DNA of 64,000 nucleotides from Bdellovibrio sp. BCCA. GTDB taxonomy: Bacteria; Bdellovibrionota; Bdellovibrionia; Bdellovibrionales; Bdellovibrionaceae. Shown one piece after another: positions 1 to 64,000 of this stretch; within the stretch, counting starts at the first letter, position 1; every line of letters starts with the position of its first letter. The notes beneath the pieces were generated by a model that saw nothing but the letters and a program-made list of their open reading frames with translations, had not been told where the DNA came from and ran no database searches. Made by a program: the position numbers and the translations under genes. The stretch lies in assembly GCF_037996825.1 (NCBI RefSeq), contig NZ_JBBNAC010000001.1, positions 2,728,001-2,792,000 of the forward strand, in the 5' to 3' direction.

Positions 1-112
1 CCGTTTTTAGAATACGACCTTGATAGGTAAAGGAACTCGGCGAAGCAAAAAGCTCCAGCGGTGCAAAGACAAGTAAACCAACAAGAAGGCACAGATACGT
101 TCGGGATGCCAT
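1..112 (-). CDS. Fibre (MAT-like) protein, N-terminal fragment cut by the window edge
   Basis: Reading leftwards from ATG at 112, 37 codons remain before the window ends. Residues 1-23 form a signal peptide with the hydrophobic stretch CLLVGLLVFAPLEL ending LFA. The mature part starts [14 protein letters not shown], which matches the mature N-terminus of the three complete fibre paralogues in this window (for example [13 protein letters not shown] and [13 protein letters not shown]). It is therefore the start of a fourth member. No Shine-Dalgarno of usual strength is seen; TCCGATAA lies 6 bases upstream, as in the other copies. The length and tip domain are outside the window. Confidence 0.8.
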   Translation of the reverse strand, partial: MASRTYLCLLVGLLVFAPLELFASPSSFTYQGRILKT

Positions 113-118
113 GCCCTC

Positions 119-126
119 TTATCGGA
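119..126 (-). promoter_or_regulatory. Sigma-28-like -10 box (TCCGATAA) before fibre fragment
   Basis: TCCGATAA on the minus strand ends 6 bases before the ATG. It resembles the sigma-28 (FliA) -10 element GCCGATAA. A possible -35 (TTAGTGTTT) lies at about the right distance but matches TAAAGTTT only partly. If it is a promoter, the transcript would start almost at the ATG (leaderless). Confidence 0.45.
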
Positions 127-219
127 TTTTTAACAGAAACACTAAACTCGACTCTCTATAGAATGAATTTCGTAGCCAAATTCGAATTATGACTCACAAA
201 TGAATTCTCAAAATGAGAC

Positions 220-762
220 CTAGTGACGACGCAGGCCCGTTTTGATTTGGTTTAAACCCAATGCACCGATGCTCACAGTAGCCTTGATATCAGAAAATTG
301 ACTGCCATCCGTAGATGTCTGTGTAACCAAAGTTGTTTGGACCAGAACATCGTTAGAGGCGATTGTTTTACCAAGAGCGACGATCTTACCATCAAAATCG
401 ACTCGCGCTCCTTGAACTGCGACTTTCGATTGTTGTACCTGGCACTGAAAAATATCTGCTGCATTTACATTTTGCGAGCAAGAGTTTGAATCAAAAGTAA
501 TAATGAGAGCATTAAGTCCCGTCATTTGGAAAACATCCTTCAAATGACCTTCCGTCTCGGAATCCACCAGAGGACGATTGTCGGCATATGCCAGAATAGC
601 TCCTTGAACGATGACCTGAACTTTTCCATCTTCCAAGGTGTTTGCAGACAAGGCACCTAAACCGTAGTTAAGCCAGCTCACCAAGTTTTTCTCGTCGATG
701 TGACCCGCATGAGCTGTCGCCGTCAAAACCAAAACACTTAATAAAGCGATCAAATTTTTCAT
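220..762 (-). CDS. Small exported protein of unknown function
   Basis: A 180-residue protein. The start at 762 is chosen over one 13 codons upstream because GGAGG lies 8 bases before it and because a clean signal peptide then begins at once (MKNLIALLSVLVLTATAHA, cleaved before GHIDEKN). The mature part has two cysteines (NSCSQN and FQCQVQ), likely a disulfide, and many V/T/Q alternations suggesting beta strands. I do not recognise the family. It stands alone, between a fibre gene and the TonB-like gene, all on the minus strand. Confidence 0.75.
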   Translation of the reverse strand: MKNLIALLSVLVLTATAHAGHIDEKNLVSWLNYGLGALSANTLEDGKVQVIVQGAILAYADNRPLVDSETEGHLKDVFQMTGLNALIITFDSNSCSQNVNAADIFQCQVQQSKVAVQGARVDFDGKIVALGKTIASNDVLVQTTLVTQTSTDGSQFSDIKATVSIGALGLNQIKTGLRRH

Positions 763-884
763 ATTCAAGACCTCCGTTTTGAGATTCGCATGATTGCTCA
801 CGTGCAGCTCTTATATGGCGTGTTGATTCATTATGAAAATATATAGTGCCTATACTTATAATTAAGAATTTCTATGGATAAAAC

Positions 885-1547
885 TTAATTAAGCGAATAC
901 TCGATAGGAACTGTAATAACCCAAGAGGTTTTTTGGATTTCTTGCGGGAAGGGTTTCATTCCGTCGATGCCTTTGACCAATTCGTGTGCGGCCTTGTTGA
1001 GGGAATCGTAAGGAGTTTTTTCTACGATCTCACTTTCTTTGAGAGATCCATCAGCGCCTAGAGTAAATCGCATTGTTACTTTTCCGGTGTGGCCCATTTT
1101 TTTTGCCATCATTGGATAGCGTTTGCGGCGCTCTAATAGTTTTTTTATTTCGTAGAGGTATCTTTGCTCTGGGGAAACTTCGATGCCGTTGGCGACACCT
1201 TCTTTGCCTTCTAATGCGCCTTTTTCTGATGTGCCCGCCAATGAGCCCATCGTTTTTCCAGATGAGACTTGTCGAGGTTCTGTTGTCGCTTCTACTTTTT
1301 CATTTTTCAATGCAGGCGCATCGGAGTCGTCAGCGGCGACGGCTGTTTTTATTTTTACCGGTTTGGCTTCTTCGATTTTTGGGGCTCGTTCCTGGCCTCC
1401 ATCGCCGTACATGAGTTCCACTCCCACTGGTAATGGAACTATTTCTGGAGTGGCCAATGAAAGACCCAACAAGAAAGCTCCTCCGTGCAATAAGGCAGAG
1501 AGAAGAATTGTTTTATTTATGTTTAAAGAAATTCTCGGTAATTTCAT
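885..1547 (-). CDS. TonB-like energy transducer
   Basis: A 220-residue protein with the TonB plan: a short cytoplasmic N-terminus, one membrane helix at about residues 12-32 (TILLSALLHGGAFLLGLSL), a periplasmic linker rich in K, E and P, and a C-terminal TonB domain from about residue 145 (YPMMAKKMGHTGKVTMRF, then LGADGSLKESEIVEKT and ending VPIEYSLN). TonB couples the inner-membrane proton gradient to outer-membrane transporters through ExbB/ExbD. Neither ExbB nor ExbD is beside it, so it is an orphan here. The Shine-Dalgarno is weak (AAGCGAAGCCT before ATG). Confidence 0.8.
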   Translation of the reverse strand: MKLPRISLNINKTILLSALLHGGAFLLGLSLATPEIVPLPVGVELMYGDGGQERAPKIEEAKPVKIKTAVAADDSDAPALKNEKVEATTEPRQVSSGKTMGSLAGTSEKGALEGKEGVANGIEVSPEQRYLYEIKKLLERRKRYPMMAKKMGHTGKVTMRFTLGADGSLKESEIVEKTPYDSLNKAAHELVKGIDGMKPFPQEIQKTSWVITVPIEYSLN

Positions 1548-1824
1548 AGGCTTCGCTTAAGACGCAGTTATAAGGTTGGATCTTTAAAAACTCAATCTTC
1601 GGGTCCTAAAATGTATTAAATGCATTTAAAGGCGTCTTGATTTCCTGCAAATGAAAATCTACTGAAAAACGGTTCTTCGTTTAAGAACTATGCAGGATTC
1701 GCAAATTTGCGCTTCGTGGGACTTCTGTAATTCTCGTTCCTTGTTTCTTTCGTTTTAAGGCGTTCGAAGCTCAGCACAGAGCTTGCTTCTTGAGCCTCGT
1801 TGACTTTTTCAAAAGGAATTCGCG

Positions 1825-2745
1825 ATGAAAAGAATGGCTTGCACTTTGGCGATGCTGATGGGATTTAGTGCGGTGGCTAACGATGGCAGTGTCTATGGTA
1901 TGGGCGGCATTGGTCGCGCTTCTGACGGAAATTCGACGGGCTATCAAGGTGGTCAGTATGGCTATGAATACAAGACCGGACAAAACTCTCGCGTCGGTGT
2001 GATGTACTACAACGAAGGCACTCCAGAGAACAATCATCGCGATGGTTTTGCGGTGATGGGTTGGTACAATCAACCGATTACGAAAGATCTTTCTATTCAA
2101 GCCGGTGTAGGTCCTTATTACTCGATGAACACGACAACTGTGAATGGCGAGCAACTCAATGATAAAAAATTGGGAGCCATGGCGGCCATCGCCGTTCTTT
2201 ATCGTATCTATGGATCTCACTTTGACCTGCGCGCACAATACACGCATGCGCAAGTTCCAGGAGCCGTGAATACGGACACTCTTTTTGTCGGAGTCGGTTA
2301 CAACTTTACTGATGCTCGTGAAGAGGTCGTTCGCAGAAATATTGAAGCCAGCGTATGGGGAGGAAACTCCCACACCACTCGCGGTGGAGCAGACATGGTT
2401 CGCGGCTTCCAAGTGGAGGTGCAAAAACTTGCGACTCCGAATGTTGCTTACTCTGTCAGCGTGATTCATGAAGGAAATACGGGCGTTGTCGATCGCAAAG
2501 GTGTAGCCGGACAAGTTTGGTATGTGACGAAGACTGAAAACAATTGGACCTTCAGTGTTGGCGCGGGACCTTACATCGCACGCGATGACATTGAAGATCG
2601 TACAAAACTTTTAGGTCTTGTGAGTTTAGGTGCTTCTAAGAACGTCACAAAAACTGTGAAAGTCGGCGTTCGTTTTAATCGCGTTGTCACTGGCAATCAC
2701 AAAGACCAAGACATGTTCCTGATCGGTGTCGAGAAGAAATTCTAA
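1825..2745 (+). CDS. Outer-membrane beta-barrel protein, unknown role
   Basis: A 306-residue protein with a signal peptide (MKRMACTLAMLMGFSAVA, cut before NDGSVYG). The rest is built of alternating polar and aromatic/hydrophobic strands separated by short G/N/D turns and ends in KKF, a C-terminal Phe as expected for barrels inserted by the BAM complex. Two similar halves seem to be present: strand patterns around GVGPYYSMNTTT and GAGPYIARDDIE. AAGGAATTCGCG precedes ATG. The stop codon overlaps that of the convergent transporter gene by 4 bases. No specific porin family was recognised. Confidence 0.75.
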   Translation: MKRMACTLAMLMGFSAVANDGSVYGMGGIGRASDGNSTGYQGGQYGYEYKTGQNSRVGVMYYNEGTPENNHRDGFAVMGWYNQPITKDLSIQAGVGPYYSMNTTTVNGEQLNDKKLGAMAAIAVLYRIYGSHFDLRAQYTHAQVPGAVNTDTLFVGVGYNFTDAREEVVRRNIEASVWGGNSHTTRGGADMVRGFQVEVQKLATPNVAYSVSVIHEGNTGVVDRKGVAGQVWYVTKTENNWTFSVGAGPYIARDDIEDRTKLLGLVSLGASKNVTKTVKVGVRFNRVVTGNHKDQDMFLIGVEKKF

Positions 2746-3929
2746 GACGACACAGCCGCTGCGCTCTTCGCGGGCTTCTTAAAGAAATAAGTCGTTCCCG
2801 CGATAAGTACAAAAATCAGTGCCACAATACAAACACCCGTCCACTGCGCCTGTGACCAGGCAATACTGGCGAGCAAAGATCCTGCGGCTCCCCCGATAAA
2901 ATAAAAAAACATATAGGCCGTGTTCAGTCGGCTTCGAGCCTCAGGAATCAATGAAAACACCCGGCTCTGATTGGACACGTGAGCTACTTGCAATCCCACA
3001 TCCATGATCACAACTCCAATACTAAGAGCGATCAAAGAAGTTCCTCCCCAGAAAAGATAAATCAAAAATGAAATTCCCATCATGGCGATGCCATAGCCCA
3101 CCGTCTGACGTGGACTGCGACGGTCGGCAAGTCTCCCCACAAGAGGAGCTGCCAACGCTCCCGACGCTCCTAAAATTCCAAAAAGTCCCACTGTCTTCGC
3201 TCCGAGGTTGAAAGCAGGAGATTCCATCAAATAAATCAACGTAGCCCAGAAGGCACTAAAAGCACCAAACATCATCGAGCCAAACACCATCGACTCACGA
3301 AGAACGGGAAGCTCTTTCACGAGTTGAATAACGGATTTGAGAAGTCCCACATAACTTCCCGAAAAGCTCGGTTCACTTTGTGGAAGGGCTCCGCGCAAAA
3401 CGAAAGCTAAGATGACGAGCACAACAGAAGCCGAACCGAACATCACGCGCCAACCAAAAAGGTCGCCGATAAAACCAGAAACTGTGCGTGCTAAAAGAAT
3501 TCCTAAAAGCATTCCACTCATCACCATACCCACCGTCTGTCCCCTTTTTTGTGGAGAAGAAAGATGAGCAGCAAAAGGAATAATATATTGCGGAGTCATT
3601 GTCGCAAGACCCAAGAGCAGACTTAAAACAATCACGAAATAAATATTCGGCGACAACGCCACACCAATCAAACAAACTGCTGACACCAGTGTTGAAATAA
3701 AAATCAGACGACGTCTTTCAAAGCGGTCGCCTAAAGGACTTAAGAAAAACATGCCGAGGGCATATCCCAACTGCGTGCCTGTCGGAATCCATCCCATCAC
3801 AGCGGCACTGGCTCCAAAAGTATTTTGAATTTGATGAAGCAGTGGTTGGCAGTAATAAAGATTTGCAACACACAACCCCGTTGCAACCGTCATCACCCAA
3901 AGGACAAAAGAAGTAAGATTTTGTTTCAT
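2742..3929 (-). CDS. Major facilitator superfamily transporter
   Basis: A 395-residue inner-membrane transporter with about 12 hydrophobic helices. The MFS A-motif between helices 2 and 3 is clear (GDRFERRRLIF) and a second copy occurs in the C-terminal half (GRLADRRSPRQ). The start at 3929 is preferred to one 21 codons upstream: GAGG lies 7 bases before it and the protein then starts MKQNLTSFVLWVMT, directly before helix 1. The region upstream of this start holds a large inverted repeat, which also argues against the longer form. N-terminal NLYYCQPLL fits drug/metabolite efflux members, but the substrate is unknown. Confidence 0.85.
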   Translation of the reverse strand: MKQNLTSFVLWVMTVATGLCVANLYYCQPLLHQIQNTFGASAAVMGWIPTGTQLGYALGMFFLSPLGDRFERRRLIFISTLVSAVCLIGVALSPNIYFVIVLSLLLGLATMTPQYIIPFAAHLSSPQKRGQTVGMVMSGMLLGILLARTVSGFIGDLFGWRVMFGSASVVLVILAFVLRGALPQSEPSFSGSYVGLLKSVIQLVKELPVLRESMVFGSMMFGAFSAFWATLIYLMESPAFNLGAKTVGLFGILGASGALAAPLVGRLADRRSPRQTVGYGIAMMGISFLIYLFWGGTSLIALSIGVVIMDVGLQVAHVSNQSRVFSLIPEARSRLNTAYMFFYFIGGAAGSLLASIAWSQAQWTGVCIVALIFVLIAGTTYFFKKPAKSAAAVSS

Positions 3930-3948
3930 AGATAGCCTCAGACTCGAA

Positions 3949-4018
3949 AGGTACGGACTTACTTTTGGTTGATACTTGCGTCTAACGCGCAAGCGCTACC
4001 AAAAGTAAGTCCGTACCT
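3949..4018. repeat. Perfect 21-bp inverted repeat with hairpin-forming centre
   Basis: Arms at 3949-3969 and 3998-4018 are exact reverse complements over 21 bases; each outer end is AGGTACGG/CCGTACCT. The 28-base centre itself has CTTGCG/CGCAAG. It sits between the transporter start and the topoisomerase VI terminator. A shorter palindrome with the same AGGTACG end is found at 22355-22369, so this could be a dispersed REP-like element. It is too far from a T-run to be a simple terminator. Confidence 0.85.
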
Positions 4019-4021
4019 ATT

Positions 4022-4047
4022 AAAAAAGGGGCTTTGTCAGCCCCTTT
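4022..4047 (-). terminator. Rho-independent terminator of the topoisomerase VI operon
   Basis: Stem GGGGCT (4029-4034) / AGCCCC (4040-4045) with a 5-base loop. On the minus strand it is followed by six T. It begins about 6 bases after the top6A stop codon. Flanking A and T runs make it potentially bidirectional. Confidence 0.85.
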
Positions 4048-4052
4048 TTGTT

Positions 4053-5216
4053 TTAAACGTATGATCCTCTTTTGATTTTTTCCAGGATCAGTTTCTCTGT
4101 TTTGATTGGATCTTTTGGATCGACAGAGAAGTAAGATTGCTGCTCGCAACGTACTTTTTCTTTGATCAACCAGCGGAGGATGTCCGCCAAGTTTTTATTT
4201 TTCTTGTCCAAGAAGAACGGATCGTTTTCCAAAGCATCTTTGGCTTTTTTCAAAGCGCGCGCTTCGGCTGGATCGGATTCTCTGACTTTGTAGTGAGGAA
4301 GATCGTATTTTTTTACGTCTTCTGGCAACACACCCAAGAATTTTACATTCGGTGCAGAGAAGTCAGCGTTACGGATCAAAGAGGCCGCAGAACCGGCTTT
4401 CAAAGTACGGTAGATGTTTTGCAATGTGTACGCATCGAGATCTCCGAAGAAGTACATTGGCACGTCCAACTCTTCTTGGATCAATTTGGCCCAACCACGA
4501 ACACCGTTTGACGGAACCCCTTGAGCACCCATCACGATACAGTTGTTACGTTTTGTGAATCCCATTGTAACCAGCGTATTCGCCGTACCTTCAGATTCCA
4601 CGATCAAGCAGAAATCGATTTTCTTTTTCGCTTTTAGTTTCAAAGCTTGCGGTTTGTTCTTCGGTTGGAACGGAGATGTTCCCAATGTCGAAAGATCAAT
4701 CACCGCGCGGTCACCGTCTGGCAAAGTCTCAGTCACAACCAATTGTTGAGAATAAGTCTGCCCACCACGGTCATTGGCGAAAACGTTTAATTCTTCACGA
4801 TACACTTCAAGCATATCCCCGATAAAATCGATGATTGCATCTGATTCCGGTTGGTCTTCGAAATCCAAAGGTTTCAAACGTGGGTTGCCTTTGATTTCAC
4901 CTTTACAGATGTAGTAAAGCTCACGCTTCGTATTGACGTTTCCAACATCCAGGTTACGAAGCAGGATTTCAAGAATGAAAACCACACGCGCAAGTTTTTG
5001 CACGGAAGACACGTTCAATTCCGTACGAACAACTTTATCACCCGGAGTGAGGTAACCCACTTTCGAGTTGTACAAAGAGTTGTCCAAAGATGTTTTGACC
5101 GCCTCTAAAACAGGGCGCTTCGACATCTCAAGGTCTTTCAACATTTTGTCAGCCAAAATGCGGGCTTCTTTAGGAATATCAATTTTTAATTCGCGAATGC
5201 TTAATAGTTTTGCCAT
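4053..5216 (-). CDS. top6A: DNA topoisomerase VI subunit A (Spo11-like)
   Basis: A 387-residue homologue of the cleaving subunit of topoisomerase VI, a type IIB enzyme that makes transient double-strand breaks. The winged-helix part carries the active-site tyrosine in NTKRELYYICKG (Tyr102, the second of the pair, by analogy with Spo11/Top6A). The Toprim domain shows LIVESEG (Glu207/Glu209) and FFGDLDAYT (Asp259, Asp261) for Mg2+. Length is normal for the family. Its ATG shares one base with the stop of the B subunit gene (TAATG), so translation is coupled and a 1:1 complex is expected. Topoisomerase VI is general in archaea and plants but sporadic in bacteria. Confidence 0.93.
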   Translation of the reverse strand: MAKLLSIRELKIDIPKEARILADKMLKDLEMSKRPVLEAVKTSLDNSLYNSKVGYLTPGDKVVRTELNVSSVQKLARVVFILEILLRNLDVGNVNTKRELYYICKGEIKGNPRLKPLDFEDQPESDAIIDFIGDMLEVYREELNVFANDRGGQTYSQQLVVTETLPDGDRAVIDLSTLGTSPFQPKNKPQALKLKAKKKIDFCLIVESEGTANTLVTMGFTKRNNCIVMGAQGVPSNGVRGWAKLIQEELDVPMYFFGDLDAYTLQNIYRTLKAGSAASLIRNADFSAPNVKFLGVLPEDVKKYDLPHYKVRESDPAEARALKKAKDALENDPFFLDKKNKNLADILRWLIKEKVRCEQQSYFSVDPKDPIKTEKLILEKIKRGSYV

Positions 5217-7003
5217 TACGCTTTTTTCCCAGTCGTTTTCTTAGTAGTAGTTACGGCTTTTTTGGTCGTTGTTTTCTTTGTTCCTTGCGGTTCAGAAGCC
5301 TCTTCAACCAACTCTTCAGAAGAAATCACGTCGATATCTTCGTCGTCTCCGTGAGAAATACCTTTTTTCTTCTCGCGTTGTTTTTGCGCAAGAAGTTTGG
5401 ATTCCGCGGCTTCCAAGTCAGCCATCGCCTCTTCAGAGTCACGGCCCAAAAGTTTTTTCAAACCTTCTTCCGCTTTTTTCTTACGAGATTCTGGAGCTTT
5501 GATGATGCTTGCCAAACCTTCAACAAGGATGGGACCAAACTGCTCGATGTGCGCCAATTTTCTTTCAAGGTCGGCTTCTTTCACTTCTTTTTTGATGTGA
5601 CGAGAAAGCTTTTGACCTGCTTGGATCAACGCCAAACGGATTTCTGCTACCAACTCTTCGGAAGCATCAATCGTTTCTTTCGAAGCATTTTTAAATTTAA
5701 TGAATGGAGACACGATGGAAACCGCGAAAATATACGGTCCTAGCGGCAAGCTGTCTTTCGGCTGGCCCAAACCATATGTTTTCCAGTTCACAGACTCAAT
5801 CGCCCATGTGATCGCGCAACCGGATTTATCGAATTGCAATGGAACACGGTTCGCAAAACGAAGCAAAGTCACTGGAGAATCCGGAGATTGATTGCGGTCT
5901 TTAAAACGCGCCAAAGCGACTTCCACCACGACAGGTTTAAAGTCACAGATAGTCGGTTTACGAGTCACAACCGCGAAGAAGTCGATTTCACCTAGACGAA
6001 TAATCGACTTAGAAAGAGCTTCCTCCCCCACAGTCAAAACAGATCTTGTCGATGGCGCCATCAACTCTGTGTTTTGCACAGCTTGGAAAACTTTTTTGAA
6101 GTCTTCTTCAGTAAGTGACGTCAAAGGCTTTTCAAGAAGGCTTTTTGGAAGACCTTTTTTCACGAACTCTGAAATAGATTGATCAGAAATACGAGAGAAA
6201 CCTGTCTTCAAGAACTTAGATAAAGTCGTTTTACCGAACAAAGTGGAATGAGTGATGAACTCACCTAGTTTGAACGTGTGAGGATGTGGCAAAGACGCCT
6301 CTGGAATTTGCGGAACTTCTTGGCTCACGCGAGTCACAGTGACGAAATCGTTCTCCATCAATTTATAAGTGACAGTCATATGAGGGTTCACAAGGATTGT
6401 GCCCTCAATATAAGTCACGATACCACCGTCACCGTTAAGCTGAATACGTCCGTCAAGAACGAACTCAACGCGAGTTCCGTGGTCACGATCCCAATCCAAA
6501 GTTTCTTTATTTTTTAGAACACCCGTATTGGATTTGATATCCACGTCGACTTGTGCCGACACGGCTTTACGCATTTTTTTAGTCTTAGAAACAACGTTCA
6601 CACCACGGGCATTGGTCATTTGCGCCCATGTTGTTGCTGCAGAAATACCGATACCTTGTTGTCCGCGTGAACATTGTCCACGGCCAAATTTAGAAGACGC
6701 AAGATACTCACCATATACTTTTGCGAGATCTTCAGCTTCGATTCCCGGCCCGTTATCTTCGACAACGATGCGAATTAAATCAGTATTTTTAGTTGAACCA
6801 GTTCCGACTTTTGAAACTTCAATCAAAAGATCTGGAAGAATACCGGCCTGCTCACACGCATCCAAAGAGTTGTCTACGGCCTCTTTCAAAGTCGTCAAAA
6901 CGGCTTTCAATGGAGACGAGAATCCCACTTGTTGGAGGTTCTTCGCAAAATATTCAGCGGTACTACTTTTAGTAATCTTACTCACGGTCGCTTGATCCTT
7001 CAC
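5216..7003 (-). CDS. top6B: DNA topoisomerase VI subunit B (GHKL ATPase)
   Basis: A 595-residue ATPase subunit. GHKL motifs are intact: EAVDNSLDAC (general base Glu41, Mg-binding Asn45), VEDNGPGI (Asp83, Gly85) and SRGQQGIGIS (ATP lid). A transducer domain follows, then a tail of about 100 residues ending in Lys/Thr-rich repeats (TKKTTTKKAVTTTKK), unusual and possibly DNA-binding. The assigned start is GTG at 7003; a GTG seven codons later (6982) has AAGGA 10 bases upstream and is a fair alternative. It is the first gene of a two-gene operon with subunit A. Confidence 0.92.
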   Translation of the reverse strand: MKDQATVSKITKSSTAEYFAKNLQQVGFSSPLKAVLTTLKEAVDNSLDACEQAGILPDLLIEVSKVGTGSTKNTDLIRIVVEDNGPGIEAEDLAKVYGEYLASSKFGRGQCSRGQQGIGISAATTWAQMTNARGVNVVSKTKKMRKAVSAQVDVDIKSNTGVLKNKETLDWDRDHGTRVEFVLDGRIQLNGDGGIVTYIEGTILVNPHMTVTYKLMENDFVTVTRVSQEVPQIPEASLPHPHTFKLGEFITHSTLFGKTTLSKFLKTGFSRISDQSISEFVKKGLPKSLLEKPLTSLTEEDFKKVFQAVQNTELMAPSTRSVLTVGEEALSKSIIRLGEIDFFAVVTRKPTICDFKPVVVEVALARFKDRNQSPDSPVTLLRFANRVPLQFDKSGCAITWAIESVNWKTYGLGQPKDSLPLGPYIFAVSIVSPFIKFKNASKETIDASEELVAEIRLALIQAGQKLSRHIKKEVKEADLERKLAHIEQFGPILVEGLASIIKAPESRKKKAEEGLKKLLGRDSEEAMADLEAAESKLLAQKQREKKKGISHGDDEDIDVISSEELVEEASEPQGTKKTTTKKAVTTTKKTTGKKA

Positions 7004-7105
7004 GAGATGTTAACGAAAATTAATGAATGACTTTGTTAGGTTAACGCCAACGCAGGGGGTTAAAGCAAGACTAAAGCCTCAACGCTGCGTGGTGTAATTT
7101 TGAAT

Positions 7106-7804
7106 ATGAGGAATCACAACTCACAACTAAACAAATTTGATGTTACAAAACTTCCTATGAATTCATCATCCGGATTGAGCTTATCACAGAGATTCAAAGT
7201 TCATAGTGAGAATATTTGCGCCTTGATCGGCGAGACAGGTTTGGTAATTCGTCCCTATTCCAATTCCTCTCTCTCGTTTTTTGCATTGCTTCCAAGTGAA
7301 GAGCAGCTTCAGGTGATCCGCGATTTGCAAATTTATTATCAAATCTGTCTCGATGTGAAAATGGAGGGTGGATTTTTAAGAGACCCTCGTCACTTTACCG
7401 AAAAAGCACTTCTGCGACTGGGACTGGAAGCAGACTCGTTTATTCTTGATCAAATTCGACCGAATCATCTCGTTGAAGCATATAGTTTTTCGCAGACGCA
7501 GATTTTTCGAACTCTGCTCTTTTTTGAGGTTTGCAGCTACACCCTCGAAGATCTTTACTGTCGTAAATGGTACAACCTCTACGAGCGAACCGCTGAGGAT
7601 CAGAGAAGTCTTGAAGAGACGCTGAAAACTTTTATGGCGGATATTTCAAAACCTTTGGCAGTTCACAATAAAGAACATGTGATTAAAGAGAGAGACTCCT
7701 TAGAACGTCTAGCCATCCGCAATCAAATGTTATGGATGGCTCCTCTGAAAAAAGATGGAAATACAGAGGCTATCTTGACCATAGCCACGGCGTCGCTCGC
7801 ATAG
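7106..7804 (+). CDS. Cytoplasmic protein of unknown function
   Basis: A protein of about 232 residues with no signal peptide and no membrane segment. The pattern of mixed alpha/beta segments (ENICALIGETGLVIRPYSN, then SSLSFFALLPSEEQLQVIRD) could be a PAS-like sensory fold, but no family signature was recognised. A TTG two codons upstream (7100) and an ATG at 7157 are alternative starts; none has a convincing Shine-Dalgarno. It lies between the divergent topoisomerase VI operon and the tandem fibre genes. Confidence 0.6.
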   Translation: MRNHNSQLNKFDVTKLPMNSSSGLSLSQRFKVHSENICALIGETGLVIRPYSNSSLSFFALLPSEEQLQVIRDLQIYYQICLDVKMEGGFLRDPRHFTEKALLRLGLEADSFILDQIRPNHLVEAYSFSQTQIFRTLLFFEVCSYTLEDLYCRKWYNLYERTAEDQRSLEETLKTFMADISKPLAVHNKEHVIKERDSLERLAIRNQMLWMAPLKKDGNTEAILTIATASLA

Positions 7805-7868
7805 AGTTCCAATTCAACGTCTCAAACTGAGAAAAACCCCACCAATAATTTATAAAAATCCTTGCAGA

Positions 7869-7876
7869 GCCGATAA
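7869..7876 (+). promoter_or_regulatory. Sigma-28-like -10 box (GCCGATAA) before first tandem fibre gene
   Basis: GCCGATAA is an exact match to the sigma-28 -10 consensus and ends 7 bases before the ATG at 7884. A TAAA lies 12 bases upstream of it, closer than the usual 15. The same box at the same place occurs before the next fibre gene. Transcription from it would give a nearly leaderless mRNA, in keeping with the absence of a Shine-Dalgarno. Confidence 0.5.
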
Positions 7877-7883
7877 GTTAACC

Positions 7884-10800
7884 ATGAACTTTCCCGGTAC
7901 GTACTTGGTGCTATTCTTGTCGTTCTTCATTTCGTCCTTTGTTCAGGCGGCCCCTAATGCTTTGACTTATCAGGGACGTATTTTGAAGGCTGACGGAACT
8001 CCGTTAACCTACAATAACACTAGTTTTCTTTTTGAAATCACGAATCCTGCCGGCACTTGTGTGATTTATCGCGAGCAGCGCGACGGCATCAACATGCTTA
8101 ATTCAGGTGGTGTCTTTGACATCCCCATTGGATCTGGCACAAAACTTTTTCCAACAGATCCTTTGGTCACACTTTTAGATTCTTTTAACAATTCCAAGAT
8201 TCATGATTGTTACGGTGGTTCGACTTATGCTGCTTCCGCCGGAGACATCCGTCTTTTGAAAGTTCAGTTCCACGATGGCAGTGGTTGGAAGGTGATTTCA
8301 CCATCAAGTGAAATTCGCTCTGTTCCCTATTCTGCTTACGCTCTTTCGGCACAAAAACTGGGAACAAAAACGGAGAATGACTTCTTCGTAAAAACGGGAG
8401 TGCCAAGCTGTGCCGGGAATGAATTTTTAACTTGGAATGGAGCCGCTCTTTCTTGTGCCCCTGTGACAGGTGCGAGTGGTGGTACTGTGACGAGCGTCAC
8501 GTCTTCGAACTCTTATGTAACGATTACGAATAATACTTCGACTCCTGTCGTGACTTTGAATGTTGGTACGACGGCAGGAACTGTGGCTGCTGGTAACGAT
8601 GCGCGCTTTAGTGACGCGCGTGTTCCTACGGGTGCTGCTGGTGGAGATTTAGCGGGAACTTATCCGAATCCTTCCGTGGCGAAAATTCAAAGTGTTGCGG
8701 TTTCTAATGCAGCACCTACCAACGGGAATTTTTTAAAGTTTGATGGCACTCAGTGGATTGGTGCTGCCATTGGGATGAGTGATGTTACGAATTTGAATTC
8801 CTCTTTGAGTAATTATCATACGGTGGCTGCGTTTAATTCTGCCGTGGGAAGTGCTAACTGTGCGGCTCATCAGACTCCTTATTGGAATTCGGTTTCTGGT
8901 TCTTTTCAATGTCAGTCCATCAACGTTTCTGTTGCGGGTGACGTGAGCGGAACCATTGGTGCTGTTTCCGTAAATAAAATCAAAGGTGTTGATGTTGATA
9001 CGACCGGATTAACTTCTGGCCAGGTTTTAAAATATGATGGCACGAAGTGGGCTCCGGCGGCGGATTCAAATGCTGGTGGGACTGTTACGAATATTGCGAC
9101 TGGTACGGGTTTAAGTGGCGGACCTATCACATCTACAGGAACTATTTCTTTAGCTAACACTGCGGTGACTTCTGGATCTTATGGTTCAACTACACAAGTA
9201 GGTACTTTTACCGTTGATGCTCAAGGACGTTTAACTGCGGCTTCAAATTCAGCCATCGCATTTCCTGTGACTTCTGTTGCAACTAAAATTGGTGCTGTCA
9301 CTTTAGATTATGGTGACATAAACAGTGCCGCTTCAAAATATCTCACTTACAAACCTAACAATGTCGCTTGTGCTGATGGCCAAGTGATTAAGTGGATCGC
9401 TGCCAACTCTCGTTGGGAGTGTGCAAGTGATACAGATACCAACGCTGGCGGTACTGTTACGAATATCGCGACAGGTACAGGTCTTAGCGGTGGACCGATT
9501 ACTTCTACTGGAACTATTTCTTTAGCAAACACGGCCGTGACGGCAGGATCTTATACTCGCGCAAATATAACTGTCGATGCTCAAGGTCGCTTGACCGCTG
9601 CAAGCAATGGTGCGGCTGTGAATCTTGCAACTGAAGTCACTGGCACTCTGCCAGTAGCGAATGGTGGTACAGGACAGACAACAGTGACGGCGGCATTCAA
9701 CGGTCTTTCTCCAAGCACAACTAAAGGTGATTTGATTGTTCATGATGGTACGAATGATATTCGTTTGCCTGTCGGAACAAATGGACAAGTATTATCAGCA
9801 AACTCTGCGCAGGCATCGGGTCTTCAGTGGATCACACCAACAAACGGAACTGTAACGAATGTTACGGGAACAGCTCCGATTGTTGTGGCGACAGGCTCAA
9901 CGACTCCCGCAATTTCAATTAACGATGCAACCACTTCAACAAAAGGGGCTGTGCAAGTTGGTGCGGGTATCGCTGTGACATCAGGAACTATCAGTGCTGA
10001 TCCAGCGAACTTCCCTTCTGCTGTGCCGGTTAATAAAGGTGGTACTGGAGCAACTTCTCTTACAGCAAATAGACTTCTTGCTTCGAATGGAACTGGTTCT
10101 GCAGTAACCACATTTAACTGCGCCGTCGGTCAGATGATTTCTTTCGATGCCACGGGGTTGATGATTTGCTCAACCTTCACAACAGGTTCCGTGTTTTTAA
10201 ACGGTGGAAACTCTTTTGGTGCGGACGCGACGTTAGGAACCAACGATAACTACGCTTTAAATCTCGAAACTAACAATGCGACACGAATGACCGTCACTTC
10301 TAGCGGTTATGTCGGAATTGGAACCTCAAGCCCGGCGGCTCAGCTTCACGTATACAACGCAGCTTCAAATCCTCCTGGCACGACTGCAAAATTTCAACTG
10401 GCGCCCGCTCTTACTGCGGATATGCCTTCAAACCTTCATGGATCGTGGTCCACGATCATGCCGAGCACTTCGTATAATTTTACCGGTGCTTTATACGGAG
10501 CTGTGAACCGTATCGAAACGGCGGCCGGTCAAACGGGAACAATAAACGGTGCGCTGGGCTCCGTTAGTGATGTTTATCATAAATCTGCCAGCCCTATTTC
10601 TGCCGCGACAGGAGCTTCGGGAGCGATCTACAATCAATCAACAGGCACCATCAGTTCTGCCAAAGCCGGTTCGTTCAGCGTTTCCAATACGGGCGGAGGA
10701 ACGGTCACAACAGGATATGGCGTTTATATCGGTCCTGTGGAGGCGACAAATAAATATGGCCTCTATCAATCAGATGCAACGAACACGAACTATTTCGCAG

Positions 10801-12026
10801 GAAACGTGGGCATCGGAGCCGCGAGCCCCGTTCAGACTCTTCACATAGCTGGCGGTGGTGGTGAAGAAGGTTCCCCCGGAATTTTCATCCAAGATCCGAC
10901 GACAAGCAATGCTTATGGAGGCAGCCTTTACTATGACGATCGCGGCGGCTTGAATGTTTTCAAAATGGGTGTCGTCAGTAACAACGCCGAGACGGGCTAT
11001 ATTGCTATGAACCGTGACAACGGAAACTTGGGTTTGGGTATTGCAAATCCTCTCTTTAAATTTCACATAAATGGTGATTCACCAGGAAACGCGGATCAAA
11101 CAGTTGTTCAGATTGGTAACCCTGCAGCCACGGGCGCGGGACCTCTGTACTTAACCTACAATGCGCCGATGCTTTCAGGGAACTCTTACTTTAATAACGG
11201 ATGGAAGTATGGCGGAGGCGCTGGTAAACCCGCGAGCATCGGCCTGGCGAATGGAATTTCATTTCAAACAGATGATGCGGCTGTAGGTGCAGCAGGAGCC
11301 GCGGTCAACTTTACAACTAAAATGACGCTGACCTCGGCTGGCAATTTAGGTATTGGTACGGCTTCTCCAAATGCCTTGCTTCATGTGAATGGGAGTGCCT
11401 ATGTTAATTCAATCATCGGTGGACAGCTTAATGGCTCAGGCAATTTCCATCTTGATGCATGGAATACCGGCGCAGATAGAGGTGTGTATCTAAATTGGTC
11501 CGGCGGAACCGGCGGAGCCAAAGTCGGAAACGGTTCATCCAACTGGGGACCCATTTCTGCTTCGGCCTTCAACACGTCTTCCGACAGACGCTTGAAAGAA
11601 AATATTCATACAATTCCGCAAGTCTTAGACAAAGTTCTTCAACTTGATCCGGTGACATTCACGTGGAAAGATCCGATCCGTAACAAACAAGAAGGCGAAA
11701 GACTTGGTTTGATTGCGCAAAATGTAGAAAAAATCTTTCCTCAAGCCGTGCGTGTTGATCATGGAGAAAACACCCTTCCTGGTGGCACCAAGCTTGTGAC
11801 ATATCCGGATTTGATTGCTCCGCTTATAGGCGCGATCAAAGAACTCTACCACAAGTGGACGAGTGATTCTCAAGAATTGCATGAGACCATTGACAGACAA
11901 TCACGTGAGATTGCTTCTATTAAAGAAGAGAACAACCAAGTGAAGACTGAGAACGAAAGAATTAAAAAAGAGAATGAAGAGATCAAAGCCCGTCTAGACC
12001 GACTGGAAAAACTTGTCTCACACTGA
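7884..12026 (+). CDS. Giant fibre (MAT-like) protein with S74 intramolecular chaperone
   Basis: A 1380-residue exported protein. Residues 1-22 are a signal peptide; 23 to about 200 are the family head domain ([13 protein letters not shown] to about FLTWNGAALSC). A long shaft of repeated modules follows ([17 protein letters not shown] occurs twice, and [13 protein letters not shown] occurs), then phage-fibre type repeats (YVGIGTSSPAAQLHV, NLGIGTASPNALLHV). The C-terminus is a peptidase S74/endosialidase chaperone domain starting NTSSDRRLKENI; by family analogy it self-cleaves between Ser1233 and Asp1234. It ends in a coiled coil of about 60 residues. Such chaperones drive trimer folding. Known MAT proteins of Bdellovibrio bind prey surfaces; the target here is unknown. 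Confidence 0.85.
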   Translation: MNFPGTYLVLFLSFFISSFVQAAPNALTYQGRILKADGTPLTYNNTSFLFEITNPAGTCVIYREQRDGINMLNSGGVFDIPIGSGTKLFPTDPLVTLLDSFNNSKIHDCYGGSTYAASAGDIRLLKVQFHDGSGWKVISPSSEIRSVPYSAYALSAQKLGTKTENDFFVKTGVPSCAGNEFLTWNGAALSCAPVTGASGGTVTSVTSSNSYVTITNNTSTPVVTLNVGTTAGTVAAGNDARFSDARVPTGAAGGDLAGTYPNPSVAKIQSVAVSNAAPTNGNFLKFDGTQWIGAAIGMSDVTNLNSSLSNYHTVAAFNSAVGSANCAAHQTPYWNSVSGSFQCQSINVSVAGDVSGTIGAVSVNKIKGVDVDTTGLTSGQVLKYDGTKWAPAADSNAGGTVTNIATGTGLSGGPITSTGTISLANTAVTSGSYGSTTQVGTFTVDAQGRLTAASNSAIAFPVTSVATKIGAVTLDYGDINSAASKYLTYKPNNVACADGQVIKWIAANSRWECASDTDTNAGGTVTNIATGTGLSGGPITSTGTISLANTAVTAGSYTRANITVDAQGRLTAASNGAAVNLATEVTGTLPVANGGTGQTTVTAAFNGLSPSTTKGDLIVHDGTNDIRLPVGTNGQVLSANSAQASGLQWITPTNGTVTNVTGTAPIVVATGSTTPAISINDATTSTKGAVQVGAGIAVTSGTISADPANFPSAVPVNKGGTGATSLTANRLLASNGTGSAVTTFNCAVGQMISFDATGLMICSTFTTGSVFLNGGNSFGADATLGTNDNYALNLETNNATRMTVTSSGYVGIGTSSPAAQLHVYNAASNPPGTTAKFQLAPALTADMPSNLHGSWSTIMPSTSYNFTGALYGAVNRIETAAGQTGTINGALGSVSDVYHKSASPISAATGASGAIYNQSTGTISSAKAGSFSVSNTGGGTVTTGYGVYIGPVEATNKYGLYQSDATNTNYFAGNVGIGAASPVQTLHIAGGGGEEGSPGIFIQDPTTSNAYGGSLYYDDRGGLNVFKMGVVSNNAETGYIAMNRDNGNLGLGIANPLFKFHINGDSPGNADQTVVQIGNPAATGAGPLYLTYNAPMLSGNSYFNNGWKYGGGAGKPASIGLANGISFQTDDAAVGAAGAAVNFTTKMTLTSAGNLGIGTASPNALLHVNGSAYVNSIIGGQLNGSGNFHLDAWNTGADRGVYLNWSGGTGGAKVGNGSSNWGPISASAFNTSSDRRLKENIHTIPQVLDKVLQLDPVTFTWKDPIRNKQEGERLGLIAQNVEKIFPQAVRVDHGENTLPGGTKLVTYPDLIAPLIGAIKELYHKWTSDSQELHETIDRQSREIASIKEENNQVKTENERIKKENEEIKARLDRLEKLVSH

Positions 12027-12097
12027 GACTGCTTTCTTACTTTTGTCTTAAAATAAGGTATTTTCTTAATCGAACCTTAACGGCTACTTAGGGAACA

Positions 12098-12105
12098 CCC
12101 GATAA
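12098..12105 (+). promoter_or_regulatory. Sigma-28-like -10 box (CCCGATAA) before second tandem fibre gene
   Basis: CCCGATAA ends 7 bases before ATG at 12113, the same distance as in the upstream paralogue. TTAACGGC about 16 bases further up is a weak -35 candidate. No Shine-Dalgarno lies between the box and the start. Confidence 0.45.
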
Positions 12106-12112
12106 GTAAGAC

Positions 12113-15100
12113 ATGACCTGGTTGAACTCTCGAACGTACATGTATTTCCTGGTTACATTCTTTGTGCAGTTTTCACTGCATGCAGCGCCTAATGCTTTAA
12201 CCTATCAGGGACGTATTCTTAAAGCCGACGGCTCTCCTCTTGAATACAATAACACCAGTTTCTTATTTGAAATTACAAGTCCCAATGGCAACTGCGTGAT
12301 CTATCGTGAACAACGTGACGGCGTGAACATGGTCAACTCCAAAGGGGTCTTTGATGTGCCGATTGGATCCGGCACGAAGTTGTTTCCAACAGATCCATTG
12401 TTCACGCTTTTAGATTCTTTTAATAACTCAAAAACTCATGACTGTTATGGTGGAGCGACTTACACGGCTGCTACTGGCGACATTCGCCTTTTGAAGGTTC
12501 AGTTTCATGATGGCAGTGGTTGGAAAGTGATTTCTCCTTCGAGTGAAATCCGCTCAGTGCCCTACTCTGCTTATGCTTTGTCGGCAGAGAAGTTGGGCAC
12601 AAAAACAGAGAGTGACTTCGTTTTGAAAACAGGAGTTCCAACTTGTTCATCAAATGAGTTTTTAAGCTGGAATGGCTCCGCGATGTTTTGTGCTCCGGTT
12701 ACCGGAGCGAGCGGTGGCACAGTGACGAATGTGACTTCGACAAATGGTTATGTCACGGTCACCAATAACACTTCGACCCCGACCGTGACATTGAATGTAG
12801 GCACAACGGCAGGAACTGTGGCTGCTGGTGATGATGCGCGCTTTACAAATGCTCGTATTCCAACAGGACCTGCTGGCGGAGATTTATCCGGGACTTATCC
12901 AAACCCTTCAGTGGCTAAGCTTCAGGGAGCCACAGTTTCTAATGCAACCCCGATTTCAGGGCACTTTTTAAAGTTTGACGGAACTCAGTGGGGTGGCTCT
13001 GCGATTGCGATCAGTGATGTTACGAATTTGTCTTCGACTTTAAGTGGTTATCATACGATTGCGGCGTTTAATTCCGCAGTGGGAAGTGCGAACTGTGCGG
13101 CACATCAGACTCCGTACTGGAATTCGATCTCTGGATCTTTTCAATGTCAGGCGATCAATGTTTCTGTTGCGGGTGACGTGAGTGGAACCATTGGCGCTGT
13201 ATCTGTTAACAAAATCAAAGGTGTTGATGTTGATACAACCGGATTAACTTCTGGCCAAGTTTTAAAATACGACGGAACAAAGTGGGCTCCGGCTAATGAT
13301 TCAAATGCAGGCGGTACTGTCACAAACGTTGCAACTGGTACTGGTCTTAGTGGTGGACCTATTACTTCTACAGGAACTATCTCTTTAGCTAACACCGCAG
13401 TGACTGTGGGTTCCTATGGTTCCACAACTCAAGTTGGAACTTTCACTGTTGATGCTCAAGGACGTTTAACTGCGGCTTCAAATTCAGCAATTGCATTTCC
13501 CGTGACTTCGGTTGCAACTAAGACTGGTGCAGTGACTTTGGATTATGGCGATATTAACAATGCGGCCTCTAAATATTTGACTTATAAGCCCAACAACGTG
13601 GCATGTGCTGATGGCCAAGTCATTAAATGGATCGCCGCCAACTCCCGTTGGGAATGTGCAAACGATGTCGATACAAATGCTGGTGGAACTGTTACAAACG
13701 TAACAAGTGCTAATAGCTATTTGTCTGTAGCAACAGGAAACACAACTCCCGTTCTAACTTTGAATGTAGGTACAGTTGCTAACACTGTCGCTGCTGGTAA
13801 TGACCTGCGTTTTACAGATGCTCGCACACCAACAGGCGCAGCGGGTGGAGACCTTAATGGAACTTATCCAAATCCAACATTAGTAGCAACGGCTGTCACT
13901 GCAGGTTCCTATGGTTCAACTACGCAAGTTGGAACATTCACTGTAGATAGCAAAGGCCGCTTAACAGCAGCTTCAAATGCAGCCATCGCGTTCCCCGTGA
14001 CTTCAGTCGCAACAAAAACTGGTGCAGTCACTTTAGATTATGGTGACATAAACAATGCCGCTTCAAAATATCTAACTTACAAACCAAACAACGTCGCTTG
14101 TACCGACGGCCAAGTTTTGAAATGGATTGCAGCAAACAATCGTTGGGAATGTGCGAACGACACGGACACTTCGTCCGGCGGCACCGTTACGAATATCGCA
14201 ACAGGCACTGGATTAAGTGGTGGACCCATCACTTCAACTGGAACTATTTCTTTAGCAAACACAGCTGTGACTGCGGGATCTTATACTCGGGCCAATATCA
14301 CTGTCGATGCTCAAGGTCGTTTAACCGCTGCGAGTAATGGTGCTGCCGTAAACTTAGCAACCGAAGTCACGGGCACTTTACCGATTGTAAATGGCGGTAC
14401 GGGACAGACGACAGCGACGGCGGCTTTCAATGGTCTTTCACCAAGCACCACGAAAGGTGACTTGATTGTTCATGATGGTACGAACGATATTCGTTTGCCG
14501 GTCGGAACCAACGGACAAGTTCTATCAGCAAACTCGGCGCAAGCATCAGGTCTTCAATGGATCACTCCAACAAATGGAACCGTGACTAATGTCACTGGAA
14601 CGGCTCCGATTGTTGTTGCGACAGGTTCGACAACTCCTGCGATTTCAATTAATGATGCAACGACATCAGCAAAAGGTGCCGTTCAAGTTGGTGCTGGTAT
14701 TGCTGTGACAGCAGGAACTATCAGTGCAGATCCTGCGAACTTTCCTTCTACCGTTCCTGTGAGCAAAGGTGGTACAGGAGCGGCCTCCTTCACAGCGAAT
14801 AGATTGATCGTTTCAAACGGCAGCGGAAACGCGCTTTCGACTTTCAACTGCAGCATAGGTCAAATCGTCACTTTTGATGCTTCTGGAATCATGGGTTGTA
14901 CCAACTATTCATCTTCAGGAGTTTTCGCTAACGGCGGAAATAGCTTTGCCGCTGATGCCACTCTAGGTACCAACGACACCTATGCTTTGAACTTTGAAAC
15001 AAACAACGCCGCAAGAATGACAATCACATCCGGCGGTAACGTCGGGATTGCAACAACATCTCCAAGCACAACTTTAGAAGTGGTCGATACAACCGGCAAT

Positions 15101-15835
15101 ACAAGTCGCGGGATCACGTCGACAACATACGCCACATCAAATCCCGGTGGACTTGTACAAACTCGCGGAGCCCGAGGCACAGCAAGTGCTCCGACGGCAT
15201 TGAACAATCTGGATACTTTCTCTTGGTTTGCGATGGCCGGTTATGACGGAACTGCGTTTTCTGTTCAGACTCAACCCACTGGAGTCAGTGGTGCCGCCAC
15301 AGAAAACTGGTCGTCAACAGGTCATGGTTCTGCCTTGCGTTTTACAACGACAACCAATGGAGCAGTGAACGGCGCAGAAAGAATGCGCATTGATCACAAC
15401 GGAAACGTTGGTATAAATACCGTGGCTCCGACAGCAAAGTTGGAAGTTGCTGGCGATGCCAAAGTCACGGGTAATTTATTTGGTGCTGTTAAAGACACTT
15501 CAGGTAATGCGCTCAAATCCTGTGCAGGAAGATCTGGTACAACCTGGACTTACTATTCCATCAATGCAGCAAGCACAGGATCTTGTGGTGCTTACATCGA
15601 CGTCAACACAGCAGCATGTGGATTCACAACTGTGTTTAAATATTTCCCAAGTCTCGGGGGAAGTGGCGGTCATTGGGTCACGACAGGAGGAAACTCCGTT
15701 TACAATCCGACGGCAACGGGCTTTCGTATTTACATCAATTTAAATGGCTCTTACGACGCAACGACTTGCAACGCTTCAACCCTTCCCCACAACTCTTTGG
15801 TATTTTATATCGACTGGCTCGCCGTCGGAATGTAG
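12113..15835 (+). CDS. Giant fibre (MAT-like) protein with a distinct cysteine-containing tip
   Basis: A 1240-residue paralogue of the preceding gene. Signal peptide at residues 1-24 ([20 protein letters not shown] then SLHA). Head and shaft are nearly the same as its neighbour, but one shaft module of about 165 residues is duplicated (about 13680-14170). Two fibre repeats follow ([30 protein letters not shown]). The S74 chaperone and coiled coil are absent: the C-terminal 120 residues form another domain with five cysteines ([32 protein letters not shown]) ending IDWLAVGM. A changed tip on a constant shaft suggests a different ligand; this is inference. Confidence 0.85.
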
Positions 15836-16159
15836 TCAGTCCTCAGAGGAGGATTCAGAGTCTGATTGGGAACTCTGCGACAGCTCTTCTAAAGCCATCT
15901 CCGCGCGGGTCTTATAACCCTTTTTCGTATTGCAGTCTTTGCAAGAAGGAACGCAGTTGTTTTTATTCGACTTCCCGCCACGAGCGATCGGAATTAAGTG
16001 ATCCATTGTGAGATCGGCGGGTTTAAAGCGATTCCCGCAATGATAACAAAGGCCCTTTCCCAACTCCTGCTTCCACCACTGACTCATACGCAATTCACGG
16101 GCTTTCGCCTTTTCGCGTTTTTGGTGTTCTGGGGATGCGGGAGAAAAGAAATAGTCCAT
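15836..16159 (-). CDS. HNH endonuclease family protein
   Basis: A 107-residue protein with a canonical HNH motif: CYHC and CKDC zinc pairs around DHLIPIARGGKSNKNNCVP, with the first His and the Asn of the motif present. The N-terminus is basic and the C-terminus is an acidic Ser/Glu/Asp tail. It has no signal peptide, so it acts in the cytoplasm on nucleic acid. Its stop codon abuts the stop of the convergent fibre gene without spacing. Stand-alone HNH proteins of this size are common and their roles are mostly unknown; no restriction or phage genes are nearby. Confidence 0.85.
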   Translation of the reverse strand: MDYFFSPASPEHQKREKAKARELRMSQWWKQELGKGLCYHCGNRFKPADLTMDHLIPIARGGKSNKNNCVPSCKDCNTKKGYKTRAEMALEELSQSSQSDSESSSED

Positions 16160-16185
16160 AGAGAGGGTTATAAACTAAGTCCTGC

Positions 16186-16204
16186 TCCGCCGCAAGCGGC
16201 AGGA
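16186..16204. repeat. GC-rich inverted repeat upstream of HNH gene
   Basis: TCC-GCCGC and GCGGC-a-GGA pair around an AA turn, with one bulged A. It lies between the HNH start and the sigma-28-like promoter. Followed by no clear T-run on either strand, so a terminator role is doubtful. Confidence 0.4.
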
Positions 16205-16232
16205 ACTAGACCAAAGATAAGGGGTTTTTAAG

Positions 16233-16260
16233 TAAATATTCGGGACTCTTTTACCGATAA
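16233..16260 (+). promoter_or_regulatory. Sigma-28-like promoter of the cyclic-nucleotide regulator/PilZ operon
   Basis: TAAATATT (16233-16240), a 12-base spacer, then ACCGATAA (16253-16260). The sigma-28 consensus is TAAAGTTT, 11 bases, GCCGATAA. Transcription would start near 16267, leaving about 27 bases of leader with AAGGAG before ATG at 16294. It is the best complete match of this type seen in the window. Confidence 0.55.
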
Positions 16261-16293
16261 AAGCTTGGAGACGACTGTAAGGAGTTAGAGCCT

Positions 16294-17439
16294 ATGTCTG
16301 TAAAAACGTTCAAAAAAGGCGAAGTGATCTATAAAGATGGCGACAAAATCACGTCGGTTTATCTGATCCAATCTGGTGGTGCGAACCAGTGTTTGATTCG
16401 CGGTAAAAAAACCATCGACCTTTTTCAATTGGGTTCTTCTCATATTTTGGGTGACCAAATTATTTTAGGCCAAGGCACACACCCCACAGCTGCTATCGCA
16501 ACAACAGAAACCAAAGTTTTGGAAATTCCCGTTGAAGCTTTGAAACAGCAATATGAAGGTGCTCCGCAAATGCTCAAAGTCATCATCAAATCTTTGGCGG
16601 ATCGTTTGCGTTTGGCGGTGAATGATGTTCGTTCCAGCAAACTAGAAAAAGACTCCTCCCCTTGTCCTGAAGATCAAGTGGCAAAAGCTTTTGGATCTGT
16701 TTTCCATACAGCGAATCATAAAGGGGATCGCTCACAACCGGGTCGCGTGATCGTAGATTGGAATATGATGAAGCAATATTCCCAACGCGTGATGGGAGAA
16801 TCTCCAAAACGTGTTGAGCAAGTGATCAATGTTCTTGTGAAGCTTAAGCTTGCTCTTTATGAAATGGGTAAGGCCCCTGATAATCCAGATGGACCCGACG
16901 AAATTCAAAAAGTTCATTTCTTGGATTTGGGTTTGCTAGAAAGTTTTTTTGAGTTCTATCAATATTACTATTTTAAAGGTGGTCGTTCAGAACTTCTGAA
17001 AGTCGATGAGCTTTGCCAACAAATGCTCGACGGTCTTTTAAAACTTTGTGAGAACGAACAGCCGGACCGCTTTGGTATTGTCAGTGTGGATTTCGCGAAA
17101 TTCGGCGAATACTGCAAAAACGAAATCGGTATTAACTTAAATAACGATCACTTCAACCGTCTTGAAGGCAAAGGCGTCTTCATGAAAAGAAAAAATGGCG
17201 GCTCTGGAGTGCTTTTACAATTTGAAGTGAAAGAGTTCCGCTCTATTTTCCAAAGCTGGAAGATGCTGCGTGAAATTGAAAAGTGGAACGAAAAAGGTTT
17301 CGTCGATATGGACGAGAAGGAAGTCGTTAAAAAGAAAGTGACAGCAGGTGGACCTGCCTGCCCTGCTTGCAGTGTTGAATTGCAAGCCGGAGCTAAATTC
17401 TGCCACGAATGTGGTCATAAGATTGTAGCGGCGGCATAA
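16294..17439 (+). CDS. Cyclic-nucleotide-binding domain protein with C-terminal zinc ribbon
   Basis: A 381-residue protein. Residues 1-110 are a cNMP-binding beta roll (FKKGEVIYKDGDKITSVYLI, LGSSHILGDQIIL). The typical phosphate-binding RxS/T arginine loop is not evident, so a nucleotide ligand is not certain. The middle 200 residues are helical and lack a recognised Crp-type HTH. The end is a zinc ribbon with CPAC (356/359) and CHEC (370/373). AAGGAG precedes ATG by 9 bases. It is followed after 4 bases by a PilZ gene, which hints at a role in signalling or motility. Confidence 0.8.
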   Translation: MSVKTFKKGEVIYKDGDKITSVYLIQSGGANQCLIRGKKTIDLFQLGSSHILGDQIILGQGTHPTAAIATTETKVLEIPVEALKQQYEGAPQMLKVIIKSLADRLRLAVNDVRSSKLEKDSSPCPEDQVAKAFGSVFHTANHKGDRSQPGRVIVDWNMMKQYSQRVMGESPKRVEQVINVLVKLKLALYEMGKAPDNPDGPDEIQKVHFLDLGLLESFFEFYQYYYFKGGRSELLKVDELCQQMLDGLLKLCENEQPDRFGIVSVDFAKFGEYCKNEIGINLNNDHFNRLEGKGVFMKRKNGGSGVLLQFEVKEFRSIFQSWKMLREIEKWNEKGFVDMDEKEVVKKKVTAGGPACPACSVELQAGAKFCHECGHKIVAAA

Positions 17440-17443
17440 AACT

Positions 17444-18130
17444 ATGAGCGAAGCTTTGGTCATCTTTAAAGCGATAAATAAGGAGTCTGATAAGCAGACG
17501 ATTCTCCAAAAAGTTTTGGCGAATCAAGAGACTATTTATTTGCGCGATAAGTTTGACCGTAACATCGCTTTGAAGCCTTTAAGTATTAATTCCAATATGC
17601 AGCTTAAATGCCGTCCTCCAGAAGAGAGCATGAACACTCAAGAGGGCGACACATTTACAGCCACCTTTAACGTGGGATCTGAGCGCTACCTTTTTGAGAC
17701 TCATCCTGTGGTGGGTGAAAATCACGTAACTTTAACAGTCCTCAATTTGTTTCATCTGCAAAGACGTCGCAATTACCGTTACGTTCTTCCGACGGATTAT
17801 TCCGCGGAACTCGTTATCAATTATTTGAACCAAGTTGTGTGCGCTTACACCTGTCGCTTGCTAGATCTGAGCACTGAAGGGTGCGCTGTGGAAATTTCCA
17901 TGGCAGAAGCTAATTTCAAGCTGGATGATCTTGTGCAAGCCGAAGTCTTTTTAGGCGACCGCGAACCGATCCTGGTTCAAGGCATGATTAAGAACATCCG
18001 CGAAAAAGATGACCTGCATCTGGTTTTAGGCGTAGAGTTTAATCACATGGCCAATGCCAGCGAAGGAAAAATCGTCGCTTCACTGACGGATCTGCAAAGA
18101 GAAATCTATTTCCGTAAAAAAGCGGCTTAA
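17444..18130 (+). CDS. PilZ domain protein (c-di-GMP receptor)
   Basis: A 228-residue protein. An N-terminal YcgR-like domain is followed by a PilZ domain from about residue 105. Both c-di-GMP-binding motifs are present: RRRNYR (107-112) and DLSTEG (141-146). Binding of c-di-GMP is therefore expected. There is no membrane segment. It starts 4 bases after the cNMP-domain gene and surely shares its mRNA. In Bdellovibrio, c-di-GMP controls the choice between predation and axenic growth and gliding; a link for this gene is inference. Confidence 0.88.
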   Translation: MSEALVIFKAINKESDKQTILQKVLANQETIYLRDKFDRNIALKPLSINSNMQLKCRPPEESMNTQEGDTFTATFNVGSERYLFETHPVVGENHVTLTVLNLFHLQRRRNYRYVLPTDYSAELVINYLNQVVCAYTCRLLDLSTEGCAVEISMAEANFKLDDLVQAEVFLGDREPILVQGMIKNIREKDDLHLVLGVEFNHMANASEGKIVASLTDLQREIYFRKKAA

Positions 18131-18134
18131 AAAT

Positions 18135-20078
18135 CTACCTTGAAGGATAATAGAGTTTATTATCCCACATTCCTTCGTTGAAATACTGTATAGAGGCTTT
18201 TAGTTTTTCCGTCAATTCTTGCTTGCGAATCGCTTTTTCCGGAGTCAACGTCATGCCGATCAATTCATGATCTCCGTCGCGATCTTCGATAGCATACATT
18301 TGTGGTTCGGTATGTCCCGGAGACCAACGAATAAAATAATCTTTCGCAAAGAGCATATAGCGACCGTCGATAAAATTCACAACGACCTTATCGCCATCCG
18401 TAAAGAGAGAACTTCCCAAATAATTTTTATCTTTTTCTGGAATATTTAAGAAATCCAAAATCGTTGGCAACACATCCACTTGCTGTGCGATTTTCTTCGT
18501 GTCCGTTTTCGGAAACTCATAAGACGGATGAAACAAAATCAATGGTATGCGATAGCTTCCGACGTCGTTGGTGTATTCAGGACGGTAGTGCATGGAAGCG
18601 TGGTCCGCCGTGATGACAAACAATGTATTTTTAAACCAAGGTTTTTTCTCGGCCTCTTCAAAGAATTTTTTTAAGGCATAGTCCGAATAAGAAACCGTTT
18701 TCAGAATTTCAATCGGTCCTTCCGGAAACATTTCTTTGTATTTTTCAGGAACTTTGTACGGTTGATGTGAACTCAAAGTGAAAACCGCATTTAAAAATGG
18801 CTGTGGCAAAGAGTCCATTTGCACCAACATCCACTGCAGGAACGGCTCATCCCAAATTCCCCACACGCCATCATCGTCCGCAGAGTTTCCGTATTCGCGA
18901 GAACCATAGTATCTTTCGACACCCGCACTTTTCATGAAGGAGTCAAAGTACATCGTCCCGTTATGGCCCCCATGAAAGAAACTTGTTGCATAACCTTTAG
19001 GTGCCACCAATGTTCCAAGGCCCAAGAAATAATTCGAAGTGAAATGCGAAGAGATGAACGGCTCATTCATCATCGCCGGAATCCCCGCCATCACCGCGCC
19101 TACGCCCTCAATGGAACGACGTCCATTGGCGTAGGAGTTTTCAAACACCAAGGATTTTTTCATCAAAGAATCTAAGAACGGAGTGTGGGATTTTTTACCG
19201 TCGACCGGGCCAAAATATTCTTCGCCGAAACTTTCTAAAATGATGATCATCACGTTTTGCGGCGTTGTTGGGCGATGTCCCTCTAACGCCGTTCCTGTGA
19301 ATGAACCATTGAGGCGTTTCAGCATGTCTTCTTTATTCGCAAAATATTTTTCTTGCTTAAGGCCTTCAGCTCCGTAGCTTTTGATAAATGTGAAGGTCGT
19401 GTTTAGGACAAGATTGTTCAAGAGAGGTGCCGAGAAGACGTTGGCATTCACAAAACTGATGGGCTTGCTTTGCAAACCTCCGCGGATTCCGATGACGGAA
19501 ATCACGAGAGCCACGAAACACAGAAAAGCATGGGAAAGCCAGAGTTTGACTCCCCCTTTTTCTTCTCCCGGCCACACTAATTTATCTGGCGTTCCTTTCA
19601 TCAGGCGACGAACGGCCCAAATAAAGAAGACGACAATCAGAGTGTTGATTGTGAATAATCCCCAATAGCTGATAATGAAATTCCAGACTTTGCCTTTGGT
19701 TTCTCCGACGACGAAGAAACTGTCGTAAGTGAACCGACGGCCGACGAAATTGATGAACTCCACGTCGACAAGGTTGAGAATTAAAAACGGAATTTGCAGC
19801 AGGCAGAAAAGAATCCAAGTCAGAGTCGACCAATGCATGTTCCAACTTTTCGGCCATGGGATGAAAGCAATCAGTAATAACGGCGCCGTGACCGACAAAG
19901 CCGCTGACGTATCAAATCTAAGGCCCACAATGAAGGACCACAGAATATCGAGCACGGGTTTATTTTTGAATAAACTCCAATTCCACAGCAAAAACTCCAA
20001 CCTTGCGAAGAAATAGAAAAGCAGAGCGAGTAAAACGAGAGAAAAGATCTTAAATAGGCGGTGGGTCGGTCCAAACAT
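18135..20078 (-). CDS. Membrane sulfatase of the LtaS/MdoB type
   Basis: About 647 residues. Five membrane helices fill residues 1-220, followed by an extracytoplasmic alkaline-phosphatase-fold domain: NVMIIILESFGEEYF (first metal ligand Glu), ANGRRSIEGVGAVMAGIP (likely nucleophile Ser), and ITADHASMH (Asp-His metal ligands). Relatives transfer phosphoglycerol or phosphoethanolamine to envelope glycans or lipids. The exact acceptor is unknown. The start is uncertain: ATG at 20078 puts the first helix close to the N-terminus, ATG at 20087 is possible, and neither has a good Shine-Dalgarno. It is divergent from the BolA gene. Confidence 0.85.
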   Translation of the reverse strand: MFGPTHRLFKIFSLVLLALLFYFFARLEFLLWNWSLFKNKPVLDILWSFIVGLRFDTSAALSVTAPLLLIAFIPWPKSWNMHWSTLTWILFCLLQIPFLILNLVDVEFINFVGRRFTYDSFFVVGETKGKVWNFIISYWGLFTINTLIVVFFIWAVRRLMKGTPDKLVWPGEEKGGVKLWLSHAFLCFVALVISVIGIRGGLQSKPISFVNANVFSAPLLNNLVLNTTFTFIKSYGAEGLKQEKYFANKEDMLKRLNGSFTGTALEGHRPTTPQNVMIIILESFGEEYFGPVDGKKSHTPFLDSLMKKSLVFENSYANGRRSIEGVGAVMAGIPAMMNEPFISSHFTSNYFLGLGTLVAPKGYATSFFHGGHNGTMYFDSFMKSAGVERYYGSREYGNSADDDGVWGIWDEPFLQWMLVQMDSLPQPFLNAVFTLSSHQPYKVPEKYKEMFPEGPIEILKTVSYSDYALKKFFEEAEKKPWFKNTLFVITADHASMHYRPEYTNDVGSYRIPLILFHPSYEFPKTDTKKIAQQVDVLPTILDFLNIPEKDKNYLGSSLFTDGDKVVVNFIDGRYMLFAKDYFIRWSPGHTEPQMYAIEDRDGDHELIGMTLTPEKAIRKQELTEKLKASIQYFNEGMWDNKLYYPSR

Positions 20079-20163
20079 AGAGCCCATACTACAACGACAT
20101 CTAGCGTCATACAAGACGAGCCGTGGCTGACTTCACGGGCTCCCTCTGCTACTTTCCCCTCCT

Positions 20164-20391
20164 ATGACACCAGAACAAATGAAAGAACGTTTAGAGAAGC
20201 ATTACACTGGGGCCAAAATCGAAGTTTACGATTTAACCGGCACCCAAGATCACTATGAAGTGTTTGTTGAAAGCGACGTGTTTGCGGGAATGACTCGCAT
20301 TCAACAGCATCAACATGTCATGGCCTGCTTTGGTCCAGAATTAAAGACGGGCGAGGTTCATGCGCTCTCAATCAAGACTAAGATTAAGTAA
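20164..20391 (+). CDS. BolA family protein
   Basis: A 75-residue protein of BolA/IbaG type. The class-II KH-like fold is shown by GAKIEVYDLTGTQDHYEVFV and the motif RIQQHQHVMACFGPEL, with the conserved His that helps bind an Fe-S cluster jointly with a monothiol glutaredoxin. The partner glutaredoxin gene begins 17 bases downstream, which is the classic pairing. Likely role: iron-sulfur cluster trafficking. Confidence 0.92.
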   Translation: MTPEQMKERLEKHYTGAKIEVYDLTGTQDHYEVFVESDVFAGMTRIQQHQHVMACFGPELKTGEVHALSIKTKIK

Positions 20392-20407
20392 TTAAAAAGG
20401 GATCACT

Positions 20408-20713
20408 ATGTCTACTACACACGAAAGAATTGATAACATTCTCAATCAACACAAAATCGTCTTGTTCATGAAAGGAACTCAACAGTTCCCGATGTGCGGT
20501 TTCTCTGCGCGTGCTTGTGCTATTTTGCAAGACATTGGCGTGCAATTCCACGACGTGAATGTTTTGGAAGACGAAGAAATCCGCTCTGGTATCAAAGAGT
20601 ACGGCAACTGGCCGACAATTCCGCAACTTTACATCAACAAGCAGTTGGTGGGCGGAAGCGATATCATGATGGAAATGTACCAGTCTGGCGAGCTTCAAGA
20701 GCTCTTGAAGTAA
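20408..20713 (+). CDS. grxD: Monothiol glutaredoxin, Grx4 family
   Basis: A 101-residue protein with the CGFS active site (Cys30 in FPMCGFSARA) and the glutathione-binding segment WPTIPQLYINKQLVGGSD. Grx4 proteins bind a [2Fe-2S] cluster as homodimers or with BolA and deliver it to apoproteins. AAGGGATCACT precedes ATG. It is the second gene of a likely bolA-grxD-DUF2892-dehydrogenase operon. Confidence 0.95.
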   Translation: MSTTHERIDNILNQHKIVLFMKGTQQFPMCGFSARACAILQDIGVQFHDVNVLEDEEIRSGIKEYGNWPTIPQLYINKQLVGGSDIMMEMYQSGELQELLK

Positions 20714-20714
20714 T

Positions 20715-20924
20715 ATGAGATGTAACGTCGCCGTTTGGGACCGCATTTTAAGATTTATCTTTGGCGTGATTCTGACGACTTACGCCATCGCAGGCGGTCC
20801 TTTTTGGGCGTACATTGGCATCTATGGTCTTATCACAGCGGCTTGGGGCTTGTGTCCCCTGTACGCTTTCTTTAGAATTAGAACTCTGAAAGATTTCCAC
20901 CGAGCCATTCCTGACGAAGAATAG
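20715..20924 (+). CDS. DUF2892 small membrane protein
   Basis: A 69-residue protein with two hydrophobic helices (LRFIFGVILTTYAIAGG and AYIGIYGLITAAWG) and the typical start NVAVWDRILR and end WGLCPLYAFF of DUF2892 (the membrane part of YgaP-like proteins). It starts one base after the glutaredoxin stop. The family often sits beside rhodanese or thiol genes; its function is unknown. Confidence 0.85.
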   Translation: MRCNVAVWDRILRFIFGVILTTYAIAGGPFWAYIGIYGLITAAWGLCPLYAFFRIRTLKDFHRAIPDEE

Positions 20925-20932
20925 GATGTTGT

Positions 20933-22315
20933 ATGTCGACGGCCCTCATCGAGCTTGAAAGTTTTTTGCAAAAAGACCAAATCAAAACCGACGAAGAGAG
21001 CCTCAAGTATTGGGGTAAAGACTGGACGACTTATTTTGACATCAAAGCTTCGGCGATTGTTTTTCCTCGTAAAACTGAAGACGTTGTCGCGCTTGTAAAA
21101 TGGGCGCGCAAAAATAAAATCGCTCTTGTCCCTTCCGGAGGCCGCACGGGTCTTTCCGGTTCTGCGGTCGCCACTCAAGGCGAAGTCGTTGTGTCTTTTG
21201 ATCAAATGAACAAGATCAAAGATTTCAGTCCCGTTGATCAAAGTGTTGTGATTGAGCCTGGTGTTGTGACGGAAGCTCTTCAAGAGTTTGCTCACTCAAA
21301 ACATCTTTTCTATCCCGTGGATTTTGCGGCGACGGGTTCTTCGCAAATGGGTGGGAATATCGCTACCAACGCGGGCGGTATTAAAGTTGTTCGTTATGGT
21401 TTGACTCGTGAGTGGATTGCGGGCCTTAAAGTTGTCACAGGAACTGGCGATGTTCTTGAGCTTAACAATGGCCTTGTGAAAAATGCGACAGGTTACGATC
21501 TTCGCCATTTGTTTGTCGGCTCTGAAGGAACTTTGGGTTTTATCGTTGAAGCGACTATTAAGTTAGCTCCAGCTCCCCCACCGATGAAAGTTTTGGTGAT
21601 GGCCGTGAGTGGCCTTGATGCGGTGATGACAATCTTTGCAGAGTTTAAAACGAAAACGTCTTTGGTGGCGTTTGAAATGTTCTCGGATAAAGCTCTAAAA
21701 AAAGTTTTGGAAAATACGGGCCTGCCTGCTCCTCTAGAAACTCAATCTCCCTTTTATGTTTTAGCGGAAGTTGAAACTCGCAACGAACAAGATGAAGAAC
21801 ATGCTTTGGGTGTATTTGAAAAATGCCTGGAAGAGGGTTGGGTTCTTGACGGTGTGATCAGTCAGTCCGATGTGCAAGCGGCGACTTTCTGGCGCTACCG
21901 TGAAGACATCTCAGAATCTTTGGCGAAATACTCTCCGTACAAAAACGATATTGCTGTGACGATTTCTAAAGTGCCTCCATTCATGGAAGACTTAGACAAA
22001 GTTTTGGCACAAGCGTATCCAACTTGGGAAGTGGTCTGGTTCGGTCACATCGGTGACGGAAATCTTCATATCAATATCTTGCGACCTGCTGGAATGACAA
22101 AAGAAGAATTCGTTCAAGAATGTCGCAAGGTCGACGTGATGGTTTTTGATACCGTCAAAAAATACAAAGGTTCGATCTCTGCAGAACACGGCGTGGGTTT
22201 AACGAAGAAATCTTTCTTAAACTACACTCGCTCGAGCGCCGAAATCGAAATCATGCGCGGAATCAAAAAAGTTTTCGACCCCGACAACATCATGAACCCC
22301 GGGAAAGTCCTTTAG
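20933..22315 (+). CDS. FAD-linked 2-hydroxyacid dehydrogenase (D-2-hydroxyglutarate/glycolate type)
   Basis: A 460-residue flavoenzyme. The PCMH-type FAD-binding domain shows VPSGGRTGLSGSAV and MGGNIATNAGGIKVVRYG; the C-terminal cap shows HIGDGNLHINIL and SAEHGVGLTKK, with the metal/substrate His residues of GlcD and D-2-hydroxyglutarate dehydrogenases. It oxidises a D-2-hydroxyacid to the oxoacid, passing electrons to a flavoprotein or quinone. It faces serA tail to tail; SerA-type enzymes can make D-2-hydroxyglutarate, which such dehydrogenases recycle. Confidence 0.88.
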   Translation: MSTALIELESFLQKDQIKTDEESLKYWGKDWTTYFDIKASAIVFPRKTEDVVALVKWARKNKIALVPSGGRTGLSGSAVATQGEVVVSFDQMNKIKDFSPVDQSVVIEPGVVTEALQEFAHSKHLFYPVDFAATGSSQMGGNIATNAGGIKVVRYGLTREWIAGLKVVTGTGDVLELNNGLVKNATGYDLRHLFVGSEGTLGFIVEATIKLAPAPPPMKVLVMAVSGLDAVMTIFAEFKTKTSLVAFEMFSDKALKKVLENTGLPAPLETQSPFYVLAEVETRNEQDEEHALGVFEKCLEEGWVLDGVISQSDVQAATFWRYREDISESLAKYSPYKNDIAVTISKVPPFMEDLDKVLAQAYPTWEVVWFGHIGDGNLHINILRPAGMTKEEFVQECRKVDVMVFDTVKKYKGSISAEHGVGLTKKSFLNYTRSSAEIEIMRGIKKVFDPDNIMNPGKVL

Positions 22316-22354
22316 GTGCCTGCTTCTTTTTTCTGGCTACAGCGCGTTTCAAAA

Positions 22355-22369
22355 AGGTACGGCGTACCT
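22355..22369. repeat. 15-bp perfect palindrome AGGTACGgCGTACCT
   Basis: Seven-base arms around one G. It overlaps the last two bases of the serA stop codon and lies between convergent genes. The AGGTACGG end is the same as in the 21-bp inverted repeat at 3949-4018. The stem is short and without a T-run, so termination is not obvious. Confidence 0.6.
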
Positions 22370-23573
22370 AGTAGACCACGCGAGTGCGGATGGATCGACC
22401 TAGTTTTCCGATTTCTATAGCTAAAGCATCAGCGTGAGTGGAATGCACGTCCATCACGAGATAACCGATTTTTTCGTCTGTTGAGAGATATTGTCCCTCG
22501 ATATTGGCACCGGCTTTTGAGATCAATCCGTTGATTTCCCCCAACACACCTGGTTCATTTCTATGAACGTTCAAGATACGTGATGTCCCCTGCTTCACTG
22601 GCAAATCCACATTCGGGAAATTCACAGCTCCTGACGAAGAACCGATTTTCAAATAACGACGGAAACTTTCTGCGACTTCCATGCCGATGGCGTACTGCGC
22701 TTCTTCAGTGCTTCCCCCGATGTGAGGCGTGAGAATCACATTGGAGACACCTTGCAATGGTGATTTGAATTTTTCTTTGTTGCTTGCAGGCTCCTCAGGG
22801 AAAACGTCAATCGCGCAACCGGCGATATGTTTTGATTTTAGAGCATCGACCAGAGCCTCGATCACGACCACGGTTCCGCGGCTGGCGTTGATTAAGTAAC
22901 TTCCTTTTTTCATCATAGAAAGCTCTTTGGCGCCGATCATGTCTTTGGTTTCTGGAGTTTCAGGAACGTGTAAAGTCACAAAATCGGAAACAGAAAGAAG
23001 TTCTTCTAACGAACTTTTTGCAACTGCATTTCCCAGAGGTAATTTCTTAAGCACATCATAGAACACCACGCGAAGTCCCATCGCTTCAGCCAAGATACTC
23101 ACTTGGCTTCCGATGTGACCGTAACCAACGATACCGACCGTTTTGCCGCGCACCTCGCGAGAACCTTCGGCGGACTTCACCCACTCACCAACGTGAGCTT
23201 TGGTGTTGCGATCCCCCAACTGACGAGACAAAGAAATCATTTCTGCAATGACAAGTTCAGCCACCGAACGCGTGTTCGAGTGAGGTGCGTTGAACACCGG
23301 AACTCCGCACTCGCGCGCAGTCATTAAGTCGACCTGATTTGTACCAATGCAGAAGCAACCAATTGTTGTCAGTTGTGGATTTTTTCTTAAAACTTCCGCC
23401 GTGATTTCTGTTTTTGAACGAATGCCGAGCACGTCGTAATTCGGAAGAATCTTAAGAAGCTCTTCTTCAGAAGGCGCGTGAGAGATCAAATCGACTTTAA
23501 ATCCCTCGGCAATAAGTGTGTCTCTAGCAACCGAATGAATGTTTTCAACAAGAAGAATTCTGAGAGCGCTCAC
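22368..23573 (-). CDS. serA: D-3-phosphoglycerate dehydrogenase
   Basis: A 401-residue enzyme for the first step of serine synthesis. The NAD-binding motif is GIVGYGHIGSQV; the catalytic triad is in INASRGTVV (Arg), CAIDVFPEEP (Glu) and LTPHIGGSTEEA (His). A C-terminal ACT domain (HRNEPGVLGEINGLISKAGA) would allow feedback by serine. The length and single ACT domain match the E. coli-type enzyme. GTG at 23573 is chosen as start since GGAGG lies 5 bases before it. Confidence 0.93.
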   Translation of the reverse strand: MSALRILLVENIHSVARDTLIAEGFKVDLISHAPSEEELLKILPNYDVLGIRSKTEITAEVLRKNPQLTTIGCFCIGTNQVDLMTARECGVPVFNAPHSNTRSVAELVIAEMISLSRQLGDRNTKAHVGEWVKSAEGSREVRGKTVGIVGYGHIGSQVSILAEAMGLRVVFYDVLKKLPLGNAVAKSSLEELLSVSDFVTLHVPETPETKDMIGAKELSMMKKGSYLINASRGTVVVIEALVDALKSKHIAGCAIDVFPEEPASNKEKFKSPLQGVSNVILTPHIGGSTEEAQYAIGMEVAESFRRYLKIGSSSGAVNFPNVDLPVKQGTSRILNVHRNEPGVLGEINGLISKAGANIEGQYLSTDEKIGYLVMDVHSTHADALAIEIGKLGRSIRTRVVY

Positions 23574-23680
23574 TGGCACCTCCAACTTCCTTAAGTTTAA
23601 TCACAAAGTAGGCCTTCGTCACTACTGACTATGCGCGAAATGAGTAGTCAAAGCACTCCTCACAAGCCAGACTGGAGGAT

Positions 23681-25039
23681 ATGGCATCAACTCGAGTTTT
23701 TTCTCTACTTATCGTCGACGATGATCCGTTGGTTCATCAGTCTTTAAAGATGTGTTTGCCGACTCATTGGAAGGTTTTTTCAGCTCCCAAGCTTGAAGCC
23801 ATTCAATACGAGCGTTTCTATCATGCCGCTTTCGTAGACATGCATTTAGAACCGGGCTCGACCAAAGCAGCGGGACCTCAAGTGATCGAAAAACTGATCA
23901 AGCATAATAATCAGCTTGAAGTGGTCGCGATGTCTGGGGACTTAAGTCGCCCCTTGATGGAAAGCTGCCTGAAGGCGGGCGCGCAAAGATTCCTCGCAAA
24001 ACCATTGATGCCGGAAGAAGTTCTTTTGATTCTGGAAAAAATCGAAGCTCTTTGGGATTTGCGCAGCATGGATCCGAGTGCGAATCGTCACAGCGCTCGC
24101 TGGGTAGGAAGTTCTCAAGCTTCACAAAAAATTAAAAAACGTATTGCTGATCTTCGCGGTGAAACAAATCCTGTGTTGATCGAAGGTGAAACAGGTTGCG
24201 GTAAGGAAGTGGTCGCGCGTCTTTTGCATGAACAAGAAGGTGACCGCCCCTTCATCGCTGTGAATCTGGCGAGCATTCCGGAAAATCTTTTTGAATCAGA
24301 AATGTTCGGTCACGTGAAAGGTGCTTTCACCGGAGCTGAGCAAAACAAAGTCGGCCTCACAGAAGCGGCTAATGGTGGAGATTTATTCTTAGATGAAATC
24401 GAAGCCTTGCCACTAAGTCAGCAAGCAAAGCTTCTGCGCTTTCTTGAAACAGGTGAGGTTCGCAGAGTGGGAGCAAAAGAAAGCTCCCAAGTAAAAACAC
24501 GCGTGATTGCTGCAAGCAATAGATCGTTAGAAAAAATGGTCGCCGCTGGTGAATTCCGTGAAGACCTCCTTTACCGGTTGGCTTCTCAACGAATTGATCT
24601 TCCGCCGTTGCGCGAACGTCTTGAAGACATTGATGAGCTTGCAAAGCATTTTCTTGAAGCGGAACGCCCTCGCCGCAATAAAACAATTGCCGAAGATGGA
24701 CTGGCCTCTTTAAAGAAATACAACTGGCCAGGCAACGTGCGTGAACTAAAACGCGTGTGTGAACAACTGAGCCTGACTTCTCCCCTGCCATTTATTCGCG
24801 AAGAAGATGTCACCAGCTGGTTAAGACCGACGGCCACTTCTGCGGGAGCACCTTCTTACACGACGATTGATTTCAACAAAGGACTTAACACTTTGGTGGA
24901 AGAGTTTGAAGCACACGCAATTCGCACGGTTTTAAAGCAAACCAGCGATATCGAGGCCGCCGCAAAAATTCTGCAGGTCTCACGTTCAAATCTTTATAAG
25001 AAAATCAAAGACTACAAAATTGAAGAGGAACCTTCGTAA
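23681..25039 (+). CDS. Sigma-54-dependent response regulator (NtrC type)
   Basis: A 452-residue regulator. Receiver domain: acidic patch at 13-15, phospho-acceptor Asp53 (FVDMHLEPGS), Lys107 (FLAKPLM). AAA+ domain: Walker A GETGCGKE (169-176), the sigma-54-contact loop GAFTGA (214-219), and arginine-finger region FREDLLYRL. The C-terminal Fis-type HTH reads AAAKILQVSRSNLYKKIK. No histidine kinase is adjacent. The cdsA gene overlaps its stop by one base (TAATG), so it is translated with phospholipid genes. Confidence 0.93.
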   Translation: MASTRVFSLLIVDDDPLVHQSLKMCLPTHWKVFSAPKLEAIQYERFYHAAFVDMHLEPGSTKAAGPQVIEKLIKHNNQLEVVAMSGDLSRPLMESCLKAGAQRFLAKPLMPEEVLLILEKIEALWDLRSMDPSANRHSARWVGSSQASQKIKKRIADLRGETNPVLIEGETGCGKEVVARLLHEQEGDRPFIAVNLASIPENLFESEMFGHVKGAFTGAEQNKVGLTEAANGGDLFLDEIEALPLSQQAKLLRFLETGEVRRVGAKESSQVKTRVIAASNRSLEKMVAAGEFREDLLYRLASQRIDLPPLRERLEDIDELAKHFLEAERPRRNKTIAEDGLASLKKYNWPGNVRELKRVCEQLSLTSPLPFIREEDVTSWLRPTATSAGAPSYTTIDFNKGLNTLVEEFEAHAIRTVLKQTSDIEAAAKILQVSRSNLYKKIKDYKIEEEPS

Positions 25040-25983
25040 TGAATTTTTTCGACATCAGCTTTCCAATCCGCCTCAATATGCCAACAGCTTGGGAAAGCCA
25101 TATTTATCGCCAAACTGTTTTGATTGTTCTTTCGATCATCTTTGTCTCTGGTGCGATCATTTTCTTTTTTAGAAACAAGAACTATTACTTCGTGCAATCA
25201 TGGGCGAGCATTAAGAGTTGGCTGATTGCAGCTCCTTTGATGTTCTTGGTGATGGGCCTACCTGAACCATGGCCTTTGGTGTTTTTGACTATCCTCGCAA
25301 TTGCCGGAGCTAAAATTTTTTTCCAAATTATGGGGATGTTCCATCGCAGTAATTTCGTTTTGATCTGTTATGCGGGAATTATTGGTCTGGGTGTCTGCGC
25401 ATGGTATGACCGCTTGGACATTTACAACTCTATGCCGATGGTGGTCTTGGGCGCCAGTTGCCTTGTGCCGCTGATACGCAACTCTTATAAACGCATGATT
25501 CAATACATGTCGTTGACTCTTCTCGCATTTATTTTCCTGGGCTGGTCTTTCATGCATTTGGGGCTTATCTTAAAGTTTCCGAATGGCGTCTACCAAGTGA
25601 TGTACTTGATTATCCTCACAGAGTTCTGCGACAACACGAACTTGGCGGTTGGACGCTATATCGGTGGATGGAGAATGTTCCCTGGAATCAATCCTCGTCG
25701 TACGGTAGGAAGTACTGCGACATCCATTGCCCTCACGATCTTTCTTGCAGGTTGCATGCGATTCCTTTTACCAGACGGTTCTGACAAATACTGGTTGGCA
25801 TCAGGTCTTGTCGCCTCTTTAGGTGGATTCGTCGGTGACCTTGTGATGACAGCCGTTCGTCGCGATGCCGGAATGAAAACCGTGGGACCTTTTATTATCG
25901 GGCGTGGAGATTTCCTTCACCGTGTGGATAGATTGATCTTTGTTGCTCCGATTTATTATTATGTGATGACGGTTCTACTATGA
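25039..25983 (+). CDS. cdsA: Phosphatidate cytidylyltransferase
   Basis: A 314-residue integral membrane protein with about eight helices. The CDS signature is at the C-terminus: GGFVGDLVMTAVRRDAGMK followed by GRGDFLHRVDRL. It makes CDP-diacylglycerol from CTP and phosphatidate, the branch point of phospholipid synthesis. Usual PGHGG reads IGRGD here, a tolerable variation seen in shorter relatives. It overlaps both neighbours (1 base upstream; ATGA overlap of 4 bases with the acyltransferase gene downstream). Confidence 0.88.
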   Translation: MNFFDISFPIRLNMPTAWESHIYRQTVLIVLSIIFVSGAIIFFFRNKNYYFVQSWASIKSWLIAAPLMFLVMGLPEPWPLVFLTILAIAGAKIFFQIMGMFHRSNFVLICYAGIIGLGVCAWYDRLDIYNSMPMVVLGASCLVPLIRNSYKRMIQYMSLTLLAFIFLGWSFMHLGLILKFPNGVYQVMYLIILTEFCDNTNLAVGRYIGGWRMFPGINPRRTVGSTATSIALTIFLAGCMRFLLPDGSDKYWLASGLVASLGGFVGDLVMTAVRRDAGMKTVGPFIIGRGDFLHRVDRLIFVAPIYYYVMTVLL

Positions 25984-26744
25984 AAGATTGGAACTACGAT
26001 AACGAGCAGTGGACTAAACTGCCGACTTACTTAAAACACTTACCGCTGTTCACACGTCATATCGACATGTTCAGCGTGTTCATGCGTTTTTTGTGGTCGA
26101 TCTTTCTTAAGAACCTCGCTTTTAAATTTTATATTCGCCTGCAGGTCAAAGGAACTCCGTTTAAGGAGATCTATGCGACTCAACCCAAGTTAATTATTAT
26201 CAGCAATCACGCAAGTCACTTGGATGCGGTTTCTATCGCAGCTTCTATTCCTCGCCGTTATTGGTTGAATCTTTATATCGCTGCTGCAAAAGATTACTTC
26301 TTTACGAATGCGCTTTTCACATTTTTTTCAAAGCACTGCTTGGGTGCCATTCCTATCGACCGCAAAGACCGTAAGGGTGAAGCGATCAATTTGATTTTGA
26401 AATTACTCACAGAGCTTCCTCGCATGTGGTTGATTATTTTCCCCGAGGGCACACGCTCCAAAGATGGGAAAATTCAGGAATTCAAACGTGGGGTTTCTAT
26501 TTTCTCTGAAAGAACGCAAACGCCTCTTTTATTCACATATCTTGAAGGCAATATGGAGCTTTGGCCAAAAGGTCAGCCGATTCCATTACCGGGAAAATTG
26601 GTTTTGCACGTTGGTCCGGTTCATCCGCCAGGACCGATTCAACAGGTGTATGCTGCTTATAAAGAGTGGGTGTTAACGATCAACCCTGAAGCCTTCGCGA
26701 AAAAAGAAGAGGAGGATACTAAAAATGACTCCGAACAACTTTGA
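25980..26744 (+). CDS. 1-acyl-sn-glycerol-3-phosphate acyltransferase family protein
   Basis: A 254-residue acyltransferase of the PlsC family. Motif I NHASHLDAV (His77, Asp82), motif III FPEGTRSKDG (Glu156). One hydrophobic N-terminal helix (VFMRFLWSIFLKNLAF) anchors it in the inner membrane. It makes phosphatidate, the substrate of the CdsA encoded just upstream, with which it overlaps by 4 bases. Its end overlaps the next gene by 20 bases. Confidence 0.9.
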   Translation: MKDWNYDNEQWTKLPTYLKHLPLFTRHIDMFSVFMRFLWSIFLKNLAFKFYIRLQVKGTPFKEIYATQPKLIIISNHASHLDAVSIAASIPRRYWLNLYIAAAKDYFFTNALFTFFSKHCLGAIPIDRKDRKGEAINLILKLLTELPRMWLIIFPEGTRSKDGKIQEFKRGVSIFSERTQTPLLFTYLEGNMELWPKGQPIPLPGKLVLHVGPVHPPGPIQQVYAAYKEWVLTINPEAFAKKEEEDTKNDSEQL

Positions 26745-27627
26745 TATCGAGAAAACAAAATTAACAGTTGGAACTCATGAAGTCTGCCCGATCCCTACGG
26801 GCCTTTTTGGCTTGGATGGTGGCGCCATGTTTGGAACGGTTCCAAAAGTTTTATGGGAAAGATCCAATCCTCCAGACAATAAAAACCGCATTCCGATGGA
26901 AGCGCGCGCTTTGCTTTTAAAATCTCCGGGATGCAACGTTTTGATTGATACCGGAAACGGCAAAGACTTCGTCGCAAAATACGGCGAAAAATTGGGAAAT
27001 AAATTTGCTGAGATGTATGCGATGGAGGAAAGCGGTCCTTCACTTCTGAAATCTTTGGCGACTCATGGTTTAAAGCCTGAAGACGTTCATCATGTGATTC
27101 TCACTCACCTGCACTTTGATCATGCCGGAGGTGCGACAACAGAGCGCGATGGCAAACTGGTTCCGACTTTTCCCAAAGCTCAATACTACGTGCAAAAAGG
27201 AAATCTCGAGACTGCCAGCCATCCCAATCTGCGCGAAAAAGCGAGTTACTATGCCGCGAACTTTCAGCCTTTAATAGATGCTGGAGTTTTAAAAGTGATC
27301 GACGGCCCTCAAGAAATCCTTCCGGGAATTTCGGTTCTTATCTCCAATGGTCATACACAAGCTCAGCAGGTCGTGAAAATCACCGACGGCAAGACGACGG
27401 TGCTTTATTGCGGCGATATGGTTCCGACAAGCTCTCATGTCAAAATTCCGTGGCTCATGGGATACGATCTTCATCCTTTGACGTTGATGGAAGAAAAGCA
27501 AAAGCACTTAAGTGAGGCCGCTGACCAGCATTGGTACCTGTTCTTTGAACACGATCCATATTGCGATGCTGCTCTTATTGAGCGCAGTGGGCACGACTTC
27601 GCTGTTCAAAAAAGATTCCAGCTCTAA
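26725..27627 (+). CDS. Metallo-beta-lactamase fold hydrolase
   Basis: A 300-residue enzyme with the dizinc motif LTHLHFDHAGGA (His128, His130, Asp132, His133), a further His in SNGHTQAQ, Asp in YCGDMV and His in FEHDPY. No signal peptide. Members related in sequence include lactonases and other esterases; the substrate cannot be told. It starts inside the PlsC gene (20-base overlap), with GAGGA upstream, so it belongs to the regulator-cdsA-plsC operon. Confidence 0.88.
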   Translation: MTPNNFDIEKTKLTVGTHEVCPIPTGLFGLDGGAMFGTVPKVLWERSNPPDNKNRIPMEARALLLKSPGCNVLIDTGNGKDFVAKYGEKLGNKFAEMYAMEESGPSLLKSLATHGLKPEDVHHVILTHLHFDHAGGATTERDGKLVPTFPKAQYYVQKGNLETASHPNLREKASYYAANFQPLIDAGVLKVIDGPQEILPGISVLISNGHTQAQQVVKITDGKTTVLYCGDMVPTSSHVKIPWLMGYDLHPLTLMEEKQKHLSEAADQHWYLFFEHDPYCDAALIERSGHDFAVQKRFQL

Positions 27628-27651
27628 CGGGATTCATGTTACCCTAGCGGC

Positions 27652-28473
27652 ATGAGTCCGTTGGTTGTTAAAGCAAACATCACTATGAAAACCTTGTGGA
27701 GCGTTTTGAAAGACACGCTTCAACAGATGCGCGATGGAGAGCTGGCTCTTGTCGCCGCTTCTTTGTCTTTTTCAACGGCCATTGCTTTGGTTCCTTTTAT
27801 TGCCGTGGTGCTAGCGACTTTTCAATCCATTGGTGGCCTTGAGGCTTTTTACCCTAAGGTCGAAGCCCTGCTTCTGGCGAATATGAGAGAAGCAGCAGGC
27901 AGTGACGTCACGAAGTTCATTCGTATTTTCTTAAAAAATATCAATGCCGGAAAATTAGGGACGACGGGAGCGGTATTTTTATTTATCACTTCGATTCGCC
28001 TGCTTCACGATATGGAAGTGGGAATTCACCGCGTATGGAATCAGCGTAACACGAGACCTTTTTACAAACGTCTGATCTATCAATGGGCTTTGATTCTTGT
28101 GATTCCCGTTTTTTTGGCGATCTACGTGGGCTTTACTTCCCTTGAACAATTTCAGTTCGTCCACCGAGTGGTGCCGGCTGCGGTTTCAAACTCTGTGGTT
28201 TTGGTCGGCACTTTGTTTTTGATTTATAAGCTAGTGCCCGATTTGCAAGTGCGCACGAAAGCGGCGTTTGTAAGTTCCTTATTAGCGGCTTTGACGTTGT
28301 ACGGAGTTCATAAAACTTACGCGATGCTGGCCATTAAGTTTTTTGCTTACAATAGAATCTATGGATCGTTTGCGGCTCTTCCGATTCTTTTGTTATGGAT
28401 TCTCACGATTTGGTACGTGATCTTAGGGGGAGTGGCTCTGTGTGCTTCCCTACAGAAACGACACGTTGCATAA
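27652..28473 (+). CDS. YihY/BrkB family inner-membrane protein
   Basis: A 273-residue protein with about six membrane helices. Family signs are LVAASLSFSTAIALVPFI near the N-terminus and the segment TGAVFLFITSIRLLHDMEVG with WNQRNTRPF after it. The ATG at 27685 (MKTLWSVLKD) is an alternative start. It follows the metallo-beta-lactamase gene by 24 bases and may be the last gene of that operon. Molecular function is unresolved for the family. Confidence 0.87.
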   Translation: MSPLVVKANITMKTLWSVLKDTLQQMRDGELALVAASLSFSTAIALVPFIAVVLATFQSIGGLEAFYPKVEALLLANMREAAGSDVTKFIRIFLKNINAGKLGTTGAVFLFITSIRLLHDMEVGIHRVWNQRNTRPFYKRLIYQWALILVIPVFLAIYVGFTSLEQFQFVHRVVPAAVSNSVVLVGTLFLIYKLVPDLQVRTKAAFVSSLLAALTLYGVHKTYAMLAIKFFAYNRIYGSFAALPILLLWILTIWYVILGGVALCASLQKRHVA

Positions 28474-28476
28474 AAA

Positions 28477-28553
28477 TGGTGATTCCGGTACGACTCGAAC
28501 GTACGACCCTCTCCTTAGAAGGGAGATGCTCTATCCAGCTGAGCTACGGAACC
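28477..28553 (-). tRNA. tRNA-Arg (anticodon UCU)
   Basis: A complete 77-base cloverleaf on the minus strand: acceptor GGTTCCG/CGGAATC (one G.T), D-stem GCTC/GAGC, anticodon stem TCTCC/GGAGA with loop CTTCTAA (anticodon at 28517-28519), 5-base variable loop, T-stem GTACG/CGTAC with TTCGAGT loop, discriminator A and an encoded CCA. It reads AGA (and AGG by wobble). Confidence 0.97.
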
Positions 28554-28580
28554 CCCGTATCACTTTGTCAGTGAACCTTC

Positions 28581-28609
28581 TTTATAGGGGTTTAAGCCCC
28601 TGATTTCAA
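28581..28609 (-). promoter_or_regulatory. Sigma-70 promoter of tRNA-Arg
   Basis: TTGAAA (28609-28604), a 17-base spacer and TATAAA (28586-28581) on the minus strand. The start would be near 28575, about 22 bases before the mature tRNA. The spacer contains the inverted repeat GGGGCTTAAACCCC. Confidence 0.75.
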
Positions 28610-28707
28610 GCACTTCTTTTGTATCTTTCCAAAGTCTCTATATAGTTCTACCCCCGTTTCAACTTCGACGCCAACGTAGGAACTATACAACGAAAGGAGA
28701 AATCCCG

Positions 28708-29037
28708 ATGAAAATTTCAAGACTTCTAACGACCGTTTTGGTTTCAACGTTGCCCTTTGCCACTGTTCAAGCAAAGGACTTCACAGGTTCTATTAAAGTG
28801 GATCGCTTTAAAACTTCAGACTACGCTTCACAAGCGAAAGTCAGCATGCAAGATGCCATTAACGCTGCTGAAAAAAAAGTTCCAGGGAAAGCCATCGAAG
28901 CCGAACTTGAAAGCGAACACGGCTACTTGATTTATGAAATCAAAGTGATGAAAGAAGATAAGAAGAAAGCGAAACTTAAAGTGGATGCCGGAAATCTTGC
29001 CATTCTCTCTATCGACGACCACGTTCTTACAGAATAA
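28708..29037 (+). CDS. Exported PepSY-domain protein
   Basis: A 109-residue periplasmic protein. Signal peptide MKISRLLTTVLVSTLPFATV then QA, cut before KDFTGS. The rest is one PepSY domain: VSMQDAINAAEKKVPGKAIE, then GYLIYEIKVMKED and a strand ending LAILSIDD. PepSY proteins often act as inhibitors or accessory factors of proteases or of redox membrane proteins. AAAGGAG lies 8-9 bases before ATG. It is a single gene ended by a strong hairpin. Confidence 0.85.
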   Translation: MKISRLLTTVLVSTLPFATVQAKDFTGSIKVDRFKTSDYASQAKVSMQDAINAAEKKVPGKAIEAELESEHGYLIYEIKVMKEDKKKAKLKVDAGNLAILSIDDHVLTE

Positions 29038-29043
29038 AAGCCA

Positions 29044-29072
29044 ACCGGCGCATTCACGCGCCGGTCTTCTTT
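29044..29072 (+). terminator. Rho-independent terminator between PepSY gene and ferroportin
   Basis: ACCGGCGC (29044-29051) / GCGCCGGT (29058-29065), 6-base loop, then CTTCTTT. It starts 7 bases after the PepSY stop and overlaps the last codons of the convergent ferroportin gene. A-rich sequence on the other side is short, so it acts best on the plus strand. Confidence 0.75.
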
Positions 29073-30352
29073 GACCACCTGATGAAGATCACATTCGCAA
29101 TCAACACAGCGGAGAGAGAGCCGTACACTAAGTATTTAAAATCTTCCGTATTAGGCAGCAGACTTCCCAAGGCAAACAACACAAGCGTTGCCAAAGTCGT
29201 CATAAGGTAGCTCAAAGAGTTCAGCTCTCCCCGCTTTGCTTCGGGAATAAGACGCTGGCGAAGTTCAAATTCGCCATTGGAAAATCCATAAAGTCCCACG
29301 CGAGATAAAAGAATAAATACCAGGAAAATGTAAACGGCCAAGTTTCCTTGAAAACTAAAAGCGATAATCGCGCCAATCAACATCACACCTTGAAACGCAA
29401 GATGTGCCTTTGAGCTTTTAATAATTCCTATTTTTTCAACCAGCATTGGAAAACTCAATGTCGACAGCAAACCAAACATGGCACCAAGTCCCCGAAACAA
29501 GCCGATTTCTGATTCCGGCAAGGCCATTTGGTCTTTCAAATATCCGGCCAACAAAACGCCGTGAGGACTTAGAACGGATAACCACAACAACGCATAACTA
29601 AAGATCAAAGGAAAAATGGGATTCGTTAAAGCCTTTTTCAAATCAATCTGAAAAAGATCTTTCCAACTTTCAGTCCCGCTGTTTATCTGCTTCTTCACAT
29701 TCGAACTATTCACGACGTTCTTAAGCAAAAGATATTCGGGAACAAAAGAAATCAAATTCCACGCAGCAATCATAAAGAGCCCAAAAAGATGAATAGAGGA
29801 AAGATCAATGGCATAAATAATTCCCGCCACTATAGGAGCTCCCACTTCCGTGCCAAGATCAATTCTTCTTAGCCAACTGTTAAACCAAGTAAGACGCTCA
29901 CTTGAAACCAACAATGGAGCCAAATCATTTCCCACGGCAATATCCGTGATGACAGAGCCTAACGACGCGAAAATTCCAAAAAAGCAAAGAACCGCAAAAA
30001 GCAGCAGTATCGATGGATCCGATAAAGACAAACCTGCGTGACTCGTCTTATCCAGATACCAAAAGCAAAAGATTCCTCCGAGGACCGCGAAGAATTGAAT
30101 CCAGACTCCCGCCGCGACCACACGACTTCGCTGATTTGAATCAATCCACTTTCCAGCCGAAGTCGTTAGAAGAAAAGTTCCGATCTTAACCATCAGGTAA
30201 TAAAGGGCGGCGATTTGCAACCGACCTGGAAACACATGCAGTAATGCAAAAGGAATTACAAAATCCCAAGCCTGATCGCCAGAGCGAGTTAAGAATCTAC
30301 CTAAGAGCAATTTTCGTTCAATATTAAAAAACTTTATCACAGTGTTTGACAT
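29054..30352 (-). CDS. Ferroportin (SLC40-type divalent metal exporter)
   Basis: A 432-residue membrane protein of 12 helices. It closely resembles the structurally known Bdellovibrio bacteriovorus ferroportin: LTRSGDQAWDF near the N-terminus, WNLISFVPEYLLL in the middle, RVGLYGFSNGEFELRQRL near the end. Metal-site residues corresponding to Thr20, Asp24, Asn196, Ser199 and Phe200 of that protein are present as Thr22, Asp26, Asn199, Ser202 and Phe203. It exports Fe2+ and similar ions. It is divergent from a CsoR-type repressor and its ATG is only 2 bases from the palindromic operator, so regulation by that repressor is very likely. Confidence 0.93.
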   Translation of the reverse strand: MSNTVIKFFNIERKLLLGRFLTRSGDQAWDFVIPFALLHVFPGRLQIAALYYLMVKIGTFLLTTSAGKWIDSNQRSRVVAAGVWIQFFAVLGGIFCFWYLDKTSHAGLSLSDPSILLLFAVLCFFGIFASLGSVITDIAVGNDLAPLLVSSERLTWFNSWLRRIDLGTEVGAPIVAGIIYAIDLSSIHLFGLFMIAAWNLISFVPEYLLLKNVVNSSNVKKQINSGTESWKDLFQIDLKKALTNPIFPLIFSYALLWLSVLSPHGVLLAGYLKDQMALPESEIGLFRGLGAMFGLLSTLSFPMLVEKIGIIKSSKAHLAFQGVMLIGAIIAFSFQGNLAVYIFLVFILLSRVGLYGFSNGEFELRQRLIPEAKRGELNSLSYLMTTLATLVLFALGSLLPNTEDFKYLVYGSLSAVLIANVIFIRWSKKTGA

Positions 30353-30375
30353 CCTATCCCCGGGGAGGGGATACT
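30346..30375 (+). promoter_or_regulatory. CsoR-type operator inside the csoR-like gene promoter
   Basis: A perfect -35 TTGACA (30346-30351), 18-base spacer and -10 GATACT (30370-30375). The spacer holds the inverted repeat TATCCCC (30355-30361) / GGGGATA (30367-30373) around GGGGA. CsoR/RcnR-family repressors bind such G/C-tract palindromes. A bound repressor would block this promoter and the region just before the ferroportin ATG at 30352. Confidence 0.8.
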
Positions 30376-30384
30376 CATATCCGT

Positions 30385-30642
30385 ATGAGCCACAAAAAGC
30401 AACATCTCAGTCATAAAGAAGTCTCGAAAAGACTCAAAAGAGCAAAGGGACATCTCGAAAAAGTCATTCAAATGCTCGAAGACGAACTGCCTTGCGTCGA
30501 CGTTGCACGACAGCTTCACGCCGTCTCTAACGCTATTATTGCCGCTAAAGGCACATACATTCACGATCACATTGAACATTGCTTGGATGGCAAGCATGTC
30601 GACTTGGAAGAACTTAAAGAGATTACGAAATATATTTCATAA
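30385..30642 (+). CDS. CsoR/RcnR family metal-sensing repressor
   Basis: An 85-residue all-helical repressor (DUF156). The start at 30385 gives MSHKKQHLSH; a longer start upstream would run through the promoter. Cys37, His62 and Cys66 occur with the spacing of the Cys-His-Cys site of copper-sensing CsoR (Cys, +25 His, +4 Cys); extra His residues at 3, 7, 10, 60 and 65 could suit nickel or cobalt. The family releases DNA upon metal binding. The neighbour across the operator is ferroportin, so it most likely derepresses metal export. Which metal is sensed is open. Confidence 0.9.
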   Translation: MSHKKQHLSHKEVSKRLKRAKGHLEKVIQMLEDELPCVDVARQLHAVSNAIIAAKGTYIHDHIEHCLDGKHVDLEELKEITKYIS

Positions 30643-30717
30643 GAGCACGTCATCTAAAAGGTCACGTCTTTTAGCAATCTCAACATGCCTGGCGCTGGAT
30701 ACTCAAAAGTATTAACT

Positions 30718-32592
30718 CTACCTGATATAGTTCACGGCATTTGCTGGCATCACAACTGGAGCGTCCTGACATTTTTCAGGACGACTTCCAAGAGTCATCG
30801 TCGAGGCAACGCCGGCCCCTGTGAATTTCATAATGATCGTCAGAGGACTTCCTATCAAACCGTTCAAATCCACCGTTGACGTGCCCTTGGTGTCATAACA
30901 GTAAAGAATATCGGGCTTGGTCTTTTCAAAAGGGACATTGATATTCGCATCGGCAATTTCGCTGTTAATATAAAACCCCCAATTTCCGTTAGCACCTTCC
31001 GGACCTTTTGTTCCGATACTGAAAACTTGCAGCTTCGGATCTAAAACATTCCACGTTAATACCGTGTGAAGACCAAAGTTCTCAAATTCCTTTCCCGTTG
31101 ATTCTGCCCAGAACCAATAACCGCGCGCCGTCCCTTCCATATCCATCGCGACAGTTCCGCATCTTCCTTTGCCTTGTGCTTTATCGGCATCGTTAGCAAT
31201 GGATTTTTGTTTTCCAGTGTAATCACTAAAACGAAGATTGAAGAGATTGCCTAAGCCCGGAACAGCGTAATCCGCCGGACACACAGCGTGTGTATCCCAA
31301 GAATTATGACGACTTGGGTTGATAAAAGATGTTGGCGCTTTCATATCCAGCGTCGTCATGTCCAAAGCAATAGCACCGTTGGGATTTTGAAAACTTCCCA
31401 GAACATCCATCGTTGTCACCGGGATATTGACCTTAAGATGACAGTTCACAAAGAAAGCACTTCCCTCTAAATAAGGCTCATCACATTGACCCTTGTCAAA
31501 GTTTTGATCTTGCAGACTTTGCAATTTCGGATTTTCCAAATACAGATTATGGACGTGAGCAAAATGCACAATAATATCTGAACAGCTTTGCAGCATGAGC
31601 TGATAATCATGGAAATCAAATGCCGTTGTACCATCAGGATTTTTCTTAGGCTGTCCCGTCGCTTCGTCCTTAGGCGCTCTTCGCGTAAGAATCGCTTCCG
31701 TGAGTCTTCCGTTTAGCGGAGAAATCAAAAGCGCATAGTGATTTTGATTGTGATAAAAATAAACATGGGAAGTTGGGAAAAGATGTCCTCCCTGCCTTGA
31801 GCCTCCTAAAGGAATAAGACCTTCAAAATATTCCGTCTCAATGGGAGAGCGTTGAATCACCTGAGGAGAGGTGCAAGAGGGCAAACTCTGCATTTCAGTG
31901 CTCACTCTTTTCCAACTCATCGGAGTGATGAAAACAATTTTAGAAACTGTCGTTAACTCCGCAACCGTGATCCATTGTTTATCCAATAACAATTGCAAAG
32001 GTCCGATTTTCTGCCCAGCGTTTGCCAGCTTTTGCTGATCTTGCAAATAAGTCTGACAATTCGTCCCTGTACCTGAATCCTTTAACTCGATTGTTTTCGT
32101 GAAAATAAAGACACCTTTGTCACTGCTTGAAAAATCCGCCTTGAGCTGAGACGTCATTTGCAAAAGACATCCGTATTTAGAATCAATGGAATCCGAGCTC
32201 ACTTCTGCAAGCGATGTACCTTGAAAGTTTTGAAACACAGGTTGCAAAACGACTTCAACGGGATTGTTTTTAAAACCCAGATCGATCAGACCAAAACGTG
32301 CCGTGGCTTTATCCTGCAAGTATTCAATATCGATATTCCCAATTGGCTTTTTAAACGGAACTTCATTCGGCAATTGATCCAGAGGCGAATTGAAATTTTT
32401 TGCACCAATTACAACTTCAACGTTGGGATTCGCCACATCCAAACTCCAAGTTCCTTGGGGATTAAAAACACCAAGAGGTCCGGGTGGAGGTGGTGCTGGC
32501 AAAGGAGTGGGCGGATTCTTCACGGAAGATCCTCCACAACCAGTCAGAGTGAAAACAAGTGCTGCTACGACGACGTTATGAAAATGTCTCAT
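30718..32592 (-). CDS. Large lipoprotein of unknown function
   Basis: A 624-residue protein. Signal peptide with lipobox LTGC (Cys19), followed by GGSS and a Pro-rich linker (PPTPLPAPPPPGPLG). The mature part has regular beta patterns and about ten cysteines, several paired within short distance (LQMTSQLK region, YLQDQQK, CSDIIVHF, GQCDEPYLEGSAFFVNC). No known domain was recognised. It is 23 bases downstream of a pilin-like gene on the same strand and probably shares its transcript. It likely lies in the outer membrane facing the periplasm or surface. Confidence 0.8.
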   Translation of the reverse strand: MRHFHNVVVAALVFTLTGCGGSSVKNPPTPLPAPPPPGPLGVFNPQGTWSLDVANPNVEVVIGAKNFNSPLDQLPNEVPFKKPIGNIDIEYLQDKATARFGLIDLGFKNNPVEVVLQPVFQNFQGTSLAEVSSDSIDSKYGCLLQMTSQLKADFSSSDKGVFIFTKTIELKDSGTGTNCQTYLQDQQKLANAGQKIGPLQLLLDKQWITVAELTTVSKIVFITPMSWKRVSTEMQSLPSCTSPQVIQRSPIETEYFEGLIPLGGSRQGGHLFPTSHVYFYHNQNHYALLISPLNGRLTEAILTRRAPKDEATGQPKKNPDGTTAFDFHDYQLMLQSCSDIIVHFAHVHNLYLENPKLQSLQDQNFDKGQCDEPYLEGSAFFVNCHLKVNIPVTTMDVLGSFQNPNGAIALDMTTLDMKAPTSFINPSRHNSWDTHAVCPADYAVPGLGNLFNLRFSDYTGKQKSIANDADKAQGKGRCGTVAMDMEGTARGYWFWAESTGKEFENFGLHTVLTWNVLDPKLQVFSIGTKGPEGANGNWGFYINSEIADANINVPFEKTKPDILYCYDTKGTSTVDLNGLIGSPLTIIMKFTGAGVASTMTLGSRPEKCQDAPVVMPANAVNYIR

Positions 32593-32615
32593 AACAAAAA
32601 GTGTAGCGAAGAAAC

Positions 32616-33440
32616 TTATTGTAAATCAAAACAAACAGCAACGCACGCGACCTGCCCACATCCCATGGGAGCATAACCACGCCATGAAGTCCCATCTGCC
32701 TGGACTCGACATTTGTAATCTCCTGCGGCCACAGCCGTTGACCCCACATCATCGTCTGTCGCCGTCAATGTGCAAATTCGATTGGCCTGCAACGACTTTA
32801 AAAGAAGACCACCCGACGGTGTCGCACAAAAAGGATGATAAGTGACGTTTGCAAACTGTGGAACGTGTTCACCAAGACAATTCATAATTCGCGCGGCGGA
32901 AGGATTGCTGTTATCCACCGTCAGCACTGTTGAAACCGTGACGGGTTTCAGCGCGCGCACCAAACGGTCGGAATCAAAATGCACTTCCCAACGACCAATG
33001 TAGGTGCCACCACTTCCGCTTTCAATTTTGAGACGAATCAGATTAGGAACCAGCGATGAATTGCCAGAGAGAGGTTGATTTAATTGTGCGACTACGGGAC
33101 CTGGAGTCGCTCCATTTACTTGTGCATAAAGAGGACGCGAAGGAGTTACATATTGTGGAGTTGTTGGTGACAATGCCGTTGAATTGAATGTCAAAGCCGT
33201 TGGATTATTCAAAATGAACTTACAGGTGGTTCCATCCATCATCGCCGACTGCAGGAGTTTTTCAAAATCCATGGAAGCTAGCTTTTCAGTAATCGCACGA
33301 CTTTCCCGTTGTTGTTGCACCTGCATCGAAGCAAATCCGGCCATAATGATCGCCATGATTCCAACGCTCACTAAAAGTTCAACTAAAGACATCCCATTTT
33401 GATTCAACAAGAGACAAGCTCGACGAGCAGACACGTTCAT
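32616..33440 (-). CDS. Type IV pilin-like protein (prepilin N-terminus)
   Basis: A 274-residue protein with a class III signal: leader of 16 residues ending NQNG, cleavage before MSLVELLVSVGIMAIIMAG; Glu at +5 is present. The rest is a globular domain with cysteines in pairs near the end (MGCGQVACVAVCFDLQ). It would be processed by PilD-type peptidase and join a type IV pilus or type II secretion pseudopilus as a minor subunit. AGGAGTCCAATC precedes ATG. No other pilus gene is near. Confidence 0.85.
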   Translation of the reverse strand: MNVSARRACLLLNQNGMSLVELLVSVGIMAIIMAGFASMQVQQQRESRAITEKLASMDFEKLLQSAMMDGTTCKFILNNPTALTFNSTALSPTTPQYVTPSRPLYAQVNGATPGPVVAQLNQPLSGNSSLVPNLIRLKIESGSGGTYIGRWEVHFDSDRLVRALKPVTVSTVLTVDNSNPSAARIMNCLGEHVPQFANVTYHPFCATPSGGLLLKSLQANRICTLTATDDDVGSTAVAAGDYKCRVQADGTSWRGYAPMGCGQVACVAVCFDLQ

Positions 33441-33514
33441 GATTGGACTCCTACTCTGGTATCGGCATTATTCGCGTACAATTAAAAAAGAGTTTCTCTA
33501 ATTATCAAACTGAG

Positions 33515-33805
33515 ATGATTTTTTCCGGCCTCTTTCAAGGGCCCAAGTGCGCCTCCCTGCCTTGCAGGCTTTCTGTGAACTTCCCAAAGGCGAACTTTTC
33601 TGGCGCCAACCTGCAAAAATCCAGCTTTCAGTCATCACTGCTTACGGGGGCTTCTTTTGCAAACGCCAATTTAGAAAAAGCCGACTTCAGAAACGCAAAA
33701 AATTATTTTATCGATCCGCGCTTCGTAAAAATGAAAGAAGCGCAGTTTTCGTTTCCAGAAGCTATTGTTCTCTTGCAGGCTCTAGGTGTCCTGGTGGAGT
33801 TCTAG
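33515..33805 (+). pseudogene. Pentapeptide-repeat protein, probably 5'-truncated
   Basis: About 96 codons from ATG at 33515 (an open frame reaches back to a TTG at 33443). A(N/D)(F/L)XX repeats are clear: ANFSGANLQKSSFQSSLLTG, ASFANANLEKADFRNAKNY, then the family C-terminal cap AQFSFPEAIVLLQALGV. Such proteins normally have many more repeats and no start like this one; the N-terminal part (FQGPKCASLPCRLS) has no repeats and the start has no Shine-Dalgarno. It overlaps the convergent exported-protein gene by 44 bases. It may be a decayed gene; a short functional protein is possible. Confidence 0.5.
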
Positions 33806-34124
33806 TGCTACAAAGCACTTCGACAACATCACCATCGTAAGCAAGATAACTGTGACCATAAGTATTAAAAGACAAGATGGCTCCTCTTGAAGAAGAACCA
33901 TTGATATCGGAATCATTCACCGATACAACTTTGGAATCATCCCGGTAAAGGATAAGATAGGTTTCGGCCGCTCGTTTTGCCATACGGACCGTGAGCGTTT
34001 CTTCTCCACCATCCTGAACGATGGAAACTTCCAAAGATTTAGCTGCATTCGTACACAAGAGCTCAGTGGCTTGGCTTACTGAACTCACACTTAAAATTCC
34101 CATGAAGATATAAAACAGTTTCAT
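33762..34124 (-). CDS. Small exported protein of unknown function
   Basis: A 120-residue protein. The start at 34124 has GGAGG 5 bases upstream and gives signal peptide MKLFYIFMGILSVSSVSQA, cut before TELLCTN. The mature domain is a small beta-rich fold with Cys near both ends (LLCTNAAK and VEVLCSTR), likely a disulfide. Its 3' end overlaps the pentapeptide fragment on the other strand. No family was recognised. Confidence 0.72.
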   Translation of the reverse strand: MKLFYIFMGILSVSSVSQATELLCTNAAKSLEVSIVQDGGEETLTVRMAKRAAETYLILYRDDSKVVSVNDSDINGSSSRGAILSFNTYGHSYLAYDGDVVEVLCSTRTPPGHLEPAREQ

Positions 34125-34544
34125 TCGTTCCTCCGCCGCCACCTCATACAACGAAGCTATTGTTTCTGAGAAGCCTTGACCGTTTCGCTTGTTTTCTTAC
34201 AAGGAGTTGCAACTTTGGCTTTCGCTCTATTTCATCGAACAGTTTGAAATTTCCGACGGAGTTTTGCTTTTGACAAATTCGCCGAAGCGTATCAATTTGA
34301 GCCCGTATTTCCGCATCCTTTCGCTCCGCTTGTCTTCCCTAATTTCTAGATGAGTGGGGCTTTTTTTTATTCTCGTTGTTCGATTGAAAACAAGAAACAC
34401 AAATCCATTTTTTCCCTCTTTGTTGGCATCAAATACGCATCCCTTTTCTTTTGTAAACAACAGGTGAAATACGGCGGACATGAGCCGTAAAGCGCGCAAA
34501 AACGCTCCCACCTGTAAAGTTTGTGTACTGAGAAGGAGAGAGAA
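34125..34544. other. 420-base stretch without a supported gene; contains structured leader
   Basis: AT-rich intergenic DNA between divergent exported-protein genes. One open frame on the minus strand (34227-34511) has no Shine-Dalgarno, a basic random-looking product and is not supported. The right end (34460-34515) can fold as described separately. No promoter with both elements was clear. Confidence 0.6.
34460..34515 (+). promoter_or_regulatory. Possible three-way-junction leader RNA before lysozyme-like gene
   Basis: Nested pairings on the plus strand: ACAGGTG (34460-34466) with CACCTGT (34509-34515); inside, TACGGC (34470-34475) with GCCGTA (34484-34489) and AGCG (34491-34494) with CGCT (34503-34506), both with 8-base loops. 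The Shine-Dalgarno AGAAGGAGAG starts 16 bases further on. It matches no riboswitch class that I know. Confidence 0.4.
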
Positions 34545-35342
34545 ATGAAATCGAAAATTGCCGTTATTGCCCTTGCGTGGACGTTACTACCCCTTCCTGC
34601 TTTAAGTTCCGGTTCGCGATCCGCGACCGAAGCGTCTCACTGTGAGACATGCACCATTCAAACATCTGCAGGTCCGCGCATGAAAAATAATTTGCCGTTC
34701 GTCGCAGCAACGCTGACTGATATCAACGACAAATTGGATTGGGGCGCGAAGTGCGAAAACTTCGTTGACGACGAAAAGATGGGTGCCTGGGCGAAGGACA
34801 TTCGCGGGATCTATCTTTCAAGCGATTTTAAGAATCTTGACGAAGGCGCTCGCGACATTCACCGCTTGTGTCCGACATATAGTGAAATGAAACCCACAGA
34901 TAAAGCCAACTTCTGGGTGCTGGTCATCAACGCCATGGCTCACTATGAAAGTACTTGCGATAAAACGGAAACTGCTAAAGGACCTAACGGAAGCCTCATC
35001 GGTCTTTTGCAACTGCACCACGGTAAAGAAGGCGTCTATTCAAAAGGATGCTCAAATGGCGACGGCAATACGGCGCAAGGAACTTTCCGCTGCGCACTTT
35101 CCATGCTCAACGATCAGCTTCGCCGTGACGACAATCTTTTTAGCAACAAGTCTTACTGGGATGTTTTAAGACCGAAAGCAGCCAGCAAGCGTGTACCTAG
35201 AATCACCAAAGCCATTCAAACTTACACACCTTGCTTTGATGAATCAAAACTCAACGTCAGACAAGCTTCAAACAACGATCAGGAAATCTTCGAAGCACTT
35301 AAGGCGATGGAAATCAGAAAAACAGATTCTTACGATATGTAA
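34545..35342 (+). CDS. Exported lysozyme-like protein, putative
   Basis: A 265-residue secreted protein. ATG at 34545 is chosen because AAGGAGAGAG precedes it and the signal peptide (MKSKIAVIALAWTLLPLPAL then SSG) follows. The part AMAHYESTCDKTETA then GSLIGLLQLHH resembles the catalytic Glu (Glu135) and GLMQL-type segment of lytic transglycosylases and goose-type lysozymes. Eight or so cysteines suggest disulfides. If so it cleaves peptidoglycan glycan, possibly of prey. The assignment is by motif only. It ends at a strong hairpin. Confidence 0.6.
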   Translation: MKSKIAVIALAWTLLPLPALSSGSRSATEASHCETCTIQTSAGPRMKNNLPFVAATLTDINDKLDWGAKCENFVDDEKMGAWAKDIRGIYLSSDFKNLDEGARDIHRLCPTYSEMKPTDKANFWVLVINAMAHYESTCDKTETAKGPNGSLIGLLQLHHGKEGVYSKGCSNGDGNTAQGTFRCALSMLNDQLRRDDNLFSNKSYWDVLRPKAASKRVPRITKAIQTYTPCFDESKLNVRQASNNDQEIFEALKAMEIRKTDSYDM

Positions 35343-35349
35343 GAAATGA

Positions 35350-35381
35350 AAAAACGGGATAAGAAATTATCCCGTTTTCTT
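35350..35381. terminator. Bidirectional terminator between lysozyme-like and TIGR02147 genes
   Basis: AACGGGATAA (35354-35363) / TTATCCCGTT (35368-35377) with GAAA loop, A-run before and TTCTTT after. The stop codon of the minus-strand TIGR02147 gene lies inside the right arm. Confidence 0.88.
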
Positions 35382-35936
35382 TCCCGGCAAAAGCTGAATG
35401 CCCAGCGTGTAAACTTCTGAACATTCCCCTTCAGAAAATTTCTGAATATTGTGAGACATCTCACCGTTGCCAGTGCCATTCCGTCTTTTCACCCAGCGTC
35501 CGTCACACTCTTCAAGCAAGCCAAGCTTATGCAAAGAAGCCAAGGCCTGCTCTGTTTCTTCAAGACTCATTCCTGTCTTTTGTGCGAGGCTTTCCTTATC
35601 CGTTCCCGGCAAATCCAAAGCGGCAAGAACCAAGTAGAAGTCGATATTCCCGACGGGAGGCGTTTGTATCTCCGTCACTGAACGAGTTAAAGAGTATTTC
35701 GTCTGATCGGCATAAAGTGCCAGTGCATGCGCATTTTCGTTTTCCGAAAGATGCAGTCCCTTGATGAGCTTTTCCAAAACCTTTTTGGAAAGCGGTCGTT
35801 TCGCATTAAAAATTTCTGAAAGATGACCTGGAGACATGTCCAATCGTTGAGCCAAGCCTCGCAACGAAAAGCGCGGGTTGGTATTTTTTAATTCTTCAAA
35901 CTTCAACTTCAAGAAACTATTTAATTCATCACTCAT
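35367..35936 (-). CDS. TIGR02147 family protein, internally shortened
   Basis: About 189 residues. N-terminal HTH-like region FSLRGLAQRLDMSPGHLSEIF and KRPLSKKVLEKLIKGL match the family. The middle winged-helix part (LAQKTGMSLEETEQALASL, KLGLLEE) is present. The C-terminus goes straight from HNIQKFSEGECSE to VYTLGIQLLPG, whereas the paralogue at 46216-46974 has about 55 more residues between these points, including KREMVYMSMAINPRNLP. The reading frame is intact, so this is a clean internal loss. GAGGGA precedes ATG at 35936 by 5 bases. The family is abundant in Bdellovibrio; function is unproven but a DNA-binding role is likely. Confidence 0.82.
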   Translation of the reverse strand: MSDELNSFLKLKFEELKNTNPRFSLRGLAQRLDMSPGHLSEIFNAKRPLSKKVLEKLIKGLHLSENENAHALALYADQTKYSLTRSVTEIQTPPVGNIDFYLVLAALDLPGTDKESLAQKTGMSLEETEQALASLHKLGLLEECDGRWVKRRNGTGNGEMSHNIQKFSEGECSEVYTLGIQLLPGKKTG

Positions 35937-36250
35937 CATTGTCCCTCAAAAAAAGTATGCCCTAAACTTGACGTTGTACAATTTCTTCCAGAAGAAAAAC
36001 AAAACATATGTCGAAGTATTAATGCTTCTAAATAAAAAATCTTTATCTAATATGAGAGTGGTTTTCATAAGTGTTCGAGCGTTTCCGTCAAACGCCCTGA
36101 GACTGAAATCGCGCCCGTTTTAGTACTGAATTTGCATTCCACTCTTCTGACATTATGAATGTCGTGTGTATTAGTTCATAAGGCCTTAAAGGTCTTCTGC
36201 GACATTCGTGAAAAGGCACCTTGCCAAAACGTTAAACAGTGGAGCTCTTT
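35937..36250. other. 314-base intergenic region with two small palindromes
   Basis: Between divergent TIGR02147 and exported-protein genes. It holds GACATT-ATG-AATGTC (36149-36163), with another GACATT 38 bases on, and TGTTCGAG (36072-36079), also seen upstream of the second TIGR02147 gene. No complete sigma-70 promoter was convincing. An open frame in 35878-36123 is not supported. Confidence 0.5.
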
Positions 36251-38245
36251 GTGAAGCGCGCGGTTTTATCAGTGACAGTCCTTACGCTTTTGGGTGTTCC
36301 TGCCTCTTGGGCAGCAAACACTCAAACCAAAATGTCTTCGGCTCAAGTCCCAGAGGCTTATAGCTGTCCTCTGTTTGAAAATCGCCCCCATGCCGAGCTT
36401 ATCTCAGCTATTGATACTCTCAACGCCCAAGTCAACGCCTCCCCTGAATGCACAGGCAACCCTTCTGCCAAATCTTTTGGTGAGAATGGCGAGACCATTA
36501 AAAAAAGCATCGTCGATATTCAAACGGCGATCAAAGAATCCAAAGCCACTCAGGTGAACTCGGCTGCTCTTGAAAAATCTATGACCGATGCCCTTGCTGC
36601 CGTTGGCAACATTGGTGACGTTATCAATAACAATGAATTCTTAAACTCTCGCTGCGGTCGCCAAGTGATGTCGACGGGAAAAGTTCTTTTAGCTGTCAAT
36701 GACGTCGTTAACGGATTAGCACCTTACGCGCTTTTCGCCGTTTCTATGAATGCCGCACTAAAGCCGGCTTTGCCGTTTGTAATTGGCGGCGCTGTCGCGA
36801 CCAGCGGTATTTCGGCGATCGCTAAAATGATCGATCAAAACACCTTGGACATGTCGAAACCAAATCACCGCAAAGCTCTTTTGGAAAACGTCTGCCAATT
36901 CACGAAAATTGCCAAGAAAGTTCGCTTCGTGCAACTGGCTCAAAGCGGAAAGATCGACACGATCACAAAAGAACTTGAACAAAACGTAGCGCTGTACAAC
37001 GCCCGCTTCGGCCAGCCAAGCAAGGGCCTTGCTGCGACTTTGGCTTTTAAAGATTCTACGGAAAAATATTTGAATGGCTTCCGCACGGAAGTCAGTTCCG
37101 ACAAAGACTATTTGGCGGTTCTTGAAAACCAGGTGGCCAACAATGCCGACGATCTTTTGATGTGCAGCCTTTCTATTGAGCTAGTAAAAACCGCGACGTC
37201 TTCGACGGTCTTTCCAATGTCGAGCTTCTTGAATCTGCAACAGCTCACTCAAGATTCCTCAAAGACCGAAAAAATCCAGGCCGCTGCTTTGATGGCAATG
37301 AACAATCGCGCCATCAAATCTTTAACGGATTACGCAACAGGTTCTATGGACGATCCCGCGTCTTGCGCTAAGATGGGCAAATCCTGGTTGCAAAGCATTC
37401 ACCAGGCATTGAATCTTTCAGGAAGCGTGATTGAGAAAAAGCAAAGCGATCTTGATACAGAGCTTGCCAAAAATGCGGAATACCGCCAGTGGAAAGCGCG
37501 CTATTCCCTGCTTCAAACCGATATTGTCACTGTCAAACGCGTTGAAAAAGCCATGGAAGAACTTTCCAAAGACACTTCGATCATTGATCGCTCTGAATTT
37601 GCCCAACGGATGGTTGCTTTAAAGGCGGGACTTTTTGGCTCACGCTTCCGCTGGAATTTTGGCAAGTCTCCAGTCTTTGCGTGGATTGAGCATACGAAGA
37701 GCATGCACGACCAAACTATCGGCGCTTTCACCGCAGGTATGAAGGCCTTGCGTGAAGAGTCTTTAAGTCTCACCGAGTTTGGAAGACGTCTTTCAAAAAA
37801 ATTCCGCATCGCCGGAGTTCGCGTGGAAGGCTTTAACACGCTTGATATGATTTACCTTGCCCGTGATGTAAAAGTCACAAAAGGACTTTCAAATCTGACT
37901 TTGAAAACTCTTCCTGTCGGCTCCCGCGATAATGAAGTCGTTTGCCAACAGTTGGAATCAGCATGGTTGGATTGGTCAGCTGCTTTGGACCACTTGGGTG
38001 CTATTCAGTTTTTCTGTGACATGATTGATCCTGTCTTAGATGTGAAGGTGGATGCCAAAATCATCTCTGCTTGCCGAGGTCAAGGCCTGCCTGAAACACA
38101 GAACGGCTGGAACGGCTCGCCTTCCCTTTACGAAAAAGCGAAACTGAGACTGAAAAGCAACGGTTACCAAGCCGATGCCCAATTGGTGAGCCAAAAACTC
38201 AAAGAGCTTCAGTGTCCGATGCCAGAAATTTCCGTGATGAAATAA
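36251..38245 (+). CDS. Exported helical protein of unknown function
   Basis: A 664-residue protein. GTG at 36251 is chosen because GGAG lies 6 bases upstream and because the product then begins with a compact signal peptide (MKRAVLSVTVLTLLGVPASW then A, cut before ANTQTK). The mature part is mostly alpha-helical with one hydrophobic segment (YALFAVSMNAALKPALPFVIGG, about residues 161-182) that could insert in a membrane. Six to eight widely spaced Cys are seen. I do not recognise a domain. Stands alone, convergent with the kelch gene. Confidence 0.78.
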   Translation: MKRAVLSVTVLTLLGVPASWAANTQTKMSSAQVPEAYSCPLFENRPHAELISAIDTLNAQVNASPECTGNPSAKSFGENGETIKKSIVDIQTAIKESKATQVNSAALEKSMTDALAAVGNIGDVINNNEFLNSRCGRQVMSTGKVLLAVNDVVNGLAPYALFAVSMNAALKPALPFVIGGAVATSGISAIAKMIDQNTLDMSKPNHRKALLENVCQFTKIAKKVRFVQLAQSGKIDTITKELEQNVALYNARFGQPSKGLAATLAFKDSTEKYLNGFRTEVSSDKDYLAVLENQVANNADDLLMCSLSIELVKTATSSTVFPMSSFLNLQQLTQDSSKTEKIQAAALMAMNNRAIKSLTDYATGSMDDPASCAKMGKSWLQSIHQALNLSGSVIEKKQSDLDTELAKNAEYRQWKARYSLLQTDIVTVKRVEKAMEELSKDTSIIDRSEFAQRMVALKAGLFGSRFRWNFGKSPVFAWIEHTKSMHDQTIGAFTAGMKALREESLSLTEFGRRLSKKFRIAGVRVEGFNTLDMIYLARDVKVTKGLSNLTLKTLPVGSRDNEVVCQQLESAWLDWSAALDHLGAIQFFCDMIDPVLDVKVDAKIISACRGQGLPETQNGWNGSPSLYEKAKLRLKSNGYQADAQLVSQKLKELQCPMPEISVMK

Positions 38246-38269
38246 GAACGGAACATATCGCCTGAAGAT

Positions 38270-41200
38270 CTATTTCACTCGGAAACGCCACAGATCTCCC
38301 AAGTCCCCAACACCTGTGGCGCCATAACCGTAACCCCCGTAAAGCCAGAAGTTCCCATTGAGATCTTTCCAACCGATGCCCCCTTGGCGACAACCTGGTG
38401 TATTCACAATACTAGGAACTCCCAAAGTTCCAAAATTTCCAGGAGCTGTCGCTGTCGGTGTTCCCGTCATCCACGTCCATTGATTTGTGGTGATATTGTA
38501 TCGCCACAAATCGTTGGTGTAACTCAAAGAAGAGTTCCCTGAAAACAGCCATAAGTTATTATTCGAATCCGTCCATCCCACAGTAGAGAATCGCGACCTT
38601 GGAAGATTTGTCGAGGTCGCAATTCCCAGAGTGCCCGTGCTGCCGACCCCTCCTGTCGTGTTAGGCCCAGACATCCACGTCCACTGATTGGCAGCGACAT
38701 CATATTTCCATAAATCACTAAGGTAACTTCCCGCCACGCCACCAAAGAGCCATAAATTCCCAGAAGCATCCACCCATCCTTGAGCCCCATAACGCGCGCC
38801 CGGAGTATTGGCTGGATCTGCTACACCTTGAGTTCCATAAACACCGGGAGCACCTGTCGTGTTAGAGCCCGTCATCCACGTCCATTGATTCGTTGAAGGA
38901 TCGTATTTCCAAAGATCGTTGAACTGTGATCCGTTTGTTCCTCCAAAGAGCCACAGATTGCCGTTGTTATCTCTCCATGATGTTGATTTATAACGGGCTC
39001 CCGGAACGTTGGCCGCGTTCGGAGTTCCCTTCGTTCCGTAAGTCGCAGCACCTCCACCTGTGCTGGCCCCGGAAATCCATGTCCACTGGCTTGTTGCCGT
39101 ATCGTATTTCCATAAATCATTCCAATAAGCGGAAAAACCATTTCCACCGAACATCCACAGATTTCCGCTGCTGTCACTCCAGCTCGCGGCGCTGTTGCGA
39201 GCTCCGGGAACATTGGAAGCTGACGGAGTTCCTTTCGTACCGTAAGTTCCCGCGGCATTGGTGAGGTTCGAACCTGACATCCACGTCCAATCTCCTATCG
39301 TGGTATTGTACTTCCAAAGATCATTCAGATTTCCATAATCGTTGTTGCCACCAAACATCCACAAAGTACCATTCGAAGCCACCCACGAAACCGCGTAAGC
39401 TCTGCCGATAGGCGATGGAGGAACTGGAGCTGGAGATCCCCTCGTTCCGTAAGTCCCGATTTCGTTAACAACGTTAGAGCCCGACACCCAGGTCCACTCA
39501 TTTGTGCTCACGTTGTATTTCCAAAAATCACTATTGCTCCCGCCATTGTAACCGCCCAAAAGCCAGAAGGTGTTTGTGGCGTTGGACCACGAGGCCGTAC
39601 CGTAGCGAGCATCCGGAATATTTAATGTGGATGGAACTCCTTTTGTGCCCCATGTGCCGCCGGCATTTGTTCCGCTGGAACCTGAAACCCACGTCCATTC
39701 TGTCGTCGTCGGATTGTATTTCCAAAGATCGTTCAAACGGCTTCCGTTTGTGCCGCCGAACAACCACAGATTATCACTCGCATCAGTCCAAGCGCCGCCA
39801 TCTCTGCGACTTCCCGGAGTATTGGCCGTCGATGCCACACCTTTGGTACCGTACACGGCACTTGCACTTAAGGTTGTTGTACCTGAAAACCATCCCCACT
39901 GATTTGTTGCGGGATCGTACATCCACAAATCACCTAAATAACCCGTATTATAAATATCACTGTCACTGAGGCCGAAGCCACCGTACATCCAAAATTTGCC
40001 CGAAGAATCTCGCCAACTGAAAGCGCCGTAGCGACTGCCGGGCACCAACGGCACCAAAGCTGAAGACCCTTTGGTTCCATAGACACCGCTTGTGACTCCT
40101 GCAGTGGAACCACAAATCCACGTCCATTCATTTGTTCCGGGATTGTATTTCCAGACATCGTTCAAATGCGTGAGACCACCGCTGGCCCCGTAACCGTATC
40201 CGCCGAAAAACCAAAAATTTCCTGAAGCATCCATACTCGGAGCGTATCCCCGGCGTGCGCCCGGAGCATTGGCCGTCGACGGAACACCTTTCGTACCATA
40301 GACGCCATTCGCATTGGCGGTGTTGTTTCCCGAAACCCACGTCCACTGATTGCTGACCGGATCATACTTCCACAGATCATTGAAAAACGAAGCGCTGCTG
40401 TCATAACCTCCCAGCAACCACAGCTTATCACTGCCGTCTTTCCACGACGCCAGTGAATAACGTGCTCCAGGAATGTTTGCGGGAGCTGCCACACCCTTGC
40501 TTCCATAAACGCCGGTCGCGCTGACAAACGGAGATCCGGAGATCCACGTCCACTCACCCGTAGTTGGGTTGTATTTCCAAAGATCATTCAACGCATTTCT
40601 TGTCAGAGAAGTGCTTCCGGTCCCGTATCCACCAAACATCCACAAGTTGCCGCTAGAGTCGATCCAACCTGCTCCTCCATGGCGTGATCCGGGAAAAGGT
40701 GAAACCGCAGTCGAAGTACCCAGAGTGCCGTACACTCCATAAAATTTTGCAAGATTGGAACCCGAAACCCACGTCCACTCATCCGTTCCGGGATTGTATT
40801 TCCATAAATCACCATAGAAGACGGAACTGCTGTTCACAATTCCGCCAAACATCCAAAGATTATCGCTGCTATCTACGAAAGCGCCGGCATTGCTGCGGGC
40901 ACCGGGAGTATTCGCCGTCGAGGCAACACCTTTGGTTCCGTACACGGGCATCACTCCGGTCGTGTTGGCGCCCGAGATCCACGTCCACTGATTTGTGCCG
41001 GGATTGTACTTCCATAAGTCACTTCGGTAGGAAGAATCAGAACCACCATACACCCAAAAATTTCCGCCGGAGTCTTTAAAGCCCGTGGCCAAAGCCCTTC
41101 CACCGGGAGTGTTGGCCGCCGCTGGAGTTCCTTTGGTTCCATAGACACCCGATGCGTTCACTGAACTTGAACCGGTCATCCACGTCCACTCTCCTGTGCC

Positions 41201-43372
41201 GGGGTTGAATCTCCACAAGTCATTGAGATAGGTGGATGTTCCATTTCGTCCACCGAAAATCCAAATATTGGTGCTGCCGTCAATCCATCCGAGATGCTCT
41301 GTTCTTCCTCCAGGATAGTTCGATGTCGAAGGAGTTCCCTTTGTACCGTAAACTCCCGCAACATTCGTGGTGTTCGCGCCCGAGACCCAAGTCCACTCAC
41401 CTGTCGCTGGATTGTATTTCCAAAGATCATTCAAATATCCACTGCCGGCACTGGCGTAACCAGATCCCCCGTACAGCCAAAAATTTCCACTGGAATCTAT
41501 GACAGTGCTGTGATTGACCCGAGCCCCCGGAATATTCGCCGTCGAAGGAGTTCCCTTCGTCCCGTAGGTTCCCACCGAGTTTGCAGAGCTGGCACCCGAC
41601 ATCCACGTCCATTGCCCTGTGCTCGGATCAAACTTCCACAAGTCGTTCAGATAGCCGCTACTGTAAAATCCACCGAAGACCCAAAGGTTGTTACTCGAAT
41701 CAATCCATCCTGACGCCCAAGCGCGGGCTCTGGGAGAGTTGGAAGCGGATGCAACCCCCTTGGTTCCGTAGCTTCCAGGATCATTGTTCGTCGTCGTACC
41801 AGAAACCCACGTCCACGTGTTGGTGCTGGGATTGTATTTCCAAAGATCATTCGTTGTGCCCCACGCTCCCATACCTCCGAAGCTCCACTGATTGCCGCTG
41901 GAGTCGGTCCAAGTAACAGCGCCCGAGCGTGAACCTGCGACAGGAGGTTCTGCCGCTGAAGAACCTTGTGTGCCATAGACACCATAACCGTCTTGCACCG
42001 TTGTTCCCGACATCCAAGTCCACTGCCCGGAGCCGATATCGTACATCCATAAGTCGCCGTAAGGAACATTGATGGAACCACCATACATCCACAATTTATT
42101 TCCGTCAGACCATCCGATGCCGCCGTAACGGGCTCCCGGCGTGTTGGCCGCTGCGGCAACTCCTTTGGTTCCGTAGACTCCTGCGGGATTAAAAGATCCG
42201 TCGATACTTCCCGTCACCCACGTCCATTCCAGAGTGCTAGGATCAAACTTCCAAAGACTGTTATGATAGGAGGGTCCATTGAACATTCCGCCAAAGAGCC
42301 AAAATTTTCCACTGCCATCAACCCACGTCGTTGCATACGCGCGACGAGTGGGAATGTTGGCTGTCGAGGGCACTCCCTTGGTCCCAGGAACTCCCACTTG
42401 ATTTGTCAGATAAGATCCTGAGATCCAAGTCCATTGATCCATCGCCGGATTGTATTTCCAGAGATCGCCAAAATAATTATTCGAAGACGGACTGACGCCT
42501 CCAAAAACCCAAAGATTTCCACTGCTGTCTGTCCAACTGGCGGCTCCGAGGCGAGAGCCTGGAACGGGCGGCGTTGGAGACGAACTGCCTTTTGCTCCGT
42601 AAACACCATATTGATCCGTCTGATTCGAGCCGTGAACCCACGTCCACTGATTTGTCGTCGTGTTGAATTTCCAAAGATCGTTGAAATATCCCGGAGATTT
42701 TGCCCCGCCCGACAACCAAAGATTTCCACTGGTATCAATCCATGTCACTCCGGAAAAACGGGCGCCCGGTGTGTTCGCCGCTGCCGCAACTCCTTGTGTC
42801 CCGTAAGTGCCGGTTGCATTGAACGTGTTAGAACCTGTCATCCACGTCCACTGATTGCTTGTCGGATTGTATTTCCAAAGATCGTTGTAAATGCTTCCAC
42901 TTCCAACATCGCCACCGAACAACCACAGGTTGCCACTGGTGTCGACCCACGACATGCAGTACTCGCGAGCACCAGGAACGTTCGTGTCGGCGCTGACTCC
43001 TTGCACGCCGTAATTGGAACTTCCGTTCGGAGAACTGGAGCCTGACATCCAACTCCACTCGTTGGTGCTGACATTGTATTTCCAAAGATCATTGAAATAG
43101 TTGGCTCCACTGAATGAGTAACCGCCAAAGAACCATTTGTTACCGCTCGAGTCAGTCCACGTGCACGCCCCTTGACGTGCGCCGGGAAGCGGTGGAGTCG
43201 CGGCACTTGAGCCCTGACGTCCGTAAGCACCGGTTTCATACGGCGTGCTTGGGCCGCCCATCCACGTCCACATCGACATAAATCTTTTGCCGATGACAGA
43301 CATGCTGCGACCGTTGAAGGCGTAACTGGAAGAGAAAATTAATAACACTGTCGCGATCAGCGCTTTACGCAT
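38270..43372 (-). CDS. Giant exported protein of 24 kelch-like repeats
   Basis: A 1700-residue secreted protein. ATG at 43372 has AAGGAAT upstream and gives signal peptide MRKALIATVLLIFSSSYA. From residue 30 to the end it is built of 24 units of about 68 residues: W(T/S)W(M/V/I)SG, YGTKG, PGAR, W.D.SGNLWLFGG, NDLWKYNP. These are kelch/galactose-oxidase propeller blades. The protein begins with WTW and ends with DLWRFRVK, so first and last units complete each other. It starts 16 bases after the upstream fibre gene on the same strand and is very likely co-expressed. Propellers bind proteins or glycans; a role in surface binding is inferred. Confidence 0.9.
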   Translation of the reverse strand: MRKALIATVLLIFSSSYAFNGRSMSVIGKRFMSMWTWMGGPSTPYETGAYGRQGSSAATPPLPGARQGACTWTDSSGNKWFFGGYSFSGANYFNDLWKYNVSTNEWSWMSGSSSPNGSSNYGVQGVSADTNVPGAREYCMSWVDTSGNLWLFGGDVGSGSIYNDLWKYNPTSNQWTWMTGSNTFNATGTYGTQGVAAAANTPGARFSGVTWIDTSGNLWLSGGAKSPGYFNDLWKFNTTTNQWTWVHGSNQTDQYGVYGAKGSSSPTPPVPGSRLGAASWTDSSGNLWVFGGVSPSSNNYFGDLWKYNPAMDQWTWISGSYLTNQVGVPGTKGVPSTANIPTRRAYATTWVDGSGKFWLFGGMFNGPSYHNSLWKFDPSTLEWTWVTGSIDGSFNPAGVYGTKGVAAAANTPGARYGGIGWSDGNKLWMYGGSINVPYGDLWMYDIGSGQWTWMSGTTVQDGYGVYGTQGSSAAEPPVAGSRSGAVTWTDSSGNQWSFGGMGAWGTTNDLWKYNPSTNTWTWVSGTTTNNDPGSYGTKGVASASNSPRARAWASGWIDSSNNLWVFGGFYSSGYLNDLWKFDPSTGQWTWMSGASSANSVGTYGTKGTPSTANIPGARVNHSTVIDSSGNFWLYGGSGYASAGSGYLNDLWKYNPATGEWTWVSGANTTNVAGVYGTKGTPSTSNYPGGRTEHLGWIDGSTNIWIFGGRNGTSTYLNDLWRFNPGTGEWTWMTGSSSVNASGVYGTKGTPAAANTPGGRALATGFKDSGGNFWVYGGSDSSYRSDLWKYNPGTNQWTWISGANTTGVMPVYGTKGVASTANTPGARSNAGAFVDSSDNLWMFGGIVNSSSVFYGDLWKYNPGTDEWTWVSGSNLAKFYGVYGTLGTSTAVSPFPGSRHGGAGWIDSSGNLWMFGGYGTGSTSLTRNALNDLWKYNPTTGEWTWISGSPFVSATGVYGSKGVAAPANIPGARYSLASWKDGSDKLWLLGGYDSSASFFNDLWKYDPVSNQWTWVSGNNTANANGVYGTKGVPSTANAPGARRGYAPSMDASGNFWFFGGYGYGASGGLTHLNDVWKYNPGTNEWTWICGSTAGVTSGVYGTKGSSALVPLVPGSRYGAFSWRDSSGKFWMYGGFGLSDSDIYNTGYLGDLWMYDPATNQWGWFSGTTTLSASAVYGTKGVASTANTPGSRRDGGAWTDASDNLWLFGGTNGSRLNDLWKYNPTTTEWTWVSGSSGTNAGGTWGTKGVPSTLNIPDARYGTASWSNATNTFWLLGGYNGGSNSDFWKYNVSTNEWTWVSGSNVVNEIGTYGTRGSPAPVPPSPIGRAYAVSWVASNGTLWMFGGNNDYGNLNDLWKYNTTIGDWTWMSGSNLTNAAGTYGTKGTPSASNVPGARNSAASWSDSSGNLWMFGGNGFSAYWNDLWKYDTATSQWTWISGASTGGGAATYGTKGTPNAANVPGARYKSTSWRDNNGNLWLFGGTNGSQFNDLWKYDPSTNQWTWMTGSNTTGAPGVYGTQGVADPANTPGARYGAQGWVDASGNLWLFGGVAGSYLSDLWKYDVAANQWTWMSGPNTTGGVGSTGTLGIATSTNLPRSRFSTVGWTDSNNNLWLFSGNSSLSYTNDLWRYNITTNQWTWMTGTPTATAPGNFGTLGVPSIVNTPGCRQGGIGWKDLNGNFWLYGGYGYGATGVGDLGDLWRFRVK
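38290..43275 (-). repeat. 24 tandem degenerate repeats of about 207 bp (kelch units)
   Basis: The TGG-ACG-TGG (WTW) marker recurs 24 times, near 38470, 38673, 38877, 39082, 39285 and so on to 43262. Units 1, 4, 7, 13, 16 and 19 (from the N-terminus) carry a proline-rich, one-residue-longer loop such as SSAATPPLPGAR in place of the usual ASTANTPGAR. This three-unit period, repeated after 12 units, indicates higher-order duplication. Confidence 0.85.
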
Positions 43373-43388
43373 AAGAAATTCCTTTTTC

Positions 43389-45950
43389 TTAATATTGAGC
43401 GGCGACTCCGCAATAAACGGCGACAGCTCCGGTATTAAGAACAACACAGCTGATTACGCTTGTGCTGCCGGAATTAACTAGGAAACCAGGATAGCTCGAA
43501 CCTCCGCTGCCACCCGTGGAATTTTTATCCCAAAACACTGCTGTCGTCCCACCGTTGTAACTCACATTGAAAACACTGTTCGTCTGGCCCGTCACAAAGA
43601 ACGTGACTGTCCAAGACATATTTCCTGACGGCCATCCTGTGATCGCCGGAATATTTAAAGTCGTTGTTCCCGAAGCACACGCCGTGAGCGTGTAGAGATT
43701 TGTTGTAAAACCGGTGATGTTCGTGGACGAACAAGAAAGAGTTCCCAGCGCGCCTACTTTTTCAAAGTACGCTTGTCGAAATGTGGCTGCCCCATCCACA
43801 TCCAAAGCCGTCGCCGGAGCGTTAGTGCCGACGCCGACTTTACCGGAGTTGTAGTAGATGTCAGAGCCTGTGGTTGTCCATTGTGAAGCCGTCGGAACCG
43901 TGGTGTTACAGATTAAATTTCCGGAACCATCTGACGTGCACATTTTATTGTTCGTGATGCCGGAAGTTCCAATCAAAGGAATATTTCCTGAAGCAGTGCC
44001 TGTGTCTTTCGTTGCCGCCGTTCCCAATCCAAGATTGGTTCTTGCGCCCGCAGCTGTCGTGGCCCCCGTCCCGCCATTAGCAAGAGCAAGCGAACCTGTG
44101 ATCGCCGCAGCTTGACTGATATCGATCGCTCCAAAATCAGGATTTCCACCACCTGCGGGAATTCTTAAAATCTGATTCGCAGTTCCGGCGGCTGTTGAAG
44201 CCATCGTTGTCGCTGTCGCAAAATAAGGAATTCCTCCCGCAGTGCCGGAAGTAAGTCCCGTACCACCTTTTGTGACTGGCACCGTATTCAATGTCGGATT
44301 GGGATAAGTTCCCGAAAGATCTCCGCCAGCACTTCCTGTGGGAGCCGCGCCTGTTGTGGCAATCGTGATACTGCCTGCCGCATTTGTGATATTGATACCC
44401 GTTCCGGCTGAAAGTGTCGCTGCCACGGGAGCCGCTCCTGTAGAGCCTACAAGCAATTGACCGTTGGTAAGTGCTGAGAATTCAACAATCGCTCCCGCAC
44501 TCGAAACCATGATGCGACCGTTGTTTAAAGCCGTCGCGGAGTTTGTTCCGCCATTAGCAATCGGTAAAACTCCTGAATAAGAAGTCGCCGTTGTCGAAGG
44601 TGTTGTCCAAGTTAAATTTCCTGAAGTATCCGACGTCAGCACTTGGCCGTTCACGGTCGCTGCATCTGTGGGAAGTTTTAAAACGTAACTTGTGCCGATG
44701 GCTCCTGTGGGTCCTGAAAGAGTCACGGTATTAGAACCGCTTCCCGCTGTGATCACGACATTTCCTTTTAAGGTCGCCGTCACCGTTCCGGCCGAGAAAT
44801 TTCCCGAAGCATCGCGTTTTACAATGGCATTTGCAGTGTTGGCGTTTGTCGCCGCATTCGCCGCAAGCTCTGCGGAATGCACATTCGCTGCTGTAGAACC
44901 TCCCACGGAGTTGACCGTCGCGGCAACAGAACCCGAGCCACTGGCAGAAACATCACCCGTTAACGCCGTCAGCGTTCCAGGATTTCCGGCAGGCAAAGTT
45001 GCAGCCATCCACTTTACTCCGTCCCACTGCAAAACTTGATTTGCCGTGGGAGCTGTCGCATCGACAGGTTGATTTTGCAAAGCCACAACTTTGCTTGCAC
45101 CGATGGAACCTGTGACGTCTCCAGCCAACGTGATGGCTGTTTGCCCGGCAGAGGTCAATCGCCCTTGAGCATCGACTGTAAACGTCGCCACCTGGTTTGC
45201 GGATCCATAGGACCCCGCAGTCACAGCAGTATCGGCAAGCTGAATCGTCCCCGTCGTGGTGATAGGACCACCGGTAAGGCCCGTGCCTGTCGCTATGTTC
45301 GTGACGGTTCCACCGCTAGCTCCACTCACACCCGCACAAGTCATTGTGCCTGTGGCGCTGTTCCAGCTTAAAAAAGTATTCGCTCCGCAATTCGGTAAAC
45401 CCACTTTCGTCAAGAAATCACTGGGAACATTGTTTCCCAATTTTTGTGCTGACTGAGCAAATGCCGAGAAAGGAACTGAACGAATGGAATTATCCGTCGA
45501 GATCGTCTTCCAGCTCGCACCATCATAAAAGGACACGCGCAGTTTACGTTCATCACTCATCACAGATGTATAAGTTGTCGCCCCGTCTGTGCACGTGTAA
45601 CTGCCTCCTGCCACCGAACAAGTGCCACAGGTAAATGTTTTTGAATTATTAAACGCATCGAGAATTGTAAAACCACCGCCTGTCGGAAACTGCATCGAGC
45701 CTTTTCCGATAGCCACGTCGAAAACTCCTTTGGAGTTTGCCATATTCACATTGTTCACTTGCTCTTGGTAAATCAAACAGTCGCCGGAAGGATCTAGGAT
45801 TTGAAAGAGAAAAGACACGTTCGCATATTCAAGCGGAGTGCCGTCTGTCTTTAGAATACGCCCCTGATACGTGAGAGACGTCGGAGATGCTTGAGCCATC
45901 CCGCTCATCGCAAAAATCAAAATGATCAGTGGTTTCCATCTTCGAAACAC
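43389..45950 (-). CDS. Fibre (MAT-like) protein, fourth copy, with its own tip
   Basis: An 853-residue exported paralogue of the tandem fibres. Starts GTG at 45950: GGAGG lies 4 bases upstream and the signal peptide is compact (MFRRWKPLIILIFAMSGMAQ then A). A GTG at 45974, 5 bases after a CCGATAGG box, is an in-frame alternative. The head begins [16 protein letters not shown]; the shaft has TGTGLTGGPITTTGTIQL and [15 protein letters not shown]; a fibre repeat reads KVGVGTNAPATALDV. The C-terminal 120 residues (from about LSCSSTNITGFTT) have Cys residues and end CGVAAQY, unlike either tandem copy. No S74 domain. The kelch giant follows after 16 bases. Confidence 0.84.
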   Translation of the reverse strand: MFRRWKPLIILIFAMSGMAQASPTSLTYQGRILKTDGTPLEYANVSFLFQILDPSGDCLIYQEQVNNVNMANSKGVFDVAIGKGSMQFPTGGGFTILDAFNNSKTFTCGTCSVAGGSYTCTDGATTYTSVMSDERKLRVSFYDGASWKTISTDNSIRSVPFSAFAQSAQKLGNNVPSDFLTKVGLPNCGANTFLSWNSATGTMTCAGVSGASGGTVTNIATGTGLTGGPITTTGTIQLADTAVTAGSYGSANQVATFTVDAQGRLTSAGQTAITLAGDVTGSIGASKVVALQNQPVDATAPTANQVLQWDGVKWMAATLPAGNPGTLTALTGDVSASGSGSVAATVNSVGGSTAANVHSAELAANAATNANTANAIVKRDASGNFSAGTVTATLKGNVVITAGSGSNTVTLSGPTGAIGTSYVLKLPTDAATVNGQVLTSDTSGNLTWTTPSTTATSYSGVLPIANGGTNSATALNNGRIMVSSAGAIVEFSALTNGQLLVGSTGAAPVAATLSAGTGINITNAAGSITIATTGAAPTGSAGGDLSGTYPNPTLNTVPVTKGGTGLTSGTAGGIPYFATATTMASTAAGTANQILRIPAGGGNPDFGAIDISQAAAITGSLALANGGTGATTAAGARTNLGLGTAATKDTGTASGNIPLIGTSGITNNKMCTSDGSGNLICNTTVPTASQWTTTGSDIYYNSGKVGVGTNAPATALDVDGAATFRQAYFEKVGALGTLSCSSTNITGFTTNLYTLTACASGTTTLNIPAITGWPSGNMSWTVTFFVTGQTNSVFNVSYNGGTTAVFWDKNSTGGSGGSSYPGFLVNSGSTSVISCVVLNTGAVAVYCGVAAQY

Positions 45951-45979
45951 AGGGCCTCCGCTAAAAATATTCACGTTTC

Positions 45980-45987
45980 CTATCGGA
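45980..45987 (-). promoter_or_regulatory. Sigma-28-like box (TCCGATAG) before fourth fibre gene
   Basis: TCCGATAG on the minus strand, as in the leader of the other three fibre genes. If a -10 element, transcription would start near 45972, giving about 22 bases of leader with GGAGG before GTG at 45950. The -35 is not clear. Confidence 0.4.
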
Positions 45988-46215
45988 GCCCTAGGGTTTC
46001 TGAACAAGAGTTTGACAGAAAAGACTGTTCAATGTTCTAAAATCGAACAACAAGATGTTCGAGAAAAACGGGCGAATACCCGGAAAATTTTTCATCCCTG
46101 TATTTGTTCTCAAAAAATCACCGAACACTTTGCGCATAAAAGTGTTGCGCTAGTGGCCGCATCTAAATTTTAACATTGTAAAAACCTGAAAGGTGCTAAT
46201 AAATACGCCCCTTGT

Positions 46216-46974
46216 ATGAAGACGTTGAATCAATTTTTATCGACCAAATTCGAAGCCATCAAAGTTTCCAATCCCCGCTTTTCCTTGCGTGCTCTGGCGC
46301 AGAAGTCGACGATCTCACCGGGACATCTTTCTGAAATTTTGACGGGCAAACGTTCTCTTTCGAAAAAGAATTTGGAAAAATTAATCGTCGCTCTTCGTCT
46401 GACTCCTGGAGACGTGGAAGTCGCTTACAAGTTTTACGACTCTGAAAAAGACCGTAAAAAAGCCACGCAATCCATCGAAAGAGTTCTTAGCCGCAACGAA
46501 TTTTCTGAGATCTCAAGCGCCGAATACTTTCATACATTGGCCGCCACAGATCTTTCTGTGGACGGTTTGGATGTTATGACCATCGCTGAAAAGACCGGCC
46601 TTTCCTTTGAACAGACGGAAATGATCGTGAGCAAATTCCTGAAGCTCGGCATTTTGCAATCCAATAGCGACGGACTTTTAAGCAAAACACTTCGCAGTCT
46701 TTCTACGGAAAGCGACATTCCCAACTTCGATATCCAGCGTTTTCACCAGGAGTCTTTGGACAAAACCAAAGACATCTTCCCGAAAGTGCCACTCAATAAG
46801 CGCGAGATGGTTTATATGAGTATGGCCATCAACCCTAGAAATCTTCCAATGGCAAAAAAGGAAATCGAAAAGTGTTGGAAGAAGGTCTATACCAAGCTGA
46901 CTCAAGGTGAGCGCACAGAGATCTATACATTAGGCATTCAATTGGTTCCCGTTCACGCAGGTAAGGAGCAATAA
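46216..46974 (+). CDS. TIGR02147 family protein, full length
   Basis: A 252-residue protein. HTH-like N-terminus FSLRALAQKSTISPGHLSEI with TGKRSLSKKNLEKLIVALRL; middle winged-helix segment MTIAEKTGLSFEQTEMIVSK; C-terminal domain KREMVYMSMAINPRNLP and end ERTEIYTLGIQLVPV. It is the intact counterpart of the shortened protein at 35367-35936. Its stop overlaps the ATG of the following exported protein by one base, so both are made together. No strong Shine-Dalgarno. Upstream DNA has four TGTTC/GAACA copies that may be binding sites. Confidence 0.87.
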   Translation: MKTLNQFLSTKFEAIKVSNPRFSLRALAQKSTISPGHLSEILTGKRSLSKKNLEKLIVALRLTPGDVEVAYKFYDSEKDRKKATQSIERVLSRNEFSEISSAEYFHTLAATDLSVDGLDVMTIAEKTGLSFEQTEMIVSKFLKLGILQSNSDGLLSKTLRSLSTESDIPNFDIQRFHQESLDKTKDIFPKVPLNKREMVYMSMAINPRNLPMAKKEIEKCWKKVYTKLTQGERTEIYTLGIQLVPVHAGKEQ

Positions 46975-47579
46975 TGAAGTATCTGGTATTAGTTTATACT
47001 CTTTTTATCGGCCTTCCGTCTTTTGCACAGTACGTGGTTCGTAACGGTGGTTATTCCGTTCAGTGTTTGAACTCTCCGATCAAAGCCCTGGAGATCGCCG
47101 AAGGTGAAGCTCAAGGTTTGCAAATCCACTACTCTTCAAAGCGTTTTTACTTAACTAAGGCGGCTGACTTGGTCAGCCGTATCGCCACTGTGGATATGGA
47201 AAAAGCCCGCAAATACCTTAAGTGGCTGGGCGAATGGAAAAGCCAGATCAAGTGGATGGCGCAATTAGATCAGTACAGCCCGAACGACCAGGGTAAAATC
47301 AAATTGCCTTACACAGATTGCCACGTGCGTATCGGCATTGTGCAGATCAATGAAACTCGTTTCGGAGTTCAGCAGTACTGGATCAACCCGGGTGTTTGGA
47401 ACACGATGGACGAAGATCAAAAGGCAGCGCTAGTTTTGCATGAGCTGATTTACCGCGATCTTCTGGAAGAGAATCCAAATTCAAATTCCAGCTTTGTTCG
47501 TCAGGTGAATTTAAAAGTTCACACTCTGGATCTGAATAACGATCGCAAAGCCTTTATCGATCTTCTTAGAGCTCTTTAA
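46974..47579 (+). CDS. Exported protein with HELIYR segment, unknown function
   Basis: A 201-residue protein, signal peptide MKYLVLVYTLFIGLPSFA, cut before QYVVRNGG. The segment AALVLHELIYRDLLEE looks like the helix of a zinc peptidase (HExx), but the second His of HEXXH is replaced by Arg, so activity cannot be claimed. Coupled to a TIGR02147 gene by a one-base overlap, a recurrent arrangement of regulator with exported protein. Followed by a strong terminator. Confidence 0.72.
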   Translation: MKYLVLVYTLFIGLPSFAQYVVRNGGYSVQCLNSPIKALEIAEGEAQGLQIHYSSKRFYLTKAADLVSRIATVDMEKARKYLKWLGEWKSQIKWMAQLDQYSPNDQGKIKLPYTDCHVRIGIVQINETRFGVQQYWINPGVWNTMDEDQKAALVLHELIYRDLLEENPNSNSSFVRQVNLKVHTLDLNNDRKAFIDLLRAL

Positions 47580-47582
47580 ATA

Positions 47583-47609
47583 AAAAGCCCATCTTCAGAT
47601 GGGCTTTTT
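47583..47609 (+). terminator. Rho-independent terminator of the TIGR02147 operon
   Basis: GCCCATCT (47587-47594) / AGATGGGC (47597-47604), 2-base gap, A-run before and TTTTT after. Four bases beyond the stop. It may also serve the minus-strand gene ending at 47625. Confidence 0.9.
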
Positions 47610-47624
47610 CATTTCTAATTTATA

Positions 47625-48305
47625 TTATTTTAGTTTCGGACACGCGGACTTCACATACGTGAAGAAATCTTTGTCGTTTTGATAGCGAAACACGATGTCG
47701 CCGTCACTCATATAGCGGAACAGATTTTTATTTTGCACCGAGCATGAAGACGCACTCTTTTTAAGAGACGACGTGGCCTTGCTATTTTGCGCAGGATCTT
47801 GATTGAGCGTAAAGCCTGTATCCAGCAAAAGACCTTTATAGTCTTGAACTTCAACACCGCCGCGATTGCTGCGGGAAACGGTGGCGCTTACTTTCACGGT
47901 CGCTCCGGAAATGCTTTTCAACTGAGCCGTGTCGGCGTTAAAAGTAAAAACATCTCCTGTGACGTGCGTGATCAGAAGTTCGCGCGTGTCTTCTTTCCAC
48001 TGATAACTCAGCACGCTGGCCGTTCTTGGGAACATAAAAAAGTCCCTCACTCCAAAATCGCCCTCGTTACCGTAAAGATTAAAAACCATGAACATGCCAT
48101 CTGTAGACAATGAATAATCGCGATAGATAAGGTTCTTATAAGCATCCGCCGGTGACACTGAAAGCATACACACGCCTGAAGTTGCAAACCACGTACGCTT
48201 AAGATTCACACCCATTTTGTATTCTTCAAAAGAAGTGCACGAACTAGGTTCGGCTGCGTGCGAATGAGAAAAAAGCATAAGCAAAGAGACAAGAGCTGAA
48301 AACAT
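47625..48305 (-). CDS. Exported protein of unknown function
   Basis: A 226-residue protein. ATG at 48305 has GGAGG 4 bases upstream and starts the signal peptide MFSALVSLLMLFSHSHA, cut before AEPSSC. The mature part is beta-rich with five Cys (SSCTSF, GVCMLS, SSCSVQ, SACPKLK). No family was recognised; the pattern of an N-terminal CTSF segment and paired Cys suggests a disulfide-stabilised periplasmic domain. Confidence 0.72.
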   Translation of the reverse strand: MFSALVSLLMLFSHSHAAEPSSCTSFEEYKMGVNLKRTWFATSGVCMLSVSPADAYKNLIYRDYSLSTDGMFMVFNLYGNEGDFGVRDFFMFPRTASVLSYQWKEDTRELLITHVTGDVFTFNADTAQLKSISGATVKVSATVSRSNRGGVEVQDYKGLLLDTGFTLNQDPAQNSKATSSLKKSASSCSVQNKNLFRYMSDGDIVFRYQNDKDFFTYVKSACPKLK

Positions 48306-48489
48306 GAGACCTCCGTTTCTAAATTCAGATTCGGCGAAGGTCTTTGCAGCGTCAACGGTGCCGACTATGTAACTAGGCATGAGACGTGTTCGCAAAATTA
48401 TTCAAAACACTTGTGTCCTTAGAATGTTTCGCCGTGTTTGACTTTCTTTTAAGCTGCGAGCGCAATGAAAAAGAAATGAGGATTCCCAG

Positions 48490-48885
48490 ATGAAAAAGTT
48501 AATGATGCTTTTCGTTTTGTTCAATTCGTTCATGGCTTCGACTGTTATGGCTGCCGAGTTCAACATGCGCATGGATTTCGGACTTTTACCGGTCTCAGCA
48601 AATAAGACACAGAAGTTTCTTTTGGGTAACAATAGCTCAAGCACGCTCATACAAATTACCTGGAAAATTTCCGGCGATTCCTTTACCGCTTCGACAAACT
48701 GCCCATCAGATTTGGCTCCCGGTAAAAGCTGCGAATTTGTGGTGACTTACTGGTGTCTTCGTGAAGGATTTGCGGAAGGTCTTTTAAAGATTCACACGAG
48801 TCATGACTCTTACTCGCTGATGCTTTCAGGCGTTGGCAACAGAGTTTCTTATCCCGAGCCCCGTCCACCAACACCACGACCTTAG
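48490..48885 (+). CDS. Exported choice-of-anchor-D (ASH-like) domain protein
   Basis: A 131-residue protein. Signal peptide MKKLMMLFVLFNSFMASTVM then A, cut before AEFN. The mature part is one Ig-like ASH/choice-of-anchor-D domain: MDFGLLPVSANKTQKFLLGN, ISGDSFTAST, LAPGKSCEFVVTY, and end LSGVGNRV. Cys pair in TNCPSDLAPGKSC. C-terminal tail is Pro-rich (PEPRPPTPRP). Normally such domains occur in larger surface proteins; here it is alone. TGAGGA precedes ATG. Its stop shares 4 bases with the convergent gene. Confidence 0.78.
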   Translation: MKKLMMLFVLFNSFMASTVMAAEFNMRMDFGLLPVSANKTQKFLLGNNSSSTLIQITWKISGDSFTASTNCPSDLAPGKSCEFVVTYWCLREGFAEGLLKIHTSHDSYSLMLSGVGNRVSYPEPRPPTPRP

Positions 48886-49838
48886 TTTCCGCTATTGCAA
48901 ATATTTTGGTAGTACTTCATCAGGGCGTCTTCAATCAGGCCTCGTTCCTCTTCACTGACGATGTAGGCGCCCAGATACTCTCCCTGATAAAAAATTTCCG
49001 GAGCGTAAAATCTTTTTTGAACGGTATCAAAGTAAAGATATTGATCTTCTTCCGGATTATTGGAGTCATACACTTCAATAACGATCGTGCCCTTAAAGAC
49101 CTTATAAGATTTCGCCATCACGATGTGCTGGGTTGTGCGGTTTAAGCGCAAATTCACCAGCGTGAGTTTTCGTTGATCTAAATTATTTTTTAAAAGCTCG
49201 ATGGTGGCTTCATTTTCCTCGCGGGATCTTTCCGCACTTTTAACGACCATCGCTAGATTCGCCGCTTGAAAAAAATGATTTCCTTGGTTGGCTTCAATCT
49301 CGTTTTTAAAACTGCGCTTATGTTTAAAGTCGCCAATCTTTTGCGTGTAGCCTTCTTCCAATAAATTCCACAGCGCCCCTTTGCCACGCTTTTCACTCTC
49401 TGCAAGGCTGTCTGATTCCACGGCAAAAACAGAAAGCTTTTGAATCGGTTGATCGGCCAGGTACGTGCTGAAATTCTTTTCGTCCTGCTTTACGACTTGG
49501 TGAATGGTTGCTCCGCGGATGATATCAAAAAGCGAAGTCATACTGGCAGGGCTGTCTTTTAAAGGCATATTGTATCGGGCAAGATAAGAGATCACGCGCT
49601 GAGTGCTTGAAAGCCCCCAACATGCAGCTAAGGGGGCGGCGCCCATGCGAAATTCCCAGTTGCTCAAAGGGATATTGCGCTTTTCATGGAAGGCATCGTC
49701 GCGAATGGATTTATAGATATTCTCAACGCTGAGGGTTTGGCAGCTTAGGTTTTTAACCAGGCTGTCAGAGACCTCCAGGGCTTTTGCGGAGGCCGTTAAC
49801 GTCAATAAGACCAAGAGAAGGGAACCTGCTTTTTTCAT
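48882..49838 (-). CDS. Exported putative papain-fold cysteine peptidase
   Basis: About 318 residues. The start at 49838 gives signal peptide MKKAGSLLLVLLTLTASAKA. Possible catalytic residues by motif: Cys73 in PLAACWGLSS, His238 in RTTQHIVMAKSY, and Asp258/Asn260 in IEVYDSNNPEE, in the order and with the wording of C1/C39-like peptidases. Two more Cys (Cys33 and one at the end) may pair. The full domain was not matched to a known family, so this is a motif inference. No strong Shine-Dalgarno; a longer start at 49880 is possible. Confidence 0.6.
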   Translation of the reverse strand: MKKAGSLLLVLLTLTASAKALEVSDSLVKNLSCQTLSVENIYKSIRDDAFHEKRNIPLSNWEFRMGAAPLAACWGLSSTQRVISYLARYNMPLKDSPASMTSLFDIIRGATIHQVVKQDEKNFSTYLADQPIQKLSVFAVESDSLAESEKRGKGALWNLLEEGYTQKIGDFKHKRSFKNEIEANQGNHFFQAANLAMVVKSAERSREENEATIELLKNNLDQRKLTLVNLRLNRTTQHIVMAKSYKVFKGTIVIEVYDSNNPEEDQYLYFDTVQKRFYAPEIFYQGEYLGAYIVSEEERGLIEDALMKYYQNICNSGN

Positions 49839-50011
49839 GTCATAAGACGTAGCAAGTCTCATTCCGAGAAAGCCCCACAATAGATCCGCTCTTGGGTGTC
49901 TATAAATCTGTCGGTCACCAAAAACGGCATCGTTCGATTATTTTGACATGAACGATTCTCAGAAGCTTCGCTTTCAAGCGATGTTCGATAAAACTTTGAA
50001 GAGAGGCCCCT

Positions 50012-50236
50012 ATGCGCTATGGAAACTTAAGTGAAAACTCAGGCGTCATCGCCTTTGAAATAAATGAAGATTCCATCGCCGTTCAATTTATTGATGGCAG
50101 CATTTATCTTTATAACTATCAACGCCCCGGCCGCAAACATGTCGAAGAGATGAAACGCCGGGCCCGCTCGGGAAAAGGCTTGAGCACCTACATCAGCCAG
50201 CATGTCCGAGAAAATTATGTCCTCAAGATTTCATAA
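50012..50236 (+). CDS. KTSC-domain-like small protein
   Basis: A 74-residue cytoplasmic protein. ENSGVIAFEINEDSIAVQF, then DGSIYLYNYQRP and ARSGKGLSTYIS fit the short beta-rich KTSC domain that often follows nuclease or ATPase domains. GAGAGG precedes ATG by 4 bases. Function is unknown. It is flanked by intergenic DNA on both sides and stands alone. Confidence 0.7.
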   Translation: MRYGNLSENSGVIAFEINEDSIAVQFIDGSIYLYNYQRPGRKHVEEMKRRARSGKGLSTYISQHVRENYVLKIS

Positions 50237-50411
50237 CCATTTTTTTGTGGAATCACATCCGAAGAGCTCCATTTTTCATGTCAGTTCGCAATTACATTTT
50301 TGTATTTAGACCGTTCCGGGTGTTTCTTTGTAGCTTCGCTCGTGTGTTGACGAGCACTTGCTCATCACGCGAACAAACAATAACCGCCACAGCGATGGTA
50401 AGGAGTCTATA

Positions 50412-50915
50412 ATGAAAAAGGTTTTATTTTCTTTGGCAGCACTTTTGATTTCAACAAGCGCTCACGCCGTTCACTCGGGGAGCTCTTGGTCGCAGATCTT
50501 CGCGGATCGCGATGCTGTTGTAACACACGGCTATGCGATCATGGGTATCAAGCTTGAAAATGCCTGTATGACGGATACAGAAATCAGATCTATCGAGCCG
50601 ACCACTCAATGCGCAGAGCTTGCACCAAGAACAGTGTATGCTCCAGGTGGCGAAGGTGGCGGCCCGTACACTGAGTGGGATTGCGTGCGCTATGAAACTA
50701 AAATCGTTTCTGTGCCTCGCACTTACGAGCGTCCTGAATGCTTGCGCCTTGAAGGTGGCGGCGAACGCTCTCCTGAATGTGTGGAGTTCGGCACTGTGAC
50801 TGTGACAGTTCCTCGCACTATCGATACGCAAGTGTATGTGACTCGCGGTGAAGCTGGTCAAAGCTTCAGCAAGCCATTCACATTCCCATCATGCCCGGTA
50901 GTTTACCCTCGTTAA
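50412..50915 (+). CDS. Small exported cysteine-rich protein of unknown function
   Basis: A 167-residue protein. ATG at 50412 has AAGGAG 7 bases upstream; signal peptide MKKVLFSLAALLISTSAHA, cut before VHSGSS. Six Cys, some in apparent repeats: VRYETKIVSVPRTYERPEC and GTVTVTVPRTIDTQV share a VPRT strand, suggesting an internal duplication. A GGEGGGP linker is in the middle. No family recognised. Followed by a hairpin terminator. Confidence 0.75.
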   Translation: MKKVLFSLAALLISTSAHAVHSGSSWSQIFADRDAVVTHGYAIMGIKLENACMTDTEIRSIEPTTQCAELAPRTVYAPGGEGGGPYTEWDCVRYETKIVSVPRTYERPECLRLEGGGERSPECVEFGTVTVTVPRTIDTQVYVTRGEAGQSFSKPFTFPSCPVVYPR

Positions 50916-50923
50916 TAAGATCA

Positions 50924-50953
50924 AAAGCCCTGATGATTCATCGGGGCTTTATT
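50924..50953. terminator. Hairpin terminator between convergent genes
   Basis: AAAGCCCTGATG / CATCGGGGCTTT with one T.G pair and a 3-base loop, A-rich before and TTTAT after. It sits between the stops at 50915 and 50949 and overlaps the end of the minus-strand gene. Confidence 0.75.
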
Positions 50954-51677
50954 TGCCTTTCTGTAAAGATGACTCCGCAAGATTATTTTGTTGCTGAGCT
51001 TTGACGTTGCTCCAGAGCTGCTGGCTCACCGGACCTGGCAACAAACGTTCTAGCTCTTGCGCTGTTTGCGGATGCATCGAAGACATTTGAAATAAAATTT
51101 CAGCTTTTATTCCCGCCAAACTTTTACGGGTTTCTAAGTTAACAGATTTATCTTCAACCGTTGGATTGCTAACAACCGCTTTTAAAACGCGGGCCGCTTC
51201 ACCGTCGGCTGAAGTTTGCAAAGCTTCAAACAATAAATCCAAAGCGGCATTTTGCATCTGAGTTGAAGAATCATCCGTTGCAGGTGTTTGCAAAAATTCC
51301 TGCAAAGATCTTAGCACTTGCTCATTTTTTACAAGGCCTTTGCGGAACGTTTTTTCTTCGTCTGTTAAAAAGATTTTTGCATGAAGCTGGCGGTATTCAG
51401 CTAGTTCAGATTTATAGATAAAATTCTGCCATACCGGTGCCGCCGATGCCGTCATAGTTTCATTTTCAGAATCCGGAATCGACCCTTGCTCGGTCACAAA
51501 CTCCGGACGCGTGTCCATGGTCGGCAAAACAGGAACCCTCTTGTCAGGGGTTCCTGTTGTCACCGTTGGATTTTTATTTTCTTTGATTTCAGTTTTATTT
51601 CCAGAGGAAGCCATGAACATCATGGCTCCTCCGATTCCCACAACCCCAACCGCGAGAGCTATCTTAAGAGTCTTCAT
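50949..51677 (-). CDS. Membrane-anchored or periplasmic protein of unknown function
   Basis: A 242-residue protein. N-terminal hydrophobic segment LKIALAVGVVGIGGAMMFMA (residues 4-23) without a clear cleavage site, then a Thr/Pro-rich linker and a helical domain from about residue 85 (WQNFIYKSELAEYRQLH onwards). It begins one base after the Hint lipoprotein gene and so is in the same operon; it might help that protein's processing or localisation, but that is guesswork. Confidence 0.72.
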   Translation of the reverse strand: MKTLKIALAVGVVGIGGAMMFMASSGNKTEIKENKNPTVTTGTPDKRVPVLPTMDTRPEFVTEQGSIPDSENETMTASAAPVWQNFIYKSELAEYRQLHAKIFLTDEEKTFRKGLVKNEQVLRSLQEFLQTPATDDSSTQMQNAALDLLFEALQTSADGEAARVLKAVVSNPTVEDKSVNLETRKSLAGIKAEILFQMSSMHPQTAQELERLLPGPVSQQLWSNVKAQQQNNLAESSLQKGK

Positions 51678-51678
51678 C

Positions 51679-54465
51679 TTAGAACGCTCCTCGAGTCAGT
51701 GTTTGTCTGAACAACGAGCGGTTCATTTCTTTCGCACCGTCATTCTGGAAGTACGCCGATCCATTCAAGTATCCATTGAGAACCAGGATATTGTGGTGAA
51801 TCGCTGTTGAGTTCACAAAGACGTTATAGACTTTACCGAAGTACTTCACAGGTGTGATCGATACAATCGGATCAAGCACGCCGCCGACAAGCACTAGGTC
51901 TTCACCTACTTTGAATTCAGCAGCCGCTTTCATGAAACCATTCGATGCGACAACTGGATGGTTCGGAGTTACCTTCAACTCGCGACCCGATTTCATTTTG
52001 AAGATCAAGATGTCGTGTTCGCTGTCGACGACTTCACTCACCCATTGGTCGACTTTGGTTTTTTGTACGGCTTTGCTTCCCATTGATTGAGCGCTTTGCA
52101 ATGAAGCCACGAAAGCGTAGTTTTTAGTGAAAGCTTCAATGAATGGAACATATTTCATTTTCTCGTTCGCCGCCTCTTGTGCCAAGATCAACTGTTCTGG
52201 AGTCGAGCATGATGACACACACACAATCGCTACGTAAGCTGTTGAAGGCATCGTGCAAGGTGCGTTTTTATTCTTAGGCGCAATCCAAGGTTTCTCTGGT
52301 TTGAACGAACGGTCCATGAAACTCGGATACAAGTGCTGACCACTGGAGTTCAAGGCCACAGAAGTTCTGCCCATTTTTACTTTAAGGTCTTCAAACTGAT
52401 CTAGGAACTCTTTAACCACTGGCAATTGGTTTTGACACTTCACCATCCAGTCATAGCGACCTTGAGCATCGGTATTGCTTAAGCTGTCATGTGAACATCT
52501 GTGTGCCACATAGTCTTTACAATAGCTTTGTGAGACCCATGCACCGTAAACCACGTTTTGACTTTCAAGTTGCACGGAGTGATCGATACAAGCGTAGTTT
52601 TTCACTGTTGTCACATCACGAGTATTCACAATCACACCAATTTGGTTCGCAGGGCATGTTTGAGAGCTGTTCGCTTCTTCTGTTGCCGTTGTTGATTCTG
52701 ATCTGCGAACCGCATCTGGATTTCCGTCACAAAGGCGTTCTTCTGCTGGGTACACGCTGTCTTTACAACGATCGTTGCTCACTTGTGTGCCTTTATCGTC
52801 AACACAGATAAAGATTCTGCTTTGTTTTCCTCCACAATCTGCGGAACAAGCAGTGAAGTTTTCTGTCGGAACATATTTATATGTTGGACATACGCCCGGA
52901 GTTTTGATTGAACCCTGACGTGTGTTTGAAGTTACGATTTGACCGTCAGTACAAGCCTGGTCTGAGATTTCATTAAAGATATCAAAGAAACCCGTTTCAC
53001 CGTAAGCACATGTTAATGAAACTTTCACTTCACCTGTGATAACACCTGTTTTCACAGTGCCGTGAGAACCGAAGTCACCGCAACCGTTGTGGCAAGTGAA
53101 TTGGTTATAAACATCGGAACCTGAAAGTATGCCGTTGTTACAAACTCTTTCTTGGCTGACACTCGAGCAAGAACCCGCTGGAGTTTGCGATGAGTAAAGA
53201 ACTTTCGATCCGCCATTTGCCAAAATACTTCCGTCAGGCAATGTGCAAGACTGACCTTGGCATGGACCTTCATTTGTTACTTCTTTGGTTCTGGAAACTT
53301 CAACCCATTTCAAAGTTTCGCCAATCAGTTGGCACTGTTCTTTGATACGGTCTCTGTATGAAACTTCTTTTGTACCATTCAATCCGCAAGATTGAGTTTC
53401 AGAATACAACTCGCCTTGAGACTCACGTGTTGAATCTTTCACGGAGCAAGCCAAAGGCTCTGGTGTTGGAGTCGGAGTTGGTTCTGGATCTGGATCTACT
53501 GTTGCTTCTGTGACGTTGATATTGTGTTTTAAAGTAAAGAGAACTTGGCTTGAATCGCCTTTATATAAAACGGCTGTAACTTGATAAGCGCCCTTCGCTG
53601 CATAAGCATGTTGCACTGTTTGGCCTGAAGCCGTGCTGCTGTCACCGAAATCCCAACGGATCGCACCCACTTGGTCGGCTAAGCACTGAGGCATATACAA
53701 AGACAATGTCGCCGCTGCACCGACTTTCACTTCTGATGGACCAGAAATCGCCGCAGCAGCGCTACAGACAACTTCTTCATCCGAAATCACGATGGACTGA
53801 GTGAGCATTTTCTCACCGCCTGGATTTCCGACAACTACGACTTTCACTTGATAAGTTCCAGCCGCAGCAAAAGTGTGCGCAATAGGATCTTTACTGTATT
53901 GGGATGGAGTTCCGTCTCCAAATGTCCAATAAGCTTCAAGAAGATTGATGGTACTAGGAACACCCAAATCAAAAGTGACAGGCTGTCCTGTCACACCGAC
54001 TTGTGGAGCGATCATCACGATTTCACTACCAACAACCACTGTTTTAAACGAAACTTCTTGAGTCGTTGTCGTATCAGCTGTGGCTTTTGCCGCAACCCTG
54101 CTAGAGCTTCCTATAGAAGAATCTTCCACATGAGCTGTCACAATATATGTACCGGCTTTTTTAAACACAGAAGTTACGCTCGGAGCAACAGTCGTGCTTC
54201 CTCCGACGGTTTTCCAAACAACCTGTTGGGAGCCATCGCAAGAAAGCTGCTCATTAAGTTTATAACTGATGGCCTCGCCTTTTTGGCCAACAGTCTCACC
54301 TTGGATTTGCAAAGCGTCTGAACTGATTTTTTGTGAACCAGGTTTGCAGCTCACTGAAGATGTTGAACTAGATAATTCCACATCTCCACTGGTCTCCGGA
54401 GTTTTCTGACATCCGGCTGACAGTGCACATAGTCCTAATGCGACTAACAGAATCCTTGTGTTCAT
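51679..54465 (-). CDS. Lipoprotein with PKD domains and C-terminal Hint autoprocessing domain
   Basis: A 928-residue exported protein. Lipobox LSAGC (Cys19). Three PKD/Ig-like domains: about 45-115 (KKAGTYIVTAHV), 150-228 (YWTFGDGTPSQY, AAGTYQVKVVVVG), 238-318 (RWDFGDSSTASG, KGAYQVTAVL). A Pro/Thr linker (PEPTPTPTPEP), a Cys-rich region to about 650 with a TSP1-like piece FTACSADCGGKQSRIFIC (538-554). The end is a Hint domain starting at Cys753 (CSTPEQLI), with LKVTPNHPVVASNG (His836), VGEDLVLVGG and VYNVFVNSTAIHHNILVLNG. Hint domains carry out self-cleavage or splicing; here release or attachment of the upstream part is expected. The final His-Asn motif of inteins is not seen. Confidence 0.82.
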   Translation of the reverse strand: MNTRILLVALGLCALSAGCQKTPETSGDVELSSSTSSVSCKPGSQKISSDALQIQGETVGQKGEAISYKLNEQLSCDGSQQVVWKTVGGSTTVAPSVTSVFKKAGTYIVTAHVEDSSIGSSSRVAAKATADTTTTQEVSFKTVVVGSEIVMIAPQVGVTGQPVTFDLGVPSTINLLEAYWTFGDGTPSQYSKDPIAHTFAAAGTYQVKVVVVGNPGGEKMLTQSIVISDEEVVCSAAAAISGPSEVKVGAAATLSLYMPQCLADQVGAIRWDFGDSSTASGQTVQHAYAAKGAYQVTAVLYKGDSSQVLFTLKHNINVTEATVDPDPEPTPTPTPEPLACSVKDSTRESQGELYSETQSCGLNGTKEVSYRDRIKEQCQLIGETLKWVEVSRTKEVTNEGPCQGQSCTLPDGSILANGGSKVLYSSQTPAGSCSSVSQERVCNNGILSGSDVYNQFTCHNGCGDFGSHGTVKTGVITGEVKVSLTCAYGETGFFDIFNEISDQACTDGQIVTSNTRQGSIKTPGVCPTYKYVPTENFTACSADCGGKQSRIFICVDDKGTQVSNDRCKDSVYPAEERLCDGNPDAVRRSESTTATEEANSSQTCPANQIGVIVNTRDVTTVKNYACIDHSVQLESQNVVYGAWVSQSYCKDYVAHRCSHDSLSNTDAQGRYDWMVKCQNQLPVVKEFLDQFEDLKVKMGRTSVALNSSGQHLYPSFMDRSFKPEKPWIAPKNKNAPCTMPSTAYVAIVCVSSCSTPEQLILAQEAANEKMKYVPFIEAFTKNYAFVASLQSAQSMGSKAVQKTKVDQWVSEVVDSEHDILIFKMKSGRELKVTPNHPVVASNGFMKAAAEFKVGEDLVLVGGVLDPIVSITPVKYFGKVYNVFVNSTAIHHNILVLNGYLNGSAYFQNDGAKEMNRSLFRQTLTRGAF

Positions 54466-54741
54466 GGGCGACTCCTGTGTGGTTATTAATAACAGGATTA
54501 CAAAGTTCGCCGAACGCTCTCAACTTTTTTGGCCACACTGGATCATCATGAACTAGTAGTCTCACCAATTGTTTGACGCTTTCAATGACTCTCAAAATAT
54601 GTTTCTTTTTTTGTCTAAAGTTTTTGCATCTTCGAATGGAAATTCAACCTCTGGCACGAACCGTGCGTAATATATATAAATTTGTTGTCACAAAGTGCCT
54701 CGTCCCCTCTTAATAGAGACAGTTACGGCAGAGGAGTTTGC

Positions 54742-57700
54742 ATGCTAGACCGGATCATTCGTTTTTCACTCACCCATCGCCTTTTCGTCATTGCCCTGGG
54801 TGTGCTGATCATGGCTTACGGCCTTTTTACTGTGAGTCAAATGCCGGTGGATGTCTTTCCGGACCTCAACCGTCCCACGGTGAATATTATGACCGAAGCT
54901 CCGGGCATGGCGCCTGAAGAGGTCGAAACTCTGGTCACTTTACCGCTAGAGACCGTTTTAAACGGACTTCCCGGAGTTGAAAGGGTTCGTTCCACGACAG
55001 GCATTGGGCTTTCCGTCATCTATGTGGAGTTTGGCTGGGAAACAGATATTTACCGCAACCGTCAGTTGGTCGCCGAAAAACTTCAGCTTGCCAAAGAAAA
55101 ACTCCCCCAAGGAGTCACTCCTGTCATGGGACCGATTGCTTCCATTATGGGAGAAATTCAGCTCATTGGTCTTTCTTCCACAGACGGCAAAGTCAGCCCT
55201 TTGGATTTGCGCACCCTAGCCGATTGGACGATTCGCCCTCGTTTGTTAGCAATTCCTGGAGTTGCGCAAGTGATCTCCATCGGAGGTGGGGTAAAACAAT
55301 ATCAAATTCTTTTGTCGGCCGAGAAAATTCAAAAAGCACAGCTACCTTTAGAAGATATTGAAAAAGCTCTTTCAAAAATCAGCTTAAACACGACGGGTGG
55401 ATACATTGATATCGATAAAAAAGAATTCCTGATCCGCAATATCGGAACGATACGCTCTGAAGAAGACATTGCCAACACCGTGGTCGGACTTCACTTGGGA
55501 AAACCTGTTTTTGTGAAAGACATTGCCGAAGTAAAAATCGGAGCACAAATCAAACGCGGTGATGGAAGCGTGAATGGCCAACCAGCTGTTATCTTGAGCA
55601 TTCAAAAACAACCCGGTGCAAATACTATTGAGCTTACAAAAGCTGTAGATACGGCCCTTCAAGATTTAGAAAAAGCTCTTCCTCTGGGCGCGACTCTGAC
55701 AAAAGATCTTTTTAAACAATCGCACTTTATTGAAGCCGCTACAGATAACGTCAAAGAAGCCCTTCGTGACGGAACGATTTTAGTATTTATCGTTCTTTTC
55801 TTATTCCTTTTAAATATTCGCACGACCGCCATCACCTTGACGGCTATTCCTTTGTCTTTACTTGTTACCGCCATCGTCTTTCATTACTTCGGACTTTCCG
55901 TCAATACCATGACACTGGGAGGTTTGGCAGTTGCAATTGGTGAACTTGTCGATGATGCCATCGTCGACGTAGAGAATGTCTTTCGACGTCTTAAAGAAAA
56001 TAAAAAATTGGCGAATCCACTGCCCGCATTACAGGTCGTTTACAATGCCTCATCGGAAGTGCGAAATTCCATCGTCTTTGCAACGATTATTGTCGTTCTC
56101 GTCTTTTTGCCACTCTTTTATATGAGCGGCATTGAAGGACGTCTCTTTATTCCGCTCGGTGTGGCCTATATCATTTCATTGATTGCTTCCCTGTTTGTCT
56201 CTTTAACAATCACACCTGTCTTATGCTCTGTCCTTTTAAGCAAAGATAAATTTGCTGAGCACGAAGATGGAAAGCTCGTAAAAATACTCAAAGCTTGGGA
56301 TCGCAAAGTTCTTGTGAAAGCCCTGGATCACTATCGTCTTGTGATGGGTGGAGCGGTGGCTTTATTCGCAGCTTCTTTGCTTTTGATTCCTTTTATGGGG
56401 CGTGATTTCTTGCCTAAGTTCAACGAAGGAACGGCCACAATCAGTGCTCTGGCTCAGCCAGGAATTTCGTTAGAGGAATCCAATAAACTTGGCCTGCAAA
56501 TCGAAAACCTTCTTCTTTCTATTCCTGAGATCAAGTCTGTCGCCCGTCGCACTGGACGCGCGGAACTTGATGAACATGCCGAAGGAGTACACTCTTCTGA
56601 AATCGACGTCGACTTTAAAGAAGGCGGCCGTCCCCGTGAAATCGTTCTGCAAGAGATGCGCGAAAAATTAAAACAAGTTTCTGGAGTGTTCATTAATATC
56701 GGCCAGCCTATTTCCCATAGACTCGATCATCTTCTTTCCGGTGTCCGCGCGCAAATTGCTGTGAAAGTTTTCGGCAGTGATTTAAATGTTCTTCGTGCTA
56801 AGGCTGCGGAAATTTATAAAGCGCTTGAGGGCACTCCGGGTCTTGTCGACTTGCAAGTAGAACAACAAGTTCTTATTCCTCAAGTCAAAATCCAGCTCTT
56901 GCGAGAAGATGCCGGCAAATATGGAATTGTGCTGGGAGATCTTTCAGAAACTTTAGAAAAAGCTTTGAATGGTGAAGTGATCAGCCAAGTGCTTGAGCAA
57001 CAAAGAACTTTCAACGTGTACATGCGTTTTGACGACCATTCCCGCGCTAATTTAGAATTGATCAAAAAAACACCTTTAAAAATTATGCCTGACGGAACAA
57101 AGATCACGTTGGAAAAAATTGCGGACGTCTATGAGTCCCAAGGTCCCAATCAAATCAGCCGTGAAAATGCGCAAAGAAGAATTGTGGTTTCCGCGAACTC
57201 CTCAGGACGTGATCTCGACAGTCTGATTATGGATATTCAAAAACGCATCCAAAACGACGTGAAAGTTCCGGAAGGATATTTCCTTCAATATGGTGGGCAA
57301 TTTGAAAGCCAGCGTTCGGCCAGCCGTTTGATTCTGCTTTTGGGCATTCTCTCTTTGATCGGCATCTTTATTGTGCTTTATGCGCACTTTAAGTCTTCTT
57401 TTATCGCCGTTCAGATTATGCTTAACATTCCGATGGCGTTGATTGGAAGTTTGGTCGCTATTTTCCTGACAGACAGATCTTTTTCCATCGCTACTATGGT
57501 GGCTTTTATCACCTTGTGCGGAATCGCAAGCCGTAATGGAATTATGATGATTTCACACTATCTGCACCTGATGAAATACGAAGGAGAACAGTTCACGAAA
57601 GAAATGGTCATTCGTGGTTCGTTAGAAAGGCTGGTCCCTGTTCTGATGACAGCTCTGACGGCGATTTTAGGACTTCTTCCGTTGGTTTTAGCCAAAGGCG

Positions 57701-57873
57701 ATCCAGGAAAAGAAATTCTTCATCCTGTGGCCGTCGTTATTGTCGGTGGTTTGATCAGCTCAACACTCTTAGATATGTTCGTAACGCCGACAGTCTTCTT
57801 TCATTTTGGAAGAAAATCCGCGGAACAAAATATAAAATCAAAAGAAATAGAATTACAACCAACACACCATTAG
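54742..57873 (+). CDS. Heavy-metal-type RND efflux permease (CzcA/CusA family)
   Basis: A 1043-residue inner-membrane pump. GAGGAG lies 5 bases before ATG at 54742, and the protein starts MLDRIIRFSLTHRLFVIALG. Family signs: MPVDVFPDLNRPTV and EVETLVTLPLE in the first porter loop, TM4 segment AIGELVDDAIVDVENVFRR with the proton-relay acidic residues. Twelve helices and two large periplasmic loops are present; length is normal. It exports metal ions from periplasm or cytoplasm with a channel and normally an adaptor. The next gene encodes a small protein and not an adaptor; the third is the channel. The metal is unknown. Confidence 0.92.
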   Translation: MLDRIIRFSLTHRLFVIALGVLIMAYGLFTVSQMPVDVFPDLNRPTVNIMTEAPGMAPEEVETLVTLPLETVLNGLPGVERVRSTTGIGLSVIYVEFGWETDIYRNRQLVAEKLQLAKEKLPQGVTPVMGPIASIMGEIQLIGLSSTDGKVSPLDLRTLADWTIRPRLLAIPGVAQVISIGGGVKQYQILLSAEKIQKAQLPLEDIEKALSKISLNTTGGYIDIDKKEFLIRNIGTIRSEEDIANTVVGLHLGKPVFVKDIAEVKIGAQIKRGDGSVNGQPAVILSIQKQPGANTIELTKAVDTALQDLEKALPLGATLTKDLFKQSHFIEAATDNVKEALRDGTILVFIVLFLFLLNIRTTAITLTAIPLSLLVTAIVFHYFGLSVNTMTLGGLAVAIGELVDDAIVDVENVFRRLKENKKLANPLPALQVVYNASSEVRNSIVFATIIVVLVFLPLFYMSGIEGRLFIPLGVAYIISLIASLFVSLTITPVLCSVLLSKDKFAEHEDGKLVKILKAWDRKVLVKALDHYRLVMGGAVALFAASLLLIPFMGRDFLPKFNEGTATISALAQPGISLEESNKLGLQIENLLLSIPEIKSVARRTGRAELDEHAEGVHSSEIDVDFKEGGRPREIVLQEMREKLKQVSGVFINIGQPISHRLDHLLSGVRAQIAVKVFGSDLNVLRAKAAEIYKALEGTPGLVDLQVEQQVLIPQVKIQLLREDAGKYGIVLGDLSETLEKALNGEVISQVLEQQRTFNVYMRFDDHSRANLELIKKTPLKIMPDGTKITLEKIADVYESQGPNQISRENAQRRIVVSANSSGRDLDSLIMDIQKRIQNDVKVPEGYFLQYGGQFESQRSASRLILLLGILSLIGIFIVLYAHFKSSFIAVQIMLNIPMALIGSLVAIFLTDRSFSIATMVAFITLCGIASRNGIMMISHYLHLMKYEGEQFTKEMVIRGSLERLVPVLMTALTAILGLLPLVLAKGDPGKEILHPVAVVIVGGLISSTLLDMFVTPTVFFHFGRKSAEQNIKSKEIELQPTHH

Positions 57874-57881
57874 GAGACTCC

Positions 57882-58271
57882 ATGAAAAATATTTTAATCA
57901 CCTTCAGTACGATCTTGTTTCTACAACCGGTTCTAGCCCATGAAGGCCACGAAACTCCGGGAGTTATTAAAGCCGTTCACGGGGGCACAGCTTTGCCTGG
58001 GAAAGAAATCAATCTTGAGTACATAGTTTCCGGAACAGAACTTAAAATCCATCCTGTTTCTCACGAGGGAAAGGACCTGAATGCCTCCCAAGTGAAAGTC
58101 TCAGCCACGGCGAAGGCCCCTAAAGGCAAAGCAGAAAATTTGAAGCTTGAAAACAAAGACGGCGCTTTCGTAACACACGTGGATTTTAAAAATGCTTATC
58201 GCCTTGAAGTGAACGTGATGACGGAAACTTCCGGTAAAAAAGACAGTTTTAAGTTTCAAGTTGAAAAATAA
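57882..58271 (+). CDS. Small periplasmic protein beside RND pump (His-rich start)
   Basis: A 129-residue protein; signal peptide MKNILITFSTILFLQPVLA, cut before HEGHETPG. The HEGHE start and the following GGTALPGKEINLEYIVSG resemble the N-terminal part of adaptors of heavy-metal RND systems, but the barrel, lipoyl and helical hairpin domains are missing. The second half is a small beta domain (ATAKAPKGKAENLKLEN). It could be a metal-binding chaperone. It lies 8 bases after the pump gene and 15 before the channel gene. Confidence 0.75.
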   Translation: MKNILITFSTILFLQPVLAHEGHETPGVIKAVHGGTALPGKEINLEYIVSGTELKIHPVSHEGKDLNASQVKVSATAKAPKGKAENLKLENKDGAFVTHVDFKNAYRLEVNVMTETSGKKDSFKFQVEK

Positions 58272-58286
58272 GGTATAGGAAAAGAC

Positions 58287-59510
58287 ATGAGAACAAGCTC
58301 TCTTTTGGTAGTTTTTTTACTAAGCGCGAATGCTTACGCACTTAAAGGATTAAGTCCCCTTGAACAGCAACTGGTTGAAAAAAATCAAGGCCTTCAATCT
58401 TTAGAAAAGGAAATCACGTCAAAAGAGAGACTGCACAAATCCTCTTATTCTTCTTACTATCCGACACTGGAAGCTGTTGGCGGTTGGGGCGAAGATCACC
58501 TCGACGATCCGAACGAAAGAGATCGCGGCTACTTTGGCTATCTCGATGGCCGTCTTAATATTTTTAAAGGCTTCCGCGATGTTTCGGTCACCGATAAAAA
58601 GGCTCTTGAAGTTCAAATCGCCAAAATCGACTATGAAAAGAAAAAACGTGAACTGCGTCAACAGCTGACCGAAGTCGTTGGGGAGATGATCTATTTACAC
58701 CGTCTGCAAGAAATTCTTGTTAAAGAAGAGAATATCACCAAAGAACAAAAGAAAATGGCCGCAAAAAAAGTTTCTTCGGGTCTGACAAGTTCTGTCGACA
58801 ATCTCGAATTCGATTTAAGAGAAGAAGAACTGCGTATCCAAAAACGCCAGATTGATCAGTTCCATCAAGAAGCACATCACAAACTTGTGCAGCTTTTTGG
58901 AGGCGATATTGATGATGCCGAACTTGAGAAAATTTCTTATGAAGACTTTACGGCTCTCGCAAATTTTCCTGCTCATGCGCCGGATGAAAACCTTGATGTG
59001 CAACGAGCCTATCTTTTAAGTCGTTTTAGTGAAAGTGAGAAAAACGAAATCAAATCAGAGTTTCTGCCGTCATTGGATTTCGTCTATAGCTTTGGCAGAA
59101 TCACTCCTACTGAAGACGCTCCTTGGAATTTTAACGAGTCCCAGTACGCTTTAAAACTTAGCATTCCTCTTTTTTCAGGATTTGATACTTATCAAAAGAA
59201 CAAGGCGGCGGGCGCTGACATTTTAGCGAAGAAAGCTCAAGCACAACAGGCTGTATTTGATTCGGTCGGCACCTCAAAAACTCTGAAAGAGAAAATGACG
59301 GAGCTGATGGACCTTTATAAAATCAATGAACGCAAGCTTGAAACTTCCAGAAAGTATTTTGATATGACCGTGAACGAGTACAAACGCGGCATTAAGAACT
59401 CGCCTGACTTGGTGGGCGCCACGGAAAGATGGTTTTCGTCACAAAAAAGAAAGTACGAGCTTTTAAAAGAATTAGAACTGACGAAAGTAAAACTGGAAAA
59501 TCTTTATTAG
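58287..59510 (+). CDS. TolC-family outer-membrane efflux protein
   Basis: A 407-residue channel protein; signal peptide MRTSSLLVVFLLSANAYA. Long helices with coiled-coil character (KALEVQIAKIDYEKKKREL, LEFDLREEELRIQKRQI) alternate with strand pairs (YALKLSIPLFSG). Shorter than the usual 420-490 but of the typical two-repeat plan. It trimerises to form the exit duct for the RND pump encoded two genes upstream. The stop shares 4 bases with a convergent transporter gene. Confidence 0.85.
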   Translation: MRTSSLLVVFLLSANAYALKGLSPLEQQLVEKNQGLQSLEKEITSKERLHKSSYSSYYPTLEAVGGWGEDHLDDPNERDRGYFGYLDGRLNIFKGFRDVSVTDKKALEVQIAKIDYEKKKRELRQQLTEVVGEMIYLHRLQEILVKEENITKEQKKMAAKKVSSGLTSSVDNLEFDLREEELRIQKRQIDQFHQEAHHKLVQLFGGDIDDAELEKISYEDFTALANFPAHAPDENLDVQRAYLLSRFSESEKNEIKSEFLPSLDFVYSFGRITPTEDAPWNFNESQYALKLSIPLFSGFDTYQKNKAAGADILAKKAQAQQAVFDSVGTSKTLKEKMTELMDLYKINERKLETSRKYFDMTVNEYKRGIKNSPDLVGATERWFSSQKRKYELLKELELTKVKLENLY

Positions 59511-60691
59511 GTCCCGCGAGACCAATTTCGCGTAAGAAGAATTCCCGACACAATCAACGCTCCGCCGGCACCATACAAAAAGGTCGCCACGGGGCCGTAG
59601 TGGTCCCACAAAAATCCCGCCGCGGCACTGGCAAACAAGGTTGCAATTCCAGTGAAGGTGCCAAGGTAACCTACCGCCGTAGCCTTTTTGTCCTTGTCCA
59701 TCAAATCAATCGCGAAAGCTTTTCCGACACCTTCTGTTGCCGCCATAAATAGACCGTAAATACCAAACAAACCCCAGAAGTGCAGAGGCACTGAGGCAAA
59801 AGCAAATCCCACGTAAACCAAAGAAAAAACCACAAGACCAAATACCAAGACGCTTTTACGGCCGATTTTGTCAGAGAGTTTTCCCAATGAGGGACTCGCT
59901 AAGGCATACACAAGGTTATAAAAGCAATACATCAAAATAGTGTCTGTCAAAGAAATTCCAGAAAGTTTCGTTTTAAGAAGTAAAAATACATCACTGGAAT
60001 TTGTCAGAGAAAATATCGTCCAGGAAAAAAGATAATATTTAAAACGTGACGGTAACGTAGAAAATCCGGCCCACTTTTCATGCTTTGACGGTGGGGGCAA
60101 CTCGTGCCTTTTTTCTTTGATCGTCAAAGCAACAAAAACCGCAAGAAGTCCCGGAATAAACGCCAAATAATAAATCAGTCTTAAATTGCTGGAATACTGT
60201 AAATAAAGAATCGCCAACAGGGGACCTATGGCCGCGCCCAGAGTATCCATCATGCGATGCCAACCAAAGGCGGCTCCGCGCAGATTCTCTGGCACGGATT
60301 CAGCGAGCAAAGCATCGCGAGGCGCCGTTCTTAAACCTTTACCCACGCGGTCAAAAGAGCGCGCACCTAAAACATGAGTCCAACTTTGTGAAAGTCCCGT
60401 GAGAGGTTTTGCCAAGGCCGCTAAAAGATATCCCACCCACACGAAGACTTTTCTTTTGCGAATGCGATCAGACCAAAAGCCCGAATATGTTTTTAACAAA
60501 CTCGCGGTTGCTTCAGCGGTACCTTCGATAATTCCCAGCGATGTGACGGAAGCTCCGAGCACCGTGGTTAAAAAAATAGGCGTGATAGGATAAAGCATTT
60601 CGCTTGAGACATCCGCAAGAAATGAAATGAACCCCAAACGTTTGACTGTCGGATTGAGAGCCGTTTCTTTTTTGTTTATTTCCTGCGACAT
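59507..60691 (-). CDS. Major facilitator superfamily transporter
   Basis: About 394 residues; ATG at 60691 (MSQEINKKETALNPTVKRLG) is the likely start, about 25 codons inside the longest frame, although no Shine-Dalgarno is visible. Helix 1 begins LGFISFLADVSSEMLYPITP; the A-motif is YSGFWSDRIRKRKVFV and its second copy LGKLSDKIGRKSVLV. The sequence DVSSEMLYPITPIFL and RVGKGLRTAPRDALLAE are found in a subgroup of MFS proteins often annotated as metal or drug efflux. It is divergent from the ChaA-like gene. Confidence 0.87.
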   Translation of the reverse strand: MSQEINKKETALNPTVKRLGFISFLADVSSEMLYPITPIFLTTVLGASVTSLGIIEGTAEATASLLKTYSGFWSDRIRKRKVFVWVGYLLAALAKPLTGLSQSWTHVLGARSFDRVGKGLRTAPRDALLAESVPENLRGAAFGWHRMMDTLGAAIGPLLAILYLQYSSNLRLIYYLAFIPGLLAVFVALTIKEKRHELPPPSKHEKWAGFSTLPSRFKYYLFSWTIFSLTNSSDVFLLLKTKLSGISLTDTILMYCFYNLVYALASPSLGKLSDKIGRKSVLVFGLVVFSLVYVGFAFASVPLHFWGLFGIYGLFMAATEGVGKAFAIDLMDKDKKATAVGYLGTFTGIATLFASAAAGFLWDHYGPVATFLYGAGGALIVSGILLTRNWSRGT

Positions 60692-60760
60692 AAAGGCATT
60701 GTTGTTGAGACTCGCGTTTTTTTCAATGATTATTGGAAAAACCTTCAGCAAGGAGATCAT

Positions 60761-61873
60761 TTGCAAAAAATCTCAATTGTCAGACTGATTGTCGCTTGGG
60801 CCTCGGTTCTTTGTTTTTTCACCTTTGGCGCAAGTTGGCTGAATGAATTGGGCTCCCCTTTTATTCTAACAGGTTTCTTTGTATGGCTTTTCGCTGTCAT
60901 TCTCTGGTCCGCATTCGGCGTCGTTCATGAAGCCGAAGAATTAGCCGCTCTATTAGGCGAACCGTTTGGCACCTTGATATTAACACTTTCCATCGTGATT
61001 ATTGAGGTCGCCCTTGTCGCCGCTGTCATGTTAGGAGCCAAAGAAGCTCCGACTCTGGGTCGTGACACTATGTTTGCGGTTCTTATGATCGTTCTCAATG
61101 GTGTCGTCGGCTTGGGACTTCTCATTGGTGGATTTAAATACCGCGAGCAGTCTTACAACCTTCAAGGTTCGGCTTCTTATCTTGCGATTTTAATTCCGCT
61201 GACAGTCGTCGCATTGATTTTGCCGAACTTCACAACTTCTACATCCGGCGGCACCCTTACGCCGTTACAAGCCATCGCATTTTCTATTTTCACCGTTGTG
61301 CTGTACGGAATTTTTCTCATTACTCAAACAGGACGTCACAAAGCTTTTTATGTGCATCCCGACGCTCTTGAAGCGACGAAAGCCGATCACTCATCAGAAG
61401 ACCCACAGACGATCAGCAAACACACGGTGTTCATGCACACCGTTTTGTTGCTATTAAATATTCTTCCTATCGTTTTTCTTTCAAAAAGTTTAGCTAAAAT
61501 TTTGGATCACGGTATCGGTTACTTGGGATTGCCTCCGGCACTGGGCGGTGTTGTTGTCGCGGCGATGGTCTTCACTTCTGAAGGAATCAGTGCTTTAAAG
61601 GCTGTGGCTCGTAATGATTTACAACGCGCGATCAACTTATGCTTAGGGGCGGCTGCTTCCACTGTGGGCCTCACAGTTCCGGCTGTTTTGATCATCGGTC
61701 TTGTAACGGGACAGACCGTGGTGCTTGGACTTAAACCGACAGAGATGACCTTGCTTGCATTGACGTTACTTTTAAGCACGCTGACATTTTCAAATAAACG
61801 GACAACGTTGCTTGAGGGAGCCGTGCATCTAACGGTGTTCTTTGTCTATATCACTTTAGTTTTTAATCCTTAA
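60761..61873 (+). CDS. Ca2+/H+ antiporter (ChaA-like, CaCA superfamily)
   Basis: A 370-residue membrane protein of about 11 helices with the two inverted alpha repeats: GEPFGTLILTLSIVIIEVAL and, in the second half, LGGVVVAAMVFTSEGISAL. LGRDTMFAVLMIVLNGVVG fits ChaA. Start is TTG at 60761, supported by AAGGAG 5 bases upstream. It exchanges Ca2+ (or Na+/K+) for protons. The gene shares 4 bases of stop with the DUF4010 gene. Confidence 0.88.
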   Translation: MQKISIVRLIVAWASVLCFFTFGASWLNELGSPFILTGFFVWLFAVILWSAFGVVHEAEELAALLGEPFGTLILTLSIVIIEVALVAAVMLGAKEAPTLGRDTMFAVLMIVLNGVVGLGLLIGGFKYREQSYNLQGSASYLAILIPLTVVALILPNFTTSTSGGTLTPLQAIAFSIFTVVLYGIFLITQTGRHKAFYVHPDALEATKADHSSEDPQTISKHTVFMHTVLLLLNILPIVFLSKSLAKILDHGIGYLGLPPALGGVVVAAMVFTSEGISALKAVARNDLQRAINLCLGAAASTVGLTVPAVLIIGLVTGQTVVLGLKPTEMTLLALTLLLSTLTFSNKRTTLLEGAVHLTVFFVYITLVFNP

Positions 61874-62712
61874 GAATCCAAAAAAAAGTAAACCATCCCA
61901 CCGCTAAAGAACAGATGAGTTGAAGCGAATAAAAGCCTCACTCTTCGTCGAAGCGGTGGGCTGCCCCACATTTCGACCAACATCATCTTAGCCAAGTAAG
62001 ATGCAAAAATACCAATCGCCAAGAGATTGCCAAGGTCCCGCACGGACAGCTGTCCCAATTCGTGAAGCTGCACGTTGCCAATAACGGAGCCGTGCAATTC
62101 AAATAGACAAACCAGGAAGGTTAATAAAGTAATACCGGATTTCCCAAAAAATTTTTGCAAAAATTTTGAAAGAATCAAAAAAATGCCGACAAAGGCCGCC
62201 AGTTTGATCAAAGAAGCAACACCTAAAGAAGGAATGGGATCTTCCTTAAATACAACGTGCCGCAAACGATAAGTTCGCCAATAAATCAAACCTACGGTCC
62301 AAAGAGTCGGCACTAAAACAATCGCTAAGAACTCCCAATGCATTTGCGTAGTGCCAATAAAAACAAGCACTAGAGCCTCAACAACCATTCCCAAAAGCGA
62401 GCTTAAGTAAGACAAACTCAACAACCGCACTTCATCTTCACTGGCCTGATGACTCTGCTTGGAAAGTGATGCCGTAAAAGCCGTACTGGAGATAAAACCA
62501 CTCACAACGCCTAAAGCGATACCGCCAATTTTCTCATTGAAAATCCGCATGATCACAACGCCCAGTATCTGAATCAAAGCTAAGAACAAAATCAACTGTA
62601 GAATTTTAAACGGATTTATCAACTCCAATGGATCTATCGGCTGCCGCGGAACCCACAATAGTGCAAGCCCAATCAAAAGACTTAATATAACGAAAGAACG
62701 AACTTTATTCAT
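61870..62712 (-). CDS. DUF4010/MgtC-associated membrane protein
   Basis: A 280-residue membrane protein; ATG at 62712 has AAGGACGGGC before it and starts MNKVRSFVILSLLIG. Eight or more helices. The family segment NPFKILQLILFLALI, followed by GVVSGFISSTAFTASLSKQS, matches DUF4010, which is generally fused to an MgtC/SapB N-terminal domain; here only the DUF4010 part is present. Function is unknown; a link to Mg2+ or envelope homeostasis is usually supposed. Confidence 0.75.
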   Translation of the reverse strand: MNKVRSFVILSLLIGLALLWVPRQPIDPLELINPFKILQLILFLALIQILGVVIMRIFNEKIGGIALGVVSGFISSTAFTASLSKQSHQASEDEVRLLSLSYLSSLLGMVVEALVLVFIGTTQMHWEFLAIVLVPTLWTVGLIYWRTYRLRHVVFKEDPIPSLGVASLIKLAAFVGIFLILSKFLQKFFGKSGITLLTFLVCLFELHGSVIGNVQLHELGQLSVRDLGNLLAIGIFASYLAKMMLVEMWGSPPLRRRVRLLFASTHLFFSGGMVYFFLDS

Positions 62713-62867
62713 GCCCGTCCTTATCTTATTCTTCTGCTGGAGCTTTGGTTCCCTTTTTCTCACTGCGTTTAAACAAATCCACCCGCCGGTGGCATGCTTA
62801 CCGGTGGACGTGTTTACTCACCGTGGCAGTGATTGCCTTTTTCTTTCAAACACTGCGTAAATAGAAC

Positions 62868-63530
62868 ATGTCATCGATCAATCCTCACTTCACTCTGAAT
62901 TATTCTCAGCCCGAGGATTATCGCTTTTCTCATGACTCGGTCTTTTTAGCTCGTCGGGTTTTTGAGCTGATTCGCGATGAAGACATTTCCACTTGGCGAG
63001 GACTGGATCTCTGTTCCGGTTGCGGCGTGATTGGTTTGGATCTTCTTTTTCATTGCCACAAAGAAGCAAATAAAACTTTTGCGGCTTTTGATTTCTTAGA
63101 GGTGCAAGACATCTATGCTTCTCACTTTGCTACCAATGTCGAAAGGCTGGGAGCCATCGGAGCGGAGCTAAACTTCGTCAATCAAAACTATAATGTGCTT
63201 GCTTCTGCAGCGTGGGAAAATAAGTTTGATGTGATCGTCTGCAATCCCCCGTATTTTCACTTAGGCCAGGGCAAGCTCTCGCCCTCTGAGTTTAAAAACC
63301 GCTGTCGCTTTTTTATGGATTCCGATTTTGAAAGCCTGTTTAAAGGTCTGATAAATGCTCTGAAGCCCGGCGCTCATGCTTATGTGCTTTTGCGTGATCA
63401 AGTCGAACACGGCTGGAGCGCCACGCAAGAAGCACGGAAATGTATTGCTGCTTTAGGTACTTTAGAAAGTCTGGAAGACATTCGCGGAACCGGTGTTGTT
63501 AGAATCACCAAGTTTCCGCAAGAATTTTAA
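62868..63530 (+). CDS. tRNA1(Val) adenine-N6 methyltransferase-like (TrmN6 family)
   Basis: A 220-residue SAM-dependent methyltransferase. N-terminal QPEDYRFSHDSVFLARRV is typical of YfiC/TrmN6; motif I LDLCSGCGVIGLDL; catalytic NPPY motif in FDVIVCNPPYF, for adenine N6 methylation. Length is slightly short compared with E. coli YfiC (about 245). It likely modifies A37 of tRNA-Val or a related base. Convergent with a small exported-protein gene after 4 bases. Confidence 0.85.
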   Translation: MSSINPHFTLNYSQPEDYRFSHDSVFLARRVFELIRDEDISTWRGLDLCSGCGVIGLDLLFHCHKEANKTFAAFDFLEVQDIYASHFATNVERLGAIGAELNFVNQNYNVLASAAWENKFDVIVCNPPYFHLGQGKLSPSEFKNRCRFFMDSDFESLFKGLINALKPGAHAYVLLRDQVEHGWSATQEARKCIAALGTLESLEDIRGTGVVRITKFPQEF

Positions 63531-63534
63531 GACA

Positions 63535-63966
63535 CTATTTCTTTTTCTTCTTTTCTTTTTCTTTAGCGGCCTCTCGGTCGGCCAAACGATTTTCCTGCTT
63601 TTGGTTCGCAAACATATTTAAAGCATCAATGCGAACGTCAGCAATTTCTTCGCAGGTCGCATTCATCGAAGAATCCTGACAGGCTTCATAAAGCTTTCTG
63701 CGCACGCTGTTCCAAGTTTGAAACCACTCCGTCGCATCTTTCATTTTTTCTTTAGAAATTTTCTCCAGGCCTGGCACCTTCGCCGCTAAAGGCATGAATT
63801 TTTCTAAATAAAAATCTTTTTGCGCAGGTTGCAGGTCATTGAATTCTTCGTAAGACGGCATCCAAAACGGAGGCTCTGACATATCAATCTCGGCCTTCGC
63901 TTTTGACGTAAATCCCATAGTTAAAAGTCCGATCATCACGATGAGTGTCACTAAAGACGCCTTCAT
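63535..63966 (-). CDS. Small exported protein with Lys/Glu tail
   Basis: A 143-residue protein; GGAG is 7 bases before ATG; signal peptide MKASLVTLIVMIGLLTMGFT then SKAKA, cut before EIDMSEPP. The mature part is helical with two Cys (EACQDSSMNATCEE) and ends in a highly charged run (AAKEKEKKKKK). No family recognised. The gene may belong to an operon continuing beyond the window end. Confidence 0.72.
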   Translation of the reverse strand: MKASLVTLIVMIGLLTMGFTSKAKAEIDMSEPPFWMPSYEEFNDLQPAQKDFYLEKFMPLAAKVPGLEKISKEKMKDATEWFQTWNSVRRKLYEACQDSSMNATCEEIADVRIDALNMFANQKQENRLADREAAKEKEKKKKK

Positions 63967-64000
63967 TATTTCGCTCCTCCGAAGACAGAAGCCACCATCA

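Follow-up and report, generated by a model that had tools for sequence, protein, structure and literature searches.

Which metal does a ferroportin handle when its gene lies back to back with that of a CsoR/RcnR-family repressor, and how are the two genes controlled? This question is raised by a locus in a Bdellovibrio genome (4.0 Mb, two contigs), which we studied within a window, the whole 64,000-nucleotide stretch of DNA that was analysed; G-numbers below denote genomes and L-numbers loci. A first-pass annotation had reported divergent genes for a ferroportin and a CsoR-type repressor, and both reading frames are present with their Pfam matches: the ferroportin (SLC40/FPN1 family, PF06963, 205 bits) occupies 29054-30352 on the minus strand and has 432 residues from its ATG, and the repressor (DUF156, PF02583) occupies 30385-30642 on the plus strand and has 85. 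An in-frame GTG at 30340 is an alternative ferroportin start. Between the genes, at 30355-30373, lies the palindrome TATCCCC-N5-GGGGATA, with 7-bp G-tract arms and GGGGA at its centre; as had been claimed, 2 bases separate it from the ATG of ferroportin (complement of 30350-30352). The observation of the pair with its palindrome was thereby confirmed, and its interpretation was supported in part.

The promoter between the genes had been assigned to ferroportin. Its hexamers, TTGACA at 30346-30351 and GATACT at 30370-30375, do stand 18 bases apart and match 10 of 12 positions in a promoter scan; both are read on the plus strand, and the promoter is therefore the repressor's own. The palindrome had also been placed exactly between the hexamers. 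Most of it does fall in the spacer, but the last four bases of its right arm (GATA) lie inside the -10 hexamer. TTGACA is invariant in 13 ferroportin loci, is kept in RcnA-linked loci without ferroportin, and precedes the repressor ATG by 36 bases in 10 of 13 species and by 37 or 39 in the rest. Because this distance is only 36-39 bases, the repressor mRNA is probably leaderless, starting at or next to the ATG (30346-30387). On the opposite strand, TTGACAT also reads as ATGTCA, where ferroportin apparently starts. To judge from the loci compared, this coincidence does not account for the conservation of TTGACAT, because in G022 (L020) the conserved ATGTCA is not in the ferroportin reading frame and TTGACAT is retained at L137 and L138 although there is no ferroportin there. 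The G022 locus also suggests that in some species translation of ferroportin may begin elsewhere than at the annotated ATG.

On the minus strand, no sigma-70-type promoter for ferroportin passed the scan at the operator. Pairs resembling TTGCTT-N17-TAGTAT, read by eye in some species, were rejected as a ferroportin promoter, as they are not kept in all. A scan for intrinsic terminators found none. Since the minus strand has no promoter of good consensus, the case for repression of ferroportin is built on overlap and conservation: the palindrome touches the ferroportin start region, so a bound repressor would be expected to block it. The operator could instead serve only autoregulation of the repressor, with ferroportin constitutive or otherwise controlled. 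It fits this alternative that the clear promoter at the locus is the repressor's, and that loci lacking ferroportin retain the TTGACA-palindrome block with unchanged spacing. We nevertheless think it quite unlikely, because in nearly every species 2 bases separate the palindrome from the ferroportin start, so that a bound repressor would cover the transcription start or ribosome-binding site, and because pair and operator have been gained and lost together among the Bdellovibrio genomes compared.

The distribution of the operator is that of a single site. A search of the genome for further copies, which the first-pass annotation had proposed, gave one exact match in 4.0 Mb and no second copy. 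Around it, a 27-bp promoter-operator block (30346-30372, plus strand; TTGACATCCyATCCCCnGGGAGGGGAT) is invariant at 24 of 27 positions across 11 species. Of the 20 bases immediately before the block only 2 are invariant, and of 68 third codon positions in the repressor gene only 5. The corresponding binomial P is about 1e-24, a rough figure given that the species are related. With this contrast and the sole exact genome match, conservation of the palindrome goes beyond chance. The palindrome is kept in 11 Bdellovibrio species and also in other families. Ten of the 11 pair-bearing species have a single exact copy of the operator in the genome, at the ferroportin locus (G023 has one mismatch), and the 13 other Bdellovibrio genomes searched have no exact copy. 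We also looked for a wider regulon by allowing 2 or 3 mismatches and rejected it: the matches were scattered and partly equalled by the control, and the sole clear one was the operator of a second repressor gene, csoR2, described below.

The gene pair is conserved along with its operator. We found the divergent ferroportin-repressor pair in 11 of 24 Bdellovibrio species searched. None of three genes tested from the flanks in the window was found at the other ferroportin-repressor loci; the flanking genes vary, and the pair itself is therefore the conserved unit. One neighbour, a gene for a small secreted PepSY-domain protein at 28708-29037, is convergent with ferroportin here and adjoins ferroportin in none of the other Bdellovibrio loci. 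Within the genus, the window-type repressor occurs beside ferroportin only and was not found in the 13 other species, save for one truncated remnant of 48 residues (L143 in G015, 1513-1656) that is 96% identical to the window repressor. G015 has no ferroportin, and its remnant looks like a loss of the pair. G004 and G014, also among the 13, have a more divergent ferroportin and lack the window-type repressor. No Bdellovibrio with the pair has NicO, and the sole RcnA in the genus is in a genome without ferroportin. At the G023 ferroportin locus a CusA/CzcA-type RND gene, compatible with several metals, follows the repressor.

The ferroportin is closely related to BbFPN (Bd2019) of Bdellovibrio bacteriovorus, the structural and mechanistic model for human ferroportin (5AYM; phmmer E 8e-174). 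The metal-site residues T20, D24, N196, S199, F200, H261 and R348 of BbFPN correspond to T22, D26, N199, S202, F203, H264 and R351 here and vary little or not at all in 15 homologues. On both counts, profile match and metal site, the protein belongs to the SLC40 family (PF06963). The ferroportin at L028 is identical to crystallised BbFPN across residues 1-433, and its locus carries the same repressor and operator as the window, so the result holds for the crystallised protein's own gene. The papers we found on BbFPN give no account of the regulation of its gene or of its physiological substrate. In liposomes BbFPN transports Fe, Co, Mn and Ni (PMC4633820), and its physiological substrate has been described as unknown (PMC11890741). 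The fungal ferroportin FpnA confers resistance to Ni, Co and Ga and has no function in iron handling (PMC11890741).

We then asked what the repressor itself says about the metal. It belongs to the CsoR/RcnR family (PF02583, 70.6 bits against a cut-off of 22.8), and its AlphaFold model has three helices (pLDDT 86). The best PDB match of the model is the Ni(II) sensor InrS (5FMN, E 4e-3, probability 1.00), and the 18 best structural matches are all CsoR/RcnR family members; such a match between a model and InrS is no proof of metal specificity. By family, the repressor would be a CsoR/RcnR-fold tetramer that binds DNA when metal-free. The Cys37-His62-Cys66 set with extra His that had been pointed out is present in the alignment: Cys37, His62 and Cys66 are invariant in 17 orthologues, which is not diagnostic of a metal, and His7 and His10 are invariant as well. 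Position A, before Cys37, is P, E, A, S, K or G in the 17 orthologues and never Tyr. Position C, where InrS-type Ni(II) sensors have an acidic residue, is D73 in the Bdellovibrio proteins, Ser in two RcnA-linked orthologues and Gln in two others. Where InrS has His21 (position W) the window protein has Lys5, with His7 two residues further on. It is not an RcnR proper, having Cys at the fourth position of the His3-Cys35-His60-His64 set and scoring 14 bits against the NCBIfam RcnR cut-off of 138. No NCBIfam subfamily could be assigned, as the matches to RicR (Cu), FrmR and RcnR are all weak and far under cut-off. The InrS ligand residues are likewise Cys-His-Cys, and the Cys/His pattern reportedly has no predictive value for the metal (PMC4235346, PMC7055735). 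Some members of the family respond to signals other than metals, for example FrmR to formaldehyde and CstR to persulfide, and CstR (7MQ1) is among the structural matches. Because all three metal-ligand positions are invariant in the 17 orthologues, and because the neighbourhoods contain metal exporters but neither frmA nor a sulfur gene, a non-metal signal is extremely improbable here.

The first-pass annotation had leaned towards Cu(I), and the same genome offers a direct comparison. A second DUF156 gene, csoR2 (G000:C1:2092694-2092939; L001; L034 4478-6970), precedes a gene for a copA-like P-type ATPase. CsoR2 has the Cu(I) fingerprint Tyr-Cys-His-Cys, and its operator is of the TAC-N9-GTA form (TATACCCCAGGGGGGTATA), in keeping with the GTA dyad known from CsoR sites (PMC3902906). 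By these features csoR2-copA is the genome's ordinary Cu(I) CsoR unit. The window unit has the family, fold, X-Y-Z ligands and, presumably, autoregulation in common with a CsoR-copA switch, but lacks its Tyr at position A, its GTA-dyad (type-2) operator, the window palindrome having TAT/ATA ends, and its copper gene. The partners seen for window-type repressors are ferroportin, RcnA or HupE/UreJ, with no linked copper genes. Because the genome has this separate csoR-copA unit with Tyr and a GTA-dyad operator, and because the window repressor is without Tyr, copper would be the least likely metal for the window repressor. A Cu(I)-sensing repressor with a copper-responsive ferroportin does draw on the Cys-His-Cys set, as in CsoR, and on the best sequence matches by phmmer and profile, which are the Cu sensors 2HH7 and 3AAI. 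However, the same residues serve the Ni sensor InrS, and human ferroportin does not transport copper (PMC11890741). Together with the absence of Tyr and of copper neighbours, this makes a copper response very unlikely.

If not copper, the alternative partners of the repressor are informative. We searched 369 genomes of the phylum for window-type repressors. In G247 and G318, neither of which has a ferroportin, repressor orthologues (54-57%) lie directly upstream of an RcnA/NicO-type exporter gene, and the TTGACA-N18-GATA promoter and the G-tract palindrome of the window locus recur there. These exporters match PF03824 with E 1.6e-20 and 2.9e-19, over the Pfam cut-off, and score 173 and 166 bits with the NCBIfam Ni/Co efflux model, under its cut-off of 195. 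In the repressor tree the two RcnA-linked proteins group with the Bdellovibrio ferroportin-linked ones in one clade (97/96), to which neither csoR2 nor RcnR belongs; the alignment is short, with few columns and long branches, and we disregarded the deep branching. In G069, G070, G079 and G202 the repressor and ferroportin genes again diverge, with a HupE/UreJ_2 gene after the repressor, and in G360 the repressor is accompanied by HupE/UreJ_2 alone. The HupE/UreJ_2 family is named for nickel-linked permeases.

A second, RcnR-like repressor lineage shows the same exchange. At L009, L010, L011 and L029 (L053, L037, L043 and L044 are the same or similar loci) an RcnR-like repressor lies upstream of ferroportin on the same strand, with type-1 operators such as ATAGTATA-CTCCCC-TATACTAT. 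RcnR-like repressors of this lineage also precede RcnA in G019 (216 bits against a cut-off of 195) and DmeF in G043 and G053, and type-1 operators are similar across the lineage. At L041 and L042 the repressor, DmeF and ferroportin are consecutive on one strand, and the L041 DmeF scores 350 bits with the Co/Ni exporter model (cut-off 250). L041 thus has the neighbours of a DmeR-DmeF Co/Ni switch, but its repressor belongs to a lineage distinct from the window's. The presence or absence of DmeF proved uninformative as a test of substitution, because under its cut-off the profile matches all CDF proteins. Because both lineages pair alternately with ferroportin or with RcnA/DmeF, ferroportin and known Ni/Co exporters are, by gene context, interchangeable partners in two repressor lineages. 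Ferroportin thus likely stands where a Ni(II)/Co(II) exporter would otherwise be. The sensed metal had been left open among Cu, Ni, Co and Fe; the comparative context now favours Ni(II)/Co(II), and the lean towards Cu is not supported.

We consider it likely, though well short of certain, that the locus is a Ni/Co efflux switch in which ferroportin replaces RcnA. The apo-repressor would occupy the G-tract palindrome between the divergent genes, covering the spacer and -10 of its own promoter as well as the ferroportin 5' end or ribosome-binding region, so that both genes are held down. Rising cytosolic Ni(II) or Co(II) would bind Cys37'/His62/Cys66, probably together with an N-terminal His, of which His7 is invariant. 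The metal-bound repressor would then leave the DNA, repressor and ferroportin would be made, and ferroportin would export Ni(II)/Co(II). Against the switch we count the poor consensus for a ferroportin promoter on the minus strand, the weak NCBIfam matches, including RicR (Cu), the Cu sensors heading the phmmer ranking, the Ni-type acidic residue at position C, which the RcnA-linked repressors do not keep, the RND gene in G023, and the below-cut-off NCBIfam scores of the G247/G318 exporters.

A broader reading is that the repressor responds to Fe(II), Mn(II), Zn(II) or a wide range of divalent metals, and that ferroportin exports iron or metals in general; we consider this unlikely. The four-metal transport by BbFPN in vitro (PMC4633820) speaks for it, as does the binding of several metals by CsoR/RcnR proteins in vitro (PMC4235346), and ferroportin also ends CusA/CzcA-type RND operons, which do not fix the metal. 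What counts against it is that two independent repressor lineages partner the Ni/Co exporters RcnA and DmeF. In addition, we know of no Fe or Mn sensor in the CsoR/RcnR family.

The proposed Ni/Co efflux switch has close relatives among known systems. In E. coli rcnR-rcnA, a CsoR/RcnR-family repressor gene is likewise beside a single Ni/Co exporter gene with a G-tract operator in the shared region; there, however, the exporter is RcnA, the repressor ligands are Cys-His-His rather than Cys-His-Cys, and the operator is TACT-G6-N-AGTA rather than TATCCCC-N5-GGGGATA. The InrS of the Synechocystis InrS-nrsD Ni(II) switch shares Cys-His-Cys, the lack of Tyr at A and a His-rich N terminus with the window repressor and is its best structural match, but its partner is NrsD instead of ferroportin and its His21 place is Lys5 here. 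A literature search, in which subscription journals were scarcely covered, returned no paper tying a CsoR/RcnR repressor to ferroportin. Each part comes from a known family; what is new is the combination, with ferroportin in the RcnA slot.

Somewhat more tentatively than for the switch itself, we think it probable that bacterial ferroportins are Ni(II)/Co(II) rather than iron exporters, having taken the RcnA slot by partner exchange in at least two repressor lineages. If this is true, the protein that serves as structural model for the human iron exporter would be a Ni/Co efflux pump in its own cell, and work treating the BbFPN metal site as an iron site would need rereading. Taken with the plant and fungal data, the ancestral role of ferroportin might then be Ni/Co handling, with iron export coming later. 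The regulator at BbFPN's own gene offers a direct test of the physiological substrate of the bacterial protein.

Other arrangements around ferroportin were also seen. The RcnR-like repressors at L009, L010, L011 and L029 (also L037, L043, L044 and L053) keep the RcnR residues His 3, 60 and 64, but their metal-binding Cys35 is replaced by Pro, Ala or Glu, so that their sensing site may consist of N and O ligands throughout. A further, His-rich DUF156 protein (tree clade 100/99) is encoded directly beside ferroportin at L011, L012, L027 and L029, and in G058 such a protein occurs together with an RcnR-like one beside ferroportin. At L038, L040, L045, L046 and L064 ferroportin comes last, after genes for a CusA/CzcA-type RND permease and an outer-membrane efflux protein (families tested in L038, the others assigned by similar gene order), and at L047 and L049 ferroportin precedes an RND gene.
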